Assembly: GCF_021172045.1 (NCBI RefSeq)
Contig: NZ_CP087164.1
Coordinates: 2,232,001-2,296,000 of the forward strand
Length of the DNA stretch: 64,000 nucleotides
Reading direction: 5' to 3'
DNA from: Capillimicrobium parvum
GTDB lineage: Bacteria; Actinomycetota; Thermoleophilia; Solirubrobacterales; Solirubrobacteraceae
Shown piece by piece: positions 1 to 64,000 of this stretch (position 1 is the stretch's first letter; each line of letters begins with the position of its first letter). Both the position numbers and the translations under genes were made by a program. Under the pieces are notes generated by a model. It searched no databases and was not told the origin of the DNA. It saw nothing but the letters and a program-made list of their open reading frames with translations.

Positions 1-450
1 GAAGTAGCTCGCGGCGTAGAACAGCGTGCCGGTGACGAGGACCCAGTACAGCGTCGCCGAGCCGTCGAAGAGCTCGTCCTGGATCGGGGTGCGCAGCGCG
101 AGCGCGCAGACGAGGAAGATCGCCGCGAACGTCGCCTGCAGCGCCAGCGGCGTGCGGACCGGGTGGCGTGAGTGCCCGAGCGCCCGGCGGCGCGCGAGCG
201 TGCGCGACAGCAGCTGCTCGATCGGCCGGTAGATGACCGAGATGACGATGAACATCACCGACCACAGCACGTCGAGCTGCTTGGCCGCGACCTCGCCGAC
301 GACGTGCGACGCGACGGCGAAGTAGGCGAAGGTGAAGATCCCGGTCGCCGCGATCCCGATGCTCAGAACGCGCGCGCCGCGGCCGTAGCCGCCGGGTCGC
401 TCCGTGGCGCCGCTGGTGGCGCCCGTGGGCACGGCGGCGTCAGAACTCAC
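1..450 (-). CDS. Polysaccharide flippase-like membrane protein, C-terminus cut by window edge
   Basis: This is the N-terminal 150 codons of a gene that runs off the left edge. It begins at GTG 450 after a GGGAGGCGG purine stretch. After a Ser/Thr/Ala-rich cytosolic start, hydrophobic segments (around residues 30-50 and 60-80) alternate with short basic loops such as SRTLARRRALGHSRH. This pattern fits Wzx/MATE-type oligosaccharide flippases, which move lipid-linked glycans across the membrane. It lies 68 bases downstream of a methyltransferase and a GT2 glycosyltransferase on the same strand, which supports a surface-glycan role. The start, including its likely ribosome-binding sequence, abuts a copy of the dispersed 70-bp element. 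The family assignment is moderate because only about a third of the protein is visible. Confidence 0.6.
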   Translation of the reverse strand, partial: MSSDAAVPTGATSGATERPGGYGRGARVLSIGIAATGIFTFAYFAVASHVVGEVAAKQLDVLWSVMFIVISVIYRPIEQLLSRTLARRRALGHSRHPVRTPLALQATFAAIFLVCALALRTPIQDELFDGSATLYWVLVTGTLFYAASYF

Positions 451-520
451 GGGGGGCCGCCTCCCGCTGGCAGCGACCGCATGCGCACTGCGGCGGCCCG
501 TGGCCGCCGTCGGCACCCCT
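451..520 (-). repeat. Dispersed 70-bp element, copy A
   Basis: This copy fills the gap between the methyltransferase stop and the flippase start. Read on the minus strand it begins with the bases that complete the methyltransferase TAG stop (TAGGGGTGCCGA) and ends with GGGAGGCGGCC, which could serve as the flippase ribosome-binding site. The two ends match the copies at 2890-2959, 16256-16325 and 58712-58782, while the centre is more variable. Confidence 0.75.
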
Positions 521-1142
521 AGAGCCGGACAAGCAGCATGGTCCACGGGAACGGCGATCGCGCCTCGACGACCGTCCCGTGTTTCGACAACAGGGACACG
601 AACCCGCGCTTGGACCAGTGGTTCAGGTGCCCGGGCGTGTTGCCGAGGTCCTTCAGGTAGGCGCCCCGCGCCATGTTCAGCCCGCGCCACAGCGGCTCGC
701 GCGGGACGCTGACCAGCAGGTGCCTGGAGGCGACGCGCGCCATCTCGGCCACCGTGTGCTCCGGGTCGGGCACGTGCTCGAGGACCTCGATGGCGGTGGC
801 CACCTCGAACTCCCCGTCGGCGAAGGGCAGGTTCTCGGCCTTCATCACCCGGTACTCGAGGTTCGGGACCTGGCGCTCGGCCCACTCGGCCTGCAGCTGC
901 GGGTCGTCGAGGTCGATGCCGACCACGCGGCCGGCGATGCGGCGCGCCCACTTCTCGACGAGCACGCCCTCGCCGCAGCCGACGTCGAGCAGCGTCTGCG
1001 GCGCCGCCTGCACGAACAGCTCGTCCAGCGTGCGCTCGAAGCTCGCCATGAGCCGGCGCACGACCGGGTTCGTCGAGCCGTACTTGTCGTAGGTGTTGCC
1101 GGTGACCGTGCCCTCACGGTCGACCGTGACGGAGCCGCTCAC
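519..1142 (-). CDS. Class I SAM-dependent methyltransferase
   Basis: A 207-residue methyltransferase with the S-adenosylmethionine-binding glycine motif LLDVGCGEG at residues 51-59. An acidic strand end (VVGIDLDD) follows, and then the segment AIEVLEHVPDPEHTVAEM typical of the Methyltransf_11 fold. The GTG start overlaps the stop of the upstream GT2 glycosyltransferase gene in a GTGA junction, so the two are probably co-translated. Its TAG stop lies in the first bases of the 70-bp element. The substrate is not evident; the context suggests a polyprenyl-linked sugar or another surface-glycan intermediate. It is full length for a small-molecule methyltransferase. Confidence 0.85.
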   Translation of the reverse strand: MSGSVTVDREGTVTGNTYDKYGSTNPVVRRLMASFERTLDELFVQAAPQTLLDVGCGEGVLVEKWARRIAGRVVGIDLDDPQLQAEWAERQVPNLEYRVMKAENLPFADGEFEVATAIEVLEHVPDPEHTVAEMARVASRHLLVSVPREPLWRGLNMARGAYLKDLGNTPGHLNHWSKRGFVSLLSKHGTVVEARSPFPWTMLLVRL

Positions 1143-2176
1143 GCCTTCACCGGCTCCCGGCCGGGCGCGTGGGCGCCGGTCGTGGCCTCCTGGCCGGTCG
1201 GCTCCGCGCCGGGCTCGTAGTGCGACGGCGGGATGCCGAGCTGCAGCTCGATGCGCCGCACCCGCTCGAACGTGCGCTGCTGCATCACCCGGTTGGCGTA
1301 GAGGAGGTCGCCGATCACGCCGAGCGCCCCGAGCAGCAGCGCCGCGTTGAACAGCACCGCGCCGAGGATGAGCGACTGGACGTGGCCGGCGCCGTCGCCG
1401 TCGATGTAGAAGTACAGGTAGCGCGCCCAGACGACGAACGCGGCGAGCGCGATGATCGCCGCGAGGCCCCAGAAGATCCGCAGCGGCTCGTACTGCGCGT
1501 AGATGCGGAAGATCGACACCGAGTTGCGACGCACGTAGGACCAGATGGACGGAAACAGGCGCGACTCGCGCGTCTGCGGGTTCGTGGCGATCGGAACGTG
1601 GTCGGTGGCGACGAGCATCTTGCCGGCCTGGATGATCGTCTCCAGCGTGTACGTGAACCGCGACACGACGGCCATCTGGAGCGCCGCCTCGCGGTTGTAG
1701 GCCCGGAAACCCGAGGTGGTGTCGGCCACGTCGGTGTCCGAGGCCTGGCGCACGACCCACGAGCCGAGGCGCTGCAGCGACTTCTTCAGGGGCGAGAAGT
1801 GCTCGATCGTCATGACCTGGCGGTCGCCGATGACCATGTCGGCGCTGCCGTCGATGATCGGGGCGACGAGCTTGGGGATGTCGGCCGCCGAGTACTGGTT
1901 GTCGGCGTCGGTGTTGACGATGACGTCGGCGCCGAGCTTCAGGGACGCGTCGAGGCCGGCCTGGAAGCCGGCGGCCAGGCCCTTGTTGTTCGTCAGGCGC
2001 ACGATGTGGTCGACCCCGTTGGAGCGCGCCACCTCGATGGTCCGGTCGGTCGAGCCGTCGTCGACGATGAGCCACTCGACCTCGTCGAAGCCGTCCACCT
2101 GACGCGGAAGGTCGGCCAGCGTGGCCGGAAGCTGGGCCTCCTCGTTGAAGCAGGGGATCTGGATGATCAGCTTCAT
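1139..2176 (-). CDS. GT2 polyprenyl-phosphate glycosyltransferase (DPM1/GtrB-like)
   Basis: A 345-residue family 2 glycosyltransferase. It opens with IPCFNEE (residues 7-13), has the nucleotide-sugar motif VDDGSTD at 38-44 and the metal-binding DAD triad at 90-92. Two hydrophobic segments near residues 225-245 and 275-300 anchor the C-terminus, as in dolichyl- or undecaprenyl-phosphate sugar synthases. Such enzymes charge a polyprenyl phosphate with a sugar for use by membrane transferases. The two large multi-membrane transferases start divergently only 30 bases away, which fits that partnership. It is first in a minus-strand operon with the methyltransferase and the flippase. The ATG at 2176 lies 12 bases after a TACCGT box shared with the opposite strand. 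Confidence 0.88.
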   Translation of the reverse strand: MKLIIQIPCFNEEAQLPATLADLPRQVDGFDEVEWLIVDDGSTDRTIEVARSNGVDHIVRLTNNKGLAAGFQAGLDASLKLGADVIVNTDADNQYSAADIPKLVAPIIDGSADMVIGDRQVMTIEHFSPLKKSLQRLGSWVVRQASDTDVADTTSGFRAYNREAALQMAVVSRFTYTLETIIQAGKMLVATDHVPIATNPQTRESRLFPSIWSYVRRNSVSIFRIYAQYEPLRIFWGLAAIIALAAFVVWARYLYFYIDGDGAGHVQSLILGAVLFNAALLLGALGVIGDLLYANRVMQQRTFERVRRIELQLGIPPSHYEPGAEPTGQEATTGAHAPGREPVKA

Positions 2177-2188
2177 CAGCGGCCCTTG

Positions 2189-2198
2189 ACGGTACCGT
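2189..2198. promoter_or_regulatory. Palindromic bidirectional -10 element
   Basis: The perfect palindrome ACGGTACCGT gives TACCGT on both strands. On plus it lies 8 bases before the ATG at 2207, and on minus 12 bases before the ATG at 2176. No convincing -35 is visible. One melted site could therefore start both the GT2 operon and the membrane glycosyltransferase operon. Confidence 0.55.
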
Positions 2199-2206
2199 GC
2201 CTCGCC

Positions 2207-4024
2207 ATGTCCCGCCCGGATCGCCTGCGCGCGGAAGCGCCTGCGCTCGCCCTGCTGCTGCTCATGCTCGCGGTGGGGCTGTTCCTGCGGATCCACAACA
2301 ACGACTACGGCCTCCCGTTCGTCTACTACGCCGACGAGGGCTCGCACTTCACCAACCGCGCCGTGGGCATGCTGGGCGGCGACGCGAACCCCCACTACTT
2401 CCAGAATCCGTCGGCGTTCACGTACATCGTCCACGTGGCGCTGCGCTTCTACTTCGGCCACGGCTGGCCGTTCGGCGACTTCCAGCACGTCATCGACGCC
2501 TACGGCGAGGTGCCGACCCGCATCTACGAGATCGGCCGCACGATGGCCGCGCTCGTCTGCGCCGTGGGGATCGTCGGCATCTACTTCGTGGGGCGGGCGC
2601 TGTGGAGCCGCGCGGTGGGCCTCGTCTCCGCGGCGGTCCTCTGCTTCGCGTTCCTCATCGTCGCCTACTCGCGCATCGCGGTGACCGACGTCGGCACGCT
2701 GCTGCCGGTCGCGCTCGCGCTGTGGTGCGCGGTGCGCATCCACGAGCGCGGCGGACTGCGCTGGTACGCGGGCGCCGGCGCCGCGGTGGGGCTGGCGGTC
2801 GGCTTCAAGTACACGGCCGGCCTGGTCGTCCTGTCGCCGCTGCTGGCCGTCGCGCTCGGCTGGCACGCCCGTCGCGAGGCGAACCGCACGGGGGCCCGCC
2901 TCCCGCCGGCAGATGCTGCAAGCCCACCTCGCAGCGGCCTGGCCGGCGTCGGCACCCCTGGCCGGGAGGCGCTGCTCGGCCTCGGGCTCATGCTCGTCCT
3001 CGCCGTCGCGGTCTTCTTCGTCACGACGCCGTACTTCTTCCTGGACCTCTCGACCGCCGAGCACCAGCTGCGCCACCAGGCCGACCTCGCCGGCGGCCTG
3101 TCGAAGTACGGCCAGGAGCACGACAACGGCTTCCTGTACTACGCCTGGTCGCTGACGTGGGGGCTCGGCTGGCTGCCCCTGGCCGCGGCGCTCGGCGGGC
3201 TCGTGCTGATGGTGCGCGACGGGCAGCGCGCCCGCGCCGTGCTGCTGGCGATCTTCCCGCTCGCGATGTACCTGTACCTGGCCACCCAGCAGCGCTACTT
3301 CGGCCGCTGGTTCCTGCCCGCGTACCCGGCGTTCGCCCTGCTGGCCGGCTTCGGCGCCGTCCGCGCGATCGCCCTCGTCAGGCGGATCGGCCCGCGCCTG
3401 GCGCCCGCGGCGATCGCCGTGCTCGCCGGCGTCCTCGTCTGGCAGGCCGTGGCCGCGGACTTCCGCTCGATGGCGGTGCTCGGCCACACCGACACGCGCC
3501 AGGTCGCGCGCGACTGGCTCGAGGAGCACCAGCGCCAGAGCCTGCGGATCGTCATCGAGCCCGGCGTCCCCGCCCGCTACTACTGGAAGCTGCGCTCCAA
3601 CGGCACCCACGTCCCGCGGCGCAAGCAGTTCGTCCGCGGCTTCATCCGCGACATCTCGGAGACGCGGATCGAGTACGGGCGCACGCTGAGCCCGGCGGTT
3701 ATCGACCGCTACCGCAAGAGCGGCTTCTGCCTGGTCATGACGATGAGCCTCATCCGCGGGCGCAGCGTCAACGCCCGCAACCCGAAGGCGCTGGCCTACT
3801 ACGACCGCCTGGAGCGGGAGTCGAAGAAGATCTTCAGCGTCAGCCCGTTCCGCTTCAACGCGGGCGAGGACAAGTTCAACTTCGACCTCTCCTACAACTA
3901 CTACTCGCCCGCGTACCTGCGGCCGGGGCCGCAGATCGACGTCTACCGCCTCGACGGATGCACGCAGGGCTACGGGCAGGTCGAGCAGGGCGTCGGCACG
4001 CCCGAGGGAGCCGGGACGTCGTGA
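2207..4024 (+). CDS. GT39/ArnT-like membrane glycosyltransferase, paralogue 1, with repeat-encoded insert
   Basis: A 605-residue polytopic membrane protein. After the first hydrophobic helix it carries the acidic loop YADEGSHF, matching the Asp-Glu motif of PMT/ArnT-type GT-C transferases that use polyprenyl-phosphate sugars. About ten further hydrophobic segments follow, then a soluble C-terminal domain with SYNYYSPAYLRPGPQIDVY, which is conserved in the next gene. Residues 228-251 (ARLPPADAASPP and GVGTP) are encoded by a copy of the dispersed 70-bp element and are absent from the paralogue. They lie in a loop between membrane segments, so function may be kept. The GTGA junction couples it to the next gene. 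Donor and acceptor are unknown. Confidence 0.75.
   Translation: MSRPDRLRAEAPALALLLLMLAVGLFLRIHNNDYGLPFVYYADEGSHFTNRAVGMLGGDANPHYFQNPSAFTYIVHVALRFYFGHGWPFGDFQHVIDAYGEVPTRIYEIGRTMAALVCAVGIVGIYFVGRALWSRAVGLVSAAVLCFAFLIVAYSRIAVTDVGTLLPVALALWCAVRIHERGGLRWYAGAGAAVGLAVGFKYTAGLVVLSPLLAVALGWHARREANRTGARLPPADAASPPRSGLAGVGTPGREALLGLGLMLVLAVAVFFVTTPYFFLDLSTAEHQLRHQADLAGGLSKYGQEHDNGFLYYAWSLTWGLGWLPLAAALGGLVLMVRDGQRARAVLLAIFPLAMYLYLATQQRYFGRWFLPAYPAFALLAGFGAVRAIALVRRIGPRLAPAAIAVLAGVLVWQAVAADFRSMAVLGHTDTRQVARDWLEEHQRQSLRIVIEPGVPARYYWKLRSNGTHVPRRKQFVRGFIRDISETRIEYGRTLSPAVIDRYRKSGFCLVMTMSLIRGRSVNARNPKALAYYDRLERESKKIFSVSPFRFNAGEDKFNFDLSYNYYSPAYLRPGPQIDVYRLDGCTQGYGQVEQGVGTPEGAGTS
2890..2959 (+). repeat. Dispersed 70-bp element, copy B, inside a coding sequence
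   Basis: This copy lies within the membrane glycosyltransferase gene. Its ends are nearly identical to the intergenic copies: GGGGGCCCGCCTCCCGCCGG on the left and TCGGCACCCCT on the right. It has no stop in the reading frame of the host gene and adds roughly 23-24 residues that the adjacent paralogue lacks. Confidence 0.8.
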
Positions 4025-5673
4025 CGGTCCACGGGGAGCCGGCCCCCACCGCCCCGGCCCCGGCCGGCGGCGAGCGGCGGCGGCGGGGCAACCTCGTCAC
4101 GTGGCTGATCCTCGGCGGCATCCTCGTCGTCGCGCTGGTCCTGCGGCTGTGGAACATCGACCACAACCTGCCGTTCGTCTACAACGCCGACGAGGAGCTG
4201 CACTTCGTCCCGAAGGCCGTCGACATGTTCGGCGGCTCGCTGAACCCGGGCTACTTCGAGAACCCGCCCGCGCTGACGTACCTGCTCTACGTCGTCTTCC
4301 GGGTGCGCTTCCTCGGCGACCACCTGCGCGAGGCGTTCGCCGGCGACCCGGAGCCCGCGTTCCTGACCGCCCGCATCGTCGTCGCGCTCATCGGGACGCT
4401 CGTCGCCGGGCTGGTCTACTGGGCGGGGGCGCGGTTCTACGACCGGCGCGTCGGCCTGGTCGGCGCGGCGGTGATGGCGGTCGCGTTCCTGCCGCTGTTC
4501 TACTCCAAGCACGCGCTGAACGACACGGTGACGATGGCGCCGGTCGCGGTGGCGCTCGTCGGCTGCCTGCTGGTCTACGAGCGCGGCCGGTGGGTGGACT
4601 GGCTGCTGGCCGGCGGCGCGATCGGCGTGGCCACGGCGACGAAGTACACGGCCGGGGCGATGATCGTCACGCTGATCGCCGCGGCGGTCCTGCGCGTCGC
4701 GCGCGACCGCTCCGCGCTGCGCCCGACGCTCGTCGGGTTCGCCGTGGCGGTCGGGGCGCTCTTCGTCTGCTTCGCGATCCTCAACCCGTTCGCGATCCTG
4801 CACCCGGGCGAGGCGCGCGCGCAGATCAGCGGGCAGTCCGACCAGGCGGGCACCGCGAAGCTCGGCCAGGACGACACGCTCGGCTGGCTGTACTACGTCA
4901 AGACGCTGCTCTGGGGCTTCGGGTGGCTGCCGACCGTCGCGGCGATCGCGGGCGGCGTCCTGGCGGTCGTGCGCGACTGGCGCAAGGGCCTGCTGCTCGT
5001 CGTCTTCCCGGTCCTGCTGTGGCTGTACCTGGGCGAGCAGGGCCGCCACTTCGGGCGCTGGCTCATGCCGATCTACCCGGCGCTGTGCGTCCTCGCCGGC
5101 TACGCCGTGGTGTCCGCCGCCGACGCGATCAAGGTGCGCGTCCCGGTCGTCGTCGCGGTGCTCGCGGCGGTGCTGTGCGTGCAGGGCGTGATCCAGGCGG
5201 TCCACATCGACACGATCCTCGGGCGCGAGGACACCCGCACCCAGGCCCGCGCGTGGATGGAGACGCATGTCCCCGACGGGGCGAAGGTGGTCGTCGAGCC
5301 GTTCATCCCGGGCAACTGGCTGACCCTCGACGCGTCGAGGACCTTCGACCGCTTCGCAGTCAAGCGGCCGTTTCAGGCCTACGAGAAGAAGCTGCGGCCC
5401 AAGCTCGTCGACCGCTACCGACGTGAGGGCTACTGCTGGGTCGTCGTCGGCAGCCACCAGAAGGGGCGCGGCCTGAAGGCCGGCCTGAAGAACGCGCGCG
5501 CCTACTACCGTGCCCTGGACCGCGCGAGCGCGAGCACGACCGTGTTCTCCCCCTACCGGCGCGGCGCCGAACCGGTGGAGTTCTCCTACGACCAGTCCTT
5601 CAACTACGAGCCGCGCGCGTTCGCGCGCCCCGGCCCGGTGGTCGAGATCCACCGCCTGAGCGGATGTCGGTGA
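4021..5673 (+). CDS. GT39/ArnT-like membrane glycosyltransferase, paralogue 2
   Basis: A 550-residue membrane protein clearly homologous to the preceding gene. It shares the start of helix 1, the acidic loop NADEELHF, the tract GYFENPPALTYL, the motif KYTAGAMIV, the RHFGRWLMPIYPAL segment and a C-terminal SFNYEPRAFARPGPVVEIH tail. It lacks the roughly 24-residue insert of its neighbour. The GTG start overlaps the upstream TGA by three bases. It probably transfers sugars from a lipid-phosphate donor at the outer face of the membrane. The two paralogues plus the nearby GT2 and flippase suggest successive steps of one surface glycan. Confidence 0.75.
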   Translation: MTVHGEPAPTAPAPAGGERRRRGNLVTWLILGGILVVALVLRLWNIDHNLPFVYNADEELHFVPKAVDMFGGSLNPGYFENPPALTYLLYVVFRVRFLGDHLREAFAGDPEPAFLTARIVVALIGTLVAGLVYWAGARFYDRRVGLVGAAVMAVAFLPLFYSKHALNDTVTMAPVAVALVGCLLVYERGRWVDWLLAGGAIGVATATKYTAGAMIVTLIAAAVLRVARDRSALRPTLVGFAVAVGALFVCFAILNPFAILHPGEARAQISGQSDQAGTAKLGQDDTLGWLYYVKTLLWGFGWLPTVAAIAGGVLAVVRDWRKGLLLVVFPVLLWLYLGEQGRHFGRWLMPIYPALCVLAGYAVVSAADAIKVRVPVVVAVLAAVLCVQGVIQAVHIDTILGREDTRTQARAWMETHVPDGAKVVVEPFIPGNWLTLDASRTFDRFAVKRPFQAYEKKLRPKLVDRYRREGYCWVVVGSHQKGRGLKAGLKNARAYYRALDRASASTTVFSPYRRGAEPVEFSYDQSFNYEPRAFARPGPVVEIHRLSGCR

Positions 5674-7196
5674 CCGCGTCGACCCCGACCCCGACCCCGA
5701 CCCCGCCGCCGGCCCCGGAGCCGTCGGCGGCGCCGCCGCTCGCCCAGCGCATCGAGGCGCTGTGGAGCCGCAGGCTCGGCTGGGCGCTCGTCGCGGTCGC
5801 CGTGCTCGGTGCGCTGGTCGTCTTCGCCGCCCGTGAGACGTATCCGAACTACGACACCTACTACACGCTGCTGTGGGGCCAGGAGATCTTCCACGGCCAC
5901 CTGCCCGACTACCACGTGCTGCGCCCGCCGACGCCGCACCCGCTGGCGACGTTCGTCGGCTGGCTGCTCGCGCCGTTCGGGACGTCGAGCGACCGCCTGC
6001 TCGTGCTCGTGTCGCTGCTGCTGTTCGTCGCGCTGCTGGTGATCCTCTTTCGCTTCACGCAGCGCCTGCTGGGCAGCCTCGTGGCGCTCATCGCGGTCGT
6101 CGTGGTGCTCACCCGCACCGACATCGACCTGCTCGCGCTGCGCTCGATGTTCGATCTGCCGTTCTACGTGCTCGTGTTCGGCGCGGCGGCGCTCGAGCTG
6201 CGCCGGCCGAGATGCGGCTGGCCCGTGCTCGGGCTGCTCGCCCTCGCCGGGCTGCTGCGCCCCGAGGCGTGGCTGCTCGGCGGCGTGTACTGGCTCTGGC
6301 TCATCCCGGTCACTCCGCGCCCGCAGCTGATCCGCCTCGCCGTGCTCGTCGTGGTCGCGCCGGTCCTGTGGCTGCTCAGCGACCTCATCGTCGAGGGCCA
6401 GCCGCTGTACTCGCTGACCGAGACGCGCGACGTGGCCGGGCAGTTCGGCCGCCAGCGGGGGCTGGGGGAGGCGATCAGGCTCATCCCCGACCACGTCAGC
6501 GGCAACGACAAGATCGTCATCGTCGGGCTCGGCGGGCTCGGCCTGCTGGAGGCGATCTACATCCTGCGCCGGCGCGCCGCCCTGCCGGTGGCGCTCGGCG
6601 CGCTGGGCGTGCTGACGTTCCTCATCATCGCCGCCGCCGGGCTGTCGGCGATCCCGCGCTACCTGACGATCCCGTCGCTGCTGCTCAGCCTGTGCGTGGC
6701 GGTGGCGCTCGGCGGCTGGACCCTCATCGCCGACCGGCGCGTCCGGGCGGTGGGGATCGCGCTGGCGATCGTCTCGCTCGTCGTGATCGCGTGGCGCGCG
6801 CCGTCGTACCGCAAGGACGTGTCGGTGCTCAACCACCAGGCGCAGTTCGTCTCCAAGCAGCACCAGAGCCTGTTCGCGGTGCTCGACGACCCGCGCGTCG
6901 TGGCGCTCATGCAGACGTGCCGGCCGCTCATCGTGCCGACGCACTCGACGATCCCGATCATCCGCTACGAGACCGGGCTCTCCAAGCACGCGATCCAGGC
7001 GACGATCGCCCAGAAGGAGGCGCCGCCCGTCGGCCTGTTGTTCGTCAACAAGACGTTCAACTTCGAGCCGGGCGCGGCGCGCTCGGCGCTGGGCGGCCGC
7101 TCACGGTCGCGGCAGTGGTGGTCGAACCGCAAGCTGCCGGGCTACGAGAAGGTCGCCCGCCACGGCAAGTGGACCGTCTACCAGAACTGCCCGTGA
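5664..7196 (+). CDS. Polytopic membrane protein, GT-C glycosyltransferase-like
   Basis: A 510-residue membrane protein whose ATG lies 10 bases inside the end of the previous gene. The N-terminus is a Thr/Pro repeat (TPTPTPTPPPAPEPS) encoded by a 6-bp microsatellite. The first helix is followed by NYDTYYTLLWGQEI, which resembles the acidic first loop of GT-C enzymes. About ten hydrophobic helices follow, then a C-terminal soluble part with KTFNFEPGAARS that echoes the SYNYYSPAY and SFNYEPRAF motifs of the two upstream genes. It is probably a third member of the same glycosylation pathway. No catalytic evidence beyond topology is visible. Confidence 0.6.
   Translation: MSVTASTPTPTPTPPPAPEPSAAPPLAQRIEALWSRRLGWALVAVAVLGALVVFAARETYPNYDTYYTLLWGQEIFHGHLPDYHVLRPPTPHPLATFVGWLLAPFGTSSDRLLVLVSLLLFVALLVILFRFTQRLLGSLVALIAVVVVLTRTDIDLLALRSMFDLPFYVLVFGAAALELRRPRCGWPVLGLLALAGLLRPEAWLLGGVYWLWLIPVTPRPQLIRLAVLVVVAPVLWLLSDLIVEGQPLYSLTETRDVAGQFGRQRGLGEAIRLIPDHVSGNDKIVIVGLGGLGLLEAIYILRRRAALPVALGALGVLTFLIIAAAGLSAIPRYLTIPSLLLSLCVAVALGGWTLIADRRVRAVGIALAIVSLVVIAWRAPSYRKDVSVLNHQAQFVSKQHQSLFAVLDDPRVVALMQTCRPLIVPTHSTIPIIRYETGLSKHAIQATIAQKEAPPVGLLFVNKTFNFEPGAARSALGGRSRSRQWWSNRKLPGYEKVARHGKWTVYQNCP
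5681..5704 (+). repeat. Hexanucleotide microsatellite (CCCCGA-type) encoding Thr-Pro repeats
   Basis: Four imperfect copies of the unit GACCCC lie just after the start of the third membrane glycosyltransferase-like gene and encode TPTPTP. A unit length that is a multiple of three keeps the frame when the copy number changes. Confidence 0.6.
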
Positions 7197-7209
7197 ACCT
7201 CCTGCGGCC

Positions 7210-8754
7210 TCACTTCGCGCCGAGGTAGCGCACGTAGACCAGGTCGTACTGCGCCGGGGGCACCGCGCGGATGCCCGCGACGAGCGGCAGGTCGATGGCC
7301 GTCCCCGGGTTGACGAACGCCACGTAGTTGCCGCGGGAGGACGTCGCCGGCGCCCGCGACGGGGCGTTCAGGTAGTCGCCCTTTGCGCCCGGGGCCGCGG
7401 GGGCGGCACGGGACTCGAGCGAGACGTTGCCGCTCGGCCGGTTCCAGAGGAACACGTCGCGCACGCCGTTGGCGTCGTCGCGGATGGACCGGCTCTCCTT
7501 GAGGTTCGTCGCCGCCGAGTCGAACAGCACGAACTCGCCCGCGCCGGTGATCGTCGGATTGTGCGACGGCCCGTTGCCGATCGACGTGGCCTTGGACTTC
7601 GACACCCACCGCTGCGTCACGCGCCGCGCCTTGCGCAGGTCGGCCTCGGCGATGTCCGACACGCCGTTCGTGTCGCCGGCCAGCAGGTTCGAGGCCGTCG
7701 TCTCGAATGCGACGAAGCCGCCGCCGTCGCTCGAGTCCGGGCTCGACGACGCGCCGTTGCCGGCCTTGCCGTTGCGGGTCGCGGACACCAGCCGCGTCCT
7801 GAACGCCAGCGTCTGGCGCCCCTGGCCGCGGCCCTTGCTCGAGAACCTGCGCGTGAGGGTGCGCTGGTAGACGTCGCTGACGCCGTTGCCGTCGCCTCCG
7901 GTGAGGTTCGAGGACGTCGAGGTGAACGCGACCGCCTTGCCGGCCCGGCCGAACGCGGGCTGCCACGAGTCGCCGTTGCCTGCCGCACCCCCCGTCGAGG
8001 CGGACGCCAGGAACGTCCGGCCGGCGAACCCGCGCTCGGCGCCGGTGCCCGCCAGCACGTGGACGTAGACCTGCCGGCGCGGCGCCTGGGAGGCGCGTGC
8101 GCCGATCCGGCGCGCTCCCGGGCCGAGGTTCGTCGCCTGGGTCGTGAACGCGACGCGCTCGCACGCGCCGTCGATCGACACCTCGGTGGTCGGGCCGTCG
8201 CCCTGCGCGCCGTTCGACGCGACCGACACGCGCTGGGTGACGTTCGTGCGCAGGTCGCGGACGAAGGCGTCCGGCTGGCCGTTCGTGTCGCCCTCGACGA
8301 GGTTCGACGCGGACGAGACGAACGCCACGCAGTGCGGCGCATGGTGCGTGTCGCCGTCGAGCGAGGGGCTCGTCGACGGGCCGTTCGCCGGCTGGCCGTT
8401 CATGCCGATGGACGCGATCGTGGTCGGACCCATCTCCCAGGGCGTGCCGTCGCGCCCCCACGGGCCCCGGCGGCTGACGACGAAGACGTCGGTGGCGCCG
8501 TTCGCGTCACCCGCGACGATGTTCGCGGCGTCCGACTCGTAGGCCATCAGGCGCGCGTTGCGCTGGTCGTGTGAGACGGTCGGGTTGCGCGAGGGGCCGT
8601 CGGGAAAGCCGCCGTCCGCGCTGCGGGAGAGCAGGAAGGTCGTGCGGTTGCTGGCGGCGTCGGCGGCCGGGGCGGCGAGCGCCGCGGCCGTGCTCGCCGC
8701 GATGAGGGCGCCCAGCATCGGGACCCTCGCGTCGCGAAGGCGGTCAAGCACCAT
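7210..8754 (-). CDS. Secreted PD40/TolB-like beta-propeller protein with DxNG loops, paralogue 1
   Basis: A 514-residue secreted protein with an N-terminal signal peptide (residues about 1-37, ending ALAAPAADAA). Six repeats of about 65-75 residues carry the pattern A-S/T-N-L-x-x-GD-x-NG-x-x-D-V, for example ASNLVEGDTNGQPDAFVRDL and SSNLTGGDGNGVSDVY. This is typical of WD40-like PD40 blades. The D-x-NG-x-x-D loops look able to bind calcium. The ATG at 8754 has an AGGGGA ribosome-binding site, and a TAGTTT box lies about 83 bases upstream, so this gene has a true leader. A paralogue sits on the other side of the rib operon. Its biological role is unknown. Confidence 0.72.
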   Translation of the reverse strand: MVLDRLRDARVPMLGALIAASTAAALAAPAADAASNRTTFLLSRSADGGFPDGPSRNPTVSHDQRNARLMAYESDAANIVAGDANGATDVFVVSRRGPWGRDGTPWEMGPTTIASIGMNGQPANGPSTSPSLDGDTHHAPHCVAFVSSASNLVEGDTNGQPDAFVRDLRTNVTQRVSVASNGAQGDGPTTEVSIDGACERVAFTTQATNLGPGARRIGARASQAPRRQVYVHVLAGTGAERGFAGRTFLASASTGGAAGNGDSWQPAFGRAGKAVAFTSTSSNLTGGDGNGVSDVYQRTLTRRFSSKGRGQGRQTLAFRTRLVSATRNGKAGNGASSSPDSSDGGGFVAFETTASNLLAGDTNGVSDIAEADLRKARRVTQRWVSKSKATSIGNGPSHNPTITGAGEFVLFDSAATNLKESRSIRDDANGVRDVFLWNRPSGNVSLESRAAPAAPGAKGDYLNAPSRAPATSSRGNYVAFVNPGTAIDLPLVAGIRAVPPAQYDLVYVRYLGAK

Positions 8755-8942
8755 CGTTCCCCTGTGTCTCGTTGAGTTGGGACGAGGACGTCCCTCCCGC
8801 TGAGGGTTCCATCCTGTCAAATGCTCAAACGGTCAGAAAACTAGGTGCGTCAGGGGTCCTGATACCAGTCAATCAACTTCGCGCCGATCGGACGCGCCGG
8901 CGCAACAAATTGGCCGCCGCCCGGGGCATCGACGCGCGCCGC

Positions 8943-9022
8943 GCCGAGCCCGCTTCGGCCGGGGCCGCGCAGGATACGCCCCGGCCGAGCCGAGCCCGCT
9001 TCGGTCGGGGCGTATCCTGCGC
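8943..9022. repeat. 46-bp direct repeat and 22-bp-arm inverted repeat in front of ribD
   Basis: GCCGAGCCCGCTTCGG starts at 8943 and again at 8989. Arms 8967-8988 and 9001-9022 are complementary at 21 of 22 positions, and the mismatch would be G-U in RNA, with a 12-base spacer. The right arm contains TATCCT (9013-9018) 11 bases before the ribD ATG. The left arm contains the same box on the opposite strand. If the mRNA begins about 7 bases after TATCCT, the palindrome is not transcribed and is more likely a DNA operator than an RNA attenuator. Confidence 0.7.
9013..9018 (+). promoter_or_regulatory. -10-like TATCCT for the rib operon
   Basis: TATCCT lies 11 bases before the ribD ATG within the right arm of the inverted repeat. 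The expected transcript would have only a few bases of leader. Confidence 0.45.
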
Positions 9023-9029
9023 GGGACGA

Positions 9030-10148
9030 ATGACCCTCACCTCGGATACGGACCTGGCGCACCTCGAGCACGCCATCGAGCTCGCGGAGGCGCGGCCGGG
9101 CCGGGCCACGCCGAACCCGAACGTGGGTGCGGTCGTCGTGCGCGACGGGGCCGTGGTGGGCGCGGGCACCCATGAGCGCTTCGGCGGCCCGCACGCCGAG
9201 GTGGTGGCCCTCCTGGACGCCGGCGCGGACGCTCGCGGGGGCACGCTGTACGTCTCGCTGGAGCCGTGCGCGCACGAGGGCAAGACCCCGCCGTGCACCG
9301 ACGCGATCGTCGCCGCGGGCATCTCGCGCGTCGTCGTCGCCGCCGACGACCCGAGCGAGAAGGCGTCGGGCCGCGGCCTCGGCATCCTGCGCGACGAGGG
9401 CATCGACGTCGCCATGGCGGACGGCGTGCTCGCCACCCGCGCGCGGCTCGTCAACCAGGCCTTCCGCAAGCACGCCCGCACCGGCCGCCCCTGGGTCCTC
9501 TTCAAGTCGGCGATGACCCTCGACGGGAAGGTCGCCACGCCGAACGGCGACTCCAAGTGGATCTCCGGCGAGGCGAGCCGCCGCCTGGCCCACCAGTGGC
9601 GCGCGTCGGTCGACGCCGTCGCCGTCGGCGTGGGCACGGCCCTCGCCGACGACCCGCAGCTGACGGCGCGCATCGAGGGCGTCACCCGCCAGCCCCGCCG
9701 AATCGCCTTCGACTCGCTCGCCCGGCTGCCGCTTGACAGCCAGCTCGTCGCCGCGGCGCACGAGGTGCCGCTGACCGTGGTCGTGTCGCGCGCGGCGGAC
9801 CGGCGCGACATCCACGCGCTCGAGGCCGCCGGCGCCGACGTCATCGTCGCCTCGGGCGAGCACGAGCCGGCGCGGGTGCGCTCGGCGCTCGTCCAGCTCG
9901 GCGACCAGGGCATCACGTCGATCCTGCTCGAGGGCGGCCCGCATCTGTCGGGCGCGTTCTTCGACGCGGGCGAGATCGACGAGGTGCGGCTCTTCCTCGC
10001 GCCGATGCTGGTCGGGGGCCGCGCGGCGCGCGACCCGCTCGAGGGTCAGGGCGTGGAGCGCATCGCCGACGCGACGCGCGCCCTGACGATGACATGCCGG
10101 TCGGTCGATCAGGACCTCCTGGTCAGCGCGCGCCTGAAGGAGTGGTGA
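9030..10148 (+). CDS. ribD: Bifunctional deaminase/reductase of riboflavin synthesis
   Basis: A 372-residue RibD carrying out the second and third steps of riboflavin synthesis: deamination of the pyrimidine intermediate, then ribosyl side-chain reduction. The N-terminal deaminase holds the zinc ligands His55 with the proton-shuttling Glu57 (GGPHAEV) and Cys80 and Cys89 ([11 protein letters not shown]). From about residue 150 the RibD_C reductase domain begins ([18 protein letters not shown]) and includes [13 protein letters not shown]. It starts the four-gene rib operon. The ATG at 9030 has no strong ribosome-binding site but fits the leaderless pattern after TATCCT. Confidence 0.95.
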
Positions 10149-10150
10149 CG

Positions 10151-10735
10151 GTGTTCACCGGGCTGGTCCAGGACCTCGGCGAGGTCACGCGCATCGACGA
10201 CACGGGCGACGGCGTGCGCCTCGCGGTGCGCTCGCACCTGGCGTCCGAGCTGTCGGAGGGCGACTCGGTCGCGGTCAACGGCGTCTGCCTGACCGCGGTC
10301 GGCATGTGCGGCGGCGAGCTGTTCGGCGCCGACGTCATGCGCGAGACGCTGCGGCGCTCGTCGCTCGGCGACCTCGCCGCGGGCGGCCACGTGAACCTCG
10401 AGCTGCCGTTGCGCGCTACCGACCGCCTCGGCGGGCACGTCGTCCAGGGCCACGTCGACGGCGTCGGCGCCGTGCGCGCCACCCGCGAGGACGGCTTCGC
10501 GCGCATCGTGGAGATCGAGGCCGACCCGTCCCTGCTGCGCTATGTCGTCGAGAAGGGCTCCATCGCCGTCGACGGCGTCTCGCTGACCGTCAGCGCGGTG
10601 GGCGACACGTTCTTCGCGATATCGCTCATTCCCGAGACCATCGAGCGCACGACGCTCGGGGCCGCCGAACCGGGCCGGCCTGTCAACCTGGAGGTCGACG
10701 TGCTGGCCAAATACGTGGAGAAGCTGATTCGATGA
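10151..10735 (+). CDS. ribE: Riboflavin synthase (alpha chain)
   Basis: A 194-residue riboflavin synthase, which dismutates two lumazine molecules to riboflavin. The protein starts with FTGLVQDLG, the family hallmark, and the two tandem lumazine-binding barrels each carry a copy of the repeat ([13 protein letters not shown] is in the second half of barrel 1). A GTG at 10145 overlaps the ribD stop. The GTG at 10151 is preferred because GAAGGAG at 10136-10142 is then 8 bases away and the protein begins at the conserved Phe-Thr-Gly. It overlaps ribBA by an ATGA junction. Confidence 0.93.
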
Positions 10736-12000
10736 TGCCGACCAAGCACTTCGCCACCGTGGAGGAGGCGCTGGAGGACATTCGTGCCGGGCGGATGGTG
10801 GTGGTCTGTGATGACGAGGATCGTGAGAACGAGGGCGATCTGACGATGGCGGCGCAGTTCGTCACGCCGGATGCGATCAACTTCATGGCCAAGGAGGGGC
10901 GGGGGCTGATCTGTCTGACGTTGACGCCGGATCGTTGTGAGGATCTCGGGCTCGATCTGATGGCGGCGAAGAACGAGTCGGCGTTCGAGACGGCGTTCAC
11001 GGTGTCGATCGAGGCGCGTGAGGGCGTGACGACGGGGATCAGCGCGGCGGATCGGGCGCGGACGATCCAGGTGGCGATCGATCCCGAGAGCGCGCCGCGC
11101 GACCTCGTGCAGCCGGGGCATGTCTTTCCGTTGAAGGCGCGTCCGGGCGGGGTGCTCGAGCGTGCGGGGCAGACGGAGGCGGCGGTCGATCTGGCGCGGC
11201 TGGCGGGCCTGAATCCGTCGGGGGTGATCTGCGAGATCATGAACGACGACGGGACGATGGCTCGGGTCGACGATCTCGTCGGCTATTGCGCTCGGCATGG
11301 GCTGAAGATGATCACGGTGGCCGAGCTGATCGCCTATCGGCGCAAGCACGACCGTCTGGTCGAGCGGGTGGTGGCCACGAAGCTGCCGACGTCGTTCGGG
11401 GACTTCACCGCGATCGGCTACCGGTCGCTGGTCGATGACAAGCACCATGTGGCGTTGGTCAAGGGCGATGTGGAGGGCAGGGAGGAGGTGCTGGTGCGGG
11501 TGCACTCGGAGTGCCTGACCGGCGACGTGTTTCACTCGCTGCGCTGTGATTGCGGCGAGCAGCTGGAGAGCGCGCTGGCGATGATCGAGCGCGATGGGGA
11601 GGGCGTGCTGCTGTATCTGGCGCAGGAGGGGCGCGGGATCGGGCTGCTCAACAAGCTGCGCGCGTACAAGCTGCAGGAGGATGGGCTCGACACGGTGGAG
11701 GCCAACCTGCAGCTGGGGCTGCCGGCCGATCTGCGCGACTACGGCATCGGCGCGCAGATCCTCACGGATCTGGGGCTGAGCTCGATCCGGATCCTGACCA
11801 ACAACCCGAAGAAGATCCTCGGCCTCGAGGGCTACGGGCTGTCGGTGAGCGAGCAGGTGCCGATCGAGCACCTTCCCAACCCGCACAACGAGGCCTACCT
11901 GCGCGCCAAGGCCGAGCGCATGGGCCACATGCTCCACCACCAGGGCGTCGGCCTCGACGAGGAGATGCTCCACGACGAGCGCCGGAGGGACCGCCCGTGA
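10732..12000 (+). CDS. ribBA: Fused DHBP synthase / GTP cyclohydrolase II
   Basis: A 422-residue fusion making both precursors of lumazine. The RibB half (residues 1-205) has the acidic motif [11 protein letters not shown] that binds magnesium and ribulose 5-phosphate. The RibA half has the zinc motif with Cys residues in [19 protein letters not shown] and the GTP-binding [17 protein letters not shown]. From 10741 to about 11760 the gene uses GAT, TGT, CAT and CTG-rich codons far more than its neighbours, and the usual GC-ending pattern returns near 11800. This may reflect replacement of the 5' part by homologous DNA from another lineage. The ATGA overlap with ribE argues that the operon order is old. 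Confidence 0.95.
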
Positions 12001-12425
12001 GGATGGCGCTGTGCGTGGCGCGGTTCTACGAGGACCTCGCCGACCGCCTCGAGGCGGGCGCGCGCGCCCGGTTCGCCGAGGCGGGGGTCACGGACGTCGA
12101 CCGCTACGACGTTCCCGGCGCGTTCGAGCTTCCGCTCGCCGCGCGCTTCGCGGCCGAGAGCGGCCGCTACGACGGCGTCGCGTGCCTCGGGGCGGTGATC
12201 CGCGGCGAGACCGACCACTACGAGTGGGTCTGCCAGGAGGCGGCGCGCGGCATCCAGGACGTGCAGCTGCGCAGCGGCATCCCGTGCGCGTTCGGCGTGC
12301 TCACCGTCGACAACCGCGAGCAGGCGCTCGCCCGTGCGGGCGGCGACAAGCGCGACAGCGGGCGCCACGCCGCCGAGGCGGTCCTCGCGCTGGCTGGCTT
12401 AAGGCGCCAACTGCAGGTACCCTGA
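11997..12425 (+). CDS. ribH: 6,7-dimethyl-8-ribityllumazine synthase
   Basis: A 142-residue lumazine synthase, the penultimate step of riboflavin synthesis. Motifs include VARFYEDL near the N-terminus, [13 protein letters not shown], and [22 protein letters not shown] with the catalytic His. GTG 11997 overlaps the ribBA stop and has GGAGGG eight bases upstream, while ATG 12003 would be too far from it. The N-terminus is a few residues shorter than usual, with the first strand starting immediately. It is the last enzyme gene of the operon. Confidence 0.93.
12418..12423 (+). promoter_or_regulatory. -10-like TACCCT, leaderless start
   Basis: TACCCT ends 7 bases before the ATG at 12431, the spacing at which transcription would begin on the start codon itself. 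Confidence 0.45.
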
Positions 12426-12430
12426 ACCCC

Positions 12431-12757
12431 ATGACGGCGGAGGTGCTGGCGCTCGCGCTGACCCTGGCGGTCCACATCGTCGGAGCATTCGCGCTGATCG
12501 GGGTCCTCGTACGCAACAGCGGCGCCGACGTTCGCGACTGGTGGCCGGGCGACGACGACGGCGGCCCGCCGCCCGACGACCCGCAGCCGCAGCGCCCGCA
12601 GCCCGGCGGCGGGGGCGGCGTGCCGCTGCCCGACGCCCAGGCGTCCCCGGTGCGCCTGCGCGAGCCGGGCCAGATCTCCGAGCGCTACCCGCGCCCGGCC
12701 CGCCGCCCGGCGCACCCGCCGGCTCCGGCGCCCGAGCGTCAGCCCGAGCACGGCTGA
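12431..12757 (+). CDS. Small single-pass membrane protein with proline-rich tail
   Basis: A 108-residue protein of unknown function. Residues 5-27 form one hydrophobic helix (LALALTLAVHIVGAFALIGV). The rest is a disordered cytosolic or external tail rich in Pro, Gly, Arg and Asp (DDDGGPPPDDPQPQRPQPGG). It follows ribH by five bases but has its own TACCCT box, so it need not belong to the rib operon. It converges on the second PD40 gene. No family is recognised. Confidence 0.6.
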   Translation: MTAEVLALALTLAVHIVGAFALIGVLVRNSGADVRDWWPGDDDGGPPPDDPQPQRPQPGGGGGVPLPDAQASPVRLREPGQISERYPRPARRPAHPPAPAPERQPEHG

Positions 12758-12768
12758 CGGGCGCCCGC

Positions 12769-14229
12769 CTACTCGTCGGACAGCCCCATGAAGCGCACGA
12801 ACGCGTCGGGGACGGCCTGGCCGTTCGCTTCGCCGGACTCGTTCTCCTCGCGGCTCGTGAACCCGACGAACGTGCCGCGGTTGGAGATGGCCGGGCTCCA
12901 GCTGAACGCCGGCCGGCCGTCGGCGAGGTGGAACTCGCCGGTGCGGCAGCACTTGCTCTCGCCCGAGAGGTTGCCCGCGCCGCGCTCGCGCGGGAAGTTC
13001 CAGAAGTACACGTGCATGAACGGGCCGTCGGACGGTGGGCCGTCGAACTTCAGGTCGCGCAGGTTCTTGGCGAACGACCGGAACACCGCCTGCTCGCCGT
13101 GCCCGCTCACGTGCACCTGGTCTGACTGCAGGTCGCCCTGCGTATCGGTCCCGGCGTCGTAGCTGACCATCTCCATCTCGTCCGGTCCGCCGCTGGGCGA
13201 CTGGCGCAGCGTGCGCCGGAAGACGTCGCGCGTCGCACCGTTGCGGTCCTCGGAGATGCCGCGGCACCGGCTGAGGCACAGGTCGGTGGCGGTGGACTCG
13301 AAGACGACGTAGACGCCGTCGTTGTCCAGGTTCGGATCGCTGGAGACGCCGTTGCCGCCCCGCTTGGCGTTCGTGGCCGAGTTGCTGACGAGCTGCCGGC
13401 CACCGCTCCGCCTGACCTTCTCGCGGTGTTCGCTGAGCGGCTGGTAGTACACCTGGCCGCCGCGGTCGAAGGCCACGCCCTCGCCGTTGGTCTGCAGGTC
13501 GGGATGGCTGCCCCGGCCGACGCGGCGCGCCGTGCCCTGGGCGACGTCGTAGACCCACACGCGCCCGCCCGCGGCGAACGAGACGCGACGGCAGTAGCCG
13601 TCGACGACGCCGTCGGTGGCGTTCTCCCTGCCTTTGCTGACGAGCGTCGTCCTGCCGGAGTCGAGGTCGTGCAGGTACACGTCCCAGTCGGAGCTCGTGT
13701 CCGCGGGGGAGAGGTTGGTCGCCTGCGACTGGAAGGTGAGGCAATGCGGCGCGACCGCGTCCTGGCCGAGCGTGCTGAGGCCGTCCAGCGACGGCTTGAT
13801 CGAGTCGCCGTTGCCCTGCTCGCCGGAGCTCGAGACGCTGCCCAGCGACAGCGATCCGGTGATCTGGCCGGTGCCCGGGGCGTTGCGCTTCATCACGATG
13901 ACGTCGCGCTTGCCGTTCGCGTCGCCGGCCACGAGGTTGCTCGCGGAGGAGTCGTAGGCGACGTAGCGGACCTTGCGGTTGTCCTGGCTGAAGGTGACGT
14001 CGTGGTCGGCGGGCCGGGGCCCTCCGGTCGGGTCGTCGCGGGCGACGCCGGTGTCCTGCGCGTACGTCGTGTCGTCGCTCGGGCCGCCGGCCGGCGGAGC
14101 GCCGCCGGGCGGCGAGACGATCTCCGTCACGCGCGTGCCGATGACGGGCGCCGGGGCGGCCGCCGCCGGGATGAGCACAGCGCCCGTCACGAGGACGGCG
14201 CATAGGGCACCGCGGGGAACACCGAACAT
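12769..14229 (-). CDS. Secreted PD40/TolB-like beta-propeller protein, paralogue 2
   Basis: A 486-residue secreted protein with a signal peptide (residues 1-26, ending PAAAAPAP). Blades resemble those of the gene at 7210-8754: SASNLVAGDANGKRDVIVMK, QATNLSPADTSSDWDVYLHD, and a C-terminal GEANGQAVPDAFVRFMG. Two blades contain extra Cys residues (CLSRCRG, SKCCRTGEF), suggesting disulfides after export. ATG 14229 has an AGGAGGG ribosome-binding site and a TAGCGT box about 44 bases upstream, so this mRNA has a leader, like that of its paralogue. The function is unknown; a surface or matrix calcium-dependent role is an inference. Confidence 0.72.
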   Translation of the reverse strand: MFGVPRGALCAVLVTGAVLIPAAAAPAPVIGTRVTEIVSPPGGAPPAGGPSDDTTYAQDTGVARDDPTGGPRPADHDVTFSQDNRKVRYVAYDSSASNLVAGDANGKRDVIVMKRNAPGTGQITGSLSLGSVSSSGEQGNGDSIKPSLDGLSTLGQDAVAPHCLTFQSQATNLSPADTSSDWDVYLHDLDSGRTTLVSKGRENATDGVVDGYCRRVSFAAGGRVWVYDVAQGTARRVGRGSHPDLQTNGEGVAFDRGGQVYYQPLSEHREKVRRSGGRQLVSNSATNAKRGGNGVSSDPNLDNDGVYVVFESTATDLCLSRCRGISEDRNGATRDVFRRTLRQSPSGGPDEMEMVSYDAGTDTQGDLQSDQVHVSGHGEQAVFRSFAKNLRDLKFDGPPSDGPFMHVYFWNFPRERGAGNLSGESKCCRTGEFHLADGRPAFSWSPAISNRGTFVGFTSREENESGEANGQAVPDAFVRFMGLSDE

Positions 14230-14388
14230 GGACCCTCCTGCCGTGGGTCGATCGCGAATCCGGTCGGGGCGACGCTACACCATGCTCAGGACCATCTGTC
14301 CATCCGCCGTCCGTCCGTCGGGTCGGCGCAGCACCGGTGCTTGGCGCGGCGGCGGTCGGGCGGCCTCCCGCGGCGAGGCCGCCGGCGG

Positions 14389-15996
14389 TCAGTCGCGCCC
14401 GTTGGCGTGGCCCTTGCCCCGGCCCGCCGGCCCGGCTCCGCCCGCCTCGCCGGCCGCCTGCTGGGCGGCGGCGAGCTCGGCCTGGACCGTTCCCTGCTGG
14501 TCGGGATTCTGCAGGCGCACCTGGAGCACGTCGACGGCCTCCGACGGGCGCCCGGCGAGCCGGAGCGCGTGACCGAGGTCGTAGAGGGCGTAGGCGCACG
14601 GGTCGGTCTGCGACACCGGGCAGTCCTGCACGGCCTGCTGGAGGCTCGCGATCGCACCGGCGTAGTCGCCCTGGGCGATCTGGTTGTGGCCCTGGGCCTG
14701 GAGCTCGGAGGAGGAGCCGGACGGCGGGGCCTGCTCGGGCGGCGCCTGCTCCTGGGTCGTCGCCTGCTGCGTCTCGGGCGGCGAGGTCTGCGTCTCGGGG
14801 GCGGAGGCCGCGGGCGGCGCCGCCGCCTGCTGGGCCTTCTGCCTGCGCTTCGCCTTCTTCCTGGCCTTGGCGGCGCTCTTGCCCGCGTCGCTGCGCGACG
14901 CCTCGCTGCGCGCCGTTGCCGTCGTCTGGGCGGCGCCGCCGGCGGAGCGATCGCCGTTGCCGCCGCCGCCGTTGAGCGCGAGCGCGGCGATCGCGGCGCC
15001 GGCGAGCAGGAGGACCGAGGCGAGCGCGACGAGGACGCCCCAGCCGAAGCGCCGGCGGCCGGGGCCTTCGTCGTCGGCCGCCTCTCGGCTCGGGACCGCG
15101 CGCGGCGGGACGGCGCGCGGCGGGACCGCGCGCGTCGGGGCCGTGCGCTCGGCCTCCGTGCCGATGACGCCGTCCTCGAGCGCCTCGACCATGTCGCAGC
15201 AGCTGCGCCACCGGCGGTCCGGATCCTTCTCCAGCCCGCGCCACAACGCCCGGTCGACGGCCATCGGCAGCGTGTCGTCGACCTCGCTGGCCGCGGGCGG
15301 CGGCGTCTCGACGTGTGCGCGCGCCTGCGCCGCGATGTGCTCGCCGCCGAACGGCCGGCGCCCGGTGAGCAGCTCGAACGCGACGACGGCGAGCGAGTAG
15401 CGGTCGCTGGCCGCGGTCGCGTCCTCGCCGAGCGCCTGCTCGGGCGACAGGTACGCGGCCGTGCCGAGCACGGTGCCGGTCTGCGTCAGGCCGGCGGCGT
15501 CGCTGGCCATCCGGGCGATGCCGAAGTCACCGACCGCGAGGCGTCCGTGCTCGTCGAGCAGGAGGTTGCCGGGCTTGACGTCGCGGTGGACGATCCCGTG
15601 GCGGTGCGCGTGGTCGAGCGCCGAGGCGGCGGCGTCGAGCCAGGCGAGCGCCTGGCGGCGGCTGATCGGCGTGGCGGCCTTCAGCCGGTCGGCCACCGTG
15701 CCGCCGGCGAAGTGCTCCATCACGATGAACGGCGTCCCGTCGTCCATCTCGCCGATGTCGTAGATCGTGGCGACGTGCGGGTGGTCCGACACGCGCGCGG
15801 CGGCACGCGCCTCGCGGCTGAAGCGCTCGATCGCGGCCTCGTCGGAGGCGAAGTGCGCGCCCAGCACCTTGACCGCGACGACGCGGCCGAGCAGCGTGTC
15901 CTCGGCCGCGAAGACGGTCGCCATGCCGCCGGAGGCGATCCGGCGAACGGTGCGGTAACGGTCAGGGAGTCGGACGGGCGGCGACGTCGCAGGCAT
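14389..15996 (-). CDS. PknB-type serine/threonine kinase with extracellular TPR-like domain
   Basis: A 535-residue Hanks-type kinase. Residues 10-275 form the catalytic domain: glycine loop IASGGMATVF, ATP-anchoring Lys43, catalytic loop HRDVKPGN, DFG, and activation loop ending GTAAYLSPEQ. A juxtamembrane RAVPPRAVPPRAVPS repeat follows, then one membrane helix (about 316-340). The external part has a Gln/Pro/Ala-rich linker and about 90 residues that look like tetratricopeptide repeats (GHNQIAQGDYAGAIASLQQA). PASTA domains are absent, so it is not a PknB orthologue in the strict sense. The TPR part may sense a protein partner outside the cell. Confidence 0.9.
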   Translation of the reverse strand: MPATSPPVRLPDRYRTVRRIASGGMATVFAAEDTLLGRVVAVKVLGAHFASDEAAIERFSREARAAARVSDHPHVATIYDIGEMDDGTPFIVMEHFAGGTVADRLKAATPISRRQALAWLDAAASALDHAHRHGIVHRDVKPGNLLLDEHGRLAVGDFGIARMASDAAGLTQTGTVLGTAAYLSPEQALGEDATAASDRYSLAVVAFELLTGRRPFGGEHIAAQARAHVETPPPAASEVDDTLPMAVDRALWRGLEKDPDRRWRSCCDMVEALEDGVIGTEAERTAPTRAVPPRAVPPRAVPSREAADDEGPGRRRFGWGVLVALASVLLLAGAAIAALALNGGGGNGDRSAGGAAQTTATARSEASRSDAGKSAAKARKKAKRRQKAQQAAAPPAASAPETQTSPPETQQATTQEQAPPEQAPPSGSSSELQAQGHNQIAQGDYAGAIASLQQAVQDCPVSQTDPCAYALYDLGHALRLAGRPSEAVDVLQVRLQNPDQQGTVQAELAAAQQAAGEAGGAGPAGRGKGHANGRD

Positions 15997-16049
15997 GCGC
16001 TAGCGGGACGCCTACCCATGACGGCGCGGGGCCGAACGTCCGGCCCCGC

Positions 16050-16055
16050 TATCCT
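16050..16055 (+). promoter_or_regulatory. -10-like TATCCT for rpmB
   Basis: TATCCT lies 10 bases before the rpmB ATG, the common spacing in this window. Confidence 0.45.
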
Positions 16056-16065
16056 CCTCTGCCGC

Positions 16066-16257
16066 ATGGCAAAGATCTGTCACTCCTGCGGCAAGGGCCC
16101 CGCGTTCGGCAACAGCCGCAGCCACTCGATGGTCGCGACCAAGCGTCGCTTCGACCCGAACCTCCAGAAGGTTCGCGTCATGGACGGCGCCTCTCCGCGC
16201 CGCGTCTACGTCTGCACGCGCTGCCTGAAGGCCGGCAAGGTCACCAAGGCGCTCTAG
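16066..16257 (+). CDS. rpmB: 50S ribosomal protein L28, zinc-binding form
   Basis: A 63-residue L28 with both zinc pairs (CHSCGKG at residues 5-11 and CTRCLKAG near the end), so it is the C+ form. The motif GNSRSHSMVATKRRFDPNLQ is typical of the family. The TAG stop coincides with the first bases of dispersed element copy C. The next gene on the strand is fakA, the usual Gram-positive neighbour. Confidence 0.96.
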   Translation: MAKICHSCGKGPAFGNSRSHSMVATKRRFDPNLQKVRVMDGASPRRVYVCTRCLKAGKVTKAL

Positions 16258-16325
16258 GGGTGCCGATTCCGGCCCGCGGCCTGCATGGTGGGCTCGCAGC
16301 GTCCGCCGGCGGGAGGCGGGACCCC
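16256..16325 (+). repeat. Dispersed 70-bp element, copy C
   Basis: This copy starts within the rpmB stop codon (TAGGGGTGCCGA, as at copy A) and ends GGAGGCGGGACCCC. It lies in the opposite plus-strand orientation to copies A and B. It separates rpmB from fakA. Confidence 0.8.
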
Positions 16326-16340
16326 ATGGGTTCTGTAGCT

Positions 16341-16359
16341 CCAGGGCATCGCGCCCTGG
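16341..16359 (+). other. Seven-base-pair hairpin upstream of fakA
   Basis: CCAGGGC and GCCCTGG flank a five-base loop and end 10 bases before the fakA GTG. There is no U-tract. It could be a weak terminator of rpmB transcripts or a structure near the fakA ribosome-binding region. Confidence 0.35.
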
Positions 16360-16369
16360 ACCTGCTGCC

Positions 16370-18004
16370 GTGACCGAGTCGAGCCTCGTCCGCTTCCGCG
16401 CTGTCGTCGAAGGCGCGCTCGCGCATCTCGAGAGCCGCCGCCAGGAGGTCAACGACCTCAACGTGTTCCCCGTCGCCGACGGCGACACGGGCGACAACAT
16501 GGCGCTGACCCTGCGCGCCTGCCTGGCGGAGGTCGACCAGCTCGCCCAGGAGGGCGGCGAGCGCACGATCGACGAGATCGGCCGCGACGAGATCGTGGGC
16601 CGCGTCGCCCGGGCGGCGCTGCTCGGCGCGCGCGGCAACAGCGGCGTCATCCTCTCCCAGCTCATCCGCGGCGCCGCCGAGGAGCTCATCAGCCGCCCCG
16701 GCGAGCTTGTCGACCCGGTGCTGATCGGCGCCGCGATGGCCCGCGCGGCCGACCATGGGTACTCCTCGGTCCGCGAGCCGGCCGAGGGGACGATCCTGAC
16801 GGTCATGCGCGAGATGGCGAGCCGCATCGCCACCGAGCTCGCGCACATGCCCGACCCGCGCCTCGGGCCTTGCGCGTCGTCCGACGACCAGAACGCCGCG
16901 ATCGCCGACATCCTCGAGCGTGCGATCGTCGCCGGCGAGGAGTCGGTGCGCCGCGGCCCCGAGCTGCTGTCCGTGCTGCGCGACGCCGGCGTGGTCGACG
17001 CGGGCGGCTACGGCGTGACGATCATCTTCGCGGGGATCGTCGCCGCGCTGCGCGGGAGCGAGGGCCCGCCGCTCGAGCACCATCACGCGCCGGCGCGGCG
17101 CCATGCCCCCGAGGAGCACAGCTCCTCGACCTACCGGTACTGCACGAACTTCGCTGTGATCGGCGCGGGGCTCGAGCGCTCGCGCTTCGCCGGGCCGCTC
17201 GAGGCGATCGGCGACTCGGTCCTCATCGTCGGCGACGAGCACACGATCAAGGTCCATGTCCACACCGACGAACCGCAGGCCGCGACCGCGATCTTCGCGG
17301 GCGCCGGCGAGGTGTCGCGGCTCGACGTCGCCGACATGCACGAGCAGGTCGAGCAGCGCGCCGGGCGGCTGCTGTCGCGGTGCGGGGCTCTGGCGGTCTG
17401 CGCCGGCGACGGGATGCGGCGCCTGTTCGCGTCGTTGGGCGCCGAGGTGCTCGACGGCGGCGCGACGCTCAACCCGTCGACCTACGAGCTGCTCGCCGCC
17501 ATCCATGCGGTGCCCGCCGAGGAGGTCGTGGTCCTGCCGAACTCGCCCAACGTCATCATGGCCGCCGAGCGCGCCGCCGAGCTCGCGGAGAAGACGGTCC
17601 ACGTCGTGGCGTCGCGCTCGCAGCAGGCGGGCCTGAGCGCCGCGGTGGCCCTGGTGCCGGATCGCGCGGCGGCGGAGAACGCGCAGGCGATGACCGACGC
17701 GCTCGTGCAGCTGCGCATCGGCTCGGTCGCCCCGGCCGCGCGCGAGGACGTGCACGGCCGGTTCGGCGTCGGCGAGGCCGTGGGGTTCGTCGAGGACGAG
17801 ATCATCGCCTGGGGCGAGCCCGGGCCGACCCTGCAGGCCGTCCTGCGCTCGCTCTCGCGCGACGCCGAGCTCGTCACCTGCATCGCCGGCGACGGCGCCC
17901 CGCTCGACCACGACGGCGTGCGGGCGCTCGCGTCCGATGCGGTGGAGCTCGAGATCGAGGACGGCGGCCAGCCGGCGTACTGGTGGCTTCTGTCGGCGGA
18001 GTAG
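16370..18004 (+). CDS. fakA: DhaL/DAK2-domain fatty acid kinase subunit (FakA/YloV-like)
   Basis: A 544-residue protein. The N-terminal DhaL domain has the ATP-Mg aspartates in NVFPVADGDTGDNM (Asp37, Asp39, Asp42) and the loop GARGNSGVILSQLIRG. The middle and C-terminal FakA domains follow (YCTNFAVIGAG, VVLPNSPNVIMAAE). In Gram-positives FakA phosphorylates fatty acids bound to FakB proteins to feed phospholipid synthesis. No FakB (DegV family) gene is in the window. It lies in the standard rpmB-fakA-recG order. The GTG start at 16370 matches the usual family N-terminus. Confidence 0.9.
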   Translation: MTESSLVRFRAVVEGALAHLESRRQEVNDLNVFPVADGDTGDNMALTLRACLAEVDQLAQEGGERTIDEIGRDEIVGRVARAALLGARGNSGVILSQLIRGAAEELISRPGELVDPVLIGAAMARAADHGYSSVREPAEGTILTVMREMASRIATELAHMPDPRLGPCASSDDQNAAIADILERAIVAGEESVRRGPELLSVLRDAGVVDAGGYGVTIIFAGIVAALRGSEGPPLEHHHAPARRHAPEEHSSSTYRYCTNFAVIGAGLERSRFAGPLEAIGDSVLIVGDEHTIKVHVHTDEPQAATAIFAGAGEVSRLDVADMHEQVEQRAGRLLSRCGALAVCAGDGMRRLFASLGAEVLDGGATLNPSTYELLAAIHAVPAEEVVVLPNSPNVIMAAERAAELAEKTVHVVASRSQQAGLSAAVALVPDRAAAENAQAMTDALVQLRIGSVAPAAREDVHGRFGVGEAVGFVEDEIIAWGEPGPTLQAVLRSLSRDAELVTCIAGDGAPLDHDGVRALASDAVELEIEDGGQPAYWWLLSAE

Positions 18005-18054
18005 CTTCAGGCCCGCCGCCGCGGCCGGTCCGCCCCGGCGGTCATCATCTCGGC

Positions 18055-20187
18055 GTGGGCCCGTTCGACAGCGCCGATCCCGCCGCGGTCGCGGTCCGTC
18101 TCCCACGCCCGTCGCGCCTGGAGCAGGCGGTCGAGGCGCCGCACCCCAAGGTCGCGGAGGCGCTCGAGACGCTCGGGCTGCGGACGGTCGGCGACCTCCT
18201 CTGGCACCTGCCGCGCGAACGCCGGGTCGCGCGGCAGGTCGCCGAGCTCGCGGTCGGCGAGCAGGCCAACGTCCTCGTGGAGGTGCGCTCGATCCGGTCG
18301 CGGCCCGTGCGCCGGCGGGGCATGAAGCCGCTCGTCGAGGCGACCGTGGCCGACGCGACCGGGGTCATGAAGGTGGTCTTCTTCAACCAGCCGTGGCTGG
18401 AGCGCCGCTACCGGCCCGGGACCCGCCTGGCGCTGTACGGCAAGTACGACGGGCGCAACTCGTTCAAGGTGAGCTCGCATTCCGAGACCCTCGACGTCGG
18501 CGCGGCGGTGGAGGGCATCGCCCACTACCCGGCGACCGAGGGGATCACGTCGACGCAGCTGGCGGAGATGGTGCGCGCGCACCGGGCCGCGATCGGCGAC
18601 GTCATCGAGCCGCTGCCCGCGGCCCTGCGCGTGGCCGAGCGGCTGCCCGACCGCGCCGCGGCGCTGGCCGACATGCACTTCGGCGACGGCGAGCCCGGGC
18701 GCGTGCGCCTGGCGTTCGACGAGCTGCTGTCCACGCAGCTGCTGTTCGCCCGGCGCCGGGCGCTGCATGCGGCGATCGCGGCGCCGGCGCTCGACGGGCC
18801 GCGGCGGCTGACCGAGCGCTGGCTGGCGGACGCGCTGCCGTTCACGCCGACCGGCGACCAGTCCGCCGCCATGGAGGCGGTCGAGGCGGACCTCGCACGA
18901 CGGAGACCGATGCAGCGGCTGCTGATGGGGGAGGTCGGCTCGGGCAAGACCGTCGTCGCGCTGTTCGCGCTCCTGCGGGCGGTCGAGCACGGGATGCAGG
19001 GCGCGTTCATGGCTCCGACCGAGACGCTGGCCGAGCAGCACTTCGCGACGGTGCAGAACCTGCTCGGCGCCGAGCCGGTCTCGGCTGCGCTGCTGACCGG
19101 GTCCACCCCGGCGGGGCGCCGGGCGGACGTGCTGGGCAAGCTCGGGTCCGGCGAGCTGTCGCTCGTCGTCGGGACGCACGCGCTCATCGAGCCGGCGGTC
19201 GTCTTCGACCGGCTCGCGGTGGCGGTGGTCGACGAGCAGCACCGGTTCGGCGTGCGCCAGCGCAGCGCGCTGGACGCCAAGGGCCCCGGGCACCATCCAC
19301 GCGACGGCATCGACTCGCGCAGCGCCCCCGGGGATGGTCGGAGGCTGGCGCCCCACGTGCTGCACATGACCGCGACCCCGATCCCGCGCACGATGCGCCT
19401 GCTCGAGTTCGGCGACCTCGAGCACACGGCGATCCACGAGCTGCCCGGCGGGCGCAAGCCGATCCGGACGTTCGTGGCGTCGACGGACGCCGAGCGCGAG
19501 CGCGCGTACGAGCGCATCCGCGAGGAGCTGAGGGCCGGCCGCCAGGCGTTCGTCGTCTGCCCGCTCGTCGAGGAGTCCGAGGCCCTGCAGGCGCGGGCGG
19601 CGACGAGCGAGTTCGAGCGCTTGGCCCGGGGCGAGCTGTCGGACTTCCGGCTCGTCCTCCTGCACGGGCAGATGCGCCCGCGCGACAAGCAGGCGGCGAT
19701 GGCGTCGTTCGCGGCGGGCGGCGCGGACGTGCTCGTGGCGACGAGCGTGATCGAGGTCGGCATCGACGTGCCCAACGCGACCGTCATGCTCGTCGAGAAC
19801 GCCGAGCGCTACGGCATCTCGCAGCTGCACCAGCTGCGCGGCCGGATCGGCCGTGGCGGGCACGCGTCGGTGTGCATCCTGTTCGGCCCGAAGGAGTCCA
19901 AGCGGCTGCGCGCGCTCGCCGAGCACGCCGATGGCTTCCGGCTGGCGGAGATCGACCTCGAGCTGCGGCGCGAGGGCGAGCTCGTCGGCACGCGCCAGTC
20001 GGGCTACGGCGAGTTCGACGTCGCGCGGCTGCCCGAGGACGAGGGGCTGCTCGAGCGCGCCCGGCGCCGCGCGGCGGAGCTGCTGGCCTCGGATCCCGAG
20101 CTGCAGCGACCCGAGAACGCGCTGCTGGCCGACGCGCTGCGCGAGCGCTACGGCGTCGCCGAGCTCGACCTGCCGATCCCCGCGTGA
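18055..20187 (+). CDS. recG: ATP-dependent DNA helicase RecG, with an extra loop
   Basis: A 710-residue branched-DNA helicase that reverses stalled replication forks. It has an N-terminal wedge/OB region, Walker A GEVGSGKT, DEQHRFG box, HMTATPIPRTMRL and the motif VI region HQLRGRIGRGG. Residues 410-432 (PGHHPRDGIDSRSAPGDGRR and flanks) lie between DEQHRFGVRQRSALDAK and PHVLHMTATPIP, where E. coli and B. subtilis RecG have only a short linker. The inserted DNA (19282-19350) carries a 7-base inverted repeat (ACCATCC/GGATGGT). GTG 18055 is the only start upstream of the conserved N-terminus. Confidence 0.93.
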   Translation: MGPFDSADPAAVAVRLPRPSRLEQAVEAPHPKVAEALETLGLRTVGDLLWHLPRERRVARQVAELAVGEQANVLVEVRSIRSRPVRRRGMKPLVEATVADATGVMKVVFFNQPWLERRYRPGTRLALYGKYDGRNSFKVSSHSETLDVGAAVEGIAHYPATEGITSTQLAEMVRAHRAAIGDVIEPLPAALRVAERLPDRAAALADMHFGDGEPGRVRLAFDELLSTQLLFARRRALHAAIAAPALDGPRRLTERWLADALPFTPTGDQSAAMEAVEADLARRRPMQRLLMGEVGSGKTVVALFALLRAVEHGMQGAFMAPTETLAEQHFATVQNLLGAEPVSAALLTGSTPAGRRADVLGKLGSGELSLVVGTHALIEPAVVFDRLAVAVVDEQHRFGVRQRSALDAKGPGHHPRDGIDSRSAPGDGRRLAPHVLHMTATPIPRTMRLLEFGDLEHTAIHELPGGRKPIRTFVASTDAERERAYERIREELRAGRQAFVVCPLVEESEALQARAATSEFERLARGELSDFRLVLLHGQMRPRDKQAAMASFAAGGADVLVATSVIEVGIDVPNATVMLVENAERYGISQLHQLRGRIGRGGHASVCILFGPKESKRLRALAEHADGFRLAEIDLELRREGELVGTRQSGYGEFDVARLPEDEGLLERARRRAAELLASDPELQRPENALLADALRERYGVAELDLPIPA
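19282..19350 (+). repeat. Candidate short inserted sequence with inverted repeat inside recG
   Basis: About 69 bases encode a linker that reference RecG proteins lack. Complementary arms lie at 19292-19298 and 19332-19338 and are flanked by CCCCGGG-like tracts. The sequence does not align with the 70-bp element. An insertion origin is inferred from the protein alignment as I recall it. Confidence 0.4.
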
Positions 20188-20230
20188 CCCGCATCCCCCG
20201 ACCCGACCCGCCGTCCGGCGGCCTGCATCC

Positions 20231-20366
20231 GTGAGACCCTGCGGGTCCTCACCCGGCCGCGCCCGCACCCGCGCTGCGGTGCCGTCGTGAGACCCTGCGA
20301 GTCCTCACCCGGCCGCGCCCGCACCCGCGCTGCGGTGCCGTCGTGAGACCCTGCGGGTCCTCACCC
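20231..20366. repeat. 56-bp tandem repeat, two full units plus a partial, each starting with a hairpin
   Basis: Units begin at 20231, 20287 and 20343. Each begins with GTGAGACCCTGCGGGTCCTCAC (split here as GTGAGACCC, TGC, GGGTCCTCAC), whose arms pair to form a short stem. The third unit stops after the hairpin. One base differs between units 1 and 2 (GCGGG/GCGAG). The array fills the recG-rsmD gap of 211 bases. It may act as a terminator array or a protein-binding site. Confidence 0.8.
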
Positions 20367-20398
20367 ACGGCGGTCAGAGCGCTGTACACGGTGACATC

Positions 20399-20929
20399 GT
20401 GAGGATCGTCGCCGGCCAGTGGCGCGGCCGCCGGATCGTGGCGCCGCCGGGCCGCGACACCCGTCCCACGTCCGACCGCGTCCGCGAGGCCCTCTTCTCG
20501 ATCCTCGGCCCGCTCGACGGCACGGCGGTGCTCGACCTCTTCGCCGGCTCGGGCGCGCTCGCGCTGGAGGCGCTGTCGCGCGGCGCCGCGCGAGCCGTCC
20601 TCGTCGAGCGCGCGCCCGCCGCGCTGAAGGCCATCCGAGCCAACCTCGAGGCGCTCGGAGCGAGCGCCGAAGTGCGCGCCCGGGACGTCCGCGCGTTCGT
20701 CCGGGACGCATCCGCGGCGGGAGGGCCATACGATCTCGTGTTCCTCGACCCCCCGTACCGCGACGCGGCGGGGCTCGGACCGGCGCTCGAGCTCGCGCCG
20801 CTGCTCGCGGACAGCGGGCGGGTCGTGAGCGAGACCGACCGGCGGGCACCGCTTGCGCTTCCGGCGCTGGAGGTCACCGACGAGCGCCGTTACGGCGACA
20901 CCATGATCAGGATCCACACCCTCCCATGA
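20399..20929 (+). CDS. rsmD: 16S rRNA (guanine-966-N2) methyltransferase
   Basis: A 176-residue RsmD. The N-terminus MRIVAGQWRGRRI is diagnostic, followed by RPTSDRVREALFSIL, the SAM-binding loop FAGSGALALEALSRGA and the catalytic DPPY. It modifies G966 of 16S rRNA in the 30S subunit. GTG start 20399 follows the 56-bp repeat array. Its stop overlaps the coaD start in an ATGA junction, as in many Gram-positive genomes. Confidence 0.95.
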   Translation: MRIVAGQWRGRRIVAPPGRDTRPTSDRVREALFSILGPLDGTAVLDLFAGSGALALEALSRGAARAVLVERAPAALKAIRANLEALGASAEVRARDVRAFVRDASAAGGPYDLVFLDPPYRDAAGLGPALELAPLLADSGRVVSETDRRAPLALPALEVTDERRYGDTMIRIHTLP

Positions 20930-21411
20930 CCAAGGCCGTCTGCCCCGGAAGCTATGACCCGATCACCAACGGGCACCTCGATGTCATCTCGCGCGCATCG
21001 GACCTCTTCGACGAGGTGATCGTCGCGGTCGTCAACGCGTCGGTGCGCAAGACGAAGCCGCTCTTCGCGGCCGATGAGCGGATCTCGTTCATCGAGGACG
21101 CCACGGCGCACCTCGGCAACGTGAGCGCCGCGCCGTTCGACATCCTCATCGTCGAGTTCGCGCGCCGGGTCGGCGCGAAGGCCATCGTCAAGGGCCTGCG
21201 CGCGATCTCGGACTTCGAGTACGAGCTCGAGATGTCCAACCTCAACCGCCGCCAGGCCGACGACATCGAGTCCGTCTACCTGATGTCGGGGCCGCAGTAC
21301 AGTTTTCTCAGCTCCAGCGGTGTCAAAGAGCTCGCAACCTTCGGCGGGGACATCGACGGACTCGTGTCCGATCGCGTCGCCCGGCGGTTGAAGGAAGAGC
21401 TCGGCCGCTAA
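20926..21411 (+). CDS. coaD: Phosphopantetheine adenylyltransferase
   Basis: A 161-residue CoaD catalysing the penultimate step of coenzyme A synthesis. Visible motifs are the nucleotidyltransferase start CPGSYDPITNGHLDVISRA, the substrate region LIVEFARRVGAKAIVKGLR and the C-terminal SFLSSSGVKELATFGGD. Length and motifs are canonical. It is translationally coupled to rsmD. Confidence 0.97.
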   Translation: MTKAVCPGSYDPITNGHLDVISRASDLFDEVIVAVVNASVRKTKPLFAADERISFIEDATAHLGNVSAAPFDILIVEFARRVGAKAIVKGLRAISDFEYELEMSNLNRRQADDIESVYLMSGPQYSFLSSSGVKELATFGGDIDGLVSDRVARRLKEELGR

Positions 21412-21427
21412 CGAACCTAAGGAAGCC

Positions 21428-21895
21428 ATGGACGTCCTCGTGCTCATCGACAAGCTGGACGACCTCGTCCACAACGCGAAGCCCGTGCCGCTCACGGATC
21501 AGGTTCGCGTGGACAAGGAGGAGATCTACGACATCCTCGACCAGATGCGCGCGACGATCCCCGAGGAGATCAAGCAGGCGCGCTGGATCGTCAAGGAGCG
21601 CCAGGAGATGCTGGCCGAGGCCAAGCGCGAGGCCGAGCGCATCGTCAAGGAGGCGCGCGAGCGCCAGGAGCGCCTGATCTCCCAGGAGGAGGTCACGAAG
21701 GCGGCCGAGCGCGCCGCCGAGGACATCATCGAGGACGCCCGCGCGCGCGAGCGTGAGATCCGCCTGGGCGCCGAGGACTACGCCGACGAGATCCTCAACA
21801 CGCTCGAGGTCAACCTCTCGAAGTTCATCGCCGCCGTCCAGCGGGGCCGCGAGCGCCTGCAGGGCAAGGACGAGCCGGCCGAAGTCGCGCGCTGA
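21428..21895 (+). CDS. SepIVA/DivIVA-like coiled-coil cell-division protein
   Basis: A 155-residue, highly charged, largely helical protein. It starts MDVLVLIDKLDDLVHNAKPV and continues with a long coiled coil (IKQARWIVKERQEMLAEAKR onward). In mycobacteria the DivIVA-domain protein SepIVA, essential for septation, is encoded just downstream of coaD and has the same opening. Neighbourhood and sequence therefore agree. A good AAGGAAG site lies 4 bases before the ATG. It probably localises to septa or poles and organises envelope synthesis. Confidence 0.75.
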   Translation: MDVLVLIDKLDDLVHNAKPVPLTDQVRVDKEEIYDILDQMRATIPEEIKQARWIVKERQEMLAEAKREAERIVKEARERQERLISQEEVTKAAERAAEDIIEDARAREREIRLGAEDYADEILNTLEVNLSKFIAAVQRGRERLQGKDEPAEVAR

Positions 21896-21939
21896 GCGCC
21901 GCGACGCGAGGCACCGCGTCGCGCCGCTACACGTCCGCC

Positions 21940-22206
21940 TCAGCCGACGTCGAACCCGCGCAGCCCCTCCGCGGGCTCGTCGAACACCTCCACGCGCTGC
22001 ACCTGGGCGCGCGGCGGCCCGGTCCGCACGAACTCGACCGCCTGCGACACCGCCTCCTGCGGTCCCTCGAAGACCGCCTCGACGGTTCCGTCGCCGCAGT
22101 TGCGCGCCCAGCCGGCCACGCCCAGTCGCGCCGCCTCCCGGCGCGTGCTGTCGCGGAAGAACACGCCCTGCACGCGGCCCGACACGATCACCCGGCGGCG
22201 CACCAT
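21940..22206 (-). CDS. acyP: Acylphosphatase
   Basis: An 88-residue acylphosphatase with the substrate-binding loop and catalytic Arg in GRVQGVFFRDSTRREA and the catalytic Asn in GWARNCGDGTVEAVFEG. It hydrolyses acyl phosphates in the cytosol. It follows the coiled-coil PD-(D/E)XK gene by 25 bases on the same strand and may be co-transcribed with it. ATG 22206 is chosen over the adjacent GTG 22209; neither has a clear ribosome-binding site. Confidence 0.93.
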   Translation of the reverse strand: MVRRRVIVSGRVQGVFFRDSTRREAARLGVAGWARNCGDGTVEAVFEGPQEAVSQAVEFVRTGPPRAQVQRVEVFDEPAEGLRGFDVG

Positions 22207-22231
22207 CACCGAAGGTGTACTGCGCCGCGGC

Positions 22232-23524
22232 TCAGTGCGCCTCCTCGTCCTCCGCGGGCGCGAGCAGCGCGTCGAGTTGCGCGAGGTGGCCGCGCACCGA
22301 GCTCGCCATCGCGTCGAGGATCGCCCGCGCCTGGTCGATGCCGTTCGTCGCGTTCGTCAGCTGCGACTTGACGCGGCGCACGTCCTCCATCGCCTGCAGG
22401 GCGCGCTCGACCTCCGCGCGCAGCGCCGCGGGGTCGAGCCCGCCGGCCTCGTCGCGGGCCATCAGCACCCGGGCGCGCGCCAGCCCGTAGGCCACCTCCA
22501 GCGCCAGCCGCGACCCCTCCTCGGGGTCGTAGACGACGAAGAGCTTGTCGCCGTTGTACTCGCGCAGCGGGTGCGTCCGCGCGGGCAGCTCGTCCTCGCT
22601 GGGCACCACGAGCACGCCGAAGTCCGCGCCGCGCGTCTCGATCGCGCCGTCGAGCTCGGCCAGCGCCTCGTTCTTCGACAGCTTGCGGTCCTTGGCCTCG
22701 AAGACGATCCGGCCGCGGGCCGGCCCCGCGCACGCGTCGATCGCCACGACGACGTCGCCCTTGCGCCCGCCCTGGCCGCGCACGTCGCCGACCGCGTCGC
22801 AGTCGTCGCCGCGCGCGACGGCCACCACGTCGAGCGCCTCGAACACCGCCTCCTCGTACGTGCGGCCCTTCGCCGCCCCGCGCTCCGTGACGTCGGCCAG
22901 CTCCTCGCGCTTGACCTTCTCGGCCCGCAGTTCGGCGAGCTGGATCTTCAGCGCGGTCATCTCGGCCGTCATCGCCCCCAGCCGCTCGGCCTGCTGGTCC
23001 GACGACTGCTTGATCATCGCCAGCGACGCCCGCTGGAAGCCGGCCAGGGGGTTGTTCTCCGCGTCGGAGGCGAACTGCTTGCGCAGGTCCTCGCGCATCT
23101 GGACGGCGACCTCGCTGACGACCGCCTGCACGCGGTGCTGCACCGCCACCGAGGACTCGTCGCCGAAGTGGCGCTGCAGAGCCCGCGTCACGTGCCCGTG
23201 CTCGGGCCCGAACGCCTCGTCGACCTTCTGGTCCAGCCGCTCGGCGACCCGCCGCGCGCGGTCGACGAACTCGGTCTCCAGCACCCGGGCCTGGCGCTCG
23301 AACTCCGCCTTGACGAACTCGACCTCCGACCCGGTCTGCTCGCGGTCGAGGACCCGGGCCCCGATCTCGATCATGTCCAGCAGCGCGCGCACGGGATCGC
23401 GGTGCTCGCGCACGAGCCGCACGGCCGCCTCGTCGACGACCTCGAGATCCTCGACGAGCACGCGCTCGCCGTGCACGCGGACGCGCGAAGCGAGGGCGAA
23501 GGGAAGGGGGGTGGCAGCCTCCAT
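22232..23524 (-). CDS. Coiled-coil protein with C-terminal PD-(D/E)XK nuclease-like domain
   Basis: A 430-residue protein of unknown function. Residues 60-215 are charged helices with heptad character (VKAEFERQARVLETEFVDRA, then AERLGAMTAEMTALKIQLAE). Residues 225-345 fit a PD-(D/E)XK fold: Glu-containing helix TYEEAVFEALD, then KGDVVV with Asp257, then IVFEAKDRK with Glu276 and Lys278. This layout resembles RmuC and DUF2130 proteins, which combine coiled coils with such folds. A second helical region ends the protein. It starts 10 bases after TACCTT and is divergent from the winged-helix gene at 23595. DNA cleavage or binding is inferred, not shown. Confidence 0.65.
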   Translation of the reverse strand: MEAATPLPFALASRVRVHGERVLVEDLEVVDEAAVRLVREHRDPVRALLDMIEIGARVLDREQTGSEVEFVKAEFERQARVLETEFVDRARRVAERLDQKVDEAFGPEHGHVTRALQRHFGDESSVAVQHRVQAVVSEVAVQMREDLRKQFASDAENNPLAGFQRASLAMIKQSSDQQAERLGAMTAEMTALKIQLAELRAEKVKREELADVTERGAAKGRTYEEAVFEALDVVAVARGDDCDAVGDVRGQGGRKGDVVVAIDACAGPARGRIVFEAKDRKLSKNEALAELDGAIETRGADFGVLVVPSEDELPARTHPLREYNGDKLFVVYDPEEGSRLALEVAYGLARARVLMARDEAGGLDPAALRAEVERALQAMEDVRRVKSQLTNATNGIDQARAILDAMASSVRGHLAQLDALLAPAEDEEAH

Positions 23525-23534
23525 TGCCCCTGCA

Positions 23535-23540
23535 AAGGTA
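23535..23540 (-). promoter_or_regulatory. -10-like TACCTT for the coiled-coil nuclease gene
   Basis: On the minus strand TACCTT lies 10 bases before the ATG at 23524. It faces away from TACGCT at 23583-23588, so 70 bases hold both promoters. Confidence 0.4.
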
Positions 23541-23582
23541 GGTGGAGGACCCGACGGAACGGCGGTTCGGCGGCCCCATCCC

Positions 23583-23588
23583 TACGCT
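23583..23588 (+). promoter_or_regulatory. -10-like TACGCT, leaderless start
   Basis: TACGCT lies 6 bases before the ATG at 23595. Confidence 0.45.
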
Positions 23589-23594
23589 CAGCCG

Positions 23595-24470
23595 ATGACG
23601 GCGCTCGACGACGCGCTGACCGAGCACGAGCCCGCTCCCGCGCGCCTGCGCGCGCTGCTGCACGCGGAGCTCGAGCTCGGCGTCCAGGAGCTGCGCCGCA
23701 AGCGCTCCGGCATCCCCGAGCCCGTGACGGTGGCCATCGGGCCGGGCCTGCTCGCCGTGGCGCCGGTCCCGGCGACCCTGCGGGCCGATCCACAGGAGGT
23801 CGAGGAGCGCAGCTGGCTGCTGGTCGCGGCGCTCGTCGGCTCCCTCGTCGAGGCCGGGGGCCGCGGTGTCCAGGCGGGCGATCACGACGGCCACCTACTG
23901 CTGGCGGCCGAGGCGGGGGACCCCGAGCTCGCCGCCCTCGCCTTCGACGAGCACGTGGCGCGCGTCGACCGGCTGCGCGCCCGAGCGGTCGTCCTGCCCG
24001 CCGGGGTGCTCGAGGCACACGAACCGCTGCGGCCGCCGGTCGGCGAGGCCCACCCGCTGCGCATCGCCGAGGCGATCGCCGCGCTCGGCGCGAACCCGGC
24101 CGACCCGCTCCAGGTCGCGGAGCAGGAGGATGCCGTCCTCGCCGCGCTCGCCGGCCCGGCCGCCGCGCCCCGGCCCCACGAGGATCCCGACCCCGACCGC
24201 CGGATCGCGCGGCGCATCGTCCAGCGCCTCGCCGGCATGGGAAAGTGGGGCGGCTACCACACCGAGTTCAGCCACCTCGCCCGCGGCTTCCACGGCAACG
24301 ACAAGCAGCTCGCCGAGGAGATCGGCGAGCGCCTCATCGCCTCCGGGCTGCTCGAGGAGAAGCTCAGCGTCGGTCAGCGCCACGTGTTCCTCAACCCGCG
24401 CCGCGCCCGCGACGTGTACGCGCTCATCGAGGAGGGCACGCTCCCCGCGGGCCTCGATCTGCGCAGATGA
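23595..24470 (+). CDS. Unknown protein with C-terminal winged-helix-like domain
   Basis: A 291-residue protein that I do not recognise. Residues 1-190 are rich in Ala, Leu and Glu, with short strands (EPVTVAIGPGLLAVAPVPAT) and no catalytic motif. Residues 200-285 look like a winged helix: RIVQRLAGMGKWGGYHTEFS, then GFHGNDKQLAEEIGERLIAS, then a wing EEKLSVGQRHVFLNP. It is divergent from the coiled-coil nuclease-like gene across 70 bases, with a separate -10 for each. It could be that gene's regulator or its functional partner. Transcript and protein should begin at the same base. Confidence 0.55.
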   Translation: MTALDDALTEHEPAPARLRALLHAELELGVQELRRKRSGIPEPVTVAIGPGLLAVAPVPATLRADPQEVEERSWLLVAALVGSLVEAGGRGVQAGDHDGHLLLAAEAGDPELAALAFDEHVARVDRLRARAVVLPAGVLEAHEPLRPPVGEAHPLRIAEAIAALGANPADPLQVAEQEDAVLAALAGPAAAPRPHEDPDPDRRIARRIVQRLAGMGKWGGYHTEFSHLARGFHGNDKQLAEEIGERLIASGLLEEKLSVGQRHVFLNPRRARDVYALIEEGTLPAGLDLRR

Positions 24471-24524
24471 CGCCCCTGGGCCTCCCGCAGACGTCGCGCC
24501 CGGTACATTCCGACCCCGGGTCAG

Positions 24525-26144
24525 ATGAACGTCCTCGATTCCGCCAGCCGCAAGCTGCAGACGGCCAAGACGCTGATCGAGGCGGGCGTGTTCCGGCCGG
24601 CGCGGCCCGACCGCCTGCTGCGCACCGGGCTCGCGCTCCGGCGCTGGGGTCCCACCGCCGCCGCGGGCTACACGACGTCGGCCATCCGCTACCCCGACGA
24701 ACCGGCGATCGTCGACGACCTCGGCTCGCTCACCTTCGCCGAGGTCCACCGCCGCACGAACGGGCTCGCCCACGCGCTCGCCGACCGCGGCCTGGGCGAG
24801 GGCGACAACGTCGCCATCCTCTGCCGCAACCACCGCGGCATCATCGACGTCACGGTGGCCTGCTCCAAGCTCGGCGCCCACGCGCTCTACCTGAACACGA
24901 TGTTCTCCGGGCCGCAGATCACCGAGGTGTGCGAGCGCGAGAAGCCGAAGGCGATCGTCTTCGACGAGGAGTTCACCGAGCTCGTCTCCGAGGCGGGCCG
25001 TCGGCGCAGGCGCTTCATCGCGTGGACCGAGGCGCAGTCCGAGGGCCGGCACGCCGACGAGCTGCTCGAGGACCTCATCGCGGGCGGCGACGCCTCCGAC
25101 GTCGTGCCGCCCGCCCGGAAGGGGCGCATCACGATCCTGACCTCCGGCACCACCGGCTCGCCGAAGGGCGCCAACCGCAAGCAGCCGGAGTCCCTCGAGC
25201 CGGTCGCCGCGCTGCTCGACCGCATCCCGTACCGCGCGCGCGAGCACACGCACGTCGCGGCGCCGATCTTCCACTCGTGGGGCTACGCGAACTGGATGCT
25301 GGCGATCAGCCTGTCCTCGACGGTCGTGCTGCGCCGGCGCTTCACGCCCGAGAGCTGCCTGAGCGCGACCGCCCAGTTCGCGTGCAGCGGCCTCGTCGTC
25401 GTCCCGGTGATGCTGCAGCGCATGCTCGAGCTGCCGGCCGAGATCATCGACCGCTACGACACCCGCGCCCTGCGCGTCATCGCGGCCAGCGGCAGCGCGC
25501 TCCCGGGCGAGCTCGCCACGAAGGTCATGGACCGCTTCGGCGACGTCCTCTACAACCTCTACGGCTCGACCGAGGTGGCCTGGGCGACGATCGCCACGCC
25601 CGCCGACCTGCGCGCCGCGCCCGGCACCGCGGGCCGCCCGCCGCGCGGGACCGTCGTCAAGCTCCTCGACGAGGACGGCGGCGAGGTGGGACCCGGCGAG
25701 ACCGGCCGCATCTTCGTCGGCAACGAGATGGCGATGGAGGGCTACACCGGCGGCGGGCACAAGCAGAACATCGGAGGCCTGCTGTCCTCCGGCGACGTCG
25801 GCCACTTCGACGAGGGCGGCCGCCTCTTCATCGACGGGCGCGACGACGAGATGATCGTCTCCGGAGGCGAGAACGTCTTCCCGCGCGAGGTCGAGGACTG
25901 CCTGGCCGCCCATGACGCGGTCGAGGAGGTGGCCGTGATCGGCGTCCAGGACGAGGACTTCGGCCACCGGCTCAAGGCCTTCGTCGTCGCTCGCAGCGAG
26001 GTCGGCGAGGACACGCTCAAGCGCCACGTCAAGTCGAACCTCGCCGGCTACAAGGTGCCGCGCGAGATCGTCTTCATGGACGAGCTGCCGCGCAACGCGA
26101 CGGGCAAGGTGCTCAAGCGCGATCTCGCCGACGAGCCCGCCTGA
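24525..26144 (+). CDS. AMP-dependent acyl-CoA synthetase
   Basis: A 539-residue adenylate-forming ligase. It has the P-loop-like motif LTSGTTGSPKGA, the aromatic/adenine motif YGSTEVAWATIATP, the hinge motif SGDVGHFDEGGRLFIDGRDD and the catalytic Lys in PRNATGKVLKRDL. It activates a carboxylic acid as acyl-AMP and then acyl-CoA; long- or medium-chain fatty acids are likely but the sequence does not settle this. TACATT at 24504-24509 gives a leader of about 8 bases. It is followed by the ribosomal yceD-rpmF block. Confidence 0.92.
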   Translation: MNVLDSASRKLQTAKTLIEAGVFRPARPDRLLRTGLALRRWGPTAAAGYTTSAIRYPDEPAIVDDLGSLTFAEVHRRTNGLAHALADRGLGEGDNVAILCRNHRGIIDVTVACSKLGAHALYLNTMFSGPQITEVCEREKPKAIVFDEEFTELVSEAGRRRRRFIAWTEAQSEGRHADELLEDLIAGGDASDVVPPARKGRITILTSGTTGSPKGANRKQPESLEPVAALLDRIPYRAREHTHVAAPIFHSWGYANWMLAISLSSTVVLRRRFTPESCLSATAQFACSGLVVVPVMLQRMLELPAEIIDRYDTRALRVIAASGSALPGELATKVMDRFGDVLYNLYGSTEVAWATIATPADLRAAPGTAGRPPRGTVVKLLDEDGGEVGPGETGRIFVGNEMAMEGYTGGGHKQNIGGLLSSGDVGHFDEGGRLFIDGRDDEMIVSGGENVFPREVEDCLAAHDAVEEVAVIGVQDEDFGHRLKAFVVARSEVGEDTLKRHVKSNLAGYKVPREIVFMDELPRNATGKVLKRDLADEPA

Positions 26145-26165
26145 CGCGTCCGTCAGGCCGCTCGC

Positions 26166-26171
26166 TACGCT
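26166..26171 (+). promoter_or_regulatory. -10-like TACGCT for yceD
   Basis: TACGCT lies 7 bases before the ATG at 26179, predicting a leaderless mRNA. Confidence 0.45.
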
Positions 26172-26178
26172 GGATTTC

Positions 26179-26706
26179 ATGCCCCAGCGTGCCGACACCA
26201 TCGACCTGTCGCGACTCGCGCTCGACGCCGGCTCGGGCCGGCGGATCGACCGCCTCGAGGTGCACCTGGACGGCTTCGAGCTCGCCGGCCAGGACTACGA
26301 GACCCCGGACACGGTGCCGGTCGTCCTGGACCTGTCGCGCATGGTCGGCGACGGCTATGCGATGCGCCTGCGCTTCGAGACGACGCTCTCGGGCCCGTGC
26401 ATGCGCTGCCTGACGGCGGCGTCGCCGACCATCGCCGTCGACGCGCGCGAGGTGCACGATCCGCGGGGCGACGATCCGGAGATGACGAGCCCGTACATGG
26501 CGGGCGAGGTGCTCGACCTGGGCGCCTGGGCGCGCGACGCGCTGGCGCTCGCGCTGCCCAACCAGGTGCTGTGCCGGCCCGACTGCGCCGGCCTGTGCGC
26601 GGTCTGCGGCGAGGACCTCAACGCCGCGGGGCCCGAGCACGGCCACGAGGCCGCCCCCGACCCGCGGTGGGCGGCGCTGCGCGAGCTCAAGCTGGATCAG
26701 AGGTAG
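26179..26706 (+). CDS. yceD: DUF177 (YceD) family protein
   Basis: A 175-residue YceD protein, a family linked to 23S rRNA accumulation and normally found next to rpmF. Cys pairs GPCMRCLTA and LCRPDCAGLCAVCGEDLN form the expected zinc-binding layout. In most genomes rpmF follows directly; here a minus-strand GNAT gene is inserted between them. The last 10 bases overlap the 3' end of that gene. Confidence 0.88.
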   Translation: MPQRADTIDLSRLALDAGSGRRIDRLEVHLDGFELAGQDYETPDTVPVVLDLSRMVGDGYAMRLRFETTLSGPCMRCLTAASPTIAVDAREVHDPRGDDPEMTSPYMAGEVLDLGAWARDALALALPNQVLCRPDCAGLCAVCGEDLNAAGPEHGHEAAPDPRWAALRELKLDQR

Positions 26707-27540
26707 GGCCCGCTCGGCAGGTAGGGCCGCATCGGCCCGAGCTCGCCGCGCACGAACGCGGGGCCTTCGGGCGACAGCGCGAGACCGGCCTCCAGCACCG
26801 TCTGCACCGCCCAGTCCTGGCCGGGCCCGATGAAGTCGACGAGCACGGTCGCGCCCGGGCCGCTCGCGGCCAGGCAGGCCCACAGGAGGGCCGTCGCCGC
26901 CTCGTCGTCGAGGGCCGCGAGGAGCTTCGGCGTGCCGTTGTCGTGGACCGCGAACCCGCGCTCGTGGATCAGCAGCGGGCGCTCGTGGGACGTCAGCTCG
27001 GGGAGGTCGACGTGGTGGCCGGCCCCGCGGACGTGGCGGGAGAACGCGGCGGTCCGCTCGATGTCGGCGGCCGTGCCGGGCCGGACGCCGTCGACGGCGG
27101 GAACCCGGGAGCGGTCGACGATGCCGGCCGCGGCGACCATCGGCACGAGCTGCAGGCCGGCGCGCGCGTAGCGGCGCATCGCCTTCGGATCGGCGGAGGA
27201 GAGGATGATCTGCCCGCGCGCCCCGTCGCCGTAGGCGAGCGTCGCCTCGAGCAGCCCGCGACCGACGCCCCGCGCCTGGACGTCGGGGCGCACGGCGAGC
27301 AGCGAGAGGCCCCAGATGCCGTCGCGCAGCAGGGCGATGCCGACCCCCGGCGAGCTCGCCGGCGCCGTCGACCGCCGACCAGCACCCGGCCGGATCGGTG
27401 CGCAGCAGATGGCGGATCCGCCCCTCGCCGCGGCGGCGCAGGAGCGCCTCCGGCAGCGCCGGGCCGCCACCCCCGAAGGCCTCCTCGGCCAAGCGGTGGC
27501 CGGCGGCGACGTCCTCCTCGCGCATTGGGCGGATCTCCAT
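26697..27540 (-). pseudogene. Tandem GNAT acetyltransferase broken by one-base frameshift
   Basis: Translation from ATG 27540 gives a GNAT start (MEIRPMREEDVAAGHRLAEE) up to DGAGELAG. It then leaves frame, and the reading frame that ends at 26697 continues with VGIALLRDGIWGLSLLAVRP. The joined protein of about 280 residues would contain the acetyl-CoA loop QARGVGRGLLEA and a second GNAT-like half. The break falls at the C5 run 27344-27348; removing one base restores one frame. TACGCT sits 7 bases before the ATG, so the promoter is intact. It may be a recent pseudogene, a phase-variable tract or a sequencing error. Confidence 0.8.
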
Positions 27541-27547
27541 GCCGATC

Positions 27548-27553
27548 AGCGTA
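27548..27553 (-). promoter_or_regulatory. -10-like TACGCT for the GNAT gene
   Basis: On the minus strand it lies 7 bases before the ATG at 27540. The rpmF -10 lies only 5 bases away on the plus strand. Confidence 0.42.
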
Positions 27554-27558
27554 TGGGC

Positions 27559-27564
27559 TACCCT
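27559..27564 (+). promoter_or_regulatory. -10-like TACCCT for rpmF
   Basis: TACCCT lies 9 bases before the rpmF ATG. Confidence 0.45.
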
Positions 27565-27573
27565 GCGTCGCCC

Positions 27574-27777
27574 ATGGCCGTCCCGAAGCAGAAGCAGTCG
27601 CACGCCCGCACAGCGAAGCGGCGCGCCACGCACAAGATCAGCGCGCCCTCGACGAACGCGTGCCCCACCTGTCACAGCCCGCGCCGCCCGCACCGGGTCT
27701 GCCCCGTGTGCGGCTCGTACGCTGGGCGTGAGGTCGTCGCCGGCGGCGCCGGCCACGCGCACGACCACGACCACTAG
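27574..27777 (+). CDS. rpmF: 50S ribosomal protein L32 with His-rich tail
   Basis: A 67-residue L32. It starts with MAVPKQKQSHARTAKRRATH and has the zinc pairs CPTC and CPVC. The C-terminus ends GGAGHAHDHDH, a metal-binding-like tail that is not part of the usual L32 fold. It precedes plsX, the standard order in bacteria. It has its own -10 and so is independent of yceD, from which it is separated by the GNAT gene. Confidence 0.96.
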   Translation: MAVPKQKQSHARTAKRRATHKISAPSTNACPTCHSPRRPHRVCPVCGSYAGREVVAGGAGHAHDHDH

Positions 27778-27786
27778 GCCGCGCCG

Positions 27787-28824
27787 ATGACGGCGACCGT
27801 CGCGGTCGACGCCAACGGTGCCGATCTGGGTCCGCGCGAGGTCGCCGAAGGGGCGCTGATCGCCGCGCGCGAGGGCGTCAAGGTGATCGTCTACGGCCCG
27901 GCCGACCGGATCGGCGAGGTCGGCCCCGGCGTGACGGTCGTCGACTCGCCCGTGTCGATCGCCAAGTCGCCCGAGCCCGCCTCCGCGGCGCGGTCGACCC
28001 CGGACGCCTCGATCGTCCGCGCGGCCCGCGCGGTAGCCGAGGGCGAGGCCGACGCGCTCGTCAGCGCCGGGTCCACCGGGGCCGCACTCGCGGCGGGGCT
28101 GTTCAACATCAAGCGCGCCCGCGGGATCTTCCGGCCCGCGCTGGCCCTCCCGCTGCCGATCCCCGACCATCCGGTGACGCTGCTCGACGTGGGAGCGAAC
28201 GCCGACGTGCGCCCGGACCATCTCGTCCAGTTCGCCTTCATGGGCGCCGCGCTGGTGACGCTGCTGCACGGCATCGCGCGCCCGCGCGTCGCCCTGCTGT
28301 CCAACGGCGAGGAGGCGACGCGCGGCAACGAGCTGGTCCTCGAGGCCCACGGGCTGCTGGAGCAGCGCGCGGCGGGCAGCTTCGGGATGGAGTTCATCGG
28401 CAACGTCGAGGGCACGCACGTCGTCGACGGCACCGCCGACGTCATCGTCGCCGACGGCTTCACCGGCAACATCACGCTCAAGCTCATCGAGGGCGTCTCG
28501 CAGACGCTGCTGCACGTGGTGCGCGCGCGGGCGACGGCGACCTCGCGCGGCAAGATCGGCGGCGCGATGCTGCGCCCGGCCCTGCGCGGGCTGCGCGACG
28601 AGCTGGACCCCGAGGGCCCGGGAGGCGCCTACCTGCTCGGACTGCGCAAGCTCGGCGTCATCCCGCACGGCCGGTTCACGCGGGTCGGCTTCGCCAACGC
28701 CATCCGCGCCGCCGCCCGCGGCGTCGAGGAGGACGTCACGGGGCGTACCATCGCTGCCATGGAGTCTGCCGGCGCGCTCCGTCGTCCCCCGTCCGACAGC
28801 ACCGCTACGGTGGCCGCTGAATGA
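27787..28824 (+). CDS. plsX: Phosphate acyltransferase PlsX
   Basis: A 345-residue PlsX, which makes acyl-phosphate from acyl-ACP for phosphatidic acid synthesis. Motifs include the start TVAVDANGADLGPREV, VSAGSTGAALAAG, LLDVGANADVRPDHLVQFA and VVADGFTGNITLKLIEG. The family usually opens AVDAMGGD; here it is VDANGAD. It overlaps acpP in an ATGA junction, coupling it to the carrier protein whose thioester it uses. Confidence 0.95.
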   Translation: MTATVAVDANGADLGPREVAEGALIAAREGVKVIVYGPADRIGEVGPGVTVVDSPVSIAKSPEPASAARSTPDASIVRAARAVAEGEADALVSAGSTGAALAAGLFNIKRARGIFRPALALPLPIPDHPVTLLDVGANADVRPDHLVQFAFMGAALVTLLHGIARPRVALLSNGEEATRGNELVLEAHGLLEQRAAGSFGMEFIGNVEGTHVVDGTADVIVADGFTGNITLKLIEGVSQTLLHVVRARATATSRGKIGGAMLRPALRGLRDELDPEGPGGAYLLGLRKLGVIPHGRFTRVGFANAIRAAARGVEEDVTGRTIAAMESAGALRRPPSDSTATVAAE

Positions 28825-29069
28825 CCCGAGAGGACGTCTTCCAGCTCATCCGTGCCCACCTCGCCGACGAGCTCGAGGTGGATCCGGAGCGCATCCGGCA
28901 GGACACGCGCTTCAAGGAGGACCTCGAGGCCGACTCGCTCGACCTGTACACCCTCGTGCAGGAGCTCGAGGACTCCTACGGCGTGCGCATCTCCGACGAG
29001 GAGGCGACGAAGATCCTCACCGTGGGTCAGGCGGTGGACTTCGTCATGGCGCACGGCGTCAACGCGTAG
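28821..29069 (+). CDS. acpP: Acyl carrier protein
   Basis: An 82-residue ACP with the phosphopantetheine attachment Ser in EADSLDLYTLVQELE and acidic helices on both sides. It is the carrier of growing acyl chains in fatty acid synthesis. It is translationally coupled to plsX, and rnc starts two bases after its stop. Confidence 0.96.
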   Translation: MTREDVFQLIRAHLADELEVDPERIRQDTRFKEDLEADSLDLYTLVQELEDSYGVRISDEEATKILTVGQAVDFVMAHGVNA

Positions 29070-29070
29070 C

Positions 29071-29763
29071 GTGGAGCAGCTGCGCAAGTTGCTCGACGAG
29101 CTGCCGGAGGAGCTGTCCCGGCAGGTGTTCACCCACGCCTCGTGGTCGGAGCGGCGGTCCGACTCCTACTCGCGTCTGGCGTTCCTCGGCGACTCGGTGC
29201 TGGGATTGGCGGTCACCGCCCACCTGTACCCGCGCCTGGAGGCCGAGCGCTTCGGCGCCGGCCGGCTGACGAAGATCCGGGCCCAGACGGTGTCCGGCCC
29301 CTCGTGCGTGGCGGTCGCCGAGCGGCTCGGCGTACCCGAGCGCCTGCAGGCCGCGGCGCCGGTGGGCGCGGGCCAGACCGCGGCGACGGTGATCGGCACC
29401 GACCGGGTGCTCGCTTCGGTGACCGAGGCGGTCATCGGCGCCTGCTACCTGCACGCCGGCTACGAGCGGACGGCCGAGGCGGTCGTCGAGGCCTTCCAGC
29501 CCGAGCTGTCACAGGCGCTCGAGCATCCGGTGGACTTCAAGTCGACGCTGCAGGAGCGCCTCGCCCGCGCCGGCGACATCGTCGCCTACGAGGTGACGGC
29601 CGAGCTCGGGCCACCGCACGACCGCACGTTCGAGGTCGTCGCATCGGTGGACGGACGGGTCGTCGGGCGCGGCACGGGTCGCTCGAAGAAGGCCGCCGAG
29701 CAGGAGGCGGCGCGCCTGGCCATCGTTCAGCTGCAGGACGTCGAGGGGGAGGACGCCGGCTGA
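29071..29763 (+). CDS. rnc: RNase III-family protein lacking expected catalytic acids
   Basis: A 230-residue protein in the standard acpP-rnc-smc position. Residues 1-145 have the RNase III fold and residues 155-225 a double-stranded RNA-binding domain (DFKSTLQERLARAGDI, GRSKKAAEQEAARLAI). The usual signature LEFLGD reads LAFLGD, so the glutamate equal to Aquifex Glu40 is Ala37, though Asp41 remains. At the second site the usual D-x-x-E reads Ser116-x-x-Glu119 (LASVTEAVIGACYL). Two of four metal ligands are therefore missing. It may bind and not cut RNA, or it may use altered chemistry. GTG 29071 gives the right length. Confidence 0.85.
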   Translation: MEQLRKLLDELPEELSRQVFTHASWSERRSDSYSRLAFLGDSVLGLAVTAHLYPRLEAERFGAGRLTKIRAQTVSGPSCVAVAERLGVPERLQAAAPVGAGQTAATVIGTDRVLASVTEAVIGACYLHAGYERTAEAVVEAFQPELSQALEHPVDFKSTLQERLARAGDIVAYEVTAELGPPHDRTFEVVASVDGRVVGRGTGRSKKAAEQEAARLAIVQLQDVEGEDAG

Positions 29764-32700
29764 TGCATCTCAAGTCGCTGACGCTGAAGGGCTTCAAGTC
29801 GTTCCCGGACCGCACGCGGTTGGAGTTCGGCTCCGGCGTGTCGGTGATCGTCGGGCCCAACGGCTCGGGGAAGTCAAACGTCACCGACGCGGTGCTGTGG
29901 GCCCTGGGCGAGCAGTCGCCGCTCGCGGTGCGCGGCGCGTCGATGCAGGACGTCATCTTCGGCGGCGGCCGCGGCGTGCAGGCGCGCAACGCGGCGGAGG
30001 TCGAGCTCGTCCTCGACAACGGCGAGGGCTCCGAGCTCTATCCGATGAGCGAGATCTCGATCCAGCGCCGACTGGACCGCTCCGGCGACGGCGAGTACCG
30101 GCTCAACGGCGCGCGCTGCCGGCTCGTCGACGTCCTGGAGGTCCTGTCGGACACGGGCCTCGGCAAGGAGATGCACTCGGTCGTGTCCCAGGGGCGCATC
30201 GAGGCGATCGTGACGAGCAAGCCGCGCGACCGGCGGCTGCTGATCGAGGAGGCGGCGGGGCTCGGCAAGCACCGCAAGCGCCGGCGCCGGGCGCAGCTCA
30301 AGCTCGAGCGCACGCAGGACAACCTGGACCGCGCGCTCGACGTGGAGCGCGAGGCGCGGTCGCGGCTGCGGCCCTTGAAGCGGCAGGCGGAGGCGGCGGA
30401 GCTGCACGAGCGCCTGGAGCGCCAGTCGCTCGAGGCGCGCTGGGAGCTCGCGCGCGACGTGGTCCGGTCCAAGCGGGCGGATCTGGGCGAGGCCGAGGCC
30501 GCCGCGGTCGCGGCGCGCGCGGCGCGCGAGGAGGCCGAGCGGCGGCTGACGGATGTGGCGGCGCGGCGCGAGCGGGCCGAGGAGGCCCTGCAGCGGCGCA
30601 CCGAGCAGCGCGAGGCGATGGCCGGGCGCGTCTACGCGGCCCGGACCGCGCGCGACCGCGTGGACTCGCGGCTCGAGCGCGCGGCGGAGACGGCGTCGAC
30701 GCTCGCCGAGCGCGTCGAGCGGCGGGCCGTGCAGATCGCGGCGCTGGAGAGCGAGGCGGCCGCGGACGCGCCGGACGAGGCGGGGCGCGAGCGGATCGCC
30801 CAGCTCGAGGCCGAGCTCGAGCGCCTGGACCGCGAGCACGAGGCCGAGCTCGAGCGCGAGCTGGAGACGCTGGAGGCCGAGCGCGCCGCGGCCGAGCAGC
30901 GCGCGGCCGGGCTGCAGCAGGTCGTCGCGGAGCGCCGCGAGGCGCTGAAGGCGGCCGACGCCGCGGCGGAGGCCGTGCGGCGCGAACGGCGCGAGTCCGA
31001 GAAGGCGGTCGAGGCGGCCCGGCGCGCGGCGGCGAAGGTCGGCGCCGAGCTCGCGGCGGCCAACCAGTTCCTGCGCTCGCACGCCGGGGCGCCCGGCGGC
31101 GCGCGGGCGCTGTCGGGCGAGCTCCAGGTCGACGAGGGCTACGAGCTCGCGCTCGCCGCGGCGCTCGACGGGCGGCTGGGCGCCGCGGTCGTCGAGGACC
31201 TGCCCGCGGGCGCGGCGCTGCTCGATCGCGCGGGGCGCGACGGCGGACGCGCGCTCGTGCTCGGCGACACGACGGATGCCGGCGGCGCGCGGTCGCCCGG
31301 CGCCGTCTCCGCGGCGGCTCCCCCTCCCGGCGCGGTTGCGCTGGCGTCCCTCGTGCGCGGTCCCGAGGCGGCCCGCGCACTGCTCGACGCCGTCTGGGTC
31401 GTCGAGGACCTCGCCACCTTGCCGGAGGACTTCGCCGGGGTCGCGGTGACCCGGACCGGGCGCGCCTGGTCGGCGCTCACCCGCGAGCTGCGGCAGGTCG
31501 CCGCGGGCGGCGCGGAGCGCGTGCTCGCCGAGCGCAACCGTCGCGACCGCCTCATCGCCGATTCCGAGCGCGCCGTCCAGGCCGAGCAGGCCGCGCTGGC
31601 CGCCGCGGAGGGCGCGAGCACCGCCGTCGCCGCGGCCGACGCCGAGCGCGACGAAGCCGACCAGGCCGCCCGCCAGGCCGATCGCGAGCGGTCGGCCGCC
31701 GGCGAGGAGATGCGCCGCGCGGGCTGGCTCATCGAGCAGCGGCGCAAGGCCCCGCAGGAGGGCGCCGCCGCGGTGCGCCGCGCCCAGGCCGAGGGCGAGC
31801 TGGCCGCCGAGCGCCGCACCGCCGAACGCGCCGCGCGCGAGCGCGCCGAGCGCGGCCGGCGCCTCGAGTACCTGCGCGCCCAGCGGACGGCCGACGAGCA
31901 GCTGGAGCCGCTGGCCCGGACCCTCGCCGCGACGCTCGGCCGGGTCAGCGCCGCGGTCGCCAACCGCGTCGAGGCGGTGGAGGCCGAGCTCGCCGCCGAC
32001 CGCGAGGCGGGGGAGGGCGTCGCCGCCGAGCTGCGCGCCTGCGCCCGCGAGGAGGCGGAGATACAGAACCAGCTGCGCCAGCGCGGCGACGCGCTGACCA
32101 CGGCGGAGGTCCGCGCGCAGCAGCTGCGCGACGCCGAGGCCGAGGCGAGTCACGAGCTGGGCGAGCTCGCGGAGCGGCTCGGCCTGGAGGCGGAGCCGGC
32201 GACCGAGGCGCTCGAGCCCGAGCAGGCCGATGCGCTGCGCGCGCGGATCGAGCGGCTTGCGAAGCGCCGCGAGCAGCTCGGGCCGGTGAACCCGCTCGCG
32301 AAGGACGAGTACGCGGAGGCCGTCGCGCACGTCGAGGAGCTCGAGACCCAGCGCGAGGACCTCGAGACGGCGCTGCGTGAGCTGCGCCAGCTCATCCGCG
32401 ACACCGACCGCGAGATCCGCGAGACGTTCGAGGCGACGTTCACGGCCGCCGCGCAGAACTTCGAGGAGCTCGCCGAGCACGTCTTCCCGGGCGGACGGGG
32501 GCGGCTGCGGCTCGTGCGCGAGGACGCCGGCCCGCGCGCGGTCCTTGGCGGTCAGGGGCCGCAGGACGGCGCCGAGCCGGCCTCCGAGGAGGCGGCGGAG
32601 GCCGCCGCCGAGGCCGAGGACGAGCCCACGCCCGAGGAGGACCTCCTCGGCGTCGAGATCGAGATCACCCCGGCCGGCAAGTCCACGAAGCGCCTCACGC

Positions 32701-33005
32701 TGCTGTCCGGCGGCGAGAAGTCGATGACCGCGATCGCGTTCCTCTTCGCGGTGTTCCTCGCCAAGCCGTGCCCGTTCTACATCCTCGACGAGGTGGAGGC
32801 GGCGCTGGACGACCTGAACCTCGAGCGCTTCCTCGCGCTGCTCGAGCGCTACGCCGACCGCGCCCAGTTCATCGTGGTCACCCACCAGAAGAAGACGATG
32901 GACGCGGCGGACTGCCTGTACGGCGTGTCGATGGGGGGCGACGGCGTGTCGAAGGTGGTCAGCCGCCGCCTGCCCGGGCGGGCCGCAGCCGCCACCGCCG
33001 CCTGA
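29763..33005 (+). CDS. smc: Chromosome segregation protein SMC
   Basis: A 1080-residue SMC ATPase that forms the condensin core. The N-terminal head has GFKSFPDRT and Walker A GPNGSGKSN. Two long coiled coils surround a hinge (about residues 440-580) that contains a low-complexity stretch (SPGAVSAAAPPPGAVALAS). The C-terminal head has the signature LLSGGEKSMTAIAF and Walker B PFYILDEVEAALDD. An acidic insert (EPASEEAAEAAAEAEDE) precedes the C-terminal strand. It is somewhat shorter than typical 1150-1190-residue SMCs. It overlaps rnc by one base. The usual partners scpA and scpB are not in the window. Confidence 0.96.
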   Translation: MHLKSLTLKGFKSFPDRTRLEFGSGVSVIVGPNGSGKSNVTDAVLWALGEQSPLAVRGASMQDVIFGGGRGVQARNAAEVELVLDNGEGSELYPMSEISIQRRLDRSGDGEYRLNGARCRLVDVLEVLSDTGLGKEMHSVVSQGRIEAIVTSKPRDRRLLIEEAAGLGKHRKRRRRAQLKLERTQDNLDRALDVEREARSRLRPLKRQAEAAELHERLERQSLEARWELARDVVRSKRADLGEAEAAAVAARAAREEAERRLTDVAARRERAEEALQRRTEQREAMAGRVYAARTARDRVDSRLERAAETASTLAERVERRAVQIAALESEAAADAPDEAGRERIAQLEAELERLDREHEAELERELETLEAERAAAEQRAAGLQQVVAERREALKAADAAAEAVRRERRESEKAVEAARRAAAKVGAELAAANQFLRSHAGAPGGARALSGELQVDEGYELALAAALDGRLGAAVVEDLPAGAALLDRAGRDGGRALVLGDTTDAGGARSPGAVSAAAPPPGAVALASLVRGPEAARALLDAVWVVEDLATLPEDFAGVAVTRTGRAWSALTRELRQVAAGGAERVLAERNRRDRLIADSERAVQAEQAALAAAEGASTAVAAADAERDEADQAARQADRERSAAGEEMRRAGWLIEQRRKAPQEGAAAVRRAQAEGELAAERRTAERAARERAERGRRLEYLRAQRTADEQLEPLARTLAATLGRVSAAVANRVEAVEAELAADREAGEGVAAELRACAREEAEIQNQLRQRGDALTTAEVRAQQLRDAEAEASHELGELAERLGLEAEPATEALEPEQADALRARIERLAKRREQLGPVNPLAKDEYAEAVAHVEELETQREDLETALRELRQLIRDTDREIRETFEATFTAAAQNFEELAEHVFPGGRGRLRLVREDAGPRAVLGGQGPQDGAEPASEEAAEAAAEAEDEPTPEEDLLGVEIEITPAGKSTKRLTLLSGGEKSMTAIAFLFAVFLAKPCPFYILDEVEAALDDLNLERFLALLERYADRAQFIVVTHQKKTMDAADCLYGVSMGGDGVSKVVSRRLPGRAAAATAA

Positions 33006-33102
33006 GTGACGCATCTCCCATCCGGTCTGAGTGACGCATCTCCCATCCGGTCTGAGTGACGCATCTCCCATCCGGCCTGAGTGACGCATCTCCCATCCAG
33101 CG
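33003..33102. repeat. 25-bp tandem repeat, four units, directly after smc
   Basis: Units start at 33003, 33028, 33053 and 33078. The unit is TGAGTGACGCATCTCCCATC followed by CGGTC. The first TGA is the smc stop codon. Units differ at one or two bases. A related TGACGCAT recurs at 33122-33129. It may be a minisatellite or a protein-binding array. Confidence 0.85.
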
Positions 33103-33301
33103 TGGTGTGGGTCTGCGAAAATGACGCATATGTCACGTTCGACCCATCACCCTGACGCCGGCGTCGTCTACGTCGGTCCGTCCCTGACCACGTCGCTGGT
33201 CCGCGTCGTCCTCGCGCTCGCCGCCGCCGGCCGCTGACCGTCGTCCCGTCGTCCCGTCGTCCCGTCGTCCCGTCCGGCACGGGCCGCACCCCGCGCCGGG
33301 C
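33103..33301. other. Non-coding stretch between smc repeat and ftsY promoter
   Basis: With the tandem repeat this forms the 312-base gap 33006-33317. It holds an 8-bp microsatellite (TCGTCCCG, about four copies, 33239-33275). A possible 38-codon frame at 33121-33237 begins with ATG and encodes THMSRSTHHPDAGVVYVG followed by a hydrophobic stretch; it has no ribosome-binding site and no -10 and is probably not a gene. No hairpin with a U-tract was seen. Confidence 0.5.
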
Positions 33302-33307
33302 TATCGT
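33302..33307 (+). promoter_or_regulatory. -10-like TATCGT for ftsY
   Basis: TATCGT lies 10 bases before the ATG at 33318. Confidence 0.42.
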
Positions 33308-33317
33308 GCCGGGCCGC

Positions 33318-34313
33318 ATGGCTCGCGACTGGAACGACCTCTTCATCACCGGCGACGGTGCGTCCGCCGCCGCGGCCCCGCGCGACGAGGAGCCGGCCAA
33401 GCGCCGCGGCTTCTTCCGCCGCCTGCGGGAGAACCTCTCGAAGACCCGCGAGGCGCTCGGCGCCGAGATCCAGGCCACCCTGTTCGAGGGCGACGTCGAC
33501 GAGGAGACGTGGGAGCGCCTCGAGGAGGCGCTCATCATGGCCGACGTCGGCGCGACCACGACCGCCAAGGTCGTCGGCCAGCTCGAGCAGGAGGCCGAGT
33601 CCGGAGGGCTCGAGGGCGGGGAGGCGCTGAGCCGGCGCTTGCAGGAGCTGCTGGCGGACATCGCGCGCACCGGTCAGGACCGCATCGACCTGCGCCACGA
33701 CCCCACGGTGATCCTGATGGTCGGCGTCAACGGCACGGGCAAGACGACGACGCTCGGCAAGATCGCCTGGCACCTGCGCAACGAGCTCGGCAAGAGCGTC
33801 ATGCTCGGCGCCGCCGACACCTTCCGCGCCGCCGCGACCGAGCAGCTGCAGGGCTGGGCCGAGCGAGCCGGCGTGCCGATCGTCACCGGCCCCGAGGGCT
33901 CCGATCCGGGCGCCGTCGCGTGGGACGCCATCGTCCAGGGCCGCGCGCAGGGCGCCGACGTGGTGCTCATCGACACCGCCGGGCGCCTGCACACCCAGGA
34001 CGACCTGATGGCCGAGCTCAGCAAGGTGCGCCGCGTCATCGCCAAGCAGCTGCCCGACGCGCCGCACGAGACGCTGCTGACCGTCGACGCCACGACCGGG
34101 CAGAACGGCCTGCGTCAGGCCCGCCTGTTCGCGGAGGCCGCGGAGGTCGACGGGATCGTCCTGACGAAGCTCGACGGCACCGCCAAGGGCGGCATCGCGC
34201 TCGCGATCGCGGGCGAGCTCGGCATCCCGGTCAAGCTCATCGGCGTCGGCGAGGCGCTCGAGGACCTGCGGCCGTTCGACGCCGACGACTTCGCCCAGGC
34301 CCTCCTGTCCTGA
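33318..34313 (+). CDS. ftsY: Signal recognition particle receptor FtsY
   Basis: A 331-residue FtsY, the membrane-bound GTPase that receives SRP-ribosome complexes. A short acidic/basic A region leads to the N domain (FFRRLRENLSKTREALGAE). The G domain follows with GVNGTGKTTTLGKIA, DTAGRLHTQDDLM, TKLDGTAKGG and the closing GVGEALEDLRPFD. ATG 33318 is preferred to GTG 33306 because it fits the family start and the -10 spacing. Its partner ffh lies 2.7 kb downstream. Confidence 0.96.
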   Translation: MARDWNDLFITGDGASAAAAPRDEEPAKRRGFFRRLRENLSKTREALGAEIQATLFEGDVDEETWERLEEALIMADVGATTTAKVVGQLEQEAESGGLEGGEALSRRLQELLADIARTGQDRIDLRHDPTVILMVGVNGTGKTTTLGKIAWHLRNELGKSVMLGAADTFRAAATEQLQGWAERAGVPIVTGPEGSDPGAVAWDAIVQGRAQGADVVLIDTAGRLHTQDDLMAELSKVRRVIAKQLPDAPHETLLTVDATTGQNGLRQARLFAEAAEVDGIVLTKLDGTAKGGIALAIAGELGIPVKLIGVGEALEDLRPFDADDFAQALLS

Positions 34314-34315
34314 AG

Positions 34316-34321
34316 TACCGT
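34316..34321 (+). promoter_or_regulatory. -10-like TACCGT for the nfeD-stomatin pair
   Basis: TACCGT lies 10 bases before the ATG at 34332, right after the ftsY stop. Confidence 0.42.
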
Positions 34322-34331
34322 TCGCTCTCCG

Positions 34332-34760
34332 ATGGACCCGTGGGTCATATGGATCGTGGCGGCATGCGTGCTTGCGGTGGGCGAGATCGCCACCGTCAGC
34401 TTCTTCCTGGGCCCGTTCGCGGCCGGGGCGGTCGTCGCCGCCATCGTCGCGCTGGCCGGCGGGGGCTGGGTCGCTTCGACGATCGTCTTCCTCGTCATCT
34501 CGGTTCTCGTGCTGCTGTTCGTGCGCCCCGTCGCCCGCCGGCACCTGCGCCAGGGTCCGATGCTGAGGACCGGCGCGGCCGCGCTCGTCGGGCGCAATGC
34601 GATCGTCGTGGAGACGATCGCCAACGACGAGGGCACCGGGAGCGCGCGCATCGACGGCGAGGTCTGGACGGCCCGCGCGTTCGACGACGATCGTGTGATC
34701 GCCGCGGGCGAGCGGGTCCACGTCATCGAGATCCGGGGCGCCACGGCGCTCGTCGACTAG
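34332..34760 (+). CDS. NfeD-like membrane protein
   Basis: A 142-residue short NfeD. Two to three membrane helices (residues 5-65) are followed by a C-terminal OB-fold (LVGRNAIVVETIANDEGTGS and VHVIEIRGATALVD). NfeD proteins form operons with stomatin or flotillin homologues and may stabilise them in membrane microdomains. The next gene is such a partner, 12 bases downstream. Confidence 0.85.
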   Translation: MDPWVIWIVAACVLAVGEIATVSFFLGPFAAGAVVAAIVALAGGGWVASTIVFLVISVLVLLFVRPVARRHLRQGPMLRTGAAALVGRNAIVVETIANDEGTGSARIDGEVWTARAFDDDRVIAAGERVHVIEIRGATALVD

Positions 34761-34772
34761 GGAGGCCACCCC

Positions 34773-35720
34773 ATGGCAGGGCTCATCGTTCTCGGCGTGC
34801 TGATCCTCTTCGCGCTCTTCGTCGCGTTCAAGACGATCCGCATCATCCCGCAGGCTCGGACCGGCGTCGTCGAGCGTCTCGGCCGCTACAGCCGCACGCT
34901 TCAGCCGGGTCTGGCGATCGTCATCCCGTTCATCGACCGGGTGCGACCGCTCCTGGACATGCGCGAGCAGGTCGTGCCGTTCCAGCCGCAGCCGGTGATC
35001 ACCGAGGACAACGTCACCGTGCAGATCGACACGGTCCTCTACTTCACGATCACCGAGGCGAAGTCCGCGACCTACGAGATCGCCAACCCGCTGCAGGCGA
35101 TCGAGCAGCTGACGATCACCACGCTGCGCAACGTCGTCGGCGGCATGACGCTCGAGGAGACGCTGACCAGCCGTGATGCGGTCAACAGCCAGCTGCGCGT
35201 CGTGCTCGACGAGGCCACCGGCAAGTGGGGCATCCGGATCAACCGCGTGGAGATCAAGTCGATCGAGCCGCCGGCGTCGATCCAGGAGGCGATGGAGAAG
35301 CAGATGCGCGCCGAGCGCGACCGCCGCGCCGCGATCCTCACCGCGGAGGGCGTCAAGCAGTCGCAGGTGCTGACCGCCGAGGGCGAGAAGCAGTCCGCGA
35401 TCCTCCGTGCCCAGGGCGAGCGCGAGTCGGCGGTGCTGCGGTCCGAGGGCGAGGCGAAGGCGATCGGCACGGTGTTCGAGGCGATCCACTCCGGCAACCC
35501 GGACGGGCCGCTGCTGAGCTACCAGTACCTGCAGATGCTGCCGCAGATCGCCAAGGGCGACGCGAACAAGATCTGGGTGATCCCGTCGGAGCTGACGAAC
35601 GCGCTCGGCAACCTCGGCAATCGGCTGAACCTCGACCCGGGCCAGCCGGCCCAGGACCGTCCGGCGGACAACGGGCCCGTCACGCCCCCGGTGCCGCCGC
35701 CGACCGAGCCCCCGCGCTGA
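34773..35720 (+). CDS. SPFH/stomatin-family membrane protein (QmcA-like)
   Basis: A 315-residue SPFH protein. One N-terminal membrane anchor (residues 2-22) is followed by the Band 7 domain (VVERLGRYSRTLQPGLAIVI, then MREQVVPFQPQPVIT). A charged coiled coil follows (ERDRRAAILTAEGVKQSQ), and then a Pro-rich tail. Such proteins oligomerise into membrane rings or microdomains and often influence membrane proteases. A GGGAGG site 8 bases upstream of the ATG supports the start. It pairs with the NfeD-like gene. Confidence 0.92.
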   Translation: MAGLIVLGVLILFALFVAFKTIRIIPQARTGVVERLGRYSRTLQPGLAIVIPFIDRVRPLLDMREQVVPFQPQPVITEDNVTVQIDTVLYFTITEAKSATYEIANPLQAIEQLTITTLRNVVGGMTLEETLTSRDAVNSQLRVVLDEATGKWGIRINRVEIKSIEPPASIQEAMEKQMRAERDRRAAILTAEGVKQSQVLTAEGEKQSAILRAQGERESAVLRSEGEAKAIGTVFEAIHSGNPDGPLLSYQYLQMLPQIAKGDANKIWVIPSELTNALGNLGNRLNLDPGQPAQDRPADNGPVTPPVPPPTEPPR

Positions 35721-36959
35721 TCAGACAAGCACGCCTTCGGTCGCGGCCACGAGCGGGATCTCGGCCCGCACCGTGGTCCCGGCGCCGGGCGCGCTGGTGA
35801 CGCGCAGGACGCCGTCGAGCGCCGCGACCCGGTCCGCGAGCCCGCGCAGGCCCGAGCCGCTGCTCGGGTCGGCACCGCCGACACCGTCGTCGGCGACCTC
35901 CACGACGAGCCGGCCGACGTCCGGCCGCGCACGTACCACGACCTCGTCGGCCTGCGCGTACTTGGCGACGTTCACGAGGCACTCGGCGACGACGAAGTAG
36001 GCGGCGGCCTCGGTGGCGGGCGGCAGCCGCTCGCCGGGGATCTCCGCGACGGTCACGTCGACCGGCGCGCGCGCCGCGAGCTCCTCGATCGCGGGCCCGA
36101 GCCCGCACTCGGTGAGGACCGCGGGGTGGATGCCGCGAGCGAGGTCACGCAGGTCCCCGAGCGCGAGCTTGGCCTCCTCGTGCGCCTCCGCCACGAGCGT
36201 GTCGGCGCCGTCACCGCCGTCCTGCAGGCGCTTGCGGGCCATGCCGAGCTTCAGCGACAGCGCGACGAGGCGCTGCTGCGCCCCGTCATGGAGGTCGCGC
36301 TCGATGCGCCGGCGCGCCTCGTCGGCCGCCTCGATGATGCGCGCCTGGCTCGAGCGCAGGTCGTCGACGCGGGCCGTGAGCTCCGGGTCCGGCGAAGAGG
36401 CGAGCACGAGCTTCGCCCACGCGCCGTGCACGCGGCCGAGCCGGTCGAGGATGTGCCAGCTCAGCCAGGACAGGAGCACGCCGAGCGGGACCAGCGCGAG
36501 CGCCTCGGGCAGGGTGTCGGCGTTGAAGAGGCCGGCGTCGATCCCGTCGGGGACGGCCCAGTAGTAGAGGGGCGCGAACAGCGTGCCGGCCGACGCGGTG
36601 ATGAGCACGACGGCGACGACCGTCCAGACCAGACCGAGCGGGAACTGGACGAGGAGGTAGACGAAGTCCTTCCAGGTCTGAGGGTCCCCGAGCCGGGTCA
36701 TGATCTGCGCCCACAGCCCGGGCCGGCCGGGGCGGCGGTAGTGCGCCGAGGCGTCGGTGCCGATCAGGGCCTTGACGAGGATCCGCTCGCCCTCGGCCAT
36801 CCAGCGCACCGCCCACAGCATCGCGACGAGGATCGGCAGGCCGATCAGCGTGATGGCCAGGCCGATGCCCATCGAGATCCCGGTGACGAGAACGCAGAAC
36901 CACGCGACGCCCAGCCAGAAGCTGAGCAGGAGGTACAGCGTGCGGCGCAGCGGCAGCAT
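35721..36959 (-). CDS. NarL-type sensor histidine kinase, orphan
   Basis: A 412-residue membrane kinase. The N-terminal half has four hydrophobic segments and matches the putative sensor domain found in actinobacterial kinases. The HisKA_3 phosphoacceptor is [20 protein letters not shown], and the ATPase has the N box [12 protein letters not shown] and the G box [18 protein letters not shown]. No response regulator gene is adjacent, which is unusual for this family. ATG 36959 is chosen over GTG 36968 because TAGCGT is 7 bases before it. Confidence 0.9.
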
Positions 36960-36966
36960 CGCCGGC

Positions 36967-36972
36967 ACGCTA
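36967..36972 (-). promoter_or_regulatory. -10-like TAGCGT for the histidine kinase
   Basis: On the minus strand TAGCGT lies 7 bases before ATG 36959. Confidence 0.42.
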
Positions 36973-37007
36973 GCCAGCGGACGTGGCGCGGCCCATACGG
37001 CTAGCCC

Positions 37008-37013
37008 TACTCT
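37008..37013 (+). promoter_or_regulatory. -10-like TACTCT for ffh
   Basis: TACTCT lies 8 bases before GTG 37022. A GAGGAC stretch lies in between. Confidence 0.42.
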
Positions 37014-37021
37014 TGAGGACG

Positions 37022-38362
37022 GTGTTCGACGCGCTCTCCGACAAGCTCCAGGCCACGCTGTCCGACGTCCGTGCCCGCGGCACGCTGACCGAGGACGACA
37101 TCAACAAGGCGATGCGCGAGATCCGCCTCGCGCTGCTCGAGGCCGACGTCAACTTCAAGGTCGTCAAGTCGTTCACGGCGAACGTGAAGGAGCGGGCGCT
37201 CGGCGCCGACGTGCTCGGCCAGCTCAACCCGGGCCAGCAGGTCGTCAAGATCGTCAGCGACGAGCTGACGTCGCTCATGGGCGGCGCGGCGGCCGGGGTC
37301 TCGTTCTCGCCGCGGCCGCCGACCGTGATCCTCATGGCCGGCCTGCAGGGCTCCGGCAAGACGACGGCCACGGCGAAGCTCGCCCGCCACCTGCGCGAGC
37401 AGAACGGCTCGTCGGTCGCGGTGGCCGCGTGCGACGTGTACCGCCCGGCCGCGGTGGACCAGCTCGTGAAGGTGGGCGCGCAGGCGGGCGCGACCGTGTA
37501 CGAGCAGGGCACGGACCGCGACCCCGTCGACATCGCCGGCTGGGCGCTCGACCGCGCCAAGCAGGAGGGCAAGGACGTCCTCATCGTCGACACGAGCGGC
37601 CGGCTGCACGTGGACGAGCGCCTCATGGACGAGCTCGTGCGCATTCGCAAGGTCGTCAGGCCGCACACGATCCTGCTGGTGGTCGACGCGATGACCGGCC
37701 AGGACGCGGTCAACGTCGCCGAGCAGTTCGCGCAGGCGGTCCAGTTCGACGGCGTCGTGATGACCAAGCTCGACGGCGATGCGCGCGGCGGCGCGGCGCT
37801 CTCGGTCAAGGCGGTCACGGGCAAGCCCATCCTCTTCGCGTCCACGGGCGAGAAGCTCGACCAGTTCGAGCGCTTCCACCCGGATCGCATGGCGCAGCGG
37901 ATCCTCGGCATGGGCGACGTCATGTCGCTCATCGAGAAGGCCGAGTCGCAGTTCGACGAGGACCAGGCCAAGGATCTCGAGAAGCGGCTGCGCAAGGGCG
38001 AGTTCACGCTCGAGGACTTCCTGTCGCAGCTGAGGATGATGCGCAAGATGGGCCCGCTGCAGTCGCTGCTGGGAATGATCCCGGGCTTCGCCGGCAACCA
38101 GCTGAAGAACATGAAGGTCGACGAGCGCGAGCTCGACCGCGTCCAGGCGATCATCCTGTCGATGACCGTGGAGGAGCGCCGGCGCCCGGAGCTCATCAAC
38201 GGGTCTCGGCGCCTGCGGATCGCCAAGGGCTCGGGCACGAGCGTCCAGCAGGTCAACGGGCTCGTCAAGCAGTTCGGCCAGATGCGCAAGGTCATGCAGC
38301 AGCTCGGCAAGGGCAAGATGCCCGACATGGCCGCGCTGATGCGCCAGGGCGGGATGCGCTGA
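37022..38362 (+). CDS. ffh: Signal recognition particle protein Ffh
   Basis: A 446-residue SRP54 homologue that binds SRP RNA and signal peptides. The N domain opens [19 protein letters not shown]. The G domain has [28 protein letters not shown] and [14 protein letters not shown]. The M domain begins after [13 protein letters not shown] and ends in a Met-rich segment ([17 protein letters not shown]). GTG 37022 gives the family start, and 13 extra upstream codons are rejected. The SRP RNA gene was not found in the window. Confidence 0.96.
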
Positions 38363-38387
38363 CCGGCAGCCGCCTCGCGCGAGCCGC

Positions 38388-38393
38388 TACTCT
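38388..38393 (+). promoter_or_regulatory. -10-like TACTCT for rpsP
   Basis: TACTCT lies 10 bases before the rpsP ATG. Confidence 0.42.
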
Positions 38394-38403
38394 CTGGCCA
38401 CCT

Positions 38404-38646
38404 ATGGCAGTTCGACTTCGACTCACCCGCATCGGCGGGAAGAAGGACCCGGTCTGGCGCGTCGTCGTCGCCGACCAGCGGTCCCCGCGCGACGGCCGAG
38501 TGATCGAGACCGTCGGCCACTACAACGCCCAGACCGAGCCGTCGACCATCCGGCTCGACGAGGAGCGCATCCGCGCCTGGCTCGATCGCGGCGCGCAGCC
38601 GACGAACACGGTGCGCAAGCTCATGCGCATCCAGGGCATCTCCTAG
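38404..38646 (+). CDS. rpsP: 30S ribosomal protein S16
   Basis: An 80-residue S16 with the canonical start [20 protein letters not shown] and the segment [18 protein letters not shown]. It begins the conserved rpsP-khpA-rimM-trmD-rplS cluster. Confidence 0.97.
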
Positions 38647-38655
38647 CCCGAACCG

Positions 38656-38889
38656 ATGAAGGAACTGCTCGAGGAGCTCGCCCGCCGGCTGGTCGACGAG
38701 CCCGATGCGGTGTCGGTCGAGCAGTTCGAGGAGGACGACGGGACGATCGTCCTCGAGTTGGCGGTGGCGGACGACGACTACGGGAAGGTCATCGGCCGCG
38801 GCGGTCGCACCGCGCACGCGCTGCGCACCGTCGTGAAGGCTGCCGCGGTGAAGGAGAACCGCCGCGTCCTCGTCGACATCGTCGAGTGA
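38656..38889 (+). CDS. khpA: KH-domain RNA-binding protein KhpA
   Basis: A 77-residue single KH domain with the RNA-binding loop VIGRGGRTAHALRTVV. In Gram-positives KhpA (YlqC) sits between rpsP and rimM and affects cell elongation and sRNA function, often together with KhpB. It has no other domain. Confidence 0.92.
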   Translation: MKELLEELARRLVDEPDAVSVEQFEEDDGTIVLELAVADDDYGKVIGRGGRTAHALRTVVKAAAVKENRRVLVDIVE

Positions 38890-38890
38890 G

Positions 38891-39367
38891 CTGCTGGTCG
38901 GCGTCGTCGGCAGGCCGCACGGCCTCGACGGCTCGTTCCACGTCGTGCGCCCCCGCGCGGACCTGATCGCCGCGGCGGACGTGCTGACGGTCGCGGGCGT
39001 CGCGCGCACGGTGGAGCGCCGCGCCGGGACGGACGCCCGCCCGATCCTGCGCCTGACCGGCTGCGCCACGCGCACCGACGCCGAGGCGCTGCGGGGGCAG
39101 GATCTCCTCGCCCCGCGGTCGCTCGCCGCCCCGCTGGAGGACGACGAGTACTGGCCCGAGGACCTCGAGGGCTGCGACGTGGTCGACGGCGACCGCCGCG
39201 TCGGGGTCGTCGAGCGGCTGCTGGCGTATCCGTCCTGCGAGCTGCTCGAGGTGCGCCGTGACGAGGGCGGCCCCCTCCTCGTCCCGATGGTGCGCGACGC
39301 GATCCGCGGCGTCGACGTCGCGGCGCGCGTGATCGAGATCGACCTCGCGTTCCTCGGGGAGGCCTGA
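38891..39367 (+). CDS. rimM: 16S rRNA processing protein RimM, non-canonical start
   Basis: RimM helps 30S assembly through its N-terminal RimM domain ([20 protein letters not shown]) and a C-terminal PRC barrel ([32 protein letters not shown]). The frame contains no ATG, GTG or TTG before the conserved glycines. The first possible initiators are CTG at 38891 and 38894, one or four bases after the khpA stop. GTG 38945 would remove the conserved motif, and GTG 38886 is out of frame. Either CTG is the true start or one base is wrong nearby. The predicted length of 158 residues is normal. Confidence 0.8.
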
Positions 39368-39369
39368 GC

Positions 39370-40053
39370 GTGGGGATCGACATCGACGTCTTCACGTTGT
39401 TCCCGGAGTGGTTCGACTGGTTTCGCACCCAGCGCCACGTGCGCAACGTGATGGAGTCCGGCTCCTCGCTGGAATGCATCAACCCGCGCGACTTCACGAC
39501 GCTGTCGGGGCGGCAGGTCGACGACACGCCGTTCGGCGGGGGCGCGGGGATGGTGCTGCGCGTGGACGTGATGGAGCAGGCGCTGTCCGGTCACTACGGC
39601 GTGCAGGACGCGACGGTCGTGCGCGAGCAGCGGCGGTTGATCGCCCTGATCCCGGGCGGGCGGATCCTCGACGACGCCTACGTCAACGAGCTGGCGGCCG
39701 AGCCGTCGATCACGCTGCTGTGCGGCCGGTACGAGGGCTTCGACGAGCGCATCGTCCAGCATCTCGCCAGCGACACGCTGAGCGTGGGCCGCTACGTCCT
39801 CAGCGGCGGCGAGCTGGCGGCGATGGTCGTCTGCGACGCCGTGCTGCGCAAGCTGCCGGGCGCGCTGGGCCACGCCGATTCGGCCGAGGAGGAGTCGTTC
39901 TCGGACGCGCTGGGCGGCAACCCGGAGTACCCGCACTACACGCGCCCGGCGCAATGGCGCGGCCATGGCGTGCCGGACGTGCTCCTGTCGGGCAACCACG
40001 CGCTCGTGCGCCAGTGGCGGCGTGCGCGCAGCCAGGAGCGCGGCGGCGCGTAG
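39370..40053 (+). CDS. trmD: tRNA (guanine-37-N1) methyltransferase
   Basis: A 227-residue TrmD, a knotted SPOUT enzyme that methylates G37 of tRNAs to prevent frameshifting. Motifs include [13 protein letters not shown], the SAM-binding trefoil [14 protein letters not shown] and [13 protein letters not shown], and [23 protein letters not shown] 39370 begins two bases after the rimM stop. Confidence 0.97.
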
Positions 40054-40110
40054 GGCGCGACGCGCGCAGCGCCTGCGACCACCATGCGGCGGCCTGCCAC
40101 GGCGCTCCGC

Positions 40111-40116
40111 TACCAT
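40111..40116 (+). promoter_or_regulatory. -10-like TACCAT upstream of rplS
   Basis: TACCAT lies 56 bases before the rplS ATG, predicting a leader of about 50 bases. Unlike most other genes here this would not be leaderless, which would allow leader-based control of the ribosomal protein. Confidence 0.3.
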
Positions 40117-40172
40117 GGTCGCTCCGCGCTGGCTGCTTCTTGCACACCGACCACGGTCCGCGCGATTCCTCC

Positions 40173-40871
40173 ATGTCTTCCGTCATCGAAAGTCTCGAGC
40201 GCGCTCAGCTGCGCCGCGTCCCGGAGTTCCAAGCCGGTGACCGCGTCCGTGTCCACTTCCAGGTGATCGAGGGCTCGCGCCGACGCACCCAGGTCTTCGA
40301 GGGCGTCGTCATCAAGCGCCAAGGCCACGGCGTCCGCGAGACCTTCACGGTCCGCAAGCAGTCGTTCGGCGTGGGCGTCGAGCGCACGTTCCCCGTCCAC
40401 TCGCCGAAGATCGAGAAGATCGAGATCGCCGCGCGCGGCGACGTCCGGCGCGCGAAGCTCTACTACCTGCGCGAGCGGGTCGGCAAGCGGGCCCGGGTGC
40501 GCGAGCGCCGCTATGTCGGCCCCGAGCGTGCCGTCGCGCCCGGCCTCCTGCGGGACGAGACCGAGGCCGTCGACGCCCGCGGCGTCACCGCCGAGGAGTC
40601 GGTCGCCGACGAGGGCTCTCCGACCGACGGCGCCGCCACCGCTGGCGCGACCACGCCGGAGGCCGCCGCCGAGGCGACCGTCACGGACACGACGGCCGAC
40701 ACGACCACGACCGATGGCGGCGAGAGCGCCGCCAGTGCGGACGCCCCCCCGGACGCCGAGCCCGCCGATGCCTCCGCGGAGCAGGCCGAGGCGCCGGCAG
40801 AGACTGCCGAGGCGCCCACGCAGCCCACCGAGGCTGCCGAGGCCGAGGCTCCGGCTGACAAGAGCGCGTGA
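40173..40871 (+). CDS. rplS: 50S ribosomal protein L19 with long acidic tail
   Basis: The first 115 of 232 residues are a normal L19 ([39 protein letters not shown], and the basic [16 protein letters not shown]). The remaining ~115 residues are a low-complexity tail rich in Ala, Thr, Glu, Asp and Pro ([20 protein letters not shown]) with no predicted fold. Standard L19 lacks it. The tail continues smoothly to the TGA, which overlaps the lepB start, so it is in frame and probably translated. Confidence 0.95.
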
Positions 40872-41494
40872 CGAAGCGCAAGAAACGCGAGCCCTGGACG
40901 GGCGCGTGGTTTCTGGAGCTCGCCATCATCATTGCGGTCGCCCTGGGCCTCGCCCTCGGCATCCAGGCGTTCATCGTCAAGCCGTACCGCATCCCGTCGG
41001 AGTCGATGGAGCCGACGCTCGACGTCGGCCAGCGGGTCCTGGTCAACCGCCTCGGCAACCGCTTCGGTGATCCGTCGGTCGGCGACATCCTGGTCTTCCA
41101 CCCGCCGAAGGGCGCCGAGACCGACACGTGCGGCGACCCTCAGACCGGGCCGGACCGCCGGCGGCCGTGCGACCTGCCGACCAAGCAGCGCGCCGACGTG
41201 AACTACATCAAGCGCGTCGTCGCGGGCCCGGGCGACAAGCTGTCGATCGTGGACGGGCATGCCGTCCTCAACGGCAAGCGCCAGAAGGAGTCGTTCATCA
41301 AGCCGTGTCCGGCGGGGAACCCGAACTGCTCGTTCCCGGGGACCATCACCATTCCCGCCGACCATTACTTCATGATGGGCGACAACCGTGGGGAGTCCGA
41401 CGACAGCCGATTCTGGGGGCCCGTTCCCCGAGACTGGATCATCGGCGGTGCCTTCGCCACCTACTGGCCCCCGAAGCGCATCGGGCTCCTCTAA
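40868..41494 (+). CDS. lepB: Signal peptidase I
   Basis: A 208-residue membrane protease that removes export signal peptides. One N-terminal helix (residues 14-35) is followed by the catalytic Ser in [10 protein letters not shown], the Lys in [14 protein letters not shown] and the box [16 protein letters not shown]. Cys pairs in [20 protein letters not shown] and [12 protein letters not shown] could form external disulfides. GTG 40868 overlaps the rplS stop (GTGA). Confidence 0.96.
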
Positions 41495-42158
41495 GCGGCC
41501 TGGCCCCAAGCGGGGGTCCGCCCATCGCGGGCGCCGCCTGTTCGCTCACGACCGCCGCCTCGGCATCCGCTTCGTCGCCGGCGCGGACGAGGCCGGGCGC
41601 GGCTGCCTCGCCGGTCCGCTCGTCGCGGCGGCGGTGCTCTTCGACTTCGAGCTGCTGCGCCCGTCCGACGTCCGCACGCTCGGCGCCCTCAACGACTCCA
41701 AGCAGCACACGCCCGAGGCGCGGGAGGAGCTCCTGCCGCGGGTCCTGCGCATCGCGACGAGGGTGCACGTCGTCTCGCGCTGCGCCCGGGGGATCGACGG
41801 GCGCGGCCTGCACCGCACGAACCTGGCGGCCCTGCGCGACGCCCTGCGTGGCGTCGCCGTGCCGGGCTGCATGTGCCTGAGCGACGGATTCTCGCTCGGC
41901 GCGGACTTCGAGCACGACACTCGCGCGATCGTGGATGGTGACGCGACGAGCGCCGCCATCGCAGCCGCCTCGATCGTCGCGAAGGTGACGCGCGACCGCT
42001 TCATGCACGGCGCGGACCAGCGCCATCCCGGCTGGGGCTTTCGCGAGCACGTGGGGTATTCCACGCCCGAGCACCGCGAGGCCATCATGCGCATCGGCGT
42101 CTCGCCCCTGCACCGCATGTCGTTTCAGTCCGCGGCGTACCAGCAGCTGACGCTGTAG
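41448..42158 (+). CDS. rnhB: Ribonuclease HII
   Basis: RNase HII removes ribonucleotides from DNA. Catalytic acids are visible in GADEAGRGCLAGPL and later in SDGF, followed by AAASIVAKVTRDRFM and GWGFREHVGYSTPEH. The start is uncertain. After the lepB stop there is no ATG, GTG or TTG before the conserved motif, so either GTG 41448 (47 bases inside lepB) or CTG 41538 is used. The coordinates given use GTG 41448, giving 236 residues. Confidence 0.88.
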   Translation: MPSPPTGPRSASGSSKRPGPKRGSAHRGRRLFAHDRRLGIRFVAGADEAGRGCLAGPLVAAAVLFDFELLRPSDVRTLGALNDSKQHTPEAREELLPRVLRIATRVHVVSRCARGIDGRGLHRTNLAALRDALRGVAVPGCMCLSDGFSLGADFEHDTRAIVDGDATSAAIAAASIVAKVTRDRFMHGADQRHPGWGFREHVGYSTPEHREAIMRIGVSPLHRMSFQSAAYQQLTL

Positions 42159-42205
42159 GAGCCGAGCGGACCGGTCGTCGCACGTCGCGGTACGGTCGGG
42201 CAGCA

Positions 42206-42574
42206 TCAGAAGGCGCCCTCGAGGTGGTCGAGGCACACGAGGTGCCCCGCCGGGTCGATGATCACGCCGATCGCATCGAAGCGCAGGCTCCCGGCGCGCG
42301 GCCGCTCGCTGGTCTCGTGCAGCCAGGCATGCGCCATGCGCCGCACCTGCCGGCGCTTGCGCTCGTCGAGCGTGGCCCACGGCGTACCGGAGCCCGCCCG
42401 GCGCGTCTTGACCTCCGCGAAGACCAGCACGTCGCCTCCGTACGCGATCAGGTCGAGCTCGCCGAACCGCGTGCGGTGGTTGCGCGCGACGATCGCGAGC
42501 CCCCGCCGCTCGAGGTGCGCAGCGGCATGGTCCTCGCCGAGGCGGCCGAGTCGGTGGCGGAGGTCGTCGGACAT
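42206..42574 (-). CDS. yraN: UPF0102 (YraN) endonuclease-like protein
   Basis: A 122-residue YraN protein with a PD-(D/E)XK-like core: GRLGEDHAAAHL, NHRTRFGELDLIA (Glu-Leu-Asp) and VFAEVKTRR (Glu-Val-Lys). YraN is usually next to comM and dprA, genes for DNA uptake and recombination. ATG 42574 is preferred over 42598 and GTG 42613 because TACGGT is 7 bases upstream of it. Confidence 0.88.
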   Translation of the reverse strand: MSDDLRHRLGRLGEDHAAAHLERRGLAIVARNHRTRFGELDLIAYGGDVLVFAEVKTRRAGSGTPWATLDERKRRQVRRMAHAWLHETSERPRAGSLRFDAIGVIIDPAGHLVCLDHLEGAF

Positions 42575-42581
42575 GACGGCG

Positions 42582-42587
42582 ACCGTA
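42582..42587 (-). promoter_or_regulatory. -10-like TACGGT for yraN
   Basis: On the minus strand TACGGT lies 7 bases before ATG 42574. Confidence 0.42.
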
Positions 42588-42596
42588 CGCCTGGTC

Positions 42597-42735
42597 ATGT
42601 GACGGATCAGCACCTCACCGTTCCAACTTCGTCACGGGAACGTCACGGATCGGCAACGTGCCCGCAGACGTCGCGAAGCCGCCGCAACCGCGTGACGAAC
42701 TTGTGACGTTCACGTGCTGATTCGTGACACGTCCC
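42597..42735. promoter_or_regulatory. Region of repeated GTGACG/CGTCAC sites between yraN and comM
   Basis: GTGACG or its complement CGTCAC occurs five times between 42599 and 42710. GTGACGTTCAC near 42705-42715 is an 11-base inverted repeat (GTGA-CGT-TCAC). The cluster lies between divergent promoters of the DNA-uptake genes and could bind a regulator. The regulator is unknown. Confidence 0.4.
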
Positions 42736-42739
42736 TGCG

Positions 42740-42745
42740 TAGCGT
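42740..42745 (+). promoter_or_regulatory. -10-like TAGCGT for comM
   Basis: TAGCGT lies 8 bases before GTG 42754. Confidence 0.42.
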
Positions 42746-42753
42746 CGCCGACC

Positions 42754-44277
42754 GTGCTTGCCCGTGTCACCACCTTCTCGATCCGCGGACTCGATGTCCG
42801 CCCCGTCAGCGTCGAAGTCGACATCAGCCGCGGCCTGCCGGCGTTCACCATCGTCGGGCTCGGCGACACCGCCATCCGCGAGGCCCGGGAGCGGGTCCGC
42901 ACGGCGCTGCAGAACTCCGGCTTCGAGTTCCCGCTGTCGCGCATCGTCGCCAACCTCGCGCCCGCGCATCTGCGCAAGGGCGGCTCCGGGTTCGACCTCG
43001 CGATCGCGTGCGGCGTGCTCGCCGCCAGCGGCCAGGTCCCACTCGCGGCGCTCGAGCGCCGAGCGGTCTTCGGCGAGCTCTCGCTGACCGGTGCGCTGCG
43101 GCCGTGCCATGGGACGCTGGCGGTGGCCCAGGGCGCGCGGGCGGCCGGCCTCGACGGTCTCTTCGTGGCGCGCGAGACCGCCGCGGAGGCCGCGCTCGTC
43201 GACGAGCTGGAGGTCGCCGGCGCCGGCACGCTGCGCGATGTCGTCGAGATCCTGGACGGGACCACGGGGGTGCACGTGCCCGACGATGCGCTCCCCGTCG
43301 CACCTGTCCCGTCGGCCGAGCCGGACCTCTCGGACGTCCGTGGCCACGCCGCCCCCATCGAGGCGCTGCGGATCGCGGCGGCCGGCGGGCACAACCTCCT
43401 GCTCCGCGGGGCCCCGGGCACCGGCAAGACGATGCTCGCCCGGCGGCTGCCCGGGATCCTCCCGCCACTGAGCCGTCAGGAGGCGATCGACGTCACGCGC
43501 ATCCACTCGGTCACCGGGTTGCACCGGGGCGGCCGCCTGGTCGAGCGCCGGCCGTTTCGCGCGCCACATCACACGATCTCGGCGCCGGGCCTCGTCGGAG
43601 GTGGATCGCGACCGACGCCCGGCGAGGCGAGCCTGGCCCACCATGGCGTTCTGTTCCTGGACGAGCTCAGCGAGTTCACGCGCAGCGCCCTCGAGGCCCT
43701 GCGCCAGCCGCTCGAGGACGGACGGGTGGCGATCGTTCGCGGACAGCACACCGCGGTCTTTCCGACCCGGTTCGCGCTGGTGGCCGCGACGAACCCCTGT
43801 CCCTGCGGGTTCGGGCCGGGGTCGCCGCGCTGCCGGTGCAGCGAAAGCGACCACAGCCGCCACGCGCGCCGGCTCAGCGGCCCGCTGATCGACCGACTCG
43901 ACCTCGTCGTCGACGTGGAGAAGCCCGACGCCGCGTCGCTCGCCGGCCCGCCCGCGACCGACTCCGCCACGGTCCGGGCGCAGGTGACCGAGGCGCGGGA
44001 GCGCCAGGCCGCACGGCTGATCGGCACGGGGATGGCCTCCAATGCGCAGATGGATGCGGCGCTCGTGCGCCGCCACGCCCGCCTGGGTTCCGCCGCCCAG
44101 CGCGCCCTCGACGCCGCCTACAACGACGGTCGCCTCAGCGCCCGCGGCCGCGACCGCGTGCTCAAGGTCGCGCGCACGCTCGCCGACCTGGGAGGCCGGG
44201 CCGACGTCTCGGTCGAGGAGATGCACGTGGCGATCTCCCTGCGCGGCGAGCCCCACGGCGCGGAGCGCATCGCATGA
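42754..44277 (+). CDS. comM: ComM/YifB-family AAA+ ATPase
   Basis: A 507-residue Mg-chelatase-like AAA+ protein. The N-terminal Lon-type fold (LPAFTIVGLGDTAIREARER) is followed by Walker A GAPGTGKTML, RAPHHTISAPGLVGGG, Walker B GVLFLDELSEF and a Cys-rich loop NPCPCGFGPGSPRCRC. ComM extends branch migration during integration of transformed DNA. GTG 42754 fits the -10 spacing and the family N-terminus. It is coupled to dprA by ATGA. Confidence 0.95.
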   Translation: MLARVTTFSIRGLDVRPVSVEVDISRGLPAFTIVGLGDTAIREARERVRTALQNSGFEFPLSRIVANLAPAHLRKGGSGFDLAIACGVLAASGQVPLAALERRAVFGELSLTGALRPCHGTLAVAQGARAAGLDGLFVARETAAEAALVDELEVAGAGTLRDVVEILDGTTGVHVPDDALPVAPVPSAEPDLSDVRGHAAPIEALRIAAAGGHNLLLRGAPGTGKTMLARRLPGILPPLSRQEAIDVTRIHSVTGLHRGGRLVERRPFRAPHHTISAPGLVGGGSRPTPGEASLAHHGVLFLDELSEFTRSALEALRQPLEDGRVAIVRGQHTAVFPTRFALVAATNPCPCGFGPGSPRCRCSESDHSRHARRLSGPLIDRLDLVVDVEKPDAASLAGPPATDSATVRAQVTEARERQAARLIGTGMASNAQMDAALVRRHARLGSAAQRALDAAYNDGRLSARGRDRVLKVARTLADLGGRADVSVEEMHVAISLRGEPHGAERIA

Positions 44278-45485
44278 CGAGCCTGTCCGGCTCCGGCTCC
44301 GGCTCCCGGGCCTCGGCGGACACGGCCACCGTGCCCGGAGACCCGGCCGCGACCCCGACCGGCCCGGCGCTGCCCTGCGGACCTTGCCTGCGCCGCACGT
44401 GGCTCGTCGGCGAGCTCTCCGGCCGCATCGAGCTCGCACGCCGGGCCGGGACGAGCCGGCTCAAGCTGCTGCTGGCGCTCGATGACGAGGACCTGCTCAG
44501 CGCGGTCGGCGCCGCGCCGGGCACCGCTGCGCGCCACCGCAACTACGAGCCGAGCGAGGGGCGCGCCGCGGCGGCCCGGGCCGGCGTGACCGTCGTCTGC
44601 CGCCACGACCCTCGCTATCCCGCTGCGTTGCGCGACATGGCGGACGCGCCGGCCGCCCTCCACGTCGCCGGGTCGGTCGACCGGCTCGTGGAGCTCACGG
44701 GCGCCGCCCGGCCGGCGGTGGCCGTCGTCGGGGCCCGACGGGCCTCCGCGTACGGACTCGAGGTCGCGCGCGGGCTGGGCCGCGGGCTGGCCTGCGCCGA
44801 CGTGACCGTCGTCAGCGGTCTCGCGCTCGGCATCGACTCCGCCGCGCACGCCGGCGCTCTCGACGTCGACGGGCCGACCATCGCGGTGCTCGGCGGCGGC
44901 GCGGAGCGGCCCTACCCGGCGAGCAAGCGCCGGATCTACGAGGCGATCCGCGCGACGGCCTGCGTCGTCAGCGAGATGCCGCCCGGAGGGGCCGTTCACC
45001 GGTGGTGCTTCCCGGCACGCAACCGGATCATCGCCGCGCTCGCACGAGTGACCGTCGTCGTGGAGGGCGCCGAGCGTTCGGGCTCGCTGATCACCGCCGA
45101 GTTCGCCCATGACCTGGGGCGCGAGGTGGGGGCGGTGCCCGGCCAGGTCACGTCGCCGCTCGCGCGTGGGCCCAACGCGCTCCTGGCCGATGGGGCGCAC
45201 GTGATCCGGGGGCCGGAGGACGCGCTGGACGTGGCGTGCGGCGTGGGGGAGTGGCGTCAGCGCCCCGGTGCGCCGGCGGTGCCCGCGGTCCTGCAGCGGC
45301 TGCACGACGCCGTCGCCGCGGGGGCGCAGACGCCCGAGATGCTGACGCGGCGGGGCTTCAGCGCCGCGGCGGCGTTCGCCGGCCTCGCGGAGCTCGAGCA
45401 GCTCGGGCACGTCCGGCGCACCGCCGCCGGGCGATACGTCGCCACGCTGCCGGCGCGCGACTCAGCCGGGCAGGGGCGCTCGTAG
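44274..45485 (+). CDS. dprA: DNA processing protein DprA
   Basis: A 403-residue DprA that loads RecA on incoming single strands. The Rossmann core has [53 protein letters not shown] and [22 protein letters not shown]-terminal winged-helix ([20 protein letters not shown]) resembles the DprA DML1 domain. The N-terminus adds a Ser/Gly/Thr-rich leader and a Cys pair CGPC not seen in most DprAs. Confidence 0.95.
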
Positions 45486-45488
45486 TCT
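45483..45488 (+). promoter_or_regulatory. -10-like TAGTCT for thiD
   Basis: TAGTCT overlaps the dprA stop and lies 10 bases before the thiD ATG. Confidence 0.42.
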
Positions 45489-45498
45489 GGATGCGCGC

Positions 45499-46284
45499 AT
45501 GACCATTCCCTGTGTCCTCTCCATCGCCGGCTCCGACTCGGGCGGCGGCGCCGGCATCCAGGCCGACCTCAAGGCGTTCGCCCGCTCGGGCGTGCACGGC
45601 ATGACCGCGATCACCGCCATCACCGCGCAGAACACCGTCGAGGTGCGGGCGGTCGAGGCGGTCTCGCCCGGCATGATCAAGGCCCAGATCGCCGCCGTCG
45701 CCGACGATCTCGGCGTCGACGCCGTCAAGATCGGCATGCTCGGCAGCGTGGCCACGATCGAGGCCGTCGCCGAGGCGCTCGGGCGCCTGCCCGCGGGCAC
45801 GCCGATCGTCCTCGATCCCGTGATGGTCGCGGAGTCCGGCGGGCGCCTGCTCGACGTCGACGCGGAGGAGTCGCTGCGAGAGCGGATCGTGCCGCTCGTC
45901 ACCGTCGTCACGCCGAACGTCGCGGAATCACGGGTGCTGGCCCGTGCGGGGGAGGACGTCCCCCTCGAGGAGGTGGCGCGCCGCATCCACGCGCTGGGAC
46001 CCGGCGCCGTGATCGTCACCGGTGGCCATCGCGAGGAGGCGTCCGACCTGCTCTTCGACGGAGAGCGCTTCGAGAGCATCCCGGGCGAACGGCATCCGGG
46101 GGGCGCCGCGCACGGATCGGGTTGCACGCACTCCGCGACCCTGGCCGCGCAGCTCGCCAAGGGCCGCAGCCTGATGGAGGCCGCGACCGCCGCGCGGGAG
46201 ATCGCCGGCGCCGCCGTTCGCGACGGGCTGCGCGAGGTCGGCGCGGGAGCCGGACCCGTCAACGTGCTCGGGCTGAGGAGTTGA
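45499..46284 (+). CDS. thiD: Hydroxymethylpyrimidine (phosphate) kinase
   Basis: A 261-residue ribokinase-fold enzyme that phosphorylates HMP and HMP-P in thiamine synthesis. It has [42 protein letters not shown] and the anion-hole region [17 protein letters not shown] (Cys in place of the usual motif Asp neighbour is normal in ThiD). No other thiamine gene is near, and no TPP riboswitch was seen in the 13-base gap. Confidence 0.93.
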
Positions 46285-46322
46285 CGTGCGCCCCGCCTGT
46301 CGTTCCCGATCCGGCCCTTTGT

Positions 46323-46328
46323 CATAAT
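46323..46328 (+). promoter_or_regulatory. -10-like CATAAT
   Basis: CATAAT, one base from the general bacterial consensus, lies 10 bases before the ATG at 46339 in an AT-rich patch. Confidence 0.4.
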
Positions 46329-46338
46329 CGCGCGAGGG

Positions 46339-46587
46339 ATGAAGCTTCTGCGCATGAAGCCCGGTCACGGTGAGGTCCTCCTCGCGGAGGGAGACGTCGA
46401 CGTCCCCGACCAGGAGCGCGACCTCATCGAGGCGTTCCGCGAGCAGCTCGACCAGGGGATGTGGGCCGCGGTGCCCACGGGACGCACCGGCGGCCGGCGC
46501 GAGGCGCAGATGGTGCGGTCGTTCGGTGAGGTGCCGCGCGACGCCGAGCGCGTGATCTTCTTCCCCAAGGCCGCCGGCGGGGCATGA
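46339..46587 (+). CDS. Small conserved-looking protein of unknown function
   Basis: An 82-residue protein with strands and one helix ([20 protein letters not shown]) and a C-terminal [17 protein letters not shown]. It has no membrane segment and no known motif. The good -10 spacing and GC-ending codons suggest that it is real. Confidence 0.6.
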
Positions 46588-46642
46588 TGAGCGACATGCG
46601 CCCCCGGCCGGCACGGACCGTGGCGGACCACGGGGATCGCGC

Positions 46643-47269
46643 ATGCTGCTCGCTCTGAGCGCCACGGCGATCGTCGTCATCGCGCTCCTGTGGGAGGTGT
46701 GCTGGCCGGCGATGTCCGAGGCGATCGACCGCCACCGGGCCCGCCGGGCGCGGGTGCCCACGTTCGACTACGACCCCGGGCGCGAGCGGCGCGCCGAGCA
46801 GCGCGCCCGCGAGCTCCTGCGCTCGTGCGTCAACGAGGAGGAGTGGGACATGTATCGCGACCTCGGATTCGTCCGGGTGTGGGGCGGCATGGCCGACGGT
46901 CCCGAGCGCGGCGCCGCGCGTGACAGCCTCGCCGGCGCGCCGTACGCCTACCTGATCTACCCCCACAAGCCGATCGTCGCCTACCTGCCACAGACCCGCC
47001 GGCTGCTCAACGAGTACTGCGTCGTGTTCCCCGACGAGTCCAGGCCGTACGGCTCGCCGCGGCTGCCCGACTCCGACGACGTGCTCGCGAAGTGGATGGC
47101 CCTCACCGGCGACGAGGAGCGTCTCATCGCCGAGGCCAACATGCACCTGCCGGGCCGCCAGGTCGATCCGCAGCAGGTCAAGCGCGACCTGTGGCGGTTG
47201 TCGGAATGGGAGCGCCAGCGCGCCGCCCGGGAGCGGCGGACCGGCCACGGTAGTGTTTCCGCGCCGTGA
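46643..47269 (+). CDS. Unknown protein with one N-terminal membrane helix
   Basis: A 208-residue protein. Residues 2-22 form a membrane anchor (LLALSATAIVVIALLWEVCW). A charged helix (GRERRAEQRARELLRSC) and a compact domain with VNEEEWDMYRDLGFVRVWGG and AYLIYPHKPIVAYLPQTRRL follow. The stop overlaps the ilvD GTG. No catalytic motif is recognised. Its position 5' of ilvD suggests shared transcription, although ilvD has its own -10. Confidence 0.6.
   Translation: MLLALSATAIVVIALLWEVCWPAMSEAIDRHRARRARVPTFDYDPGRERRAEQRARELLRSCVNEEEWDMYRDLGFVRVWGGMADGPERGAARDSLAGAPYAYLIYPHKPIVAYLPQTRRLLNEYCVVFPDESRPYGSPRLPDSDDVLAKWMALTGDEERLIAEANMHLPGRQVDPQQVKRDLWRLSEWERQRAARERRTGHGSVSAP
47251..47256 (+). promoter_or_regulatory. 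-10-like TAGTGT for ilvD
   Basis: TAGTGT lies 9 bases before the ilvD GTG, inside the end of the previous gene. Confidence 0.4.
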
Positions 47270-48981
47270 GCTCCTCCCGGAACGGCTTCGACCTCAAGCA
47301 CCGCTCCCGCGCCCTTACCGAGGGGCCTGAGCGCGCGCCCGCGCGCGCCTACCTGAAGGGCATCGGCTACGACGACGAGGCTCTGGGCAAGCCGATCATC
47401 GGCGTCGCCTCGACGTGGATCGAGACGATGCCCTGCAACTTCCACCTGCGCGCGCTGGCGGCGAAGATCAAGGACGGGATCCGCGCCGCCGGCGGCACGC
47501 CGATGGAGTTCAACACCGTCGCGATCTCCGACGGCATCACGATGGGCACGTCGGGCATGAAGACGAGCCTGGTCAGCCGCGAGGTGATCGCGGACTCGAT
47601 CGAGCTGGTCAGCCGCGGCCACCTGTTCGACGCCGTCATCGCGCTCAGCGGCTGCGACAAGACCATCCCGGGAACGGTCATGGCGCTCGCGCGGCTCGAC
47701 GTGCCGAGCGTCATGTTCTACGGCGGCTCCATCGCGCCCGGGCGCTTCCGCGGCCGCGACGTGACGATCATCGACGTGTTCGAGGCGGTCGGGGCGCACG
47801 CCGCGGGCAAGATGACCGACGAGGAGCTGGCCGAGATCGAGTCGGTCGCCAGCCCCGGCGCCGGCGCGTGCGGCGGCCAGTTCACCGCGAACACCATGGC
47901 GATGGCCTTCGAGATGATGGGCATCAGCCCGATGGGCCCCTCGGCGGTGCCCGCCCAGGAGCCCACCAAGGGCGAGGCGGCGTTCGAGGCGGGCCGGCTG
48001 GTCATGGACGTCCTGCGGGCCGGCCTGCGCCCGCGCGACCTCATCACCCGCGAGTCGCTGGAGAACGCGATCGCCGCGGTCACGGCCAGCGGCGGGTCGA
48101 CCAACGGCGTCCTGCACCTTCTCGCCGTCGCGACCGAGATGGGCGTCGAGCTCGACATCGACGACTTCGACCGCATCTCGGAGCGCACCCCGTTCATCTG
48201 CGATCTGAGTCCCGGCGGGAAGTACACCGCGGTCGACATGTACCACGCGGGCGGCACCGCCGTGCTGGCGAAGCGGCTCAAGGATCTCGGCGTGCTGCAC
48301 GTGGATGCGCCCACGGTCGTCGGCAAGACGGTCGGGCAGCTCGCCGACGAGGCGGTCGAGACCCCGGGCCAGAAGGTCGTCCTGCCGCTCGACGCCGAAC
48401 CGCTCAGCGCGACCGGCGGCCTCGCCATCCTGCGCGGCAACCTCGCTCCCGACGGTGCGGTCGTCAAGCTGGCCGGCCACCACCGCCGCCACCACACCGG
48501 TCCCGCCCGCGTCTTCGAGGGCGAGGAGGCGGCGATGGACGCGGTCACCCACGGTCGCATCCAGCCGGGCGACGTCGTCGTCATCCGCAACGAGGGCCCC
48601 GTCGGCGGCCCCGGCATGCGCGAGATGCTCGCGGTCACCGGCGCGATCAACGGCGCGGGCCTCGGTGAGCAGGTCGCGCTGATGACCGACGGCCGGTTCT
48701 CCGGTGCCACGCACGGCTTCACCGTCGGTCACGTCGCCCCGGAGGCGGCGCGCGGCGGCCCGATCGCCGCCGTCCACGAGGGCGACGAGATCACCATCGA
48801 CGTCGACAACCGGCGCATCGACGTCGCCCTCTCCGACGAGGAGATCGCCGCTCGCGTCGCCGCCTACGACGCCCCGGTCAGCCCCGACAGCACCGGCGTC
48901 CTCGCGAAGTACGCGGCGCTCGTCTCGAGCGCCAGCGCCGGGGCGGTCACGCGCGTCGACCGCGCGCCCACCCAGGTCTGA
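47266..48981 (+). CDS. ilvD: Dihydroxy-acid dehydratase
   Basis: A 571-residue IlvD, the third common step of branched-chain amino acid synthesis, which makes 2-oxo acids. Iron-sulfur Cys residues are in TMPCNFHLRAL, ALSGCDKTIPG and AGACGGQFTANTMAM. GSTNGVLHLLAVA and DGRFSGATHGFTVGH are conserved substrate and metal motifs. The normal K-L-A-G is followed by an unusual His-rich HHRRHHTGPARVF stretch. GTG 47266 overlaps the previous TGA. Confidence 0.96.
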   Translation: MSSSRNGFDLKHRSRALTEGPERAPARAYLKGIGYDDEALGKPIIGVASTWIETMPCNFHLRALAAKIKDGIRAAGGTPMEFNTVAISDGITMGTSGMKTSLVSREVIADSIELVSRGHLFDAVIALSGCDKTIPGTVMALARLDVPSVMFYGGSIAPGRFRGRDVTIIDVFEAVGAHAAGKMTDEELAEIESVASPGAGACGGQFTANTMAMAFEMMGISPMGPSAVPAQEPTKGEAAFEAGRLVMDVLRAGLRPRDLITRESLENAIAAVTASGGSTNGVLHLLAVATEMGVELDIDDFDRISERTPFICDLSPGGKYTAVDMYHAGGTAVLAKRLKDLGVLHVDAPTVVGKTVGQLADEAVETPGQKVVLPLDAEPLSATGGLAILRGNLAPDGAVVKLAGHHRRHHTGPARVFEGEEAAMDAVTHGRIQPGDVVVIRNEGPVGGPGMREMLAVTGAINGAGLGEQVALMTDGRFSGATHGFTVGHVAPEAARGGPIAAVHEGDEITIDVDNRRIDVALSDEEIAARVAAYDAPVSPDSTGVLAKYAALVSSASAGAVTRVDRAPTQV

Positions 48982-48995
48982 GCCGCCACGCCGAA

Positions 48996-49015
48996 CCGCC
49001 CGGCCACGCGGGCGG
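48996..49015 (+). terminator. Hairpin between ilvD and hydrolase genes
   Basis: CCGCCCG and CGGGCGG form a perfect 7-bp stem with a 6-base loop, 14 bases after the ilvD stop. No U-tract follows, as often in GC-rich genomes. Placed between convergent genes, it could end transcripts from both sides. Confidence 0.45.
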
Positions 49016-49062
49016 GTGGGTCCGGAGGACTCCCGGTGCATGCCGGAGCGGGGGTGGCGGCT

Positions 49063-49983
49063 TCAGTCGCCCGCCGGCGCGGCGGCCGGCGATGTCTCGT
49101 CGACCTCCTCGCCCGGAGCCTCGGCCAGGAAGTCGCCGAGCAGCTCGTTGAAGCGCTCGGGCCGCTCGAGCATCGCGACGTGGCCGGTGTCGTCCCAGAT
49201 CACCTTGCGGGCGTCCGGGATGAGCTCCTCGAACACGTCGGCGTCGCGCACGGGGACGATGAGGTCCTGCCGGCCCCACACGATGAGGGTCGGGCAGGCG
49301 ATCTCCGGCAGCCGGTGGCGGATCGGGTAGTCGCTCAGCGCGTCGAGGGCGCCGATGAACCCGGGCGTTCCCATTCCGGTGATCTGCTCGTAGGCCAGCT
49401 TCGGCGACAGCTGCTCGGGATGGCGCACGGCGAGCCCCATTGCCGCTCGCCGCAGCCGCGGCCGCCGGGCCAGCGCGGCGGCCCGCGCAAGCACGAGCCC
49501 GGTCATGTAGGTGCCGATCGCCTCCGCGCGGTAGAGCAGCTGCAGGGCCGAGTCGATGCGCTGGTCGGCCGCCGAGATCCCCGCGGCCGAGACGAGCACG
49601 AGGCGCTCGACGCGCGCCGGCGACTGGATCGCCAGCTCGGTGCCGATGAAGCCGCCCATCGAGTTGCCGACGACCGCGGCGGCCGAGACCTCCAGCTCGT
49701 CGCAGAGGGCCTCGACCCACCGCCCGTAGCCCGGGATCGTGATCTTGTCGGCGGGCATCTCCGAGTGCCCGAACCCCGGCAGGTCGACCGCGATCGCCCG
49801 ATGGCCGGCCTCGGCGAGCACGGGCAGCTGCTCGAGCCAGTTGCGCCACGAGCCTCCGAGCCCGTGGATGAACAGCACGGGGTCGCCGTCGGCCGGCCCG
49901 ATCTCGACCACGTTGGCCCAGCGGTCGTGCACGCGCAGCCACCGCTCATGCCGGCTCCAGTCGATGCTCCACCATGGCGTCAA
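49063..49983 (-). CDS. Alpha/beta hydrolase
   Basis: A 306-residue hydrolase. The oxyanion segment FIHGLGGSWRNWL, nucleophile GNSMGGFIG, acid WGRQDLIVPVRD and His in DTGHVAMLERPERFNELL form a complete triad. The longer open frame reaches back across the start of the divergent gene, which is unlikely. TTG 49983 is preferred because TATCCT lies exactly 10 bases upstream. The substrate is unknown; esters or epoxides are possible. Confidence 0.88.
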   Translation of the reverse strand: MTPWWSIDWSRHERWLRVHDRWANVVEIGPADGDPVLFIHGLGGSWRNWLEQLPVLAEAGHRAIAVDLPGFGHSEMPADKITIPGYGRWVEALCDELEVSAAAVVGNSMGGFIGTELAIQSPARVERLVLVSAAGISAADQRIDSALQLLYRAEAIGTYMTGLVLARAAALARRPRLRRAAMGLAVRHPEQLSPKLAYEQITGMGTPGFIGALDALSDYPIRHRLPEIACPTLIVWGRQDLIVPVRDADVFEELIPDARKVIWDDTGHVAMLERPERFNELLGDFLAEAPGEEVDETSPAAAPAGD

Positions 49984-49992
49984 ACGGCGACC

Positions 49993-49999
49993 TAGGATA
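49993..49999. promoter_or_regulatory. Symmetric -10 serving both directions
   Basis: TAGGATA reads TAGGAT on plus, 10 bases before GTG 50009, and TATCCT on minus, 10 bases before TTG 49983. The two elements share six bases, so initiation in each direction should compete. Confidence 0.5.
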
Positions 50000-50008
50000 T
50001 GCGACCCA

Positions 50009-50575
50009 GTGCGCATCGCGATCGACATCGACTCGACCCTCCACCACTATTGGGACGTCCTCTCCGACGCCGCCCGCCGCCGGTTCGGCATCGACCTGCC
50101 CTACGAGCAGCAGTTCGACTGGGGCATCACCCGGCTGAAGCCCAGGCAGCTCGAGGTCTGCATCGCCGAGACCCACACCGACGACGCGATCCTCGCGGGC
50201 GAGCCGTACCCGGGCGCGGTGGAGGTCGTCACCCGCTGGCACGACGCCGGCCACTTCATCCACATCACGAGCCATCGCCAGCAGCACGCCCACGAGGCCA
50301 CCGAGGCCTGGCTGCGCAAGATCGGCCTGCCCTTCGACGAGCTGTACTGCTCGTTCGACAAGGTCGCGCGCTGTCGCGAGATCGCCATCGACGTGCTCGT
50401 CGACGACTCGCCGGTGAACATCGCCCGCGCCGTCGACGTGGGCATCATCGCGGCGACGCTGCGCCACCCGTGGAACATCGACGTCTGCGAGGAGGAGGAC
50501 GTGCTGTGCGCCGACGACTGGCCGGGCCTCGACCGCGCGCTCGAGCCCGTGCTGAGCGCGACCGCCCCCGGGTAG
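50009..50575 (+). CDS. HAD-family 5'-nucleotidase-like phosphatase
   Basis: A 188-residue HAD protein. The catalytic motif is IAIDIDSTLHHYWDV (DxD-S/T), then ITSHRQQHAHEATEAWL, and the acidic motif DVLVDDSPVNIARA. This layout resembles 5'(3')-deoxyribonucleotidase-like NT5C proteins. GTG 50009 starts immediately before the conserved strand and is the only possible start that keeps it. Confidence 0.8.
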   Translation: MRIAIDIDSTLHHYWDVLSDAARRRFGIDLPYEQQFDWGITRLKPRQLEVCIAETHTDDAILAGEPYPGAVEVVTRWHDAGHFIHITSHRQQHAHEATEAWLRKIGLPFDELYCSFDKVARCREIAIDVLVDDSPVNIARAVDVGIIAATLRHPWNIDVCEEEDVLCADDWPGLDRALEPVLSATAPG

Positions 50576-50585
50576 CACGTACCGG

Positions 50586-51443
50586 ATGACCGACGAGACC
50601 GCCGCCGCCCTGACGCCCGCCGGCCGGCGCGATCTGCTGCCCGCCATCGAGCCCGAGCGCACGCTCGACGACTGGGGCTGCTCGGAGCGGATCGAAGGCC
50701 TCTTCGACCAGACGGTCTACGAGTTCTACTACCGGATCTGGTTTCGCTGCGAGGTCGAGGGCGTCGAGAACGTCCCGTCCACCGGCGGCGCGCTGCTTGT
50801 CTCCAACCACGCCGGCGCCCTGCCGCCCGACGCCGCGATGATCACCAAGGCGATCAAGGAGGAGCACCCGCACCCGCGCCTGGTGCGCCCCCTCGTCGAG
50901 CACTTCTTCAAGGGCTATCCCGGCTTCTCGATGCTCGCGCCGAAGATCGGTGCCGTCCCGGCCCACCCGGCCAACGTCCACCGCCTGCTCGCGGACGAGG
51001 GGCAGCTCGCCCTCGTCTTCCCCGAGGGCCGCAAGGGCTCCGAGAAGCTCTTCAAGGACCGGTACCGCCTGCGCCGCTTCGGCCGCGGCGGCTTCGTCGA
51101 ATCGGCCATGCGCGCCGCCGTGCCGATCGTGCCGATCGCCCTCGTCGGCGCCGAGGAGGCGCAGCCGATCTTCGCCCACGTCGGCGTCTTCCAGAAGCTC
51201 ACGCGCCTCATCTACTTCCCGATCACCCCGACGTTCCCGTGGCTGGGTCCGCTGGCGCTGGCCGGCTACCTGCCGGCGAAGTTCAAGATCCGCTTCCTCG
51301 AGCCGGTGCGCACGGACGACATGGGCGCGGCGCCGTGGGAGGACGAGGGCCTCGTCCAGGAGGTCGCCCAGGAGATCCGCGCGCGCATCCAGGAGGAGCT
51401 CATCGACATGCTCGGCCGGCGCCGCAGCGTCTGGCTCGGGTGA
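50586..51443 (+). CDS. PlsC-type acyltransferase
   Basis: A 285-residue acyltransferase with the catalytic block NHAGALPPDAAM (H-x4-D-like) and the glycerol-3-phosphate-binding FPEGRKGSEKLFKDRY. It lacks long membrane helices. It probably acylates a glycerol or glycolipid acceptor. It is followed within 5 bases by an epimerase-like gene, and this pair commonly occurs in actinobacteria as an uncharacterised lipid module. Confidence 0.88.
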   Translation: MTDETAAALTPAGRRDLLPAIEPERTLDDWGCSERIEGLFDQTVYEFYYRIWFRCEVEGVENVPSTGGALLVSNHAGALPPDAAMITKAIKEEHPHPRLVRPLVEHFFKGYPGFSMLAPKIGAVPAHPANVHRLLADEGQLALVFPEGRKGSEKLFKDRYRLRRFGRGGFVESAMRAAVPIVPIALVGAEEAQPIFAHVGVFQKLTRLIYFPITPTFPWLGPLALAGYLPAKFKIRFLEPVRTDDMGAAPWEDEGLVQEVAQEIRARIQEELIDMLGRRRSVWLG

Positions 51444-51448
51444 GGCGG

Positions 51449-52519
51449 ATGGCGAGCCGCCGCATCCTCATCACCGGGCTGAGCACCTACTGGGGCGGGC
51501 GCCTGGCCCAGGCGCTGGAGGACGATGACGAGGTCGAGGCGATCATCGGCATCGACCGCACCCCGCCGAAGGTCGAGCTCGACCGCACCGAGTTCGTCCA
51601 GGTCGCCGACCACCACACGCTCATCCGCCGCATCGTCCAGGGCGCCGAGATCGACACGGTCGTCGACACGCGCCTCGTCACCGACTCGAGCCTGACGAGT
51701 CCGCGCAAGGCCCACGAGAACAACGTCATCGGCACGATGAACATCCTCGCCGCGTGCAGCGGGGCGGACACGACGGTCAAGAAGGTCGTCTTCCGCTCGT
51801 CGGCCGACTTCTACGGCGCCGAGCAGGACGACCCTGCCTTCTTCACCGAGGACATGCGCCGCCCGCACCCGGCCCGGACCCCGATCGAGCGCGACATCGT
51901 CGAGGCCGAGCGCGCCGTCGCCGACTTCGCGGCCAAGCACCCGGACTCGACCGTCACCGTACTGCGCTTCGCGCACGGCCTCGGCCCGGAGCTGCGCACC
52001 TCATACAGCCGGCTGCTCGGCCTGCCCGCCGTGCCGATGATCCTCGGCTTCGACCCCCGCTGGCAGTTCGTCCACGAGGACGACATCGCCGGCGCGCTCC
52101 ACCACGCGGTCACCCATGAGCTGCCCGGCATCTACAACGTCGCCGCCGACGGCGTCCTGGCGCTCTCCGAGATCGCGGGGCTGCTCGGCAAGCCGCTGCT
52201 GCCGGTCCTGCCGCCGTGGGGCACCGAGCTCGCGCTGCCCATCGCGCGGCGCCTCGGCGTGCACATCGTGCCCGAGATGGTCAACCACCTGCGCTTCGGC
52301 CAGGGGCTCGACAACCGGCGCCTGAAGGCCACCGGCTACCGCCTGCGCTACACGACCCGCGAGACCGTCGAGAAGCTCCGCGAGCACCAGCGCGTCGAAC
52401 CGCTGCTGCGCGACCGGTCGGGCCAGTACCGCTACGAGCGCGAGGTCGAGGATTTCCTGCGCCGCAGCCCGAGCGTGCGCCGCGAGACCGAGCGCGACGA
52501 GTCCGCAGGCGCCAACTGA
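51449..52519 (+). CDS. NAD-dependent epimerase/dehydratase family protein
   Basis: A 356-residue extended SDR. The Rossmann start ILITGLSTYWGGRLAQAL departs from GxxGxxG by having S-T-Y-W. The equivalent of YxxxK is not obvious, since the region KVVFRSSADFYGAEQDD carries the Ser and Tyr but the expected Lys is not visible. It may therefore bind a nucleotide without classic redox activity. The C-terminus is charged. It is close to the acyltransferase and may be co-transcribed with it. Confidence 0.75.
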   Translation: MASRRILITGLSTYWGGRLAQALEDDDEVEAIIGIDRTPPKVELDRTEFVQVADHHTLIRRIVQGAEIDTVVDTRLVTDSSLTSPRKAHENNVIGTMNILAACSGADTTVKKVVFRSSADFYGAEQDDPAFFTEDMRRPHPARTPIERDIVEAERAVADFAAKHPDSTVTVLRFAHGLGPELRTSYSRLLGLPAVPMILGFDPRWQFVHEDDIAGALHHAVTHELPGIYNVAADGVLALSEIAGLLGKPLLPVLPPWGTELALPIARRLGVHIVPEMVNHLRFGQGLDNRRLKATGYRLRYTTRETVEKLREHQRVEPLLRDRSGQYRYEREVEDFLRRSPSVRRETERDESAGAN

Positions 52520-52575
52520 CACACGCTGGTGTGAAGTTGCGGTTGCATGCCTTTCGTCAGCAGCTCCGGTTTAAC

Positions 52576-52581
52576 TATCCT
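52576..52581 (+). promoter_or_regulatory. -10-like TATCCT for the L,D-transpeptidase
   Basis: TATCCT lies 9 bases before the ATG at 52591, in an AT-rich stretch (GGTTTAACTATCCTG). Confidence 0.45.
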
Positions 52582-52590
52582 GACTTCGGG

Positions 52591-53637
52591 ATGCGCCGCC
52601 CACTTCTGATCGCCGCCGCCGCGATGCTGCTCGTCATCGTCGGTTTGGGCGTGGCGGTGGTCGTCCTCGACAACAAGGCCGAGGGCAAGATCGCCGACGG
52701 CGTGAAGGTCGGCAGCGTGGACGTGGGCGGGATGAAGGCCGAGCAGGCCAAGGCCAAGGTCCGCAAGCAGTTGCTCGCCCCGCTCGACGACCCGGTGGTC
52801 GTCCGCTACCACGGCGAGACCTGGAAGCTCACCGCCGCGAAGGCGAAGATCCGCGCCGACGTCGACGGCATGGTCGCCGAGGCCATGAAGCGCAGCGAGG
52901 GCGGCAACGCCGTCCAGCGCGCCTGGCGCGAGGCGACCGGCGGCGAGGTCAAGGCCACGATCCCCGCCGAGGTCACCTACTCGCGGCGGGCGGTCAACAA
53001 GCTCGTCAAGCGGATCGCCGCCCACGTGCAGCGGGACCCGAAGGACGCGAGCGTCACGTTCTCCTCGACGAGCCTCGGCGAGGTCAAGGGCAAGGACGGC
53101 GTCGCCCTCAAGGCCGCGGTGCTGCGCCGGCAGATCAACGACTCGATCACCACGCCCGGCGCGAAGCGGACGTTCAGAGCCAGGACGAAGGACGTCAAGC
53201 CAGAGATCACGACCGACGAGCTCGCCGAGAAGTACCCGGTGGTCCTCACGGTCGAGCGCGGCAGCTTCAAGCTGCACCTGTGGAAGAACCTCAAGCTGAC
53301 CAAGACCTACGACATCCGGGTCGGCCAGCAGGGGCTCGAGACGCCCGCCGGGCTCTACCACATCCAGAACAAGGCCGTGGACCCGGCCTGGAGCGTGCCT
53401 CACTCGGCGTGGACCGGCAGCCTCGCCGGCCAGGTCATCCCGGGCGGTGCGCCGAACAACCCCCTCAAGGCCCGGTGGATGGGCATCTTCGACGGGGCCG
53501 GCATCCACGGCATCGACCCCAGCGCGTACGGCACGATCGGCACCGCCGCCTCGCACGGCTGCGTCGGGATGCGCATCCCCGACGTCGAGGAGCTCTACGA
53601 CCAGGTGCCGGTCGGAGCTCCCATCTACATCGCCTGA
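52591..53637 (+). CDS. L,D-transpeptidase with PG-binding-type N-domain
   Basis: A 348-residue exported peptidoglycan cross-linking enzyme. An N-terminal membrane anchor (residues 6-26) is followed by a YoaR-like peptidoglycan-binding region (VDVGGMKAEQAKAKVRKQLL, VRYHGETWKLTAAKAK) and a YkuD domain with HGIDPSAYGTIGTAASHGCV containing the catalytic His and Cys. It makes 3-3 cross-links in the wall. The last codons PIYIA lie in the first unit of the 87-bp duplication. Confidence 0.92.
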   Translation: MRRPLLIAAAAMLLVIVGLGVAVVVLDNKAEGKIADGVKVGSVDVGGMKAEQAKAKVRKQLLAPLDDPVVVRYHGETWKLTAAKAKIRADVDGMVAEAMKRSEGGNAVQRAWREATGGEVKATIPAEVTYSRRAVNKLVKRIAAHVQRDPKDASVTFSSTSLGEVKGKDGVALKAAVLRRQINDSITTPGAKRTFRARTKDVKPEITTDELAEKYPVVLTVERGSFKLHLWKNLKLTKTYDIRVGQQGLETPAGLYHIQNKAVDPAWSVPHSAWTGSLAGQVIPGGAPNNPLKARWMGIFDGAGIHGIDPSAYGTIGTAASHGCVGMRIPDVEELYDQVPVGAPIYIA

Positions 53638-53796
53638 GCCTGGTCGTCCTCGCCGGGCGCCGGCGCGTCAACGCCGATCAGCTACACGGGCACGTCCTGC
53701 CGGCCGCCGATCTACATCGCCTGGGCCTGGTCGTCCTCGCCAGGCGCCGGCGCGTCAACGCCGATCTGCTCCACGGCCACGTCCTGCCAGCCGCGC
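53623..53796. repeat. 87-bp tandem duplication across two convergent gene ends
   Basis: Units start at 53623 and 53710. Each begins ATCTACATCGCCTG and continues to CACGTCCTGCC. Unit 1 contains the transpeptidase stop (CCTGAGCC); in unit 2 the same place reads CCTGGGCC. On the minus strand unit 2 contains the end of the downstream gene, whose TAG comes from the transpeptidase codons for Ile-Tyr. The length is 29 codons exactly, so both reading frames survived. Confidence 0.85.
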
Positions 53797-54026
53797 TCGA
53801 CGAGCAGGGCATGGTGGGGCGAGTGGCGAAAGACCAGGCTACCGATGAACACGCCCTTCTCCCGGCGGCGCATGACCGCGTACCACATGGTCGTGGCGTC
53901 GTGCGTGCCCTGGATCCGGTGCCACGGCCGCGGCACGTCGCCGGCCGGCGACGCGATGCCCGCGGCCATCAGCTGCTTCTGCGTGGCGACCCGCCCGCGC
54001 TGAGTGTCGATGAAGAAGAGCGCCAT
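53712..54026 (-). CDS. Small conserved-looking protein of unknown function
   Basis: A 104-residue soluble protein starting MALFFIDTQRGRVATQKQLM, with MWYAVMRRREKGVFIGSLVF and an acidic Pro/Asp-rich end. ATG 54026 follows TAGGTT by 8 bases, which supports it as a gene. Its 5' end overlaps the start of the divergent recombinase gene, and its 3' end shares the duplicated 87-bp block with the transpeptidase. No function is evident. Confidence 0.65.
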   Translation of the reverse strand: MALFFIDTQRGRVATQKQLMAAGIASPAGDVPRPWHRIQGTHDATTMWYAVMRRREKGVFIGSLVFRHSPHHALLVERGWQDVAVEQIGVDAPAPGEDDQAQAM

Positions 54027-54930
54027 CCCCGCAGAACCTAGCGACGCCTGGATCGCGGCCCTCGAGCTGTTCGCGGCCGACCTGCGCCGGCGCGGCGCCG
54101 CCGAGCGCACGCGCCACGAGTACGCCGCCGACCTGCGCCAGTTCGCGACCTGGGCGACCGCCGCCGGGTTCGATGCGCCGGCCGTGACCCCGCGGGTCCT
54201 GCGCCGCTACGCGGCCTCGATGTCCGAAGCGGGGCACGCGCCGACGACCATCGCCCGCAAGCTCGCCGCGCTGCGCTCATTCTTCCGGACGATGCGCGAG
54301 CACGGCGACCTGCCGCAGAACCCGGCGGATCTCGTCTCCTCGCCGAAGCGCCCGTCGAAGCTGCCGCGCGTGCTCAAGGCCGACGAGGTCGCCCGCCTGC
54401 TCGATCGCATCCCCGCCTCCACGCCGCTCGAGCTGCGCGACCGTGCGATGTTCGAGCTCGCCTACGCGAGCGGGCTGCGCGCCGAGGAGCTCGTGAACCT
54501 GGACGTCGAGTCCGTGGGCTTCGATGCCGAGGAGCTGCGCGTCGAGGGCAAGGGCTCGAAGACCCGGATCGTTCCCGTGGGCGAGGAGGCGCTCACGGCG
54601 GTGACGCGCTATCTCGAGCGCGGGCGCCCCGTCCTGCGCTCCGACCCCGCCGAACCGGCGCTGCTGCTGTCGAAGTCCGGCCGGCGCCTGTCGACCTCGG
54701 ACGTCCGTCGCCGGCTGCGCGTGTGGACCCGTCTCGTCGGCCTGCAGGGCGGCGTCTCGCCGCACGCGCTGCGCCACTCGTTCGCCACGCACCTCCTCGA
54801 CGGCGGCGCGGACCTGCGCGCCATCCAGGAGCTCCTCGGGCACGCGTCGATCAGCACGACGCAGATTTACACTCGGGTAGAGTCCGCCCGGTTGAGGACC
54901 GCCTATGCCCGCAGCCATCCAAGGGCGTAG
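54010..54930 (+). CDS. Tyrosine recombinase, XerC/XerD type
   Basis: A 306-residue recombinase that resolves chromosome dimers. A SAM-like N-domain (ELFAADLRRRGAAERTRHEY) is followed by the catalytic Arg in ASGLRAEELVNL, the Lys in GKGSKTRIVPVG, the HALRHSFATHLL box, and the nucleophile Tyr in STTQIYTRVESARL. The ATG at 54010 has no -10 and overlaps the divergent gene; GTG 54004 is an alternative. The 3' end overlaps the sigma gene by 26 bases. Confidence 0.92.
   Translation: MKKSAIPAEPSDAWIAALELFAADLRRRGAAERTRHEYAADLRQFATWATAAGFDAPAVTPRVLRRYAASMSEAGHAPTTIARKLAALRSFFRTMREHGDLPQNPADLVSSPKRPSKLPRVLKADEVARLLDRIPASTPLELRDRAMFELAYASGLRAEELVNLDVESVGFDAEELRVEGKGSKTRIVPVGEEALTAVTRYLERGRPVLRSDPAEPALLLSKSGRRLSTSDVRRRLRVWTRLVGLQGGVSPHALRHSFATHLLDGGADLRAIQELLGHASISTTQIYTRVESARLRTAYARSHPRA
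54035..54040 (-). promoter_or_regulatory. -10-like TAGGTT for the gene at 53712-54026
   Basis: On the minus strand it lies 8 bases before ATG 54026, inside the recombinase coding sequence. Confidence 0.4.
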
Positions 54931-55747
54931 TGGGGTTCGCGCGGAGGGAAGCGACCTGGAGACCAACGTCAAAGCGATCGAGCTGCGGGACCTGTGGCGC
55001 CGCTACAAGCAGCAGGGCGACGCGCGCGCCCGTGAGCGGCTCGTCGTCACCTACTCGCCGCTGGTCAAGTATGTGTCCGGACGCATGGCGTCGGGCCTGC
55101 CCGCCCACGTCGAGGAGGCCGACCTCATCTCGTACGGCCTCGTCGGCCTGATCTCGGCGATCGAGCGCTTCGACATCGAGCGCGAGATCAAGTTCGAGAC
55201 CTACGCGATCACCCGGATCAAGGGCGCGATCATCGACGAGCTGCGCTCGCTCGACTGGGTGCCCCGGTCTGTCCGCGCACGGGCGCGCGAGATCGAGAAG
55301 GCCAACTCGAAGCTCGAGCACCGGCTGCAGCGCGCGCCGACCGACGAGGAGATGTCGGCCGAGCTCGGCATCACCGTCGACGAGTTCCAGGACTCGCTGC
55401 AGCAGATCTCGACCTCGACGGTTGCCGCGCTCGACGAGCTGTGGACCGTCTCGGACGCCAGCGGCGACCAGGTGTCGCTGCTCGACACGCTGCAGGACCC
55501 GGACGCTCCCGACCCGGCGACGATCATGGACGCGACCGAGCTCAAGGACCGCGTCGCCGACGCGATCGCCCGCCTGCCGGAGCGTGAGAAGCTCGTCGTC
55601 GCCCTCTACTACTACGAGAACCTCACCCTTCGGGAGATCGGCGAGGTCCTCGGCGTCACCGAGTCGCGCATCTCCCAGCTGCACACGAAGGCGGTGCTGC
55701 GTCTGCGCTCGCGGCTGGCCACCGAGACCGACGTGCTTCCCGGCTAA
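54905..55747 (+). CDS. whiG: FliA/WhiG-type RNA polymerase sigma factor
   Basis: A 280-residue sigma-70 family protein of the FliA/WhiG type. Region 2 has LISYGLVGLISAIERFDIER and TYAITRIKGAIIDELRSLDW, the hallmark of this subgroup. Region 3 has ADEE-like PTDEEMSAELGITVDEFQ, and region 4 YYYENLTLREIGEVLGVTES. In Streptomyces WhiG starts sporulation; elsewhere FliA controls flagella. No flagellar gene is visible here. ATG 54905 lies inside the recombinase gene. The stop overlaps the next convergent gene by 3 bases. Confidence 0.9.
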   Translation: MPAAIQGRSGVRAEGSDLETNVKAIELRDLWRRYKQQGDARARERLVVTYSPLVKYVSGRMASGLPAHVEEADLISYGLVGLISAIERFDIEREIKFETYAITRIKGAIIDELRSLDWVPRSVRARAREIEKANSKLEHRLQRAPTDEEMSAELGITVDEFQDSLQQISTSTVAALDELWTVSDASGDQVSLLDTLQDPDAPDPATIMDATELKDRVADAIARLPEREKLVVALYYYENLTLREIGEVLGVTESRISQLHTKAVLRLRSRLATETDVLPG

Positions 55748-56565
55748 CGCGCTCCGGCGGTCATCGGCGCCGTCCGGCGCCGGACCCGCCCGCGCCGGCG
55801 CTGCCGGCGAACCGCCTCGTAGACGAGCAGCGCGAGGGCCACCGGCACCGTCGCCGGCAGCGTGTCGAGGACGAGGAAGAGCGCGTCGAACGCGACGGCG
55901 AGGACCAGGACGAGGACGGCCACGCCGGCCTGCGCGCGGCGCGACACCTCCGCCGCCACGACGGCGCCGAGCACCGCGGCGAGGAACAGGTCGCCGTAGC
56001 CCATGCTGGCCGGGTCGATGATCGCCACCTGCAGGCGCGGCAGCTCGGCGGCGGGCCTGGCCGCGACGAGCGTCGAGTTGGGCTGCTGCAGCTGCTCGGA
56101 GAGGATGAGGATCGCGTCGGCGGTCGCCATCGCGAGGATCCCGAGCTTGAGCAGCATTGCGGGGGCCACGCCGCGCAGCAGCCGCGCGAGCGTCACGCAG
56201 CTCAGCGCGGTCAGCGCCAGCGCGCACAGGTGGCCGCCCAGCTCGCCGGACCAGATCCATGCGGCGGCGCCGAGCGGCAGCACCGCGACCGCGTAGACCG
56301 GCCGGGCGCCGTGCATCGCCCAGCCGAGCGCCACCGCGGCCAGCGGCGGGCACGCGATCAGCGCCAGCCACGTCAGCCCGTCGGCCAGCCCGGGCAGGGC
56401 CGTGATGCCGAAGACCACGGCCACGATCGACGCCGGCGGGATGAGCGCCCACCAGCGCCCGCCCAGCCGCGCGAGCGGCCTGGGCAGCCCGGCGGCGGGC
56501 AGCGCGACCAGGGCCGCCTGGACGGCGTCCAATGCCACGATGGAGGGGTTCCAGGGAAGGTCCAT
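55744..56565 (-). CDS. GxGD-motif integral membrane protein (presenilin- or prepilin-peptidase-like)
   Basis: A 273-residue membrane protein with 7-8 hydrophobic segments. A membrane Asp150 (MATADAILIL) is followed 42 residues later by SMGYGDLFLAAVLGAVVA with Asp192 in a GxGD motif. Two such aspartates define both presenilin/SPP intramembrane proteases and type IV prepilin peptidases. The flanking LFLAAVLGAVVA resembles prepilin peptidases, but their cytoplasmic Cys motif and DLRxRxIPN loop are absent. A C-terminal PAL motif is not clear either. Enzymatic activity is inferred. ATG 56565 is chosen by the hydrophobic start. Confidence 0.6.
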   Translation of the reverse strand: MDLPWNPSIVALDAVQAALVALPAAGLPRPLARLGGRWWALIPPASIVAVVFGITALPGLADGLTWLALIACPPLAAVALGWAMHGARPVYAVAVLPLGAAAWIWSGELGGHLCALALTALSCVTLARLLRGVAPAMLLKLGILAMATADAILILSEQLQQPNSTLVAARPAAELPRLQVAIIDPASMGYGDLFLAAVLGAVVAAEVSRRAQAGVAVLVLVLAVAFDALFLVLDTLPATVPVALALLVYEAVRRQRRRGRVRRRTAPMTAGAR

Positions 56566-56610
56566 TGTGAGTAGGGTCCCTCGCTCATTCGCGAGGAGAG
56601 GAGCGTAGGC

Positions 56611-58683
56611 ATGCACAAGCGTGCGGACCGCATTCGCAATGTCGCCCTAGTCGGCCACCGAGGCAGTGGCAAGACCTCGGTGCACGAGGCCCTGCTCTAC
56701 CAGGCCGGAGCCACGAACCGCCTTGGCTCGGTGGTCGACGGAACCACGGTGTCGGACTCCGACCCCGACGAGCAGGCCCGGGGGATGTCGATCGGCGCGT
56801 CGCTGAACTCGTTCGAGTGGCAGGACCGCAAGATCAACCTCATCGACACCCCGGGCGACCCGTCGTTCGTGGCCGACGCACTCGGCGCGCTGCGCGTGTG
56901 CGAGTCCGCGGTGTTCGTCGTCAACGCGGTGATGGGCGTCGAGGTCTCGACGACCCGCCTGTGGCGGCGCGCCGAGGAGCTCGACATCGCCCGCCTCATC
57001 TTCGTGAACATGCTCGACCGCGAGCGCGCCGACTTCTTCCGCACGCTCGACGGCCTGAAGGCCGCCTTCGGCCCGCACGTCGTCGCGACCGAGATCCCGA
57101 TCGGGCGCGAGCACGACGTCAGCGGCGTCATCGACCTCGTCGACATGAAGGCCTACCAGTACGACCCGTCGCATCCATCCCGCGACAACTGCACCGAGAT
57201 CCCCGTGCCGGACGAGCTCATGGCGCAGGCCGAGGAGTTCCGCGAGAAGCTGATGGACGAGGTCGCGGAGGTCTCCGAGCCGCTCATGGAGCGCTACCTC
57301 GAGGGCGAGGAGATCTCCCACGACGAGATCGTCACCGCGCTCAAGGACGGCACGAACCACGGCGACATCTTCCCGGTGACGTGCGGCGTCGCGGTGCGCA
57401 ACCTTGCGACGAACCGCCTGCTCGACGCGATCGTCGAGGACCTCCCGAGCCCCGTCAAGCACGGCGGCCTCGAGGTGGGCGACATGACCCTGGAGCCGTC
57501 CGAGGACGCCGAGCTGTTCGCCTACGTGTTCAAGACGCGCGCCGACCCGTTCGCGGGGCGCATCAACCTCTTCCGCGTCTACCAGGGCGTCCTGGCCAAG
57601 GACACCCAGGTGCTCAACACCCGCTCGCACCACAAGGAGCGCATCGGCCAGCTGCTCGTCTTCCGCGGCAAGGAGACCGAGCACGCCGAGGACTTCGGCC
57701 CGGGCGACATCGGCGCCGCCGTCAAGCTCAAGGAGACCCGCGCCGGCGACTGGCTCGCCGCTCGGGATGAGCCGGTGGAGATGCCGTCGATCCCGCTGCC
57801 CGCACCGGTCATGGCCTTCGCGATGGAGCCGAAGTCCAAGGGCGACGAGGACAAGGTGTTCACCGCCCTGCGCCGGCTGCAGGAGGAGGACCCGACGATC
57901 GACCTGCACCGCGACGAGCAGACCGGCGAGCAGATCGTGGCCGGCCTGTCGCAGATCCACGTCGAGGTGATCGTCGACCGCCTGCGCGACCGCTTCGGTG
58001 CCGAGGTGACGCTCAAGCCGCCGCGCGTGCCCTACCAGGAGACGCTGCGCCGGCCCGCGAAGGCGCACGGGCGCCACAAGAAGCAGTCCGGCGGGCGCGG
58101 GCAGTTCGGGGACTGCCACATCGAGATCGAGCCGCTCGAGCCGGGCTCCGGGTTCCAGTTCGAGGACAAGATCAAGGGCGGGGTGATCCCGCACAGCTTC
58201 ATCCCCGCGGTCGAGAAGGGCGTGCGCGAGGCGATGGCGGCCGGGCCGGTCGCCGGGTTCCCCGTCAAGGACATCCGCGTACGGCTCGTCGACGGCTCCT
58301 ACCACACGGTCGACTCGTCGGAGATGGCGTTCAAGCTGGCGGGCACGATCGCCATGAAGGAGGCGATGGCGAACGCCGACGCCGCGCTGCTCGAGCCGAT
58401 CATGACCGTGACCGTGTCGGTCCCCGAGGACTCGGTCGGCGACGTCATCGGCGACCTCAACTCGCGGCGCGGGCGCCCGCAGGGAATGGAGCCGGCGGCC
58501 GGCATGACCGAGATCAAGGCCGAGGTGCCGATGGCCGAGATGCTCAGCTACGCGCCGGACCTGCGCTCCCTGACCGGCGGGCAGGGCGACTACACCATGG
58601 AGTTCCTGCGCTACGAGGAGGTGCCGGCCCACCTCGCCCAGAAGGTCGTCCAGCAGACGGCCGGGGAGGCGGTCACCGCTTGA
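56611..58683 (+). CDS. EF-G2-type translation GTPase
   Basis: A 690-residue EF-G paralogue. The P-loop is GHRGSGKTSVHEAL, followed by the switch QARGMSIGASL, DTPGDPSFVADAL and NMLDRERADFF. In translocating EF-G the switch reads DTPGHVDF, so the catalytic His is replaced by Asp, and G4 NKxD is NMLD. This matches mycobacterial EF-G2 (FusA2), reported not to support translocation-coupled GTPase. Domains III-V follow (GRGQFGDCHIEIEPL). A strong GAGGAGAGGAG site upstream gives a normal leader. Confidence 0.93.
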   Translation: MHKRADRIRNVALVGHRGSGKTSVHEALLYQAGATNRLGSVVDGTTVSDSDPDEQARGMSIGASLNSFEWQDRKINLIDTPGDPSFVADALGALRVCESAVFVVNAVMGVEVSTTRLWRRAEELDIARLIFVNMLDRERADFFRTLDGLKAAFGPHVVATEIPIGREHDVSGVIDLVDMKAYQYDPSHPSRDNCTEIPVPDELMAQAEEFREKLMDEVAEVSEPLMERYLEGEEISHDEIVTALKDGTNHGDIFPVTCGVAVRNLATNRLLDAIVEDLPSPVKHGGLEVGDMTLEPSEDAELFAYVFKTRADPFAGRINLFRVYQGVLAKDTQVLNTRSHHKERIGQLLVFRGKETEHAEDFGPGDIGAAVKLKETRAGDWLAARDEPVEMPSIPLPAPVMAFAMEPKSKGDEDKVFTALRRLQEEDPTIDLHRDEQTGEQIVAGLSQIHVEVIVDRLRDRFGAEVTLKPPRVPYQETLRRPAKAHGRHKKQSGGRGQFGDCHIEIEPLEPGSGFQFEDKIKGGVIPHSFIPAVEKGVREAMAAGPVAGFPVKDIRVRLVDGSYHTVDSSEMAFKLAGTIAMKEAMANADAALLEPIMTVTVSVPEDSVGDVIGDLNSRRGRPQGMEPAAGMTEIKAEVPMAEMLSYAPDLRSLTGGQGDYTMEFLRYEEVPAHLAQKVVQQTAGEAVTA

Positions 58684-58684
58684 G

Positions 58685-58704
58685 CCCCCGCCGCGGGCCG
58701 GGGG
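58685..58704 (+). terminator. Short GC hairpin after the EF-G2 gene
   Basis: CCCCCG and CGGGGG form a 6-bp stem with an 8-base loop directly after the stop. There is no U-tract. Confidence 0.35.
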
Positions 58705-58711
58705 TGCATCC

Positions 58712-58782
58712 AGGGGTGCCGATGCCGGCCCCCGGCTGGCCACGGTGGGTTTCCGGCGGCTGCCGGCGTGAGGCGGGCCCCC
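58712..58782 (+). repeat. Dispersed 70-bp element, copy D (71 bp)
   Basis: This copy begins AGGGGTGCCGATGCCGGCC and ends GGCGTGAGGCGGGCCCCC. It has one more base than the others and lies 28 bases after the EF-G2 stop. Confidence 0.8.
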
Positions 58783-58790
58783 GTGCGTTG

Positions 58791-58796
58791 TACCCT
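58791..58796 (+). promoter_or_regulatory. -10-like TACCCT
   Basis: TACCCT lies 11 bases before the ATG at 58808 and 8 bases after the 70-bp element. Confidence 0.42.
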
Positions 58797-58807
58797 CGGC
58801 CCGCGCC

Positions 58808-59578
58808 ATGACCCCGAAGCAGATCGCCACCAACCAGGCCCAGATCTCCTGCGACGTCTGCGGCCGCACGCTGCTGCGCGGCGAGCACGCCGACATCTTC
58901 CTGCACAGCGGCGAGCGGCGGACGGTGTGCGAGCTGTGCACGCAGCGGGCCGCCAACGAGGGCTGGATCCGCGAGGCGTTCGCCGACGACCTCCCTGTCC
59001 GCGCCCGCGGGCGCCGCGAGCGCGGCTCCCTGTTCGGGCGCTTCGGCCGCCGCCGCGCGCCGAACGGCCAGGCGGCAGCGGGCGGCCTGAGCCGCGGCCC
59101 CCGCGCGGCGGCCGACGAGCCGCTCGAGGCGCCGGTCCTGCCCTACGGCGACGACAACGACCCGACCTACGTGGCCGAGGTCGCGCCCGCCCCGGCGCCG
59201 CCCCCGCGCGTCGAGCCGTCGCTCGAGATCCCGCGCGAGCGCCACGTCCACGCCGTGCCGACGAACGCGGACATGAAGCGGGCGCGCGCGGTGGAGGTCT
59301 TCAACGCTTCGACGCATCCCCGCACCGTCTCCGGCGTGGCCCGGTCGCTCGGCGCGCCGTTCGTGGTGGTGCGCCCGTCGGAGACCGAGGGCTCGATCGT
59401 CTCGATCACCGCGGGCTGGGAGCTGTGCTGGTACCGCTACGAGGTCGACCTCGCCGACGAGGCCGCCGGCGTGCGCGTCTCCGCCCAGGGCGACGAGATC
59501 TCCGAGCTCGATCCGGCCGACCAGGTGCCGAACGCCGCCGCCGACGAGCGGGGTGAGATCCGCCTCGTGGCCGGGTAG
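58808..59578 (+). CDS. Zinc-finger-like protein of unknown function
   Basis: A 256-residue protein. Residues 15-44 form a Cys4 zinc site (CDVCGRTLLRGEH and CELC). A basic and Pro-rich linker leads to a C-terminal domain (residues 155-235) with MKRARAVEVFNASTHPRTVS and VVRPSETEGSIVSITAGWEL. No known family is recalled. The N-terminal Cys finger resembles ribosomal or transcription zinc ribbons. Its neighbours on the strand are a small unknown gene and an RNase HI. Confidence 0.6.
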   Translation: MTPKQIATNQAQISCDVCGRTLLRGEHADIFLHSGERRTVCELCTQRAANEGWIREAFADDLPVRARGRRERGSLFGRFGRRRAPNGQAAAGGLSRGPRAAADEPLEAPVLPYGDDNDPTYVAEVAPAPAPPPRVEPSLEIPRERHVHAVPTNADMKRARAVEVFNASTHPRTVSGVARSLGAPFVVVRPSETEGSIVSITAGWELCWYRYEVDLADEAAGVRVSAQGDEISELDPADQVPNAAADERGEIRLVAG

Positions 59579-59581
59579 CCT
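59576..59581 (+). promoter_or_regulatory. -10-like TAGCCT
   Basis: TAGCCT contains the stop of the upstream gene and lies 10 bases before the ATG at 59592. Confidence 0.4.
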
Positions 59582-59591
59582 CGCCTCCGCG

Positions 59592-59810
59592 ATGATCTAC
59601 TGCGTCGTGCCCGAGCCGCTCGCCGACGAGCTCTACCCGAAGCTCTCGGAGTACTACAAGGACGACCCGAACGTCACGGTCATCATCGACCGGCGCAAGT
59701 CGGAGCGGCGAGCGCACGGCGACGGGCCCGCGCCCGAGAGCCGCCGGGAGGTGCGTGACCGGCGCCGCCCGCGCGCCGCGGGCGACTTCCCGCGCATCGA
59801 CCCGGAGTAG
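59592..59810 (+). CDS. Small charged protein of unknown function
   Basis: A 72-residue protein with MIYCVVPEPLADELYPKLSE followed by TVIIDRRKSERRAHGDG and an Arg-rich end (RREVRDRRRPRAA). DRRKSERR-type tracts are seen in small proteins encoded next to regulators in other bacteria. Nothing more specific can be said. It sits 10 bases upstream of the RNase HI gene. Confidence 0.6.
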   Translation: MIYCVVPEPLADELYPKLSEYYKDDPNVTVIIDRRKSERRAHGDGPAPESRREVRDRRRPRAAGDFPRIDPE

Positions 59811-59820
59811 GAGCACGCGG

Positions 59821-60222
59821 GTGGCGAAGCTCGTCGTCCACGTCGACGGCGGCGCGCGCGGCAACCCGGGCCCGGCCGCGGCCGCGGCGGTGCTCTCCGA
59901 GCCGGGCGGCGAGGTGGTCGACGAGGCCGCCGAGGTGCTGGGCGAGGCGACGAACAACGTGGCGGAGTACCGCGGGCTGCTGCTCGGCCTGCGCCGCGCC
60001 CGGGAGCTCGGCGCGACCGAGGTGGAGGTGGTCAACGACTCCCAGCTGGTGGCGCGGCAGGTCGGCGGCGAGTACAAGGTCAAGCACGCGGCGATGAAGC
60101 CGCTGCACGCCGAGGCGATGGCGCTCCTGGGCGGCTTCGAGGCCTGGAGCATCCGCTCGGTGCCCCGGGCCCAGAACGCGCGGGCCGACGAGCTCGTCAA
60201 CGCGGCGCTGGACGGGGCGTGA
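59821..60222 (+). CDS. RNase HI-like protein
   Basis: A 133-residue RNase H fold: HVDGGARGNPGPAAAAAVLS (Asp), NNVAEYRGLLLGLRRA (Glu), VVNDSQLVARQV (Asp) and RAQNARADELVN (Asp). All four metal-binding acids are present. Compared with E. coli RnhA the basic protrusion is missing, as in archaeal and Bacillus YpdQ-type proteins. GTG 59821 is the start. The stop overlaps the next GTG. Confidence 0.85.
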   Translation: MAKLVVHVDGGARGNPGPAAAAAVLSEPGGEVVDEAAEVLGEATNNVAEYRGLLLGLRRARELGATEVEVVNDSQLVARQVGGEYKVKHAAMKPLHAEAMALLGGFEAWSIRSVPRAQNARADELVNAALDGA

Positions 60223-61394
60223 GCACGGACGGCACGCACGCTCGCTATGAGCGCGCGCTCGGCGACCTCGACGCGCCGCTGGCCTTCGTCGACCTCGACG
60301 CGATGTGGGCCAACGCCGCCGACCTCCTGCGGCGGGCGGGCGGCACGCCGATCCGCGTGGCGTCGAAGTCGGTGCGCTGCCGCGCCCTCCTGCGCGCGAT
60401 GCTCGACCGCGACCCGGGCTTCCGCGGGCTCATGACGTTCACGCTCCCCGAGTCGCTGTGGCTGGCCTCCCACGGCTTCGACGACCTCCTGCTGGCCTAC
60501 CCGACCGTCGACCGCGGCGCGCTGCGCGAGCTGGCGGCGGGCGACGGGCCCGGACCGGTCGTCATGGTCGACTGCCCCGAGCATCTCGATCTCCTGCCCG
60601 CGGGCAGCCGGGTGTGCGTGGACGTCGACCTGTCCTACTGGGCGCTCGGCGGCCGGGTCAGGATCGGGGCCAAGCGCTCGCCGGTGCGCACCCCGGCCCA
60701 CGCGGCCGCGCTGGCGGGCGATGCGCTGCGCCGCGGCCTGCGGGTGGCCGGCGTGATGGGCTACGAGTCGCACATCGCGGGCGTCGGCGACGATCCGCCG
60801 TCGCGGCTGCGCGCGGCGGCGGTCCGGGCGGTGCGGCGGCGGTCGGTGCCGGAGCTGCGCGAGCGGCGCGCCGCCGTCGTGGCCGCGGTGCGCGCCGTCG
60901 TCGGCCCGGAGGCCGCGCTGCTCGTCAACGGCGGGGGCACCGGCAGCCTCGAGCTGACGTCGCCCGAGCCCGCCGTCACCGAGGTCACCGCCGGGTCCGG
61001 CTTCTTCGCCCCGGCGCTGTTCGACCACTACTCCGCGTTCCGGCTGCGGCCGGCCGCGTGGTTCGCGATGCCGGTGGTCCGCCGGCCGAGCCGGCGCACG
61101 GTCACGGCGCTCGGCGGCGGGTACCTCGCCTCCGGCTCCGCCGACCGCCTGCGCCTGCCGGTGCCGACGCTGCCCGCGGGCCTCCGACTCGACGGCCGGG
61201 AGGGTGCGGGCGAGGTGCAGACGCCGCTCACCGGCGATGCCGCGACGAGCCTGCGCATCGGCGACCGCGTGTACTTCCGCCACGCGAAGGCGGGAGAGCT
61301 GTGCGAGCGCTTCGACCGGCTGCACCTCGTCGAGGGCGACCGGATCGTCGACGAGGTGCCCACGTACCGGGGCGAGGGCCGCACCTTCCTCTAG
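60219..61394 (+). CDS. PLP-dependent D-threonine aldolase / D-serine dehydratase-like enzyme
   Basis: A 391-residue fold-type III PLP enzyme. The N-terminal alanine-racemase-type barrel has the PLP Lys in PIRVASKSVRCRALLRAM. The C-terminal barrel has the zinc-type HAKAGELCERFDRL (His and Cys) expected of D-serine dehydratase-like domains. Substrate could be a D-hydroxyamino acid. It overlaps the RNase HI gene by GTGA. Confidence 0.82.
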   Translation: MSTDGTHARYERALGDLDAPLAFVDLDAMWANAADLLRRAGGTPIRVASKSVRCRALLRAMLDRDPGFRGLMTFTLPESLWLASHGFDDLLLAYPTVDRGALRELAAGDGPGPVVMVDCPEHLDLLPAGSRVCVDVDLSYWALGGRVRIGAKRSPVRTPAHAAALAGDALRRGLRVAGVMGYESHIAGVGDDPPSRLRAAAVRAVRRRSVPELRERRAAVVAAVRAVVGPEAALLVNGGGTGSLELTSPEPAVTEVTAGSGFFAPALFDHYSAFRLRPAAWFAMPVVRRPSRRTVTALGGGYLASGSADRLRLPVPTLPAGLRLDGREGAGEVQTPLTGDAATSLRIGDRVYFRHAKAGELCERFDRLHLVEGDRIVDEVPTYRGEGRTFL

Positions 61395-61410
61395 CCGCGG
61401 TCAGGTCGAA

Positions 61411-61416
61411 TAGGCT
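61411..61416 (+). promoter_or_regulatory. -10-like TAGGCT for the HAD-GH65 pair
   Basis: TAGGCT lies 7 bases before GTG 61424, predicting a leaderless mRNA. Confidence 0.45.
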
Positions 61417-61423
61417 GCCGCCG

Positions 61424-62125
61424 GTGACGAAGCTCCCGGACACGATCACCGCGTGCCTCTTCGACCTCGACGGCGTGCTCACCCCGACCGCCAAGGTCCA
61501 CATGAAGGCGTGGAAGCAGACGTTCGACGAGGAGCTGCAGCGGCGCGAGAGCGACGGCTACAAGCCCTTCGACCAGGAGGACTACAACGACTACGTCGAC
61601 GGCAAGCCGCGCTATGACGGCGTGCGCTCGTTCATGGCGTCGCGCGGCTACCGGCCCTCCGAGGACGAGGTCCGGGCGATCGGCGACCGCAAGAACGAGC
61701 TCGTGCTCGAGCTGATCGCGCAGGGCGGAGTCGAGGCCTACCCCGGGTCCGTGCAGCTGCTGAAGGCGGTGCGTGACGAAGGCCGACGGACCGCGGTCGT
61801 CTCCTCGAGCGCGAACTGCCGGAGCGTGGTCGAGGGCGCCGGCATCGCGGATCTGCTCGAGGCCCGCGTCGACGGCAACACCATCGCCGAGGAGCACCTG
61901 AAGGGCAAGCCGGCGCCGGACTCCTTCCTGGCGGGAGCCGAGCGGCTCGGCGTCCCCGCGGCGCAGGCGTGCGTGTTCGAGGACGCGCTGGCCGGGGTCG
62001 AGGCGGGCCGCGCCGGCCACTTCGGCTACGTCATCGGCGTCGACCGTCTCGGCGGCGACCACACGCAGGCCCTGGCTGACCACGGTGCCGACATCGTCGT
62101 CTCCGACCTCGCCGAGCTGCTGTGA
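61424..62125 (+). CDS. Beta-phosphoglucomutase-like HAD hydrolase
   Basis: A 233-residue HAD protein with FDLDGVLTPTAKVHMKAW (nucleophile and acid/base Asp pair), VVSSSANCRSVVEGAG, KGKPAPDSFLAGAERLG and the acidic FEDALAGVEAGRAG. The cap resembles beta-phosphoglucomutase. The gene is coupled by GTGA to a GH65 phosphorylase, a pair that degrades trehalose or kojibiose via beta-glucose-1-phosphate. Confidence 0.9.
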   Translation: MTKLPDTITACLFDLDGVLTPTAKVHMKAWKQTFDEELQRRESDGYKPFDQEDYNDYVDGKPRYDGVRSFMASRGYRPSEDEVRAIGDRKNELVLELIAQGGVEAYPGSVQLLKAVRDEGRRTAVVSSSANCRSVVEGAGIADLLEARVDGNTIAEEHLKGKPAPDSFLAGAERLGVPAAQACVFEDALAGVEAGRAGHFGYVIGVDRLGGDHTQALADHGADIVVSDLAELL

Positions 62126-64000
62126 AGGAATTCGACACGGAGCGGTTCCCGCCGGATCCATGGCGGGTGCGCGAGACCGGGCTCGACCTCGGCCTCATCG
62201 CGCAGACGGAGTCGATCTTCGCGCTGGCCAACGGACACCTCGGCCTGCGCGGCAACCTCGACGAGGGCGAGCCGCGCGGCCTGTCGGGCACGTACCTCAA
62301 CGGCCTCTACGAGTCCTATCCGCTCGAGTACGGCGAGCGCGGGTTCGGCTTCGCCGAGGACGGCCAGGCGGTCGTCAACGTCACGGACGGCAAGATCATC
62401 CGGCTGCTGGTCGAGGACGAGCCGTTCGACGTGCATCGCGGCCACCTCGAGCACCACGAGCGCACGCTGGACTTCCGCACCGGCATCCTGACCCGCGAGG
62501 TGCAGTGGCGCTCGGAGGCGGGCTACGCCGTCAGGGTCCGCAGCCGCCGCCTCGTCTCGTTCGTGGATCGCAGCGTTGCCGCGATCTCCTACGAGGTCGA
62601 GGCGCTCGAGCGCCCCATGCGCGTCGCGCTGCAGTCCAACCTGCACGCCAACCAGGTCGACCGCCCGGCGAACGGCGACCCGCGCGCCGGCCGGGCGCTG
62701 GGCGACGTGCTCGACAGCGAGCTGCACATCGACCACGGCCTGCGCGTCGTGCTCGCCCACCGCACGAAGCGCACGAAGCTCGGCTTCGCGGCGGGCATGG
62801 AGCACGTCATCGACGCCCAGGGCGAGGTCAACACGCTGACGCAGTCCGAGCCCGACCTCGGGCGCGTGACCATGGCGGTCGAGCTGCATCCGGGCCGGCC
62901 GCTCACGCTCACGAAGCTCCTGAGCTACCACTGGTCCTCGCGCCAGACGATCGACTGGCTGCGCGATCAGGTGGACGCCAGCCTCGAGAGTGCGGTCGCC
63001 CAGGGCTTCGACGTCCTCGCCGAGCGTCAGCGGGCGTTCCTCGACGACTACTGGCAGGGCGCCGACATCGAGCTGGACGGCGACCCGGAGATCCAGCAGG
63101 CGCTGCGCTTCGCCCAGTTCCACCTCGTGCAGGCGTCGGCGCGGGCCGAGGGCCGGGCGATCGCCGCCAAGGGGCTGACCGGCCCCGGCTACGACGGCCA
63201 CGCGTTCTGGGACACCGAGGGCTTCGTGCTCCCGGTCCTCATCCACACGATGCCGGGCGCGGCGCGCGAGGCGCTGCGCTGGCGCCACTGGACGCTGCCG
63301 CTCGCCCGCGAGCGCGCCGCGCAGCTCGGGCTGAAGGGCGCGGCGCTGCCGTGGCGCACGATCCACGGCGAGGAGTGCTCGGGCTACTGGCCGGCGGGCA
63401 CGGCGGCGTTCCACGTCAACGCCGACGTCGCGTGGGCGGTGGACCGCTACGTCGCGGCGACCGGCGACGACGACTTCCTCGCCGGCGAGGGCCTCGCGCT
63501 GCTCGTCGACACGGCCCGCCTGTGGGCGCACCTCGGCCACCACGGCGCGGACGGGTGCTTCCACATCCACGGCGTGACGGGCCCCGACGAGTACTCCGCG
63601 ATCGTCGACGACAACATCTACACGAACCTGATGGCGGCGCGGAACCTGCGCGCCGCCGCGGACGCGGCTGCGGGCCACCGCACGCAGGCGTCCAAGCTCG
63701 GCGTGGTCCACGAGGAGATCGACTCCTGGCGCAAGGCCGCGGACACGATCTACATCCCGTTCGACGAGCGGCTCGGCATCCATCCGCAGGACGGCGACTT
63801 CCTCACCCACGACGAGTGGGACTTCGCCGCGACGCCGCCGGGGTGCTACCCGCTGCTGCTGCACTACCCGTACTTCGAGCTGTACCGCAAGCAGGTCATC
63901 AAGCAGGCCGACCTCGTGCTGGCGCTGCACGTCGCCGGCGAGCACTTCACGCTCGAGGAGAAGCGCGCCGCGTTCGAGTACTACGAGACGCTGACCGTCC
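62122..64000 (+). CDS. GH65 disaccharide phosphorylase, cut by window edge
   Basis: The first 626 codons of a GH65 enzyme are present. The N-terminal sandwich has SIFALANGHLGLRGNLDEG; the barrel has GYDGHAFWDTEGFVLPVLI and GVTGPDEYSAIVDDNIYTN with the general acid Glu. It phosphorolyses trehalose, maltose or kojibiose, and the product goes to the adjacent mutase. GTG 62122 overlaps the mutase stop. The C-terminus is outside the window. Confidence 0.92.
   Translation, partial: MKEFDTERFPPDPWRVRETGLDLGLIAQTESIFALANGHLGLRGNLDEGEPRGLSGTYLNGLYESYPLEYGERGFGFAEDGQAVVNVTDGKIIRLLVEDEPFDVHRGHLEHHERTLDFRTGILTREVQWRSEAGYAVRVRSRRLVSFVDRSVAAISYEVEALERPMRVALQSNLHANQVDRPANGDPRAGRALGDVLDSELHIDHGLRVVLAHRTKRTKLGFAAGMEHVIDAQGEVNTLTQSEPDLGRVTMAVELHPGRPLTLTKLLSYHWSSRQTIDWLRDQVDASLESAVAQGFDVLAERQRAFLDDYWQGADIELDGDPEIQQALRFAQFHLVQASARAEGRAIAAKGLTGPGYDGHAFWDTEGFVLPVLIHTMPGAAREALRWRHWTLPLARERAAQLGLKGAALPWRTIHGEECSGYWPAGTAAFHVNADVAWAVDRYVAATGDDDFLAGEGLALLVDTARLWAHLGHHGADGCFHIHGVTGPDEYSAIVDDNIYTNLMAARNLRAAADAAAGHRTQASKLGVVHEEIDSWRKAADTIYIPFDERLGIHPQDGDFLTHDEWDFAATPPGCYPLLLHYPYFELYRKQVIKQADLVLALHVAGEHFTLEEKRAAFEYYETLTV

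What the first reader, a model, noticed from the sequence alone, without database searches (positions are those of the whole stretch)
22232..24470. Divergent pair: coiled-coil PD-(D/E)XK protein and winged-helix protein
A 430-residue protein with coiled coils and a nuclease-like core (Asp257, Glu276-x-Lys278) is divergent from a 291-residue protein of unknown type with a C-terminal winged-helix. Each has its own -10 in a 70-base gap. The pair sits between housekeeping blocks and resembles RmuC/DUF2130-like DNA-maintenance proteins, but neither has a recognised function. It could act in DNA repair, in defence, or as an enzyme with its regulator. It is the best candidate here for an undescribed module.
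Basis: inference. Interest (0 to 1): 0.6.

Follow-up and report, generated by a model that had tools for sequence, protein, structure and literature searches.

The report
Damage-inducible coiled-coil nuclease beside winged-helix gene
The larger gene looks like an undescribed DNA-cutting repair enzyme switched on by a DNA-damage promoter it shares with known repair genes, while its divergent neighbour is a separate DNA-binding protein that only happens to sit next to it in some relatives.

Summary
In detail: a 430-aa protein (P1, 22232-23524, -) and a 291-aa protein (P2, 23595-24470, +) are divergent across a 70-base gap. P1 has a predicted PD-(D/E)XK core flanked by long helices; E224, D257, E276 and K278 are invariant in 29 aligned sequences. 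It is DUF2130-like, borderline by Pfam.

The pair is not a fixed module. In 99 genomes of the family both occur in 22, P1 alone in 11, P2 alone in 19, neither in 47; by genus there is no association. P2 sits just upstream of an acyl-CoA ligase gene instead.

The new result is P1's promoter. 63 of 72 distinct P1 upstream regions carry [CT][GA]TC[ACG]G-N10-TANNNT close to the start codon, none at other spacings, against 0 of 298 upstream regions of nine neighbouring genes. It is kept where P1 lies in other genomic places. It matches the published mycobacterial PafBC (RecA-independent DNA-damage) motif TGTCGG-N10-TA-N3-T. The same element precedes radA, recJ, RNase HI and dinB in these genomes.

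P1 is therefore most likely a damage-inducible repair nuclease. Remote archaeal relatives sit among defence genes. Enzyme activity, induction and presence of PafBC itself are untested.

The parts
22232..23524 (-). P1: 430-aa coiled-coil PD-(D/E)XK protein, DUF2130-related
   Evidence: intact ORF; homologues; fold
22520..22867 (-). predicted nuclease core of P1 (residues about 220-335; E224, D257, E276, K278)
   Evidence: alpha-beta-beta-beta-alpha-beta order in the model; all 50 PDB rows shown map within residues 204-376; invariant residues
22877..23395 (-). long helices of P1, residues 44-216 (predicted coiled coil)
   Evidence: model, block pLDDT about 50-90
22262..22432 (-). C-terminal long helix of P1, residues 365-421
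   Evidence: model; heptad-like hydrophobic period, peak 104 degrees
23535..23556 (-). PafBC-type promoter of P1: CGTCGG-N10-TACCTT, ending 10 nt before the ATG
   Evidence: 63 of 72 P1 upstreams, 0 of 298 control upstreams; 12 genome-wide sites against 2 control; published motif in PMC8151990
23583..23588 (+). leaderless -10 (TACGCT) of P2
   Evidence: TANNNT in this place in 33 of 38
23595..24470 (+). P2: 291-aa protein, N-terminal alpha/beta domain plus C-terminal winged helix
   Evidence: intact ORF; homologues; model mean pLDDT 92
24171..24470 (+). winged-helix domain of P2 (residues 193-291)
   Evidence: 22 invariant columns in 12 sequences of two bacterial families
21940..22206 (-). acylphosphatase gene directly downstream of P1, same strand
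   Evidence: reading frame; found in many relatives, sometimes between P1 and P2. Name by sequence recall, no family scan
24525..26144 (+). acsL: AMP-binding acyl-CoA ligase, next gene after P2
   Evidence: PF00501 E 1.8e-58; follows P2 in 35 of 37 loci

Best explanation
P1 is a DNA-damage-inducible repair nuclease. Single-stranded DNA from damage activates a PafBC-type WYL activator, which recruits RNA polymerase to the CGTCGG-N10-TACCTT promoter, so P1 rises together with radA, recJ, RNase HI and (in a relative) dinB. The protein assembles through its long helices (residues 44-216 and 365-421), and a PD-(D/E)XK domain between them cuts DNA with metal ions held by E224, D257 and E276 and with K278; by analogy with RmuC the coiled-coil arms hold or position branched or broken DNA while the core trims it. 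P2 is a separate winged-helix DNA-binding protein with its own leaderless promoter, most likely a transcription factor of the downstream acyl-CoA ligase / lipid gene row, and not an obligate partner of P1. Shown: promoter element and its co-occurrence with repair genes, predicted fold, invariant catalytic set, patchy pairing. Inferred: enzyme activity, substrate, induction, oligomer, the activator's identity, P2's targets.
For: Fold: alpha-beta-beta-beta-alpha-beta core; the PDB rows shown are mostly restriction, CRISPR-ancillary, EndoMS, McrC, Bax1 and Hjc nucleases or their RPB5/TIP26 relatives (best 8bao Z 9.8, rmsd 3.1, 120 aligned; 1xmx Z 8.7, 3.8, 122; 5gkj EndoMS Z 8.2, 3.6, 99). E224, D257, E276, K278, R298 invariant in 29 of 29; the E-D-ExK set is kept in 9 of 11 remote homologues aligned correctly, the other two having ExR. 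Promoter: 63 of 72 P1 upstreams with N10 spacing, 0 with N8, N9, N11 or N12; 0 of 298 control upstreams; offset to start codon 7-15 nt in the 41 strict ones; kept in all 7 non-syntenic f2/f3 loci examined with a full-length P1. Own genome: 12 sites against 2 for the reversed pattern, with start codons 7-11 nt downstream at P1, radA, recJ, RNase HI. In the 73 sites read, 51 lead an ORF of 90 aa or more; 21 of these 51 are P1 (5), radA (8), recJ (3), RNase HI (4), dinB (1) (Pfam-confirmed for 8 of the 16 non-P1 ones). Published PafBC motif TGTCGG/TGTCAG-10xN-TA-3xN-T (PMC8151990, passages) and a -26 element bound by PafB (PMC11804915, passages). Vertical inheritance: P1 identity tracks housekeeping identity, r = 0.86, n = 17 loci.
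Against: The first base of the element is mostly C where mycobacteria have T. The motif was first seen in these sequences and then tested, so the P1 count is partly post hoc; the repair genes and the published motif are independent. Over 15 genomes the bare pattern is only mildly enriched (71 against 44 reversed), 22 of 73 sites lead no ORF, and most of the other 51 lead no repair gene (cysteine-synthase-like, membrane proteins and others). recA was not among the 12 exact sites in the own genome. Presence of PafBC in this genome was not tested. P1 is absent from 66 of 99 family members, so it is dispensable. No activity data; Foldseek had no match below E 0.001.
Confidence: 0.7

Rival explanations
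1. P1 is a phage-defence nuclease. Its coiled coils sense or clamp invading DNA and the core degrades it; the damage promoter merely raises it during infection.
For: Full-length homologues (22-28% identity) on archaeal plasmids lie beside defence-like genes: AAA-VWA-MBL rows in Haloferax and Halobaculum rubrum, an AAA/ATP-binding/VWA row in Halobaculum litoreum, a QatC-like gene in Halobiforma, type III restriction genes in Methanomethylovorans. RmuC-domain ShdA defends Pseudomonas (PMC10270631, passages).
Against: In Solirubrobacterales family f1 P1 sits among housekeeping genes and is vertically inherited; no phage record holds it (0 of 50,697), one weak viral contig; PADLOC gives only E 0.012; neighbours scanned in f2/f3 are not defence genes.
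Confidence: 0.15
2. P1 and P2 are a functional pair: P2 is the repressor of P1, or both act together, from the shared 70-bp region.
For: Divergent and adjacent in this genome and in most genomes with both; genome-level co-occurrence Fisher p = 0.0005. P2 has a DNA-binding fold.
Against: Genus-level p = 0.40; P1 without P2 in 11 and P2 without P1 in 19 of 99; gap varies from about 60 to 1870 bp and contains another gene in 7 loci; no operator-like word upstream of P2, top 8-mer in 8 of 36 against a shuffle maximum of 11; P1 keeps its own promoter where P2 is absent.
Confidence: 0.1
3. P1 is not an active nuclease but a structural DNA-binding protein with a vestigial PD-(D/E)XK fold, as RPB5 is.
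For: RPB5 and TIP26, non-nuclease relatives of the fold (recalled), are among the structural matches.
Against: E224, D257, E276 and K278 are invariant in 29 of 29 sequences; a vestigial site should drift.
Confidence: 0.1
4. The element upstream of P1 is an ordinary promoter of this clade with no damage control.
For: Many sites lead non-repair genes; TANNNT is a general -10, also used by P2.
Against: 0 of 298 upstreams of nine neighbouring genes carry it; only 12 exact sites in 5.95 Mb, and of the eight with a close start codon four are P1, radA, recJ and RNase HI.
Confidence: 0.12

Closest known systems
DUF2130 (PF09903) proteins
   Same: Same region hit in 25 of 29 P1 relatives at E up to 1, best 1.8e-11; nuclease core of the same type
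   Different: P1 itself is under the cut-off (26.0 against 26.7 bits) and matches only profile positions 35-130 of 255; five of ten further proteins scanned exceed it. No functional paper found
RmuC (PF02646) and Shield ShdA
   Same: Coiled coil, PD-(D/E)XK core, second coiled coil, as described for E. coli RmuC (PMC1189080, passages); ShdA degrades DNA (PMC10270631, passages)
   Different: No RmuC match for P1, none among the families listed for its relatives, none in the own genome; no N-terminal membrane helix seen in P1; damage-type promoter
PafBC / RecA-NDp DNA-damage regulon of mycobacteria
   Same: Promoter grammar [C/T]GTC[A/G]G-N10-TANNNT, directional, near the start; DNA repair genes share it
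   Different: First base mostly C not T; a different, distant group of Actinomycetota; activator gene not looked for; recA not among exact hits
CRISPR-ancillary Card1/Can2 and VC1899 nucleases
   Same: Best structural matches of the nuclease core (8bao, 1xmx, 8q41)
   Different: They carry a ligand-sensing CARF domain (recalled, with the library description); P1 has a short beta-hairpin and long helices instead
NucS/EndoMS mismatch endonuclease
   Same: Core similarity, 5gkj Z 8.2, rmsd 3.6, 99 aligned
   Different: Similarity is limited to the common core; P1 has long helices instead of the EndoMS N-terminal domain (recalled)

Membership tests
PD-(D/E)XK nuclease superfamily | alpha-beta-beta-beta-alpha-beta core | tested here: met
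   predicted, block pLDDT about 85-92 over residues 261-350; structural matches
PD-(D/E)XK nuclease superfamily | E ... D ... E-x-K catalytic set | tested here: met
   E224, D257, E276, K278 invariant in 29 of 29
PD-(D/E)XK nuclease superfamily | metal-dependent cleavage of nucleic acid | not testable with these tools
   needs an assay
DUF2130 (PF09903) | score above the curated cut-off | tested here: inconclusive
   P1 26.0 against 26.7; 5 of 10 relatives and remote homologues scanned pass
RmuC (PF02646) | match to the RmuC profile | tested here: not met
   no RmuC row for P1 at E up to 1; none in the own genome while 4 of 14 control genomes ring
RmuC (PF02646) | coiled coil - nuclease - coiled coil order | tested here: met
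   model helices 44-216, core, helix 365-421, compared with PMC1189080
PafBC-type regulon | TGTCRG-N10-TANNNT-like element at the start of the gene | tested here: met
   strict form with C or T first 41 of 72, wider form 63 of 72; controls 0 of 298
PafBC-type regulon | other members are DNA repair genes | tested here: met
   radA, recJ, RNase HI, dinB among the genes led by the element
PafBC-type regulon | a PafBC activator in the genome | not tested
PafBC-type regulon | induction by DNA damage | not testable with these tools
   needs expression data
Known anti-phage systems (PADLOC) | clear match of either protein to a defence model | tested here: not met
   P1 E 0.012 only, P2 none
Winged-helix DNA-binding proteins (P2) | wHTH fold | tested here: met
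   predicted; best 4asn TubR Z 8.7, rmsd 2.8, 81 aligned. No Pfam family for P2

The most novel reading that the evidence does not exclude
P1 founds a distinct, previously unnamed family of coiled-coil PD-(D/E)XK nucleases shared by Bacteria and Archaea: in Solirubrobacterales a RecA-independent, PafBC-controlled repair nuclease with a substrate no other regulon member handles, in haloarchaea and methanogens recruited as the cutting part of mobile defence islands (AAA-VWA-MBL, Qat-like and type III restriction rows).
Probability: 0.35. Interest if true: 0.75.

Novelty: new variant of a known kind. Interest (0 to 1): 0.6.

Why it matters
It would extend the RecA-independent damage response, worked out in mycobacteria, to a distant soil lineage of Actinomycetota, and would add a nuclease of unknown substrate to it. 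The DUF2130-type nucleases have no assigned function in the papers searched (three and one papers, seen as listings only); a promoter that names the pathway makes the question testable. It also links a housekeeping repair enzyme with relatives placed in archaeal defence islands.

Tried and rejected
Divergent-pair module: rejected as an obligate unit. P2 as regulator of P1: no operator-like word above shuffles upstream of P2. RmuC membership: profile not met. Defence call for the window's own P1: not supported by PADLOC or context, kept as a rival. LexA-type control was not scanned for. N-terminal domain of P2: alpha-beta order seen in the model, but the structure rows cover only the winged helix, so its fold stays unassigned; no further model was allowed. 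Sequence-profile search of solved structures: no credible match for P1 (best E 0.96) or P2. Other long ORFs over the locus (e.g. 562 aa at 22206-23894) are regarded as high-G+C artefacts, since homology lies in the P1 and P2 frames. PADLOC for the remote homologues themselves: only weak rows.

A row of alignment A5 (L217, genome G356) and the G356 row were wrong open reading frames chosen by my scripts; both are left out of every count. The gene finder in my scripts was a crude codon-position heuristic; it was used only to choose neighbours for family scans. The count of acsL after P2 leaves out the broken P2 of L090 and the f2 locus L104, and includes loci where P2 is cut by a contig end.
Full report
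What is there. P1 (22232-23524, -) and P2 (23595-24470, +) are intact, divergent and 70 bases apart. The window lies at 2,232,001-2,296,000 of a 5.95-Mb one-contig genome; relatives named are mostly Solirubrobacterales (Solirubrobacter, Svornostia, Conexibacter, many MAGs). The locus is a row of housekeeping genes, dak2-recG-rsmD-coaD-coiled-coil gene, then acylphosphatase and P1 leftward, then P2-acsL-DUF177-rpmF-plsX-acpP-rnc rightward (most names recalled from sequence, Pfam-confirmed for coaD and acsL).

P1, the protein. An alignment of 29 sequences (relatives 36-80% identical to P1) gave a model with mean pLDDT 77.8: a beta-hairpin (15-29), long helices 44-216, a core of helix 223-237, strands 241-245, 257-261, 272-277, helix 284-298, strands 302-307 and 327-331, then a helix 340-357 and a long helix 365-421. 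VIA-align rows span residues about 220-357 and are mostly PD-(D/E)XK nucleases or their known relatives: 8bao Z 9.8 (rmsd 3.1, 120 aligned), 2czr 8.8 (2.8, 97), 1xmx 8.7 (3.8, 122), 6ut7 McrC 8.2 (3.8, 133), 5gkj EndoMS 8.2 (3.6, 99); Foldseek alone reached E 0.005 at best. E224, D257, E276, K278 and R298 are invariant. Pfam DUF2130 is hit by 25 of 29 at E up to 1; P1 is 0.7 bits under the cut-off, 5 of 10 further proteins scanned are above it.

Range of P1. 33 of 99 family genomes, 41 of 299 class genomes, 9 of 326 phylum genomes, three of them outside the class. tblastn found 9 of 72,556 plasmid records, seven haloarchaeal, one methanogen, one Nostoc, eight of them over at least 80% of P1; none of 50,697 phage records. 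A profile of the 29 matched the plasmid proteins with E 1e-18 to 1e-46 at an assumed database of 100,000, through the N-terminal hairpin, nuclease and C-terminal helix; the catalytic set is kept except K to R in the Nostoc protein and in G184. I read the surroundings of all nine plasmid records: five have defence-like neighbours (Haloferax, Halobaculum rubrum, Halobaculum litoreum, Halobiforma, Methanomethylovorans), Halosegnis has a PD-(D/E)XK/helicase pair, Natrinema resembles Halobiforma by layout only, Salinigranum and Nostoc show nothing telling.

The pair. In the 99 family genomes both genes occur in 22, P1 alone in 11, P2 alone in 19, neither in 47; Fisher p = 0.0005 by genome but 0.40 by genus (9, 5, 3, 4 genera). 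Some genomes are fragmented drafts, so a few absences may be assembly gaps. Where both were seen on one contig they are in the same slot, but in seven Solirubrobacter loci the acylphosphatase gene lies between them (L094, L095, L203-L207). P2 is followed on the same strand by acsL in 35 of 37 f1 loci with P2 (mostly within about 20-110 bp, two with a larger aligned gap), and by DUF177 in the other two (L201, L209). P1 occurs in families f2 and f3 at other places without P2.

The promoter. Comparing P1 upstream regions showed a repeated word. Over 72 distinct 60-base upstreams, [CT]GTC[AG]G-N10-TANNNT is in 41 and the wider [CT][GA]TC[ACG]G-N10-TANNNT in 63; spacings 8, 9, 11 and 12 give none; nine control genes give 0 of 298 (P2 40, coaD 40, rsmD 38, recG 25, plsX 40, acsL 47, DUF177 45, rnc 14, dak2 9). 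In the strict ones the -10 ends 7-15 nt before the start codon. The nine P1 upstreams without it are L081, L084, L085, L088, L128, L179, L180, L188, L190. All seven non-syntenic f2/f3 loci checked carry it. In the window it is 23535-23556 (-), CGTCGGGTCCTCCACCTACCTT.

The regulon. The pattern YGTCRGG-N9-TANNNT has 12 exact sites in the own genome, 2 for the reversed pattern. Eight have an ORF of 90 aa or more starting 7-11 nt downstream: P1, radA, recJ, RNase HI, a cysteine-synthase-like gene, two membrane proteins and one doubtful frame. In 14 relatives plus the own genome, CGTCRGG-N9-TANNNT gave 71 sites against 44 reversed, so the bare pattern is noisy. I read the 73 sites together: 22 lead no ORF; of 51 that do, 5 are P1, 8 radA, 3 recJ, 4 RNase HI, 1 dinB, and 1 scpA; the other 29 are mixed or unidentified. 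Pfam confirmed 2 radA (AAA_25 plus the zinc ribbon), 3 recJ, 2 RNase HI, 1 dinB and scpA; the other radA and RNase HI rows rest on reading the N-termini. The published M. tuberculosis PafBC motif is TGTCGG-10xN-TA-3xN-T with TGTCAG as a variant, and its direction matters (PMC8151990, passages). PafB binds a -26 element and PafBC is activated by ssDNA (PMC11804915, passages); the RecA-NDp promoter extends beyond mycobacteria (PMC8223512, passages); PafBC was tied to this pathway in M. smegmatis (PMC5656591, PMC6789036, passages). The spacing and direction here are the same; the first base differs.

P2. It has no Pfam, NCBIfam, PADLOC or PHROGs family. The model (pLDDT 92.1) has an alpha/beta N-terminal domain and a C-terminal winged helix matched by TubR, CymR, MarR-type and similar proteins. 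The winged helix with the motif SVGQRH is shared with a second family of the class (f5) in 10 genomes, where the gene lies near enolase, a DivIC-type gene and DUF501; the f5 genomes named have no P1. P2 has a conserved leaderless -10 (33 of 38) and no damage element (0 of 40). A transcription factor is the likeliest role; its target is unknown.

Mechanism and rivals. The best account is a damage-inducible repair nuclease, with coiled-coil arms as in RmuC (PMC1189080, passages). Defence is kept as a rival because of the archaeal relatives and of ShdA (PMC10270631, passages); CoCoNuTs (PMC11090510, passages) are other coiled-coil nuclease systems but McrBC-based. Searches found no functional account of DUF2130, COG4487 or of such a nuclease in Solirubrobacter within the held library; this says nothing about papers not held.

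Noticed in passing
window 21428-21895: A 155-aa coiled-coil protein (weak DivIVA and ATP-synthase-B hits) is 88-99% identical across the family, far above coaD (68-85%) beside it. It may be a SepIVA-like septation protein (recalled).
   Followed up: no
L227, L235, L236, L238: Haloarchaeal plasmids repeat a gene row AAA ATPase, VWA protein, MBL-fold protein and a P1 homologue, near UvrD/PD-(D/E)XK or PbeA-like helicases: a possible undescribed defence island type.
   Followed up: partly
L230:3279-6044, L234:4366-7131: A QatC-like gene (PADLOC E 1.4e-38 in L230) lies directly upstream of a P1 homologue in Halobiforma; Natrinema has the same layout.
   Followed up: partly
L106-L113: P2's winged-helix domain recurs in proteins of about 340 aa in another family of the class, near enolase, a DivIC-type gene and DUF501.
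   Followed up: partly
L090 (G018): P2 is broken into pieces with stops and acsL is missing from the same slot; the neighbours are otherwise present.
   Followed up: no
L245, L248, L250: Three non-repair genes of the own genome (cysteine-synthase-like, two membrane proteins) carry the same promoter element 9-11 nt before a start codon.
   Followed up: no
   Followed up: no
L119 (G027), L120 (G668): Broken or fragmented copies of P1 outside the usual slot, suggesting decay of the gene in some lineages.
   Followed up: no

What the first reader, a model, noticed from the sequence alone, without database searches (positions are those of the whole stretch)
29071..29763. RNase III without two of four catalytic acids
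LEFLGD reads LAFLGD (Glu to Ala37), and the second-site Asp is Ser116 (SVTEAVIGACYL). The gene context (acpP-rnc-smc) and the double-stranded RNA-binding domain are intact. Such an enzyme should bind but not cleave efficiently with the usual two metals. It could be a regulatory dsRNA-binder, or rRNA processing may rely on other RNases.
Basis: partly seen in the sequence, partly recalled or inferred. Interest (0 to 1): 0.6.

Follow-up and report, generated by a model that had tools for sequence, protein, structure and literature searches.

The report
RNase III with a rebuilt active site
A whole order of soil bacteria (Solirubrobacterales) carries, as its only RNase III found here, an enzyme that has lost most of the acidic residues thought to hold its two magnesium ions but keeps the two indispensable ones and has gained a positive charge where human Dicer has its catalytic lysine, so it is probably a rebuilt RNA-cutting enzyme rather than a dead one.

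Summary
The rnc gene (window 29071-29763, between acpP and smc, the only RNase III in this genome) encodes A37 for E. coli E41 and S116 for D114. It also has S34 for E38, A63 for E65, Q102 for E100, R112 for S110 and A165 for Q165. Of seven conserved acids only D41 (Ec D45) and E119 (Ec E117) remain. In 114 genomes of the same order, E41 is Ala in 114/114, D45 is kept in 114/114, E117 in 113/113, position 114 is S (94) or E (19), and position 110 is R/K in 110; the four exceptions have E114. Sister Thermoleophilia keep E41 (70/70). E41->A maps to one change on a tree. The kept acids are exactly those that bind MgB in E. coli 7R97, and the gained Arg/Lys is in the column of Dicer's catalytic K1806. 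E38/E65/Q165 are the three sites of the engineered E. coli 'bacterial Dicer'. The fold, dsRBD, pre-rRNA stems and selective constraint are intact. Most likely it is a still-active, remodelled RNase III with weak or no MgA binding. A dead dsRNA binder is the main rival. Activity is untested.

The parts
29071..29763 (+). rnc: RNase III ortholog, 230 aa, GTG start
   Evidence: AF2 model pLDDT 95.5, best PDB match E. coli RNase III 7r97, Z 20
29170..29172 (+). S34 = Ec E38 (RNA-facing valley acid lost)
29179..29181 (+). A37 = Ec E41 (MgA ligand lost)
   Evidence: ligand role from PMC9291653
29191..29193 (+). D41 = Ec D45 (MgB ligand kept, invariant)
   Evidence: PMC9291653
29257..29259 (+). A63 = Ec E65 (RNA-facing valley acid lost)
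29374..29376 (+). Q102 = Ec E100 (variable in the order)
29404..29406 (+). R112 = Ec S110, gained base (R106/K4 of 114), same column as Dicer K1806 and a Drosha Lys
   Evidence: Drosha alignment; PMC13334501
29416..29418 (+). S116 = Ec D114 (acid lost; E in 19 of 113 relatives)
29425..29427 (+). E119 = Ec E117 (bridges MgA and MgB; invariant)
   Evidence: PMC9291653
29563..29565 (+). A165 = Ec Q165 (the +3 G reader lost)
   Evidence: PMC9291653
29539..29727 (+). double-stranded RNA-binding domain, residues 157-219
   Evidence: PF00035 E 3.7e-16
28821..29069 (+). acpP, directly upstream
29763..33005 (+). smc, directly downstream (MHLKSLTLKGFKSFPDRTRL; its ATG overlaps the rnc stop)

Best explanation
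This is the ordinary chromosomal RNase III of Solirubrobacterales with a rebuilt active site, most likely still able to cut double-stranded RNA. SHOWN: the residue changes, their order-wide fixation, the single origin of E41->A, the intact fold and dsRBD, the gain of Arg/Lys at the Ec S110 column, and the persistence of the rRNA processing stems. INFERRED: (1) the homodimer binds dsRNA more tightly, because most repelling acids of the catalytic valley are gone; (2) MgB is held normally by D41 and E119, while MgA has only E119 left and is weakly held or absent; (3) R112, one helical turn before S116, contacts the scissile phosphate as Dicer K1806 does and makes up part of the missing positive charge; (4) with Ec E38, E65 and Q165 all replaced, long dsRNA is cut with little sequence preference into about 22-nt pieces, as by the engineered E38A/E65A/Q165A enzyme; (5) it still opens the 16S and 23S precursor stems. 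Metal need (high Mg, or Mn) is probably altered. The confidence given is for retained, remodelled catalysis (steps 1-3), not for step 4.
For: In the window protein only D41 and E119 survive of seven acids. Across 114 order genomes: A at 41 in 114, D45 in 114, E117 in 113/113, acid at 65 in 0, R/K at 110 in 110, and the four without a base all have E114. Among acidic positions of the nuclease domain, these two alone are 100% conserved. E. coli genetics ranks the same two as indispensable (D45A, E117K/A/Q inactive), while E41A and D114A cut weakly in excess Mg (PMC8708148). In 7R97, MgA binds E41+E117, MgB binds D45+E117, and D114 binds no metal directly (PMC9291653). K1806 lies 4 residues before D1810 in Dicer, as R112 does before S116; it stabilises the phosphorane in QM/MM work, and mutating its mouse equivalent inhibits catalysis (PMC13334501). 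R112 aligns with a Lys of Drosha. Q165, E38 and E65 are the EcEEQ sites; all three are changed in 53/114 order genomes and 0/70 sisters. No relaxation of the nuclease domain relative to the dsRBD. Compensated 16S/23S stems in 15 genomes. High-confidence fold.
Against: No activity data exist for any member. From memory (not retrieved here), the E. coli E41A/D114A double mutant needs about 39 mM Mg for half-maximal activity, which would be unphysiological without compensation. E65A is reported inactive in vivo in E. coli (PMC8708148 Table 1). The same loss of acids plus gain of Arg would also suit a metal-free dsRNA binder. The base/acid exclusivity at 110/114 rests on about two independent events. 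Side-chain contacts of R112 were not measured: only a monomer confidence profile and fold matches were available.
Confidence: 0.6

Rival explanations
1. A catalytically dead RNase III kept as a dsRNA-binding regulator or ribosome-assembly factor, like plant RNC1 or mitoribosomal mL44; rRNA maturation is done by RNase J, RNase E/G and others.
For: All valley acids other than D45/E117 (E38, E41, E65, D114) are lost in the window protein; acid loss plus R112 favours RNA binding without metal; mL44 chains match the fold at Z 14-15; RNase J and RNase E/G are present; E. coli E38A binds RNA strongly, and E65A is inactive in vivo (PMC8708148).
Against: D45 and E117 are invariant over 114 genomes, the only such acids in the domain; degenerate trypanosome KREPB domains by contrast do not conserve the metal residues (PMC5770545). 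The new base sits at Dicer's catalytic-lysine column; nuclease-domain constraint is normal; rRNA stems persist with compensatory changes.
Confidence: 0.27
2. A fully ordinary two-metal RNase III in which other side chains or backbone groups replace E41 and D114, so nothing functional has changed.
For: 19 of 113 relatives carry E at 114; E. coli E41A and D114A single mutants keep weak activity in excess Mg; sisters live with A or N at 114; position Ec 109 is acidic in 98/114, but Ec itself has E109.
Against: No new invariant acid appears anywhere in the nuclease domain; Ala at 41 itself is fixed; E65 is also lost; a positively charged residue is gained beside the site, which would repel MgA.
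Confidence: 0.1
3. An inactive subunit of a heterodimer with a second, catalytic RNase III, as in the trypanosome editosomes.
For: Known for KREPB/KREN pairs (PMC5770545).
Against: The one-contig genome has a single PF00636 hit and a single homolog; genomes in the class census nearly always show one match.
Confidence: 0.03

Closest known systems
E. coli RNase III and its E38A/E65A/Q165A 'bacterial Dicer' (EcEEQ, PDB 7R97)
   Same: Fold (Z 20), domain order, D45/E117 pair; E38, E65 and Q165 are replaced in the window protein at the same three sites as in the engineered variant (PMC9291653).
   Different: EcEEQ keeps E41 and D114 and has Ser at 110; the window protein has Ala, Ser and Arg there, and its activity is unknown.
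E. coli E41A and D114A laboratory mutants
   Same: The two lost active-site acids are the same positions (PMC8708148).
   Different: There they were made in a wild-type background; here they are natural, fixed in an order and paired with S110R and E65A.
Dicer / Drosha RNase III domains
   Same: A basic residue 4 before the D114 column (K1806 in Dicer, Lys in Drosha; Arg or Lys here).
   Different: Dicer keeps all four acids and two metals; no PAZ or helicase here.
Pseudo-RNase III proteins (plant RNC1, KREPB4-10, mL44)
   Same: Catalytic acids lost (reported for RNC1 and KREPB; for mL44 from own knowledge, only its fold match was seen here).
   Different: Those are eukaryotic or organellar; KREPB metal-binding residues are degenerate, whereas here D45 and E117 are invariant and the gene is the sole bacterial rnc.

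Membership tests
Bacterial (class 1) RNase III | One RNase III domain followed by one dsRBD, above Pfam cut-offs | tested here: met
   PF14622 78 bits, PF00636 57.2, PF00035 59.9, all above cut-off
Bacterial (class 1) RNase III | Curated equivalog score of TIGR02191 (166.25 bits) | tested here: not met
   151.7 bits; 102 of 249 class genomes do reach it
Bacterial (class 1) RNase III | Catalytic acids E41, D45, D114, E117 | tested here: not met
   A37, D41, S116, E119
Bacterial (class 1) RNase III | Orthologous gene position (acpP-rnc-smc) and fold | tested here: met
Bacterial (class 1) RNase III | Divalent-metal-dependent dsRNA cleavage with 2-nt 3' overhangs | not testable with these tools
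   needs purified protein
Mini-RNase III | RNase III domain without dsRBD | tested here: not met
   dsRBD present at 157-219
Dicer/Drosha | Two RNase III domains, with PAZ/helicase or other accessory domains | tested here: not met
   230 aa, one RNase III domain
Dicer/Drosha | Basic residue 4 before the second-site Asp | tested here: met
   R112 / S116; R or K in 110 of 114 relatives; aligned to a Drosha Lys, Dicer K1806 by numbering
Catalytically dead RNase III (RNC1/KREPB type) | Essential metal ligands D45 and E117 degenerate | tested here: not met
   both invariant, in 114/114 and 113/113 order genomes

The most novel reading that the evidence does not exclude
Solirubrobacterales possess a natural RNase III that works with essentially one tightly bound metal (MgB on D41/E119) plus an Arg/Lys in the place of the other, and, having replaced Ec E38, E65 and Q165, naturally dices long dsRNA into roughly 22-nt pieces: a bacterial enzyme that reached the Dicer catalytic-lysine design and Dicer-sized products independently.
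Probability: 0.2. Interest if true: 0.85.

Novelty: new variant of a known kind. Interest (0 to 1): 0.64.

Why it matters
RNase III is a textbook two-metal nuclease whose four acids are treated as invariant. An entire bacterial order that lives with two of them, as its sole RNase III, is a natural experiment on which parts of the site are truly needed. If active, it shows how a two-metal site can be turned into a metal-plus-arginine site, bears directly on the role of Dicer K1806, and offers a natural enzyme for making siRNA pools. If dead, it would be a bacterial order without RNase III cleavage that still keeps long rRNA processing stems.

Tried and rejected
A second RNase III or mini-III was sought and not found. 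First attempts at scoring rRNA stems with free duplex folding and with a wrong register gave noise; a best-helix search and re-registered arms gave the clear stems. Cas9 was searched in 232 order genomes as a sign of RNase III use: only one genome (G257) has a real Cas9 with Cas1 and a Cas2-like frame, but no repeat array was found beside it, so no weight is placed on it. No paper in the library links Solirubrobacter or Thermoleophilia with RNase III. Heterodimer partner rejected for lack of a second domain. Misalignment rejected: ungapped motifs, invariant flanking R35/G40/D41 and I122/G123.

Full report
Observation. The frame at 29071-29763 translates into 230 residues with a RNase III domain and a dsRBD above Pfam cut-offs; the NCBIfam RNase III equivalog scores 151.7 bits, below its cut-off of 166.25. 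The gene lies directly between acpP and smc, with plsX upstream and ftsY downstream; in 73 relatives with A at this site and enough flanking DNA, acpP and/or smc were found beside it in all, both in 64. It is the sole PF00636 hit and sole homolog in the one-contig 5.95 Mb genome. Three more acids are missing, Ec S110 has become R112, and Ec Q165 is A165.

Distribution. I collected RNase III genes from 114 genomes of the window's order (families f1-f4; the named relatives from genome contigs are Solirubrobacteraceae, Conexibacter, Patulibacter and Thermoleophilaceae) and from 70 genomes of other families of the class. In the order: position 41 A 114/114; 45 D 114/114; 117 E 113/113; 65 A92 I13 P6 S2 V1; 114 S94 E19; 110 R106 K4 S3 H1; 38 E59, the rest A, G, S, T, D or V. 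In the sisters: E41, D45 and E117 70/70, E65 69/70, 114 A47 D14 N7 E2, 110 N48 S11 T10 G1. The separate (partly overlapping) set of 44 contigs with A41 from genome contigs agrees, with two contigs (L066, L067) that keep E65. On a maximum-likelihood tree built without the trait columns E41->A needs one change (quick search; the branch holding the order has SH-aLRT 92). D114 had already been lost by many sisters, so the likely sequence is D114 first, tolerated because E41 remained, then E41 and E65 with the gain of the base (inference).

Which acids stay. Of 18 acidic positions of the window protein in the nuclease domain only D41 and E119 are invariant in the order. In E. coli, D45A and E117K/A/Q abolish activity in vivo, whereas E41A and D114A leave weak activity in excess magnesium; E65A is inactive in vivo (PMC8708148 Table 1). 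In the E. coli post-cleavage structure MgA is held by E41 and E117, MgB by D45 and E117, D114 binds no metal directly, and E38 and E65 are RNA-facing acids at the ends of the valley (PMC9291653). So the order keeps the complete MgB ligand pair and has removed the ligand specific to MgA. From memory only: the E. coli E41A/D114A double mutant was reported (Sun, Jun and Nicholson 2004) to need about 39 mM Mg2+ against 0.46 mM for wild type; I could not retrieve that paper.

What was gained. R112 (Lys in one divergent genus) is among the few positions fixed in the order and absent from sisters. It is four residues before S116 in the same predicted helix. Human Dicer K1806 is four residues before D1810; it hydrogen-bonds the scissile phosphate in QM/MM work, and changing its mouse counterpart inhibits catalysis (PMC13334501). 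In the phmmer alignment R112 faces a lysine of human Drosha. All 94 order genomes with Ser at 114 have Arg or Lys at 110; the four genomes without a base at 110 all have Glu at 114. This looks like compensation, but represents about two independent events, so it is suggestive only.

An unplanned match. The engineered E. coli 'bacterial Dicer' is E38A/E65A/Q165A; it loses sequence preference, binds dsRNA more tightly and yields about 22-nt products (PMC9291653). The window protein is E38S/E65A/Q165A. In the order, E65 and Q165 are both replaced in 112 genomes and all three sites in 53; no sister or outgroup sequence examined has the E65/Q165 pair or the triple.

Alive or dead. Evidence for activity is indirect. 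The ratio of nuclease-domain to dsRBD divergence is 1.08 in the order and 1.07 in the sisters, so the domain has not been released from constraint. The model is confident (mean pLDDT 95.5) and closest to RNA-bound RNase III (7r97 Z 20.0, rmsd 3.2 over 212; 2nug Z 19.7, rmsd 2.9 over 204). The substrates persist: in 15 order genomes the sequences flanking 16S rRNA and 23S rRNA form long helices (23-bp window 96% paired with 5 pairs changed on both sides; 22-bp window 91% with 6); dealing the 3' arms among genomes reached the 23S pairing in 0 of 1000 trials and the 16S pairing in 1 of 1000. Persisting stems can also serve assembly, and RNase J and RNase E/G are available, so a dead, dsRNA-binding protein remains possible (0.27). 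KREPB domains of trypanosomes, which are dead, do not conserve the metal residues (PMC5770545), unlike this family.

Conclusion. It is an rnc ortholog that fails the catalytic-acid definition of the family yet is not a decayed pseudoenzyme by its pattern of conservation. I judge it a new variant of a known kind. No report on it was found in the paper library, which holds open-licence papers only. Chemistry, product length and biological role are inference until the enzyme is assayed.

Noticed in passing
window 33002-33098: 3.9 near-perfect copies of a 25-bp unit CTGAGTGACGCATCTCCCATCCGGT between smc and ftsY; the core occurs nowhere else in the window.
   Followed up: partly
window 33238-33274: 4.6 perfect copies of CCGTCGTC just upstream of ftsY.
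   Followed up: no
L327 5700-10199 (G257): A type II CRISPR locus (Cas9 1079 aa, Cas1, a Cas2-like frame) in one Solirubrobacterales genome without a detectable repeat array.
   Followed up: partly
L257, L279, L280, L281, L282: 23S rRNA matches spanning 3.5-5.3 kb instead of 3.0 kb in several Thermoleophilia, suggesting large insertions or introns.
   Followed up: no
L035: A contig deposited as Bifidobacterium breve carries a Solirubrobacterales rnc locus (75% identity to the window), so the record is probably mislabelled.
   Followed up: no
sister-class loci, e.g. L010, L013, L019: Most other Thermoleophilia have Ala or Asn at Ec D114 while keeping E41 and E65: a milder departure worth its own assay.
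   Followed up: partly
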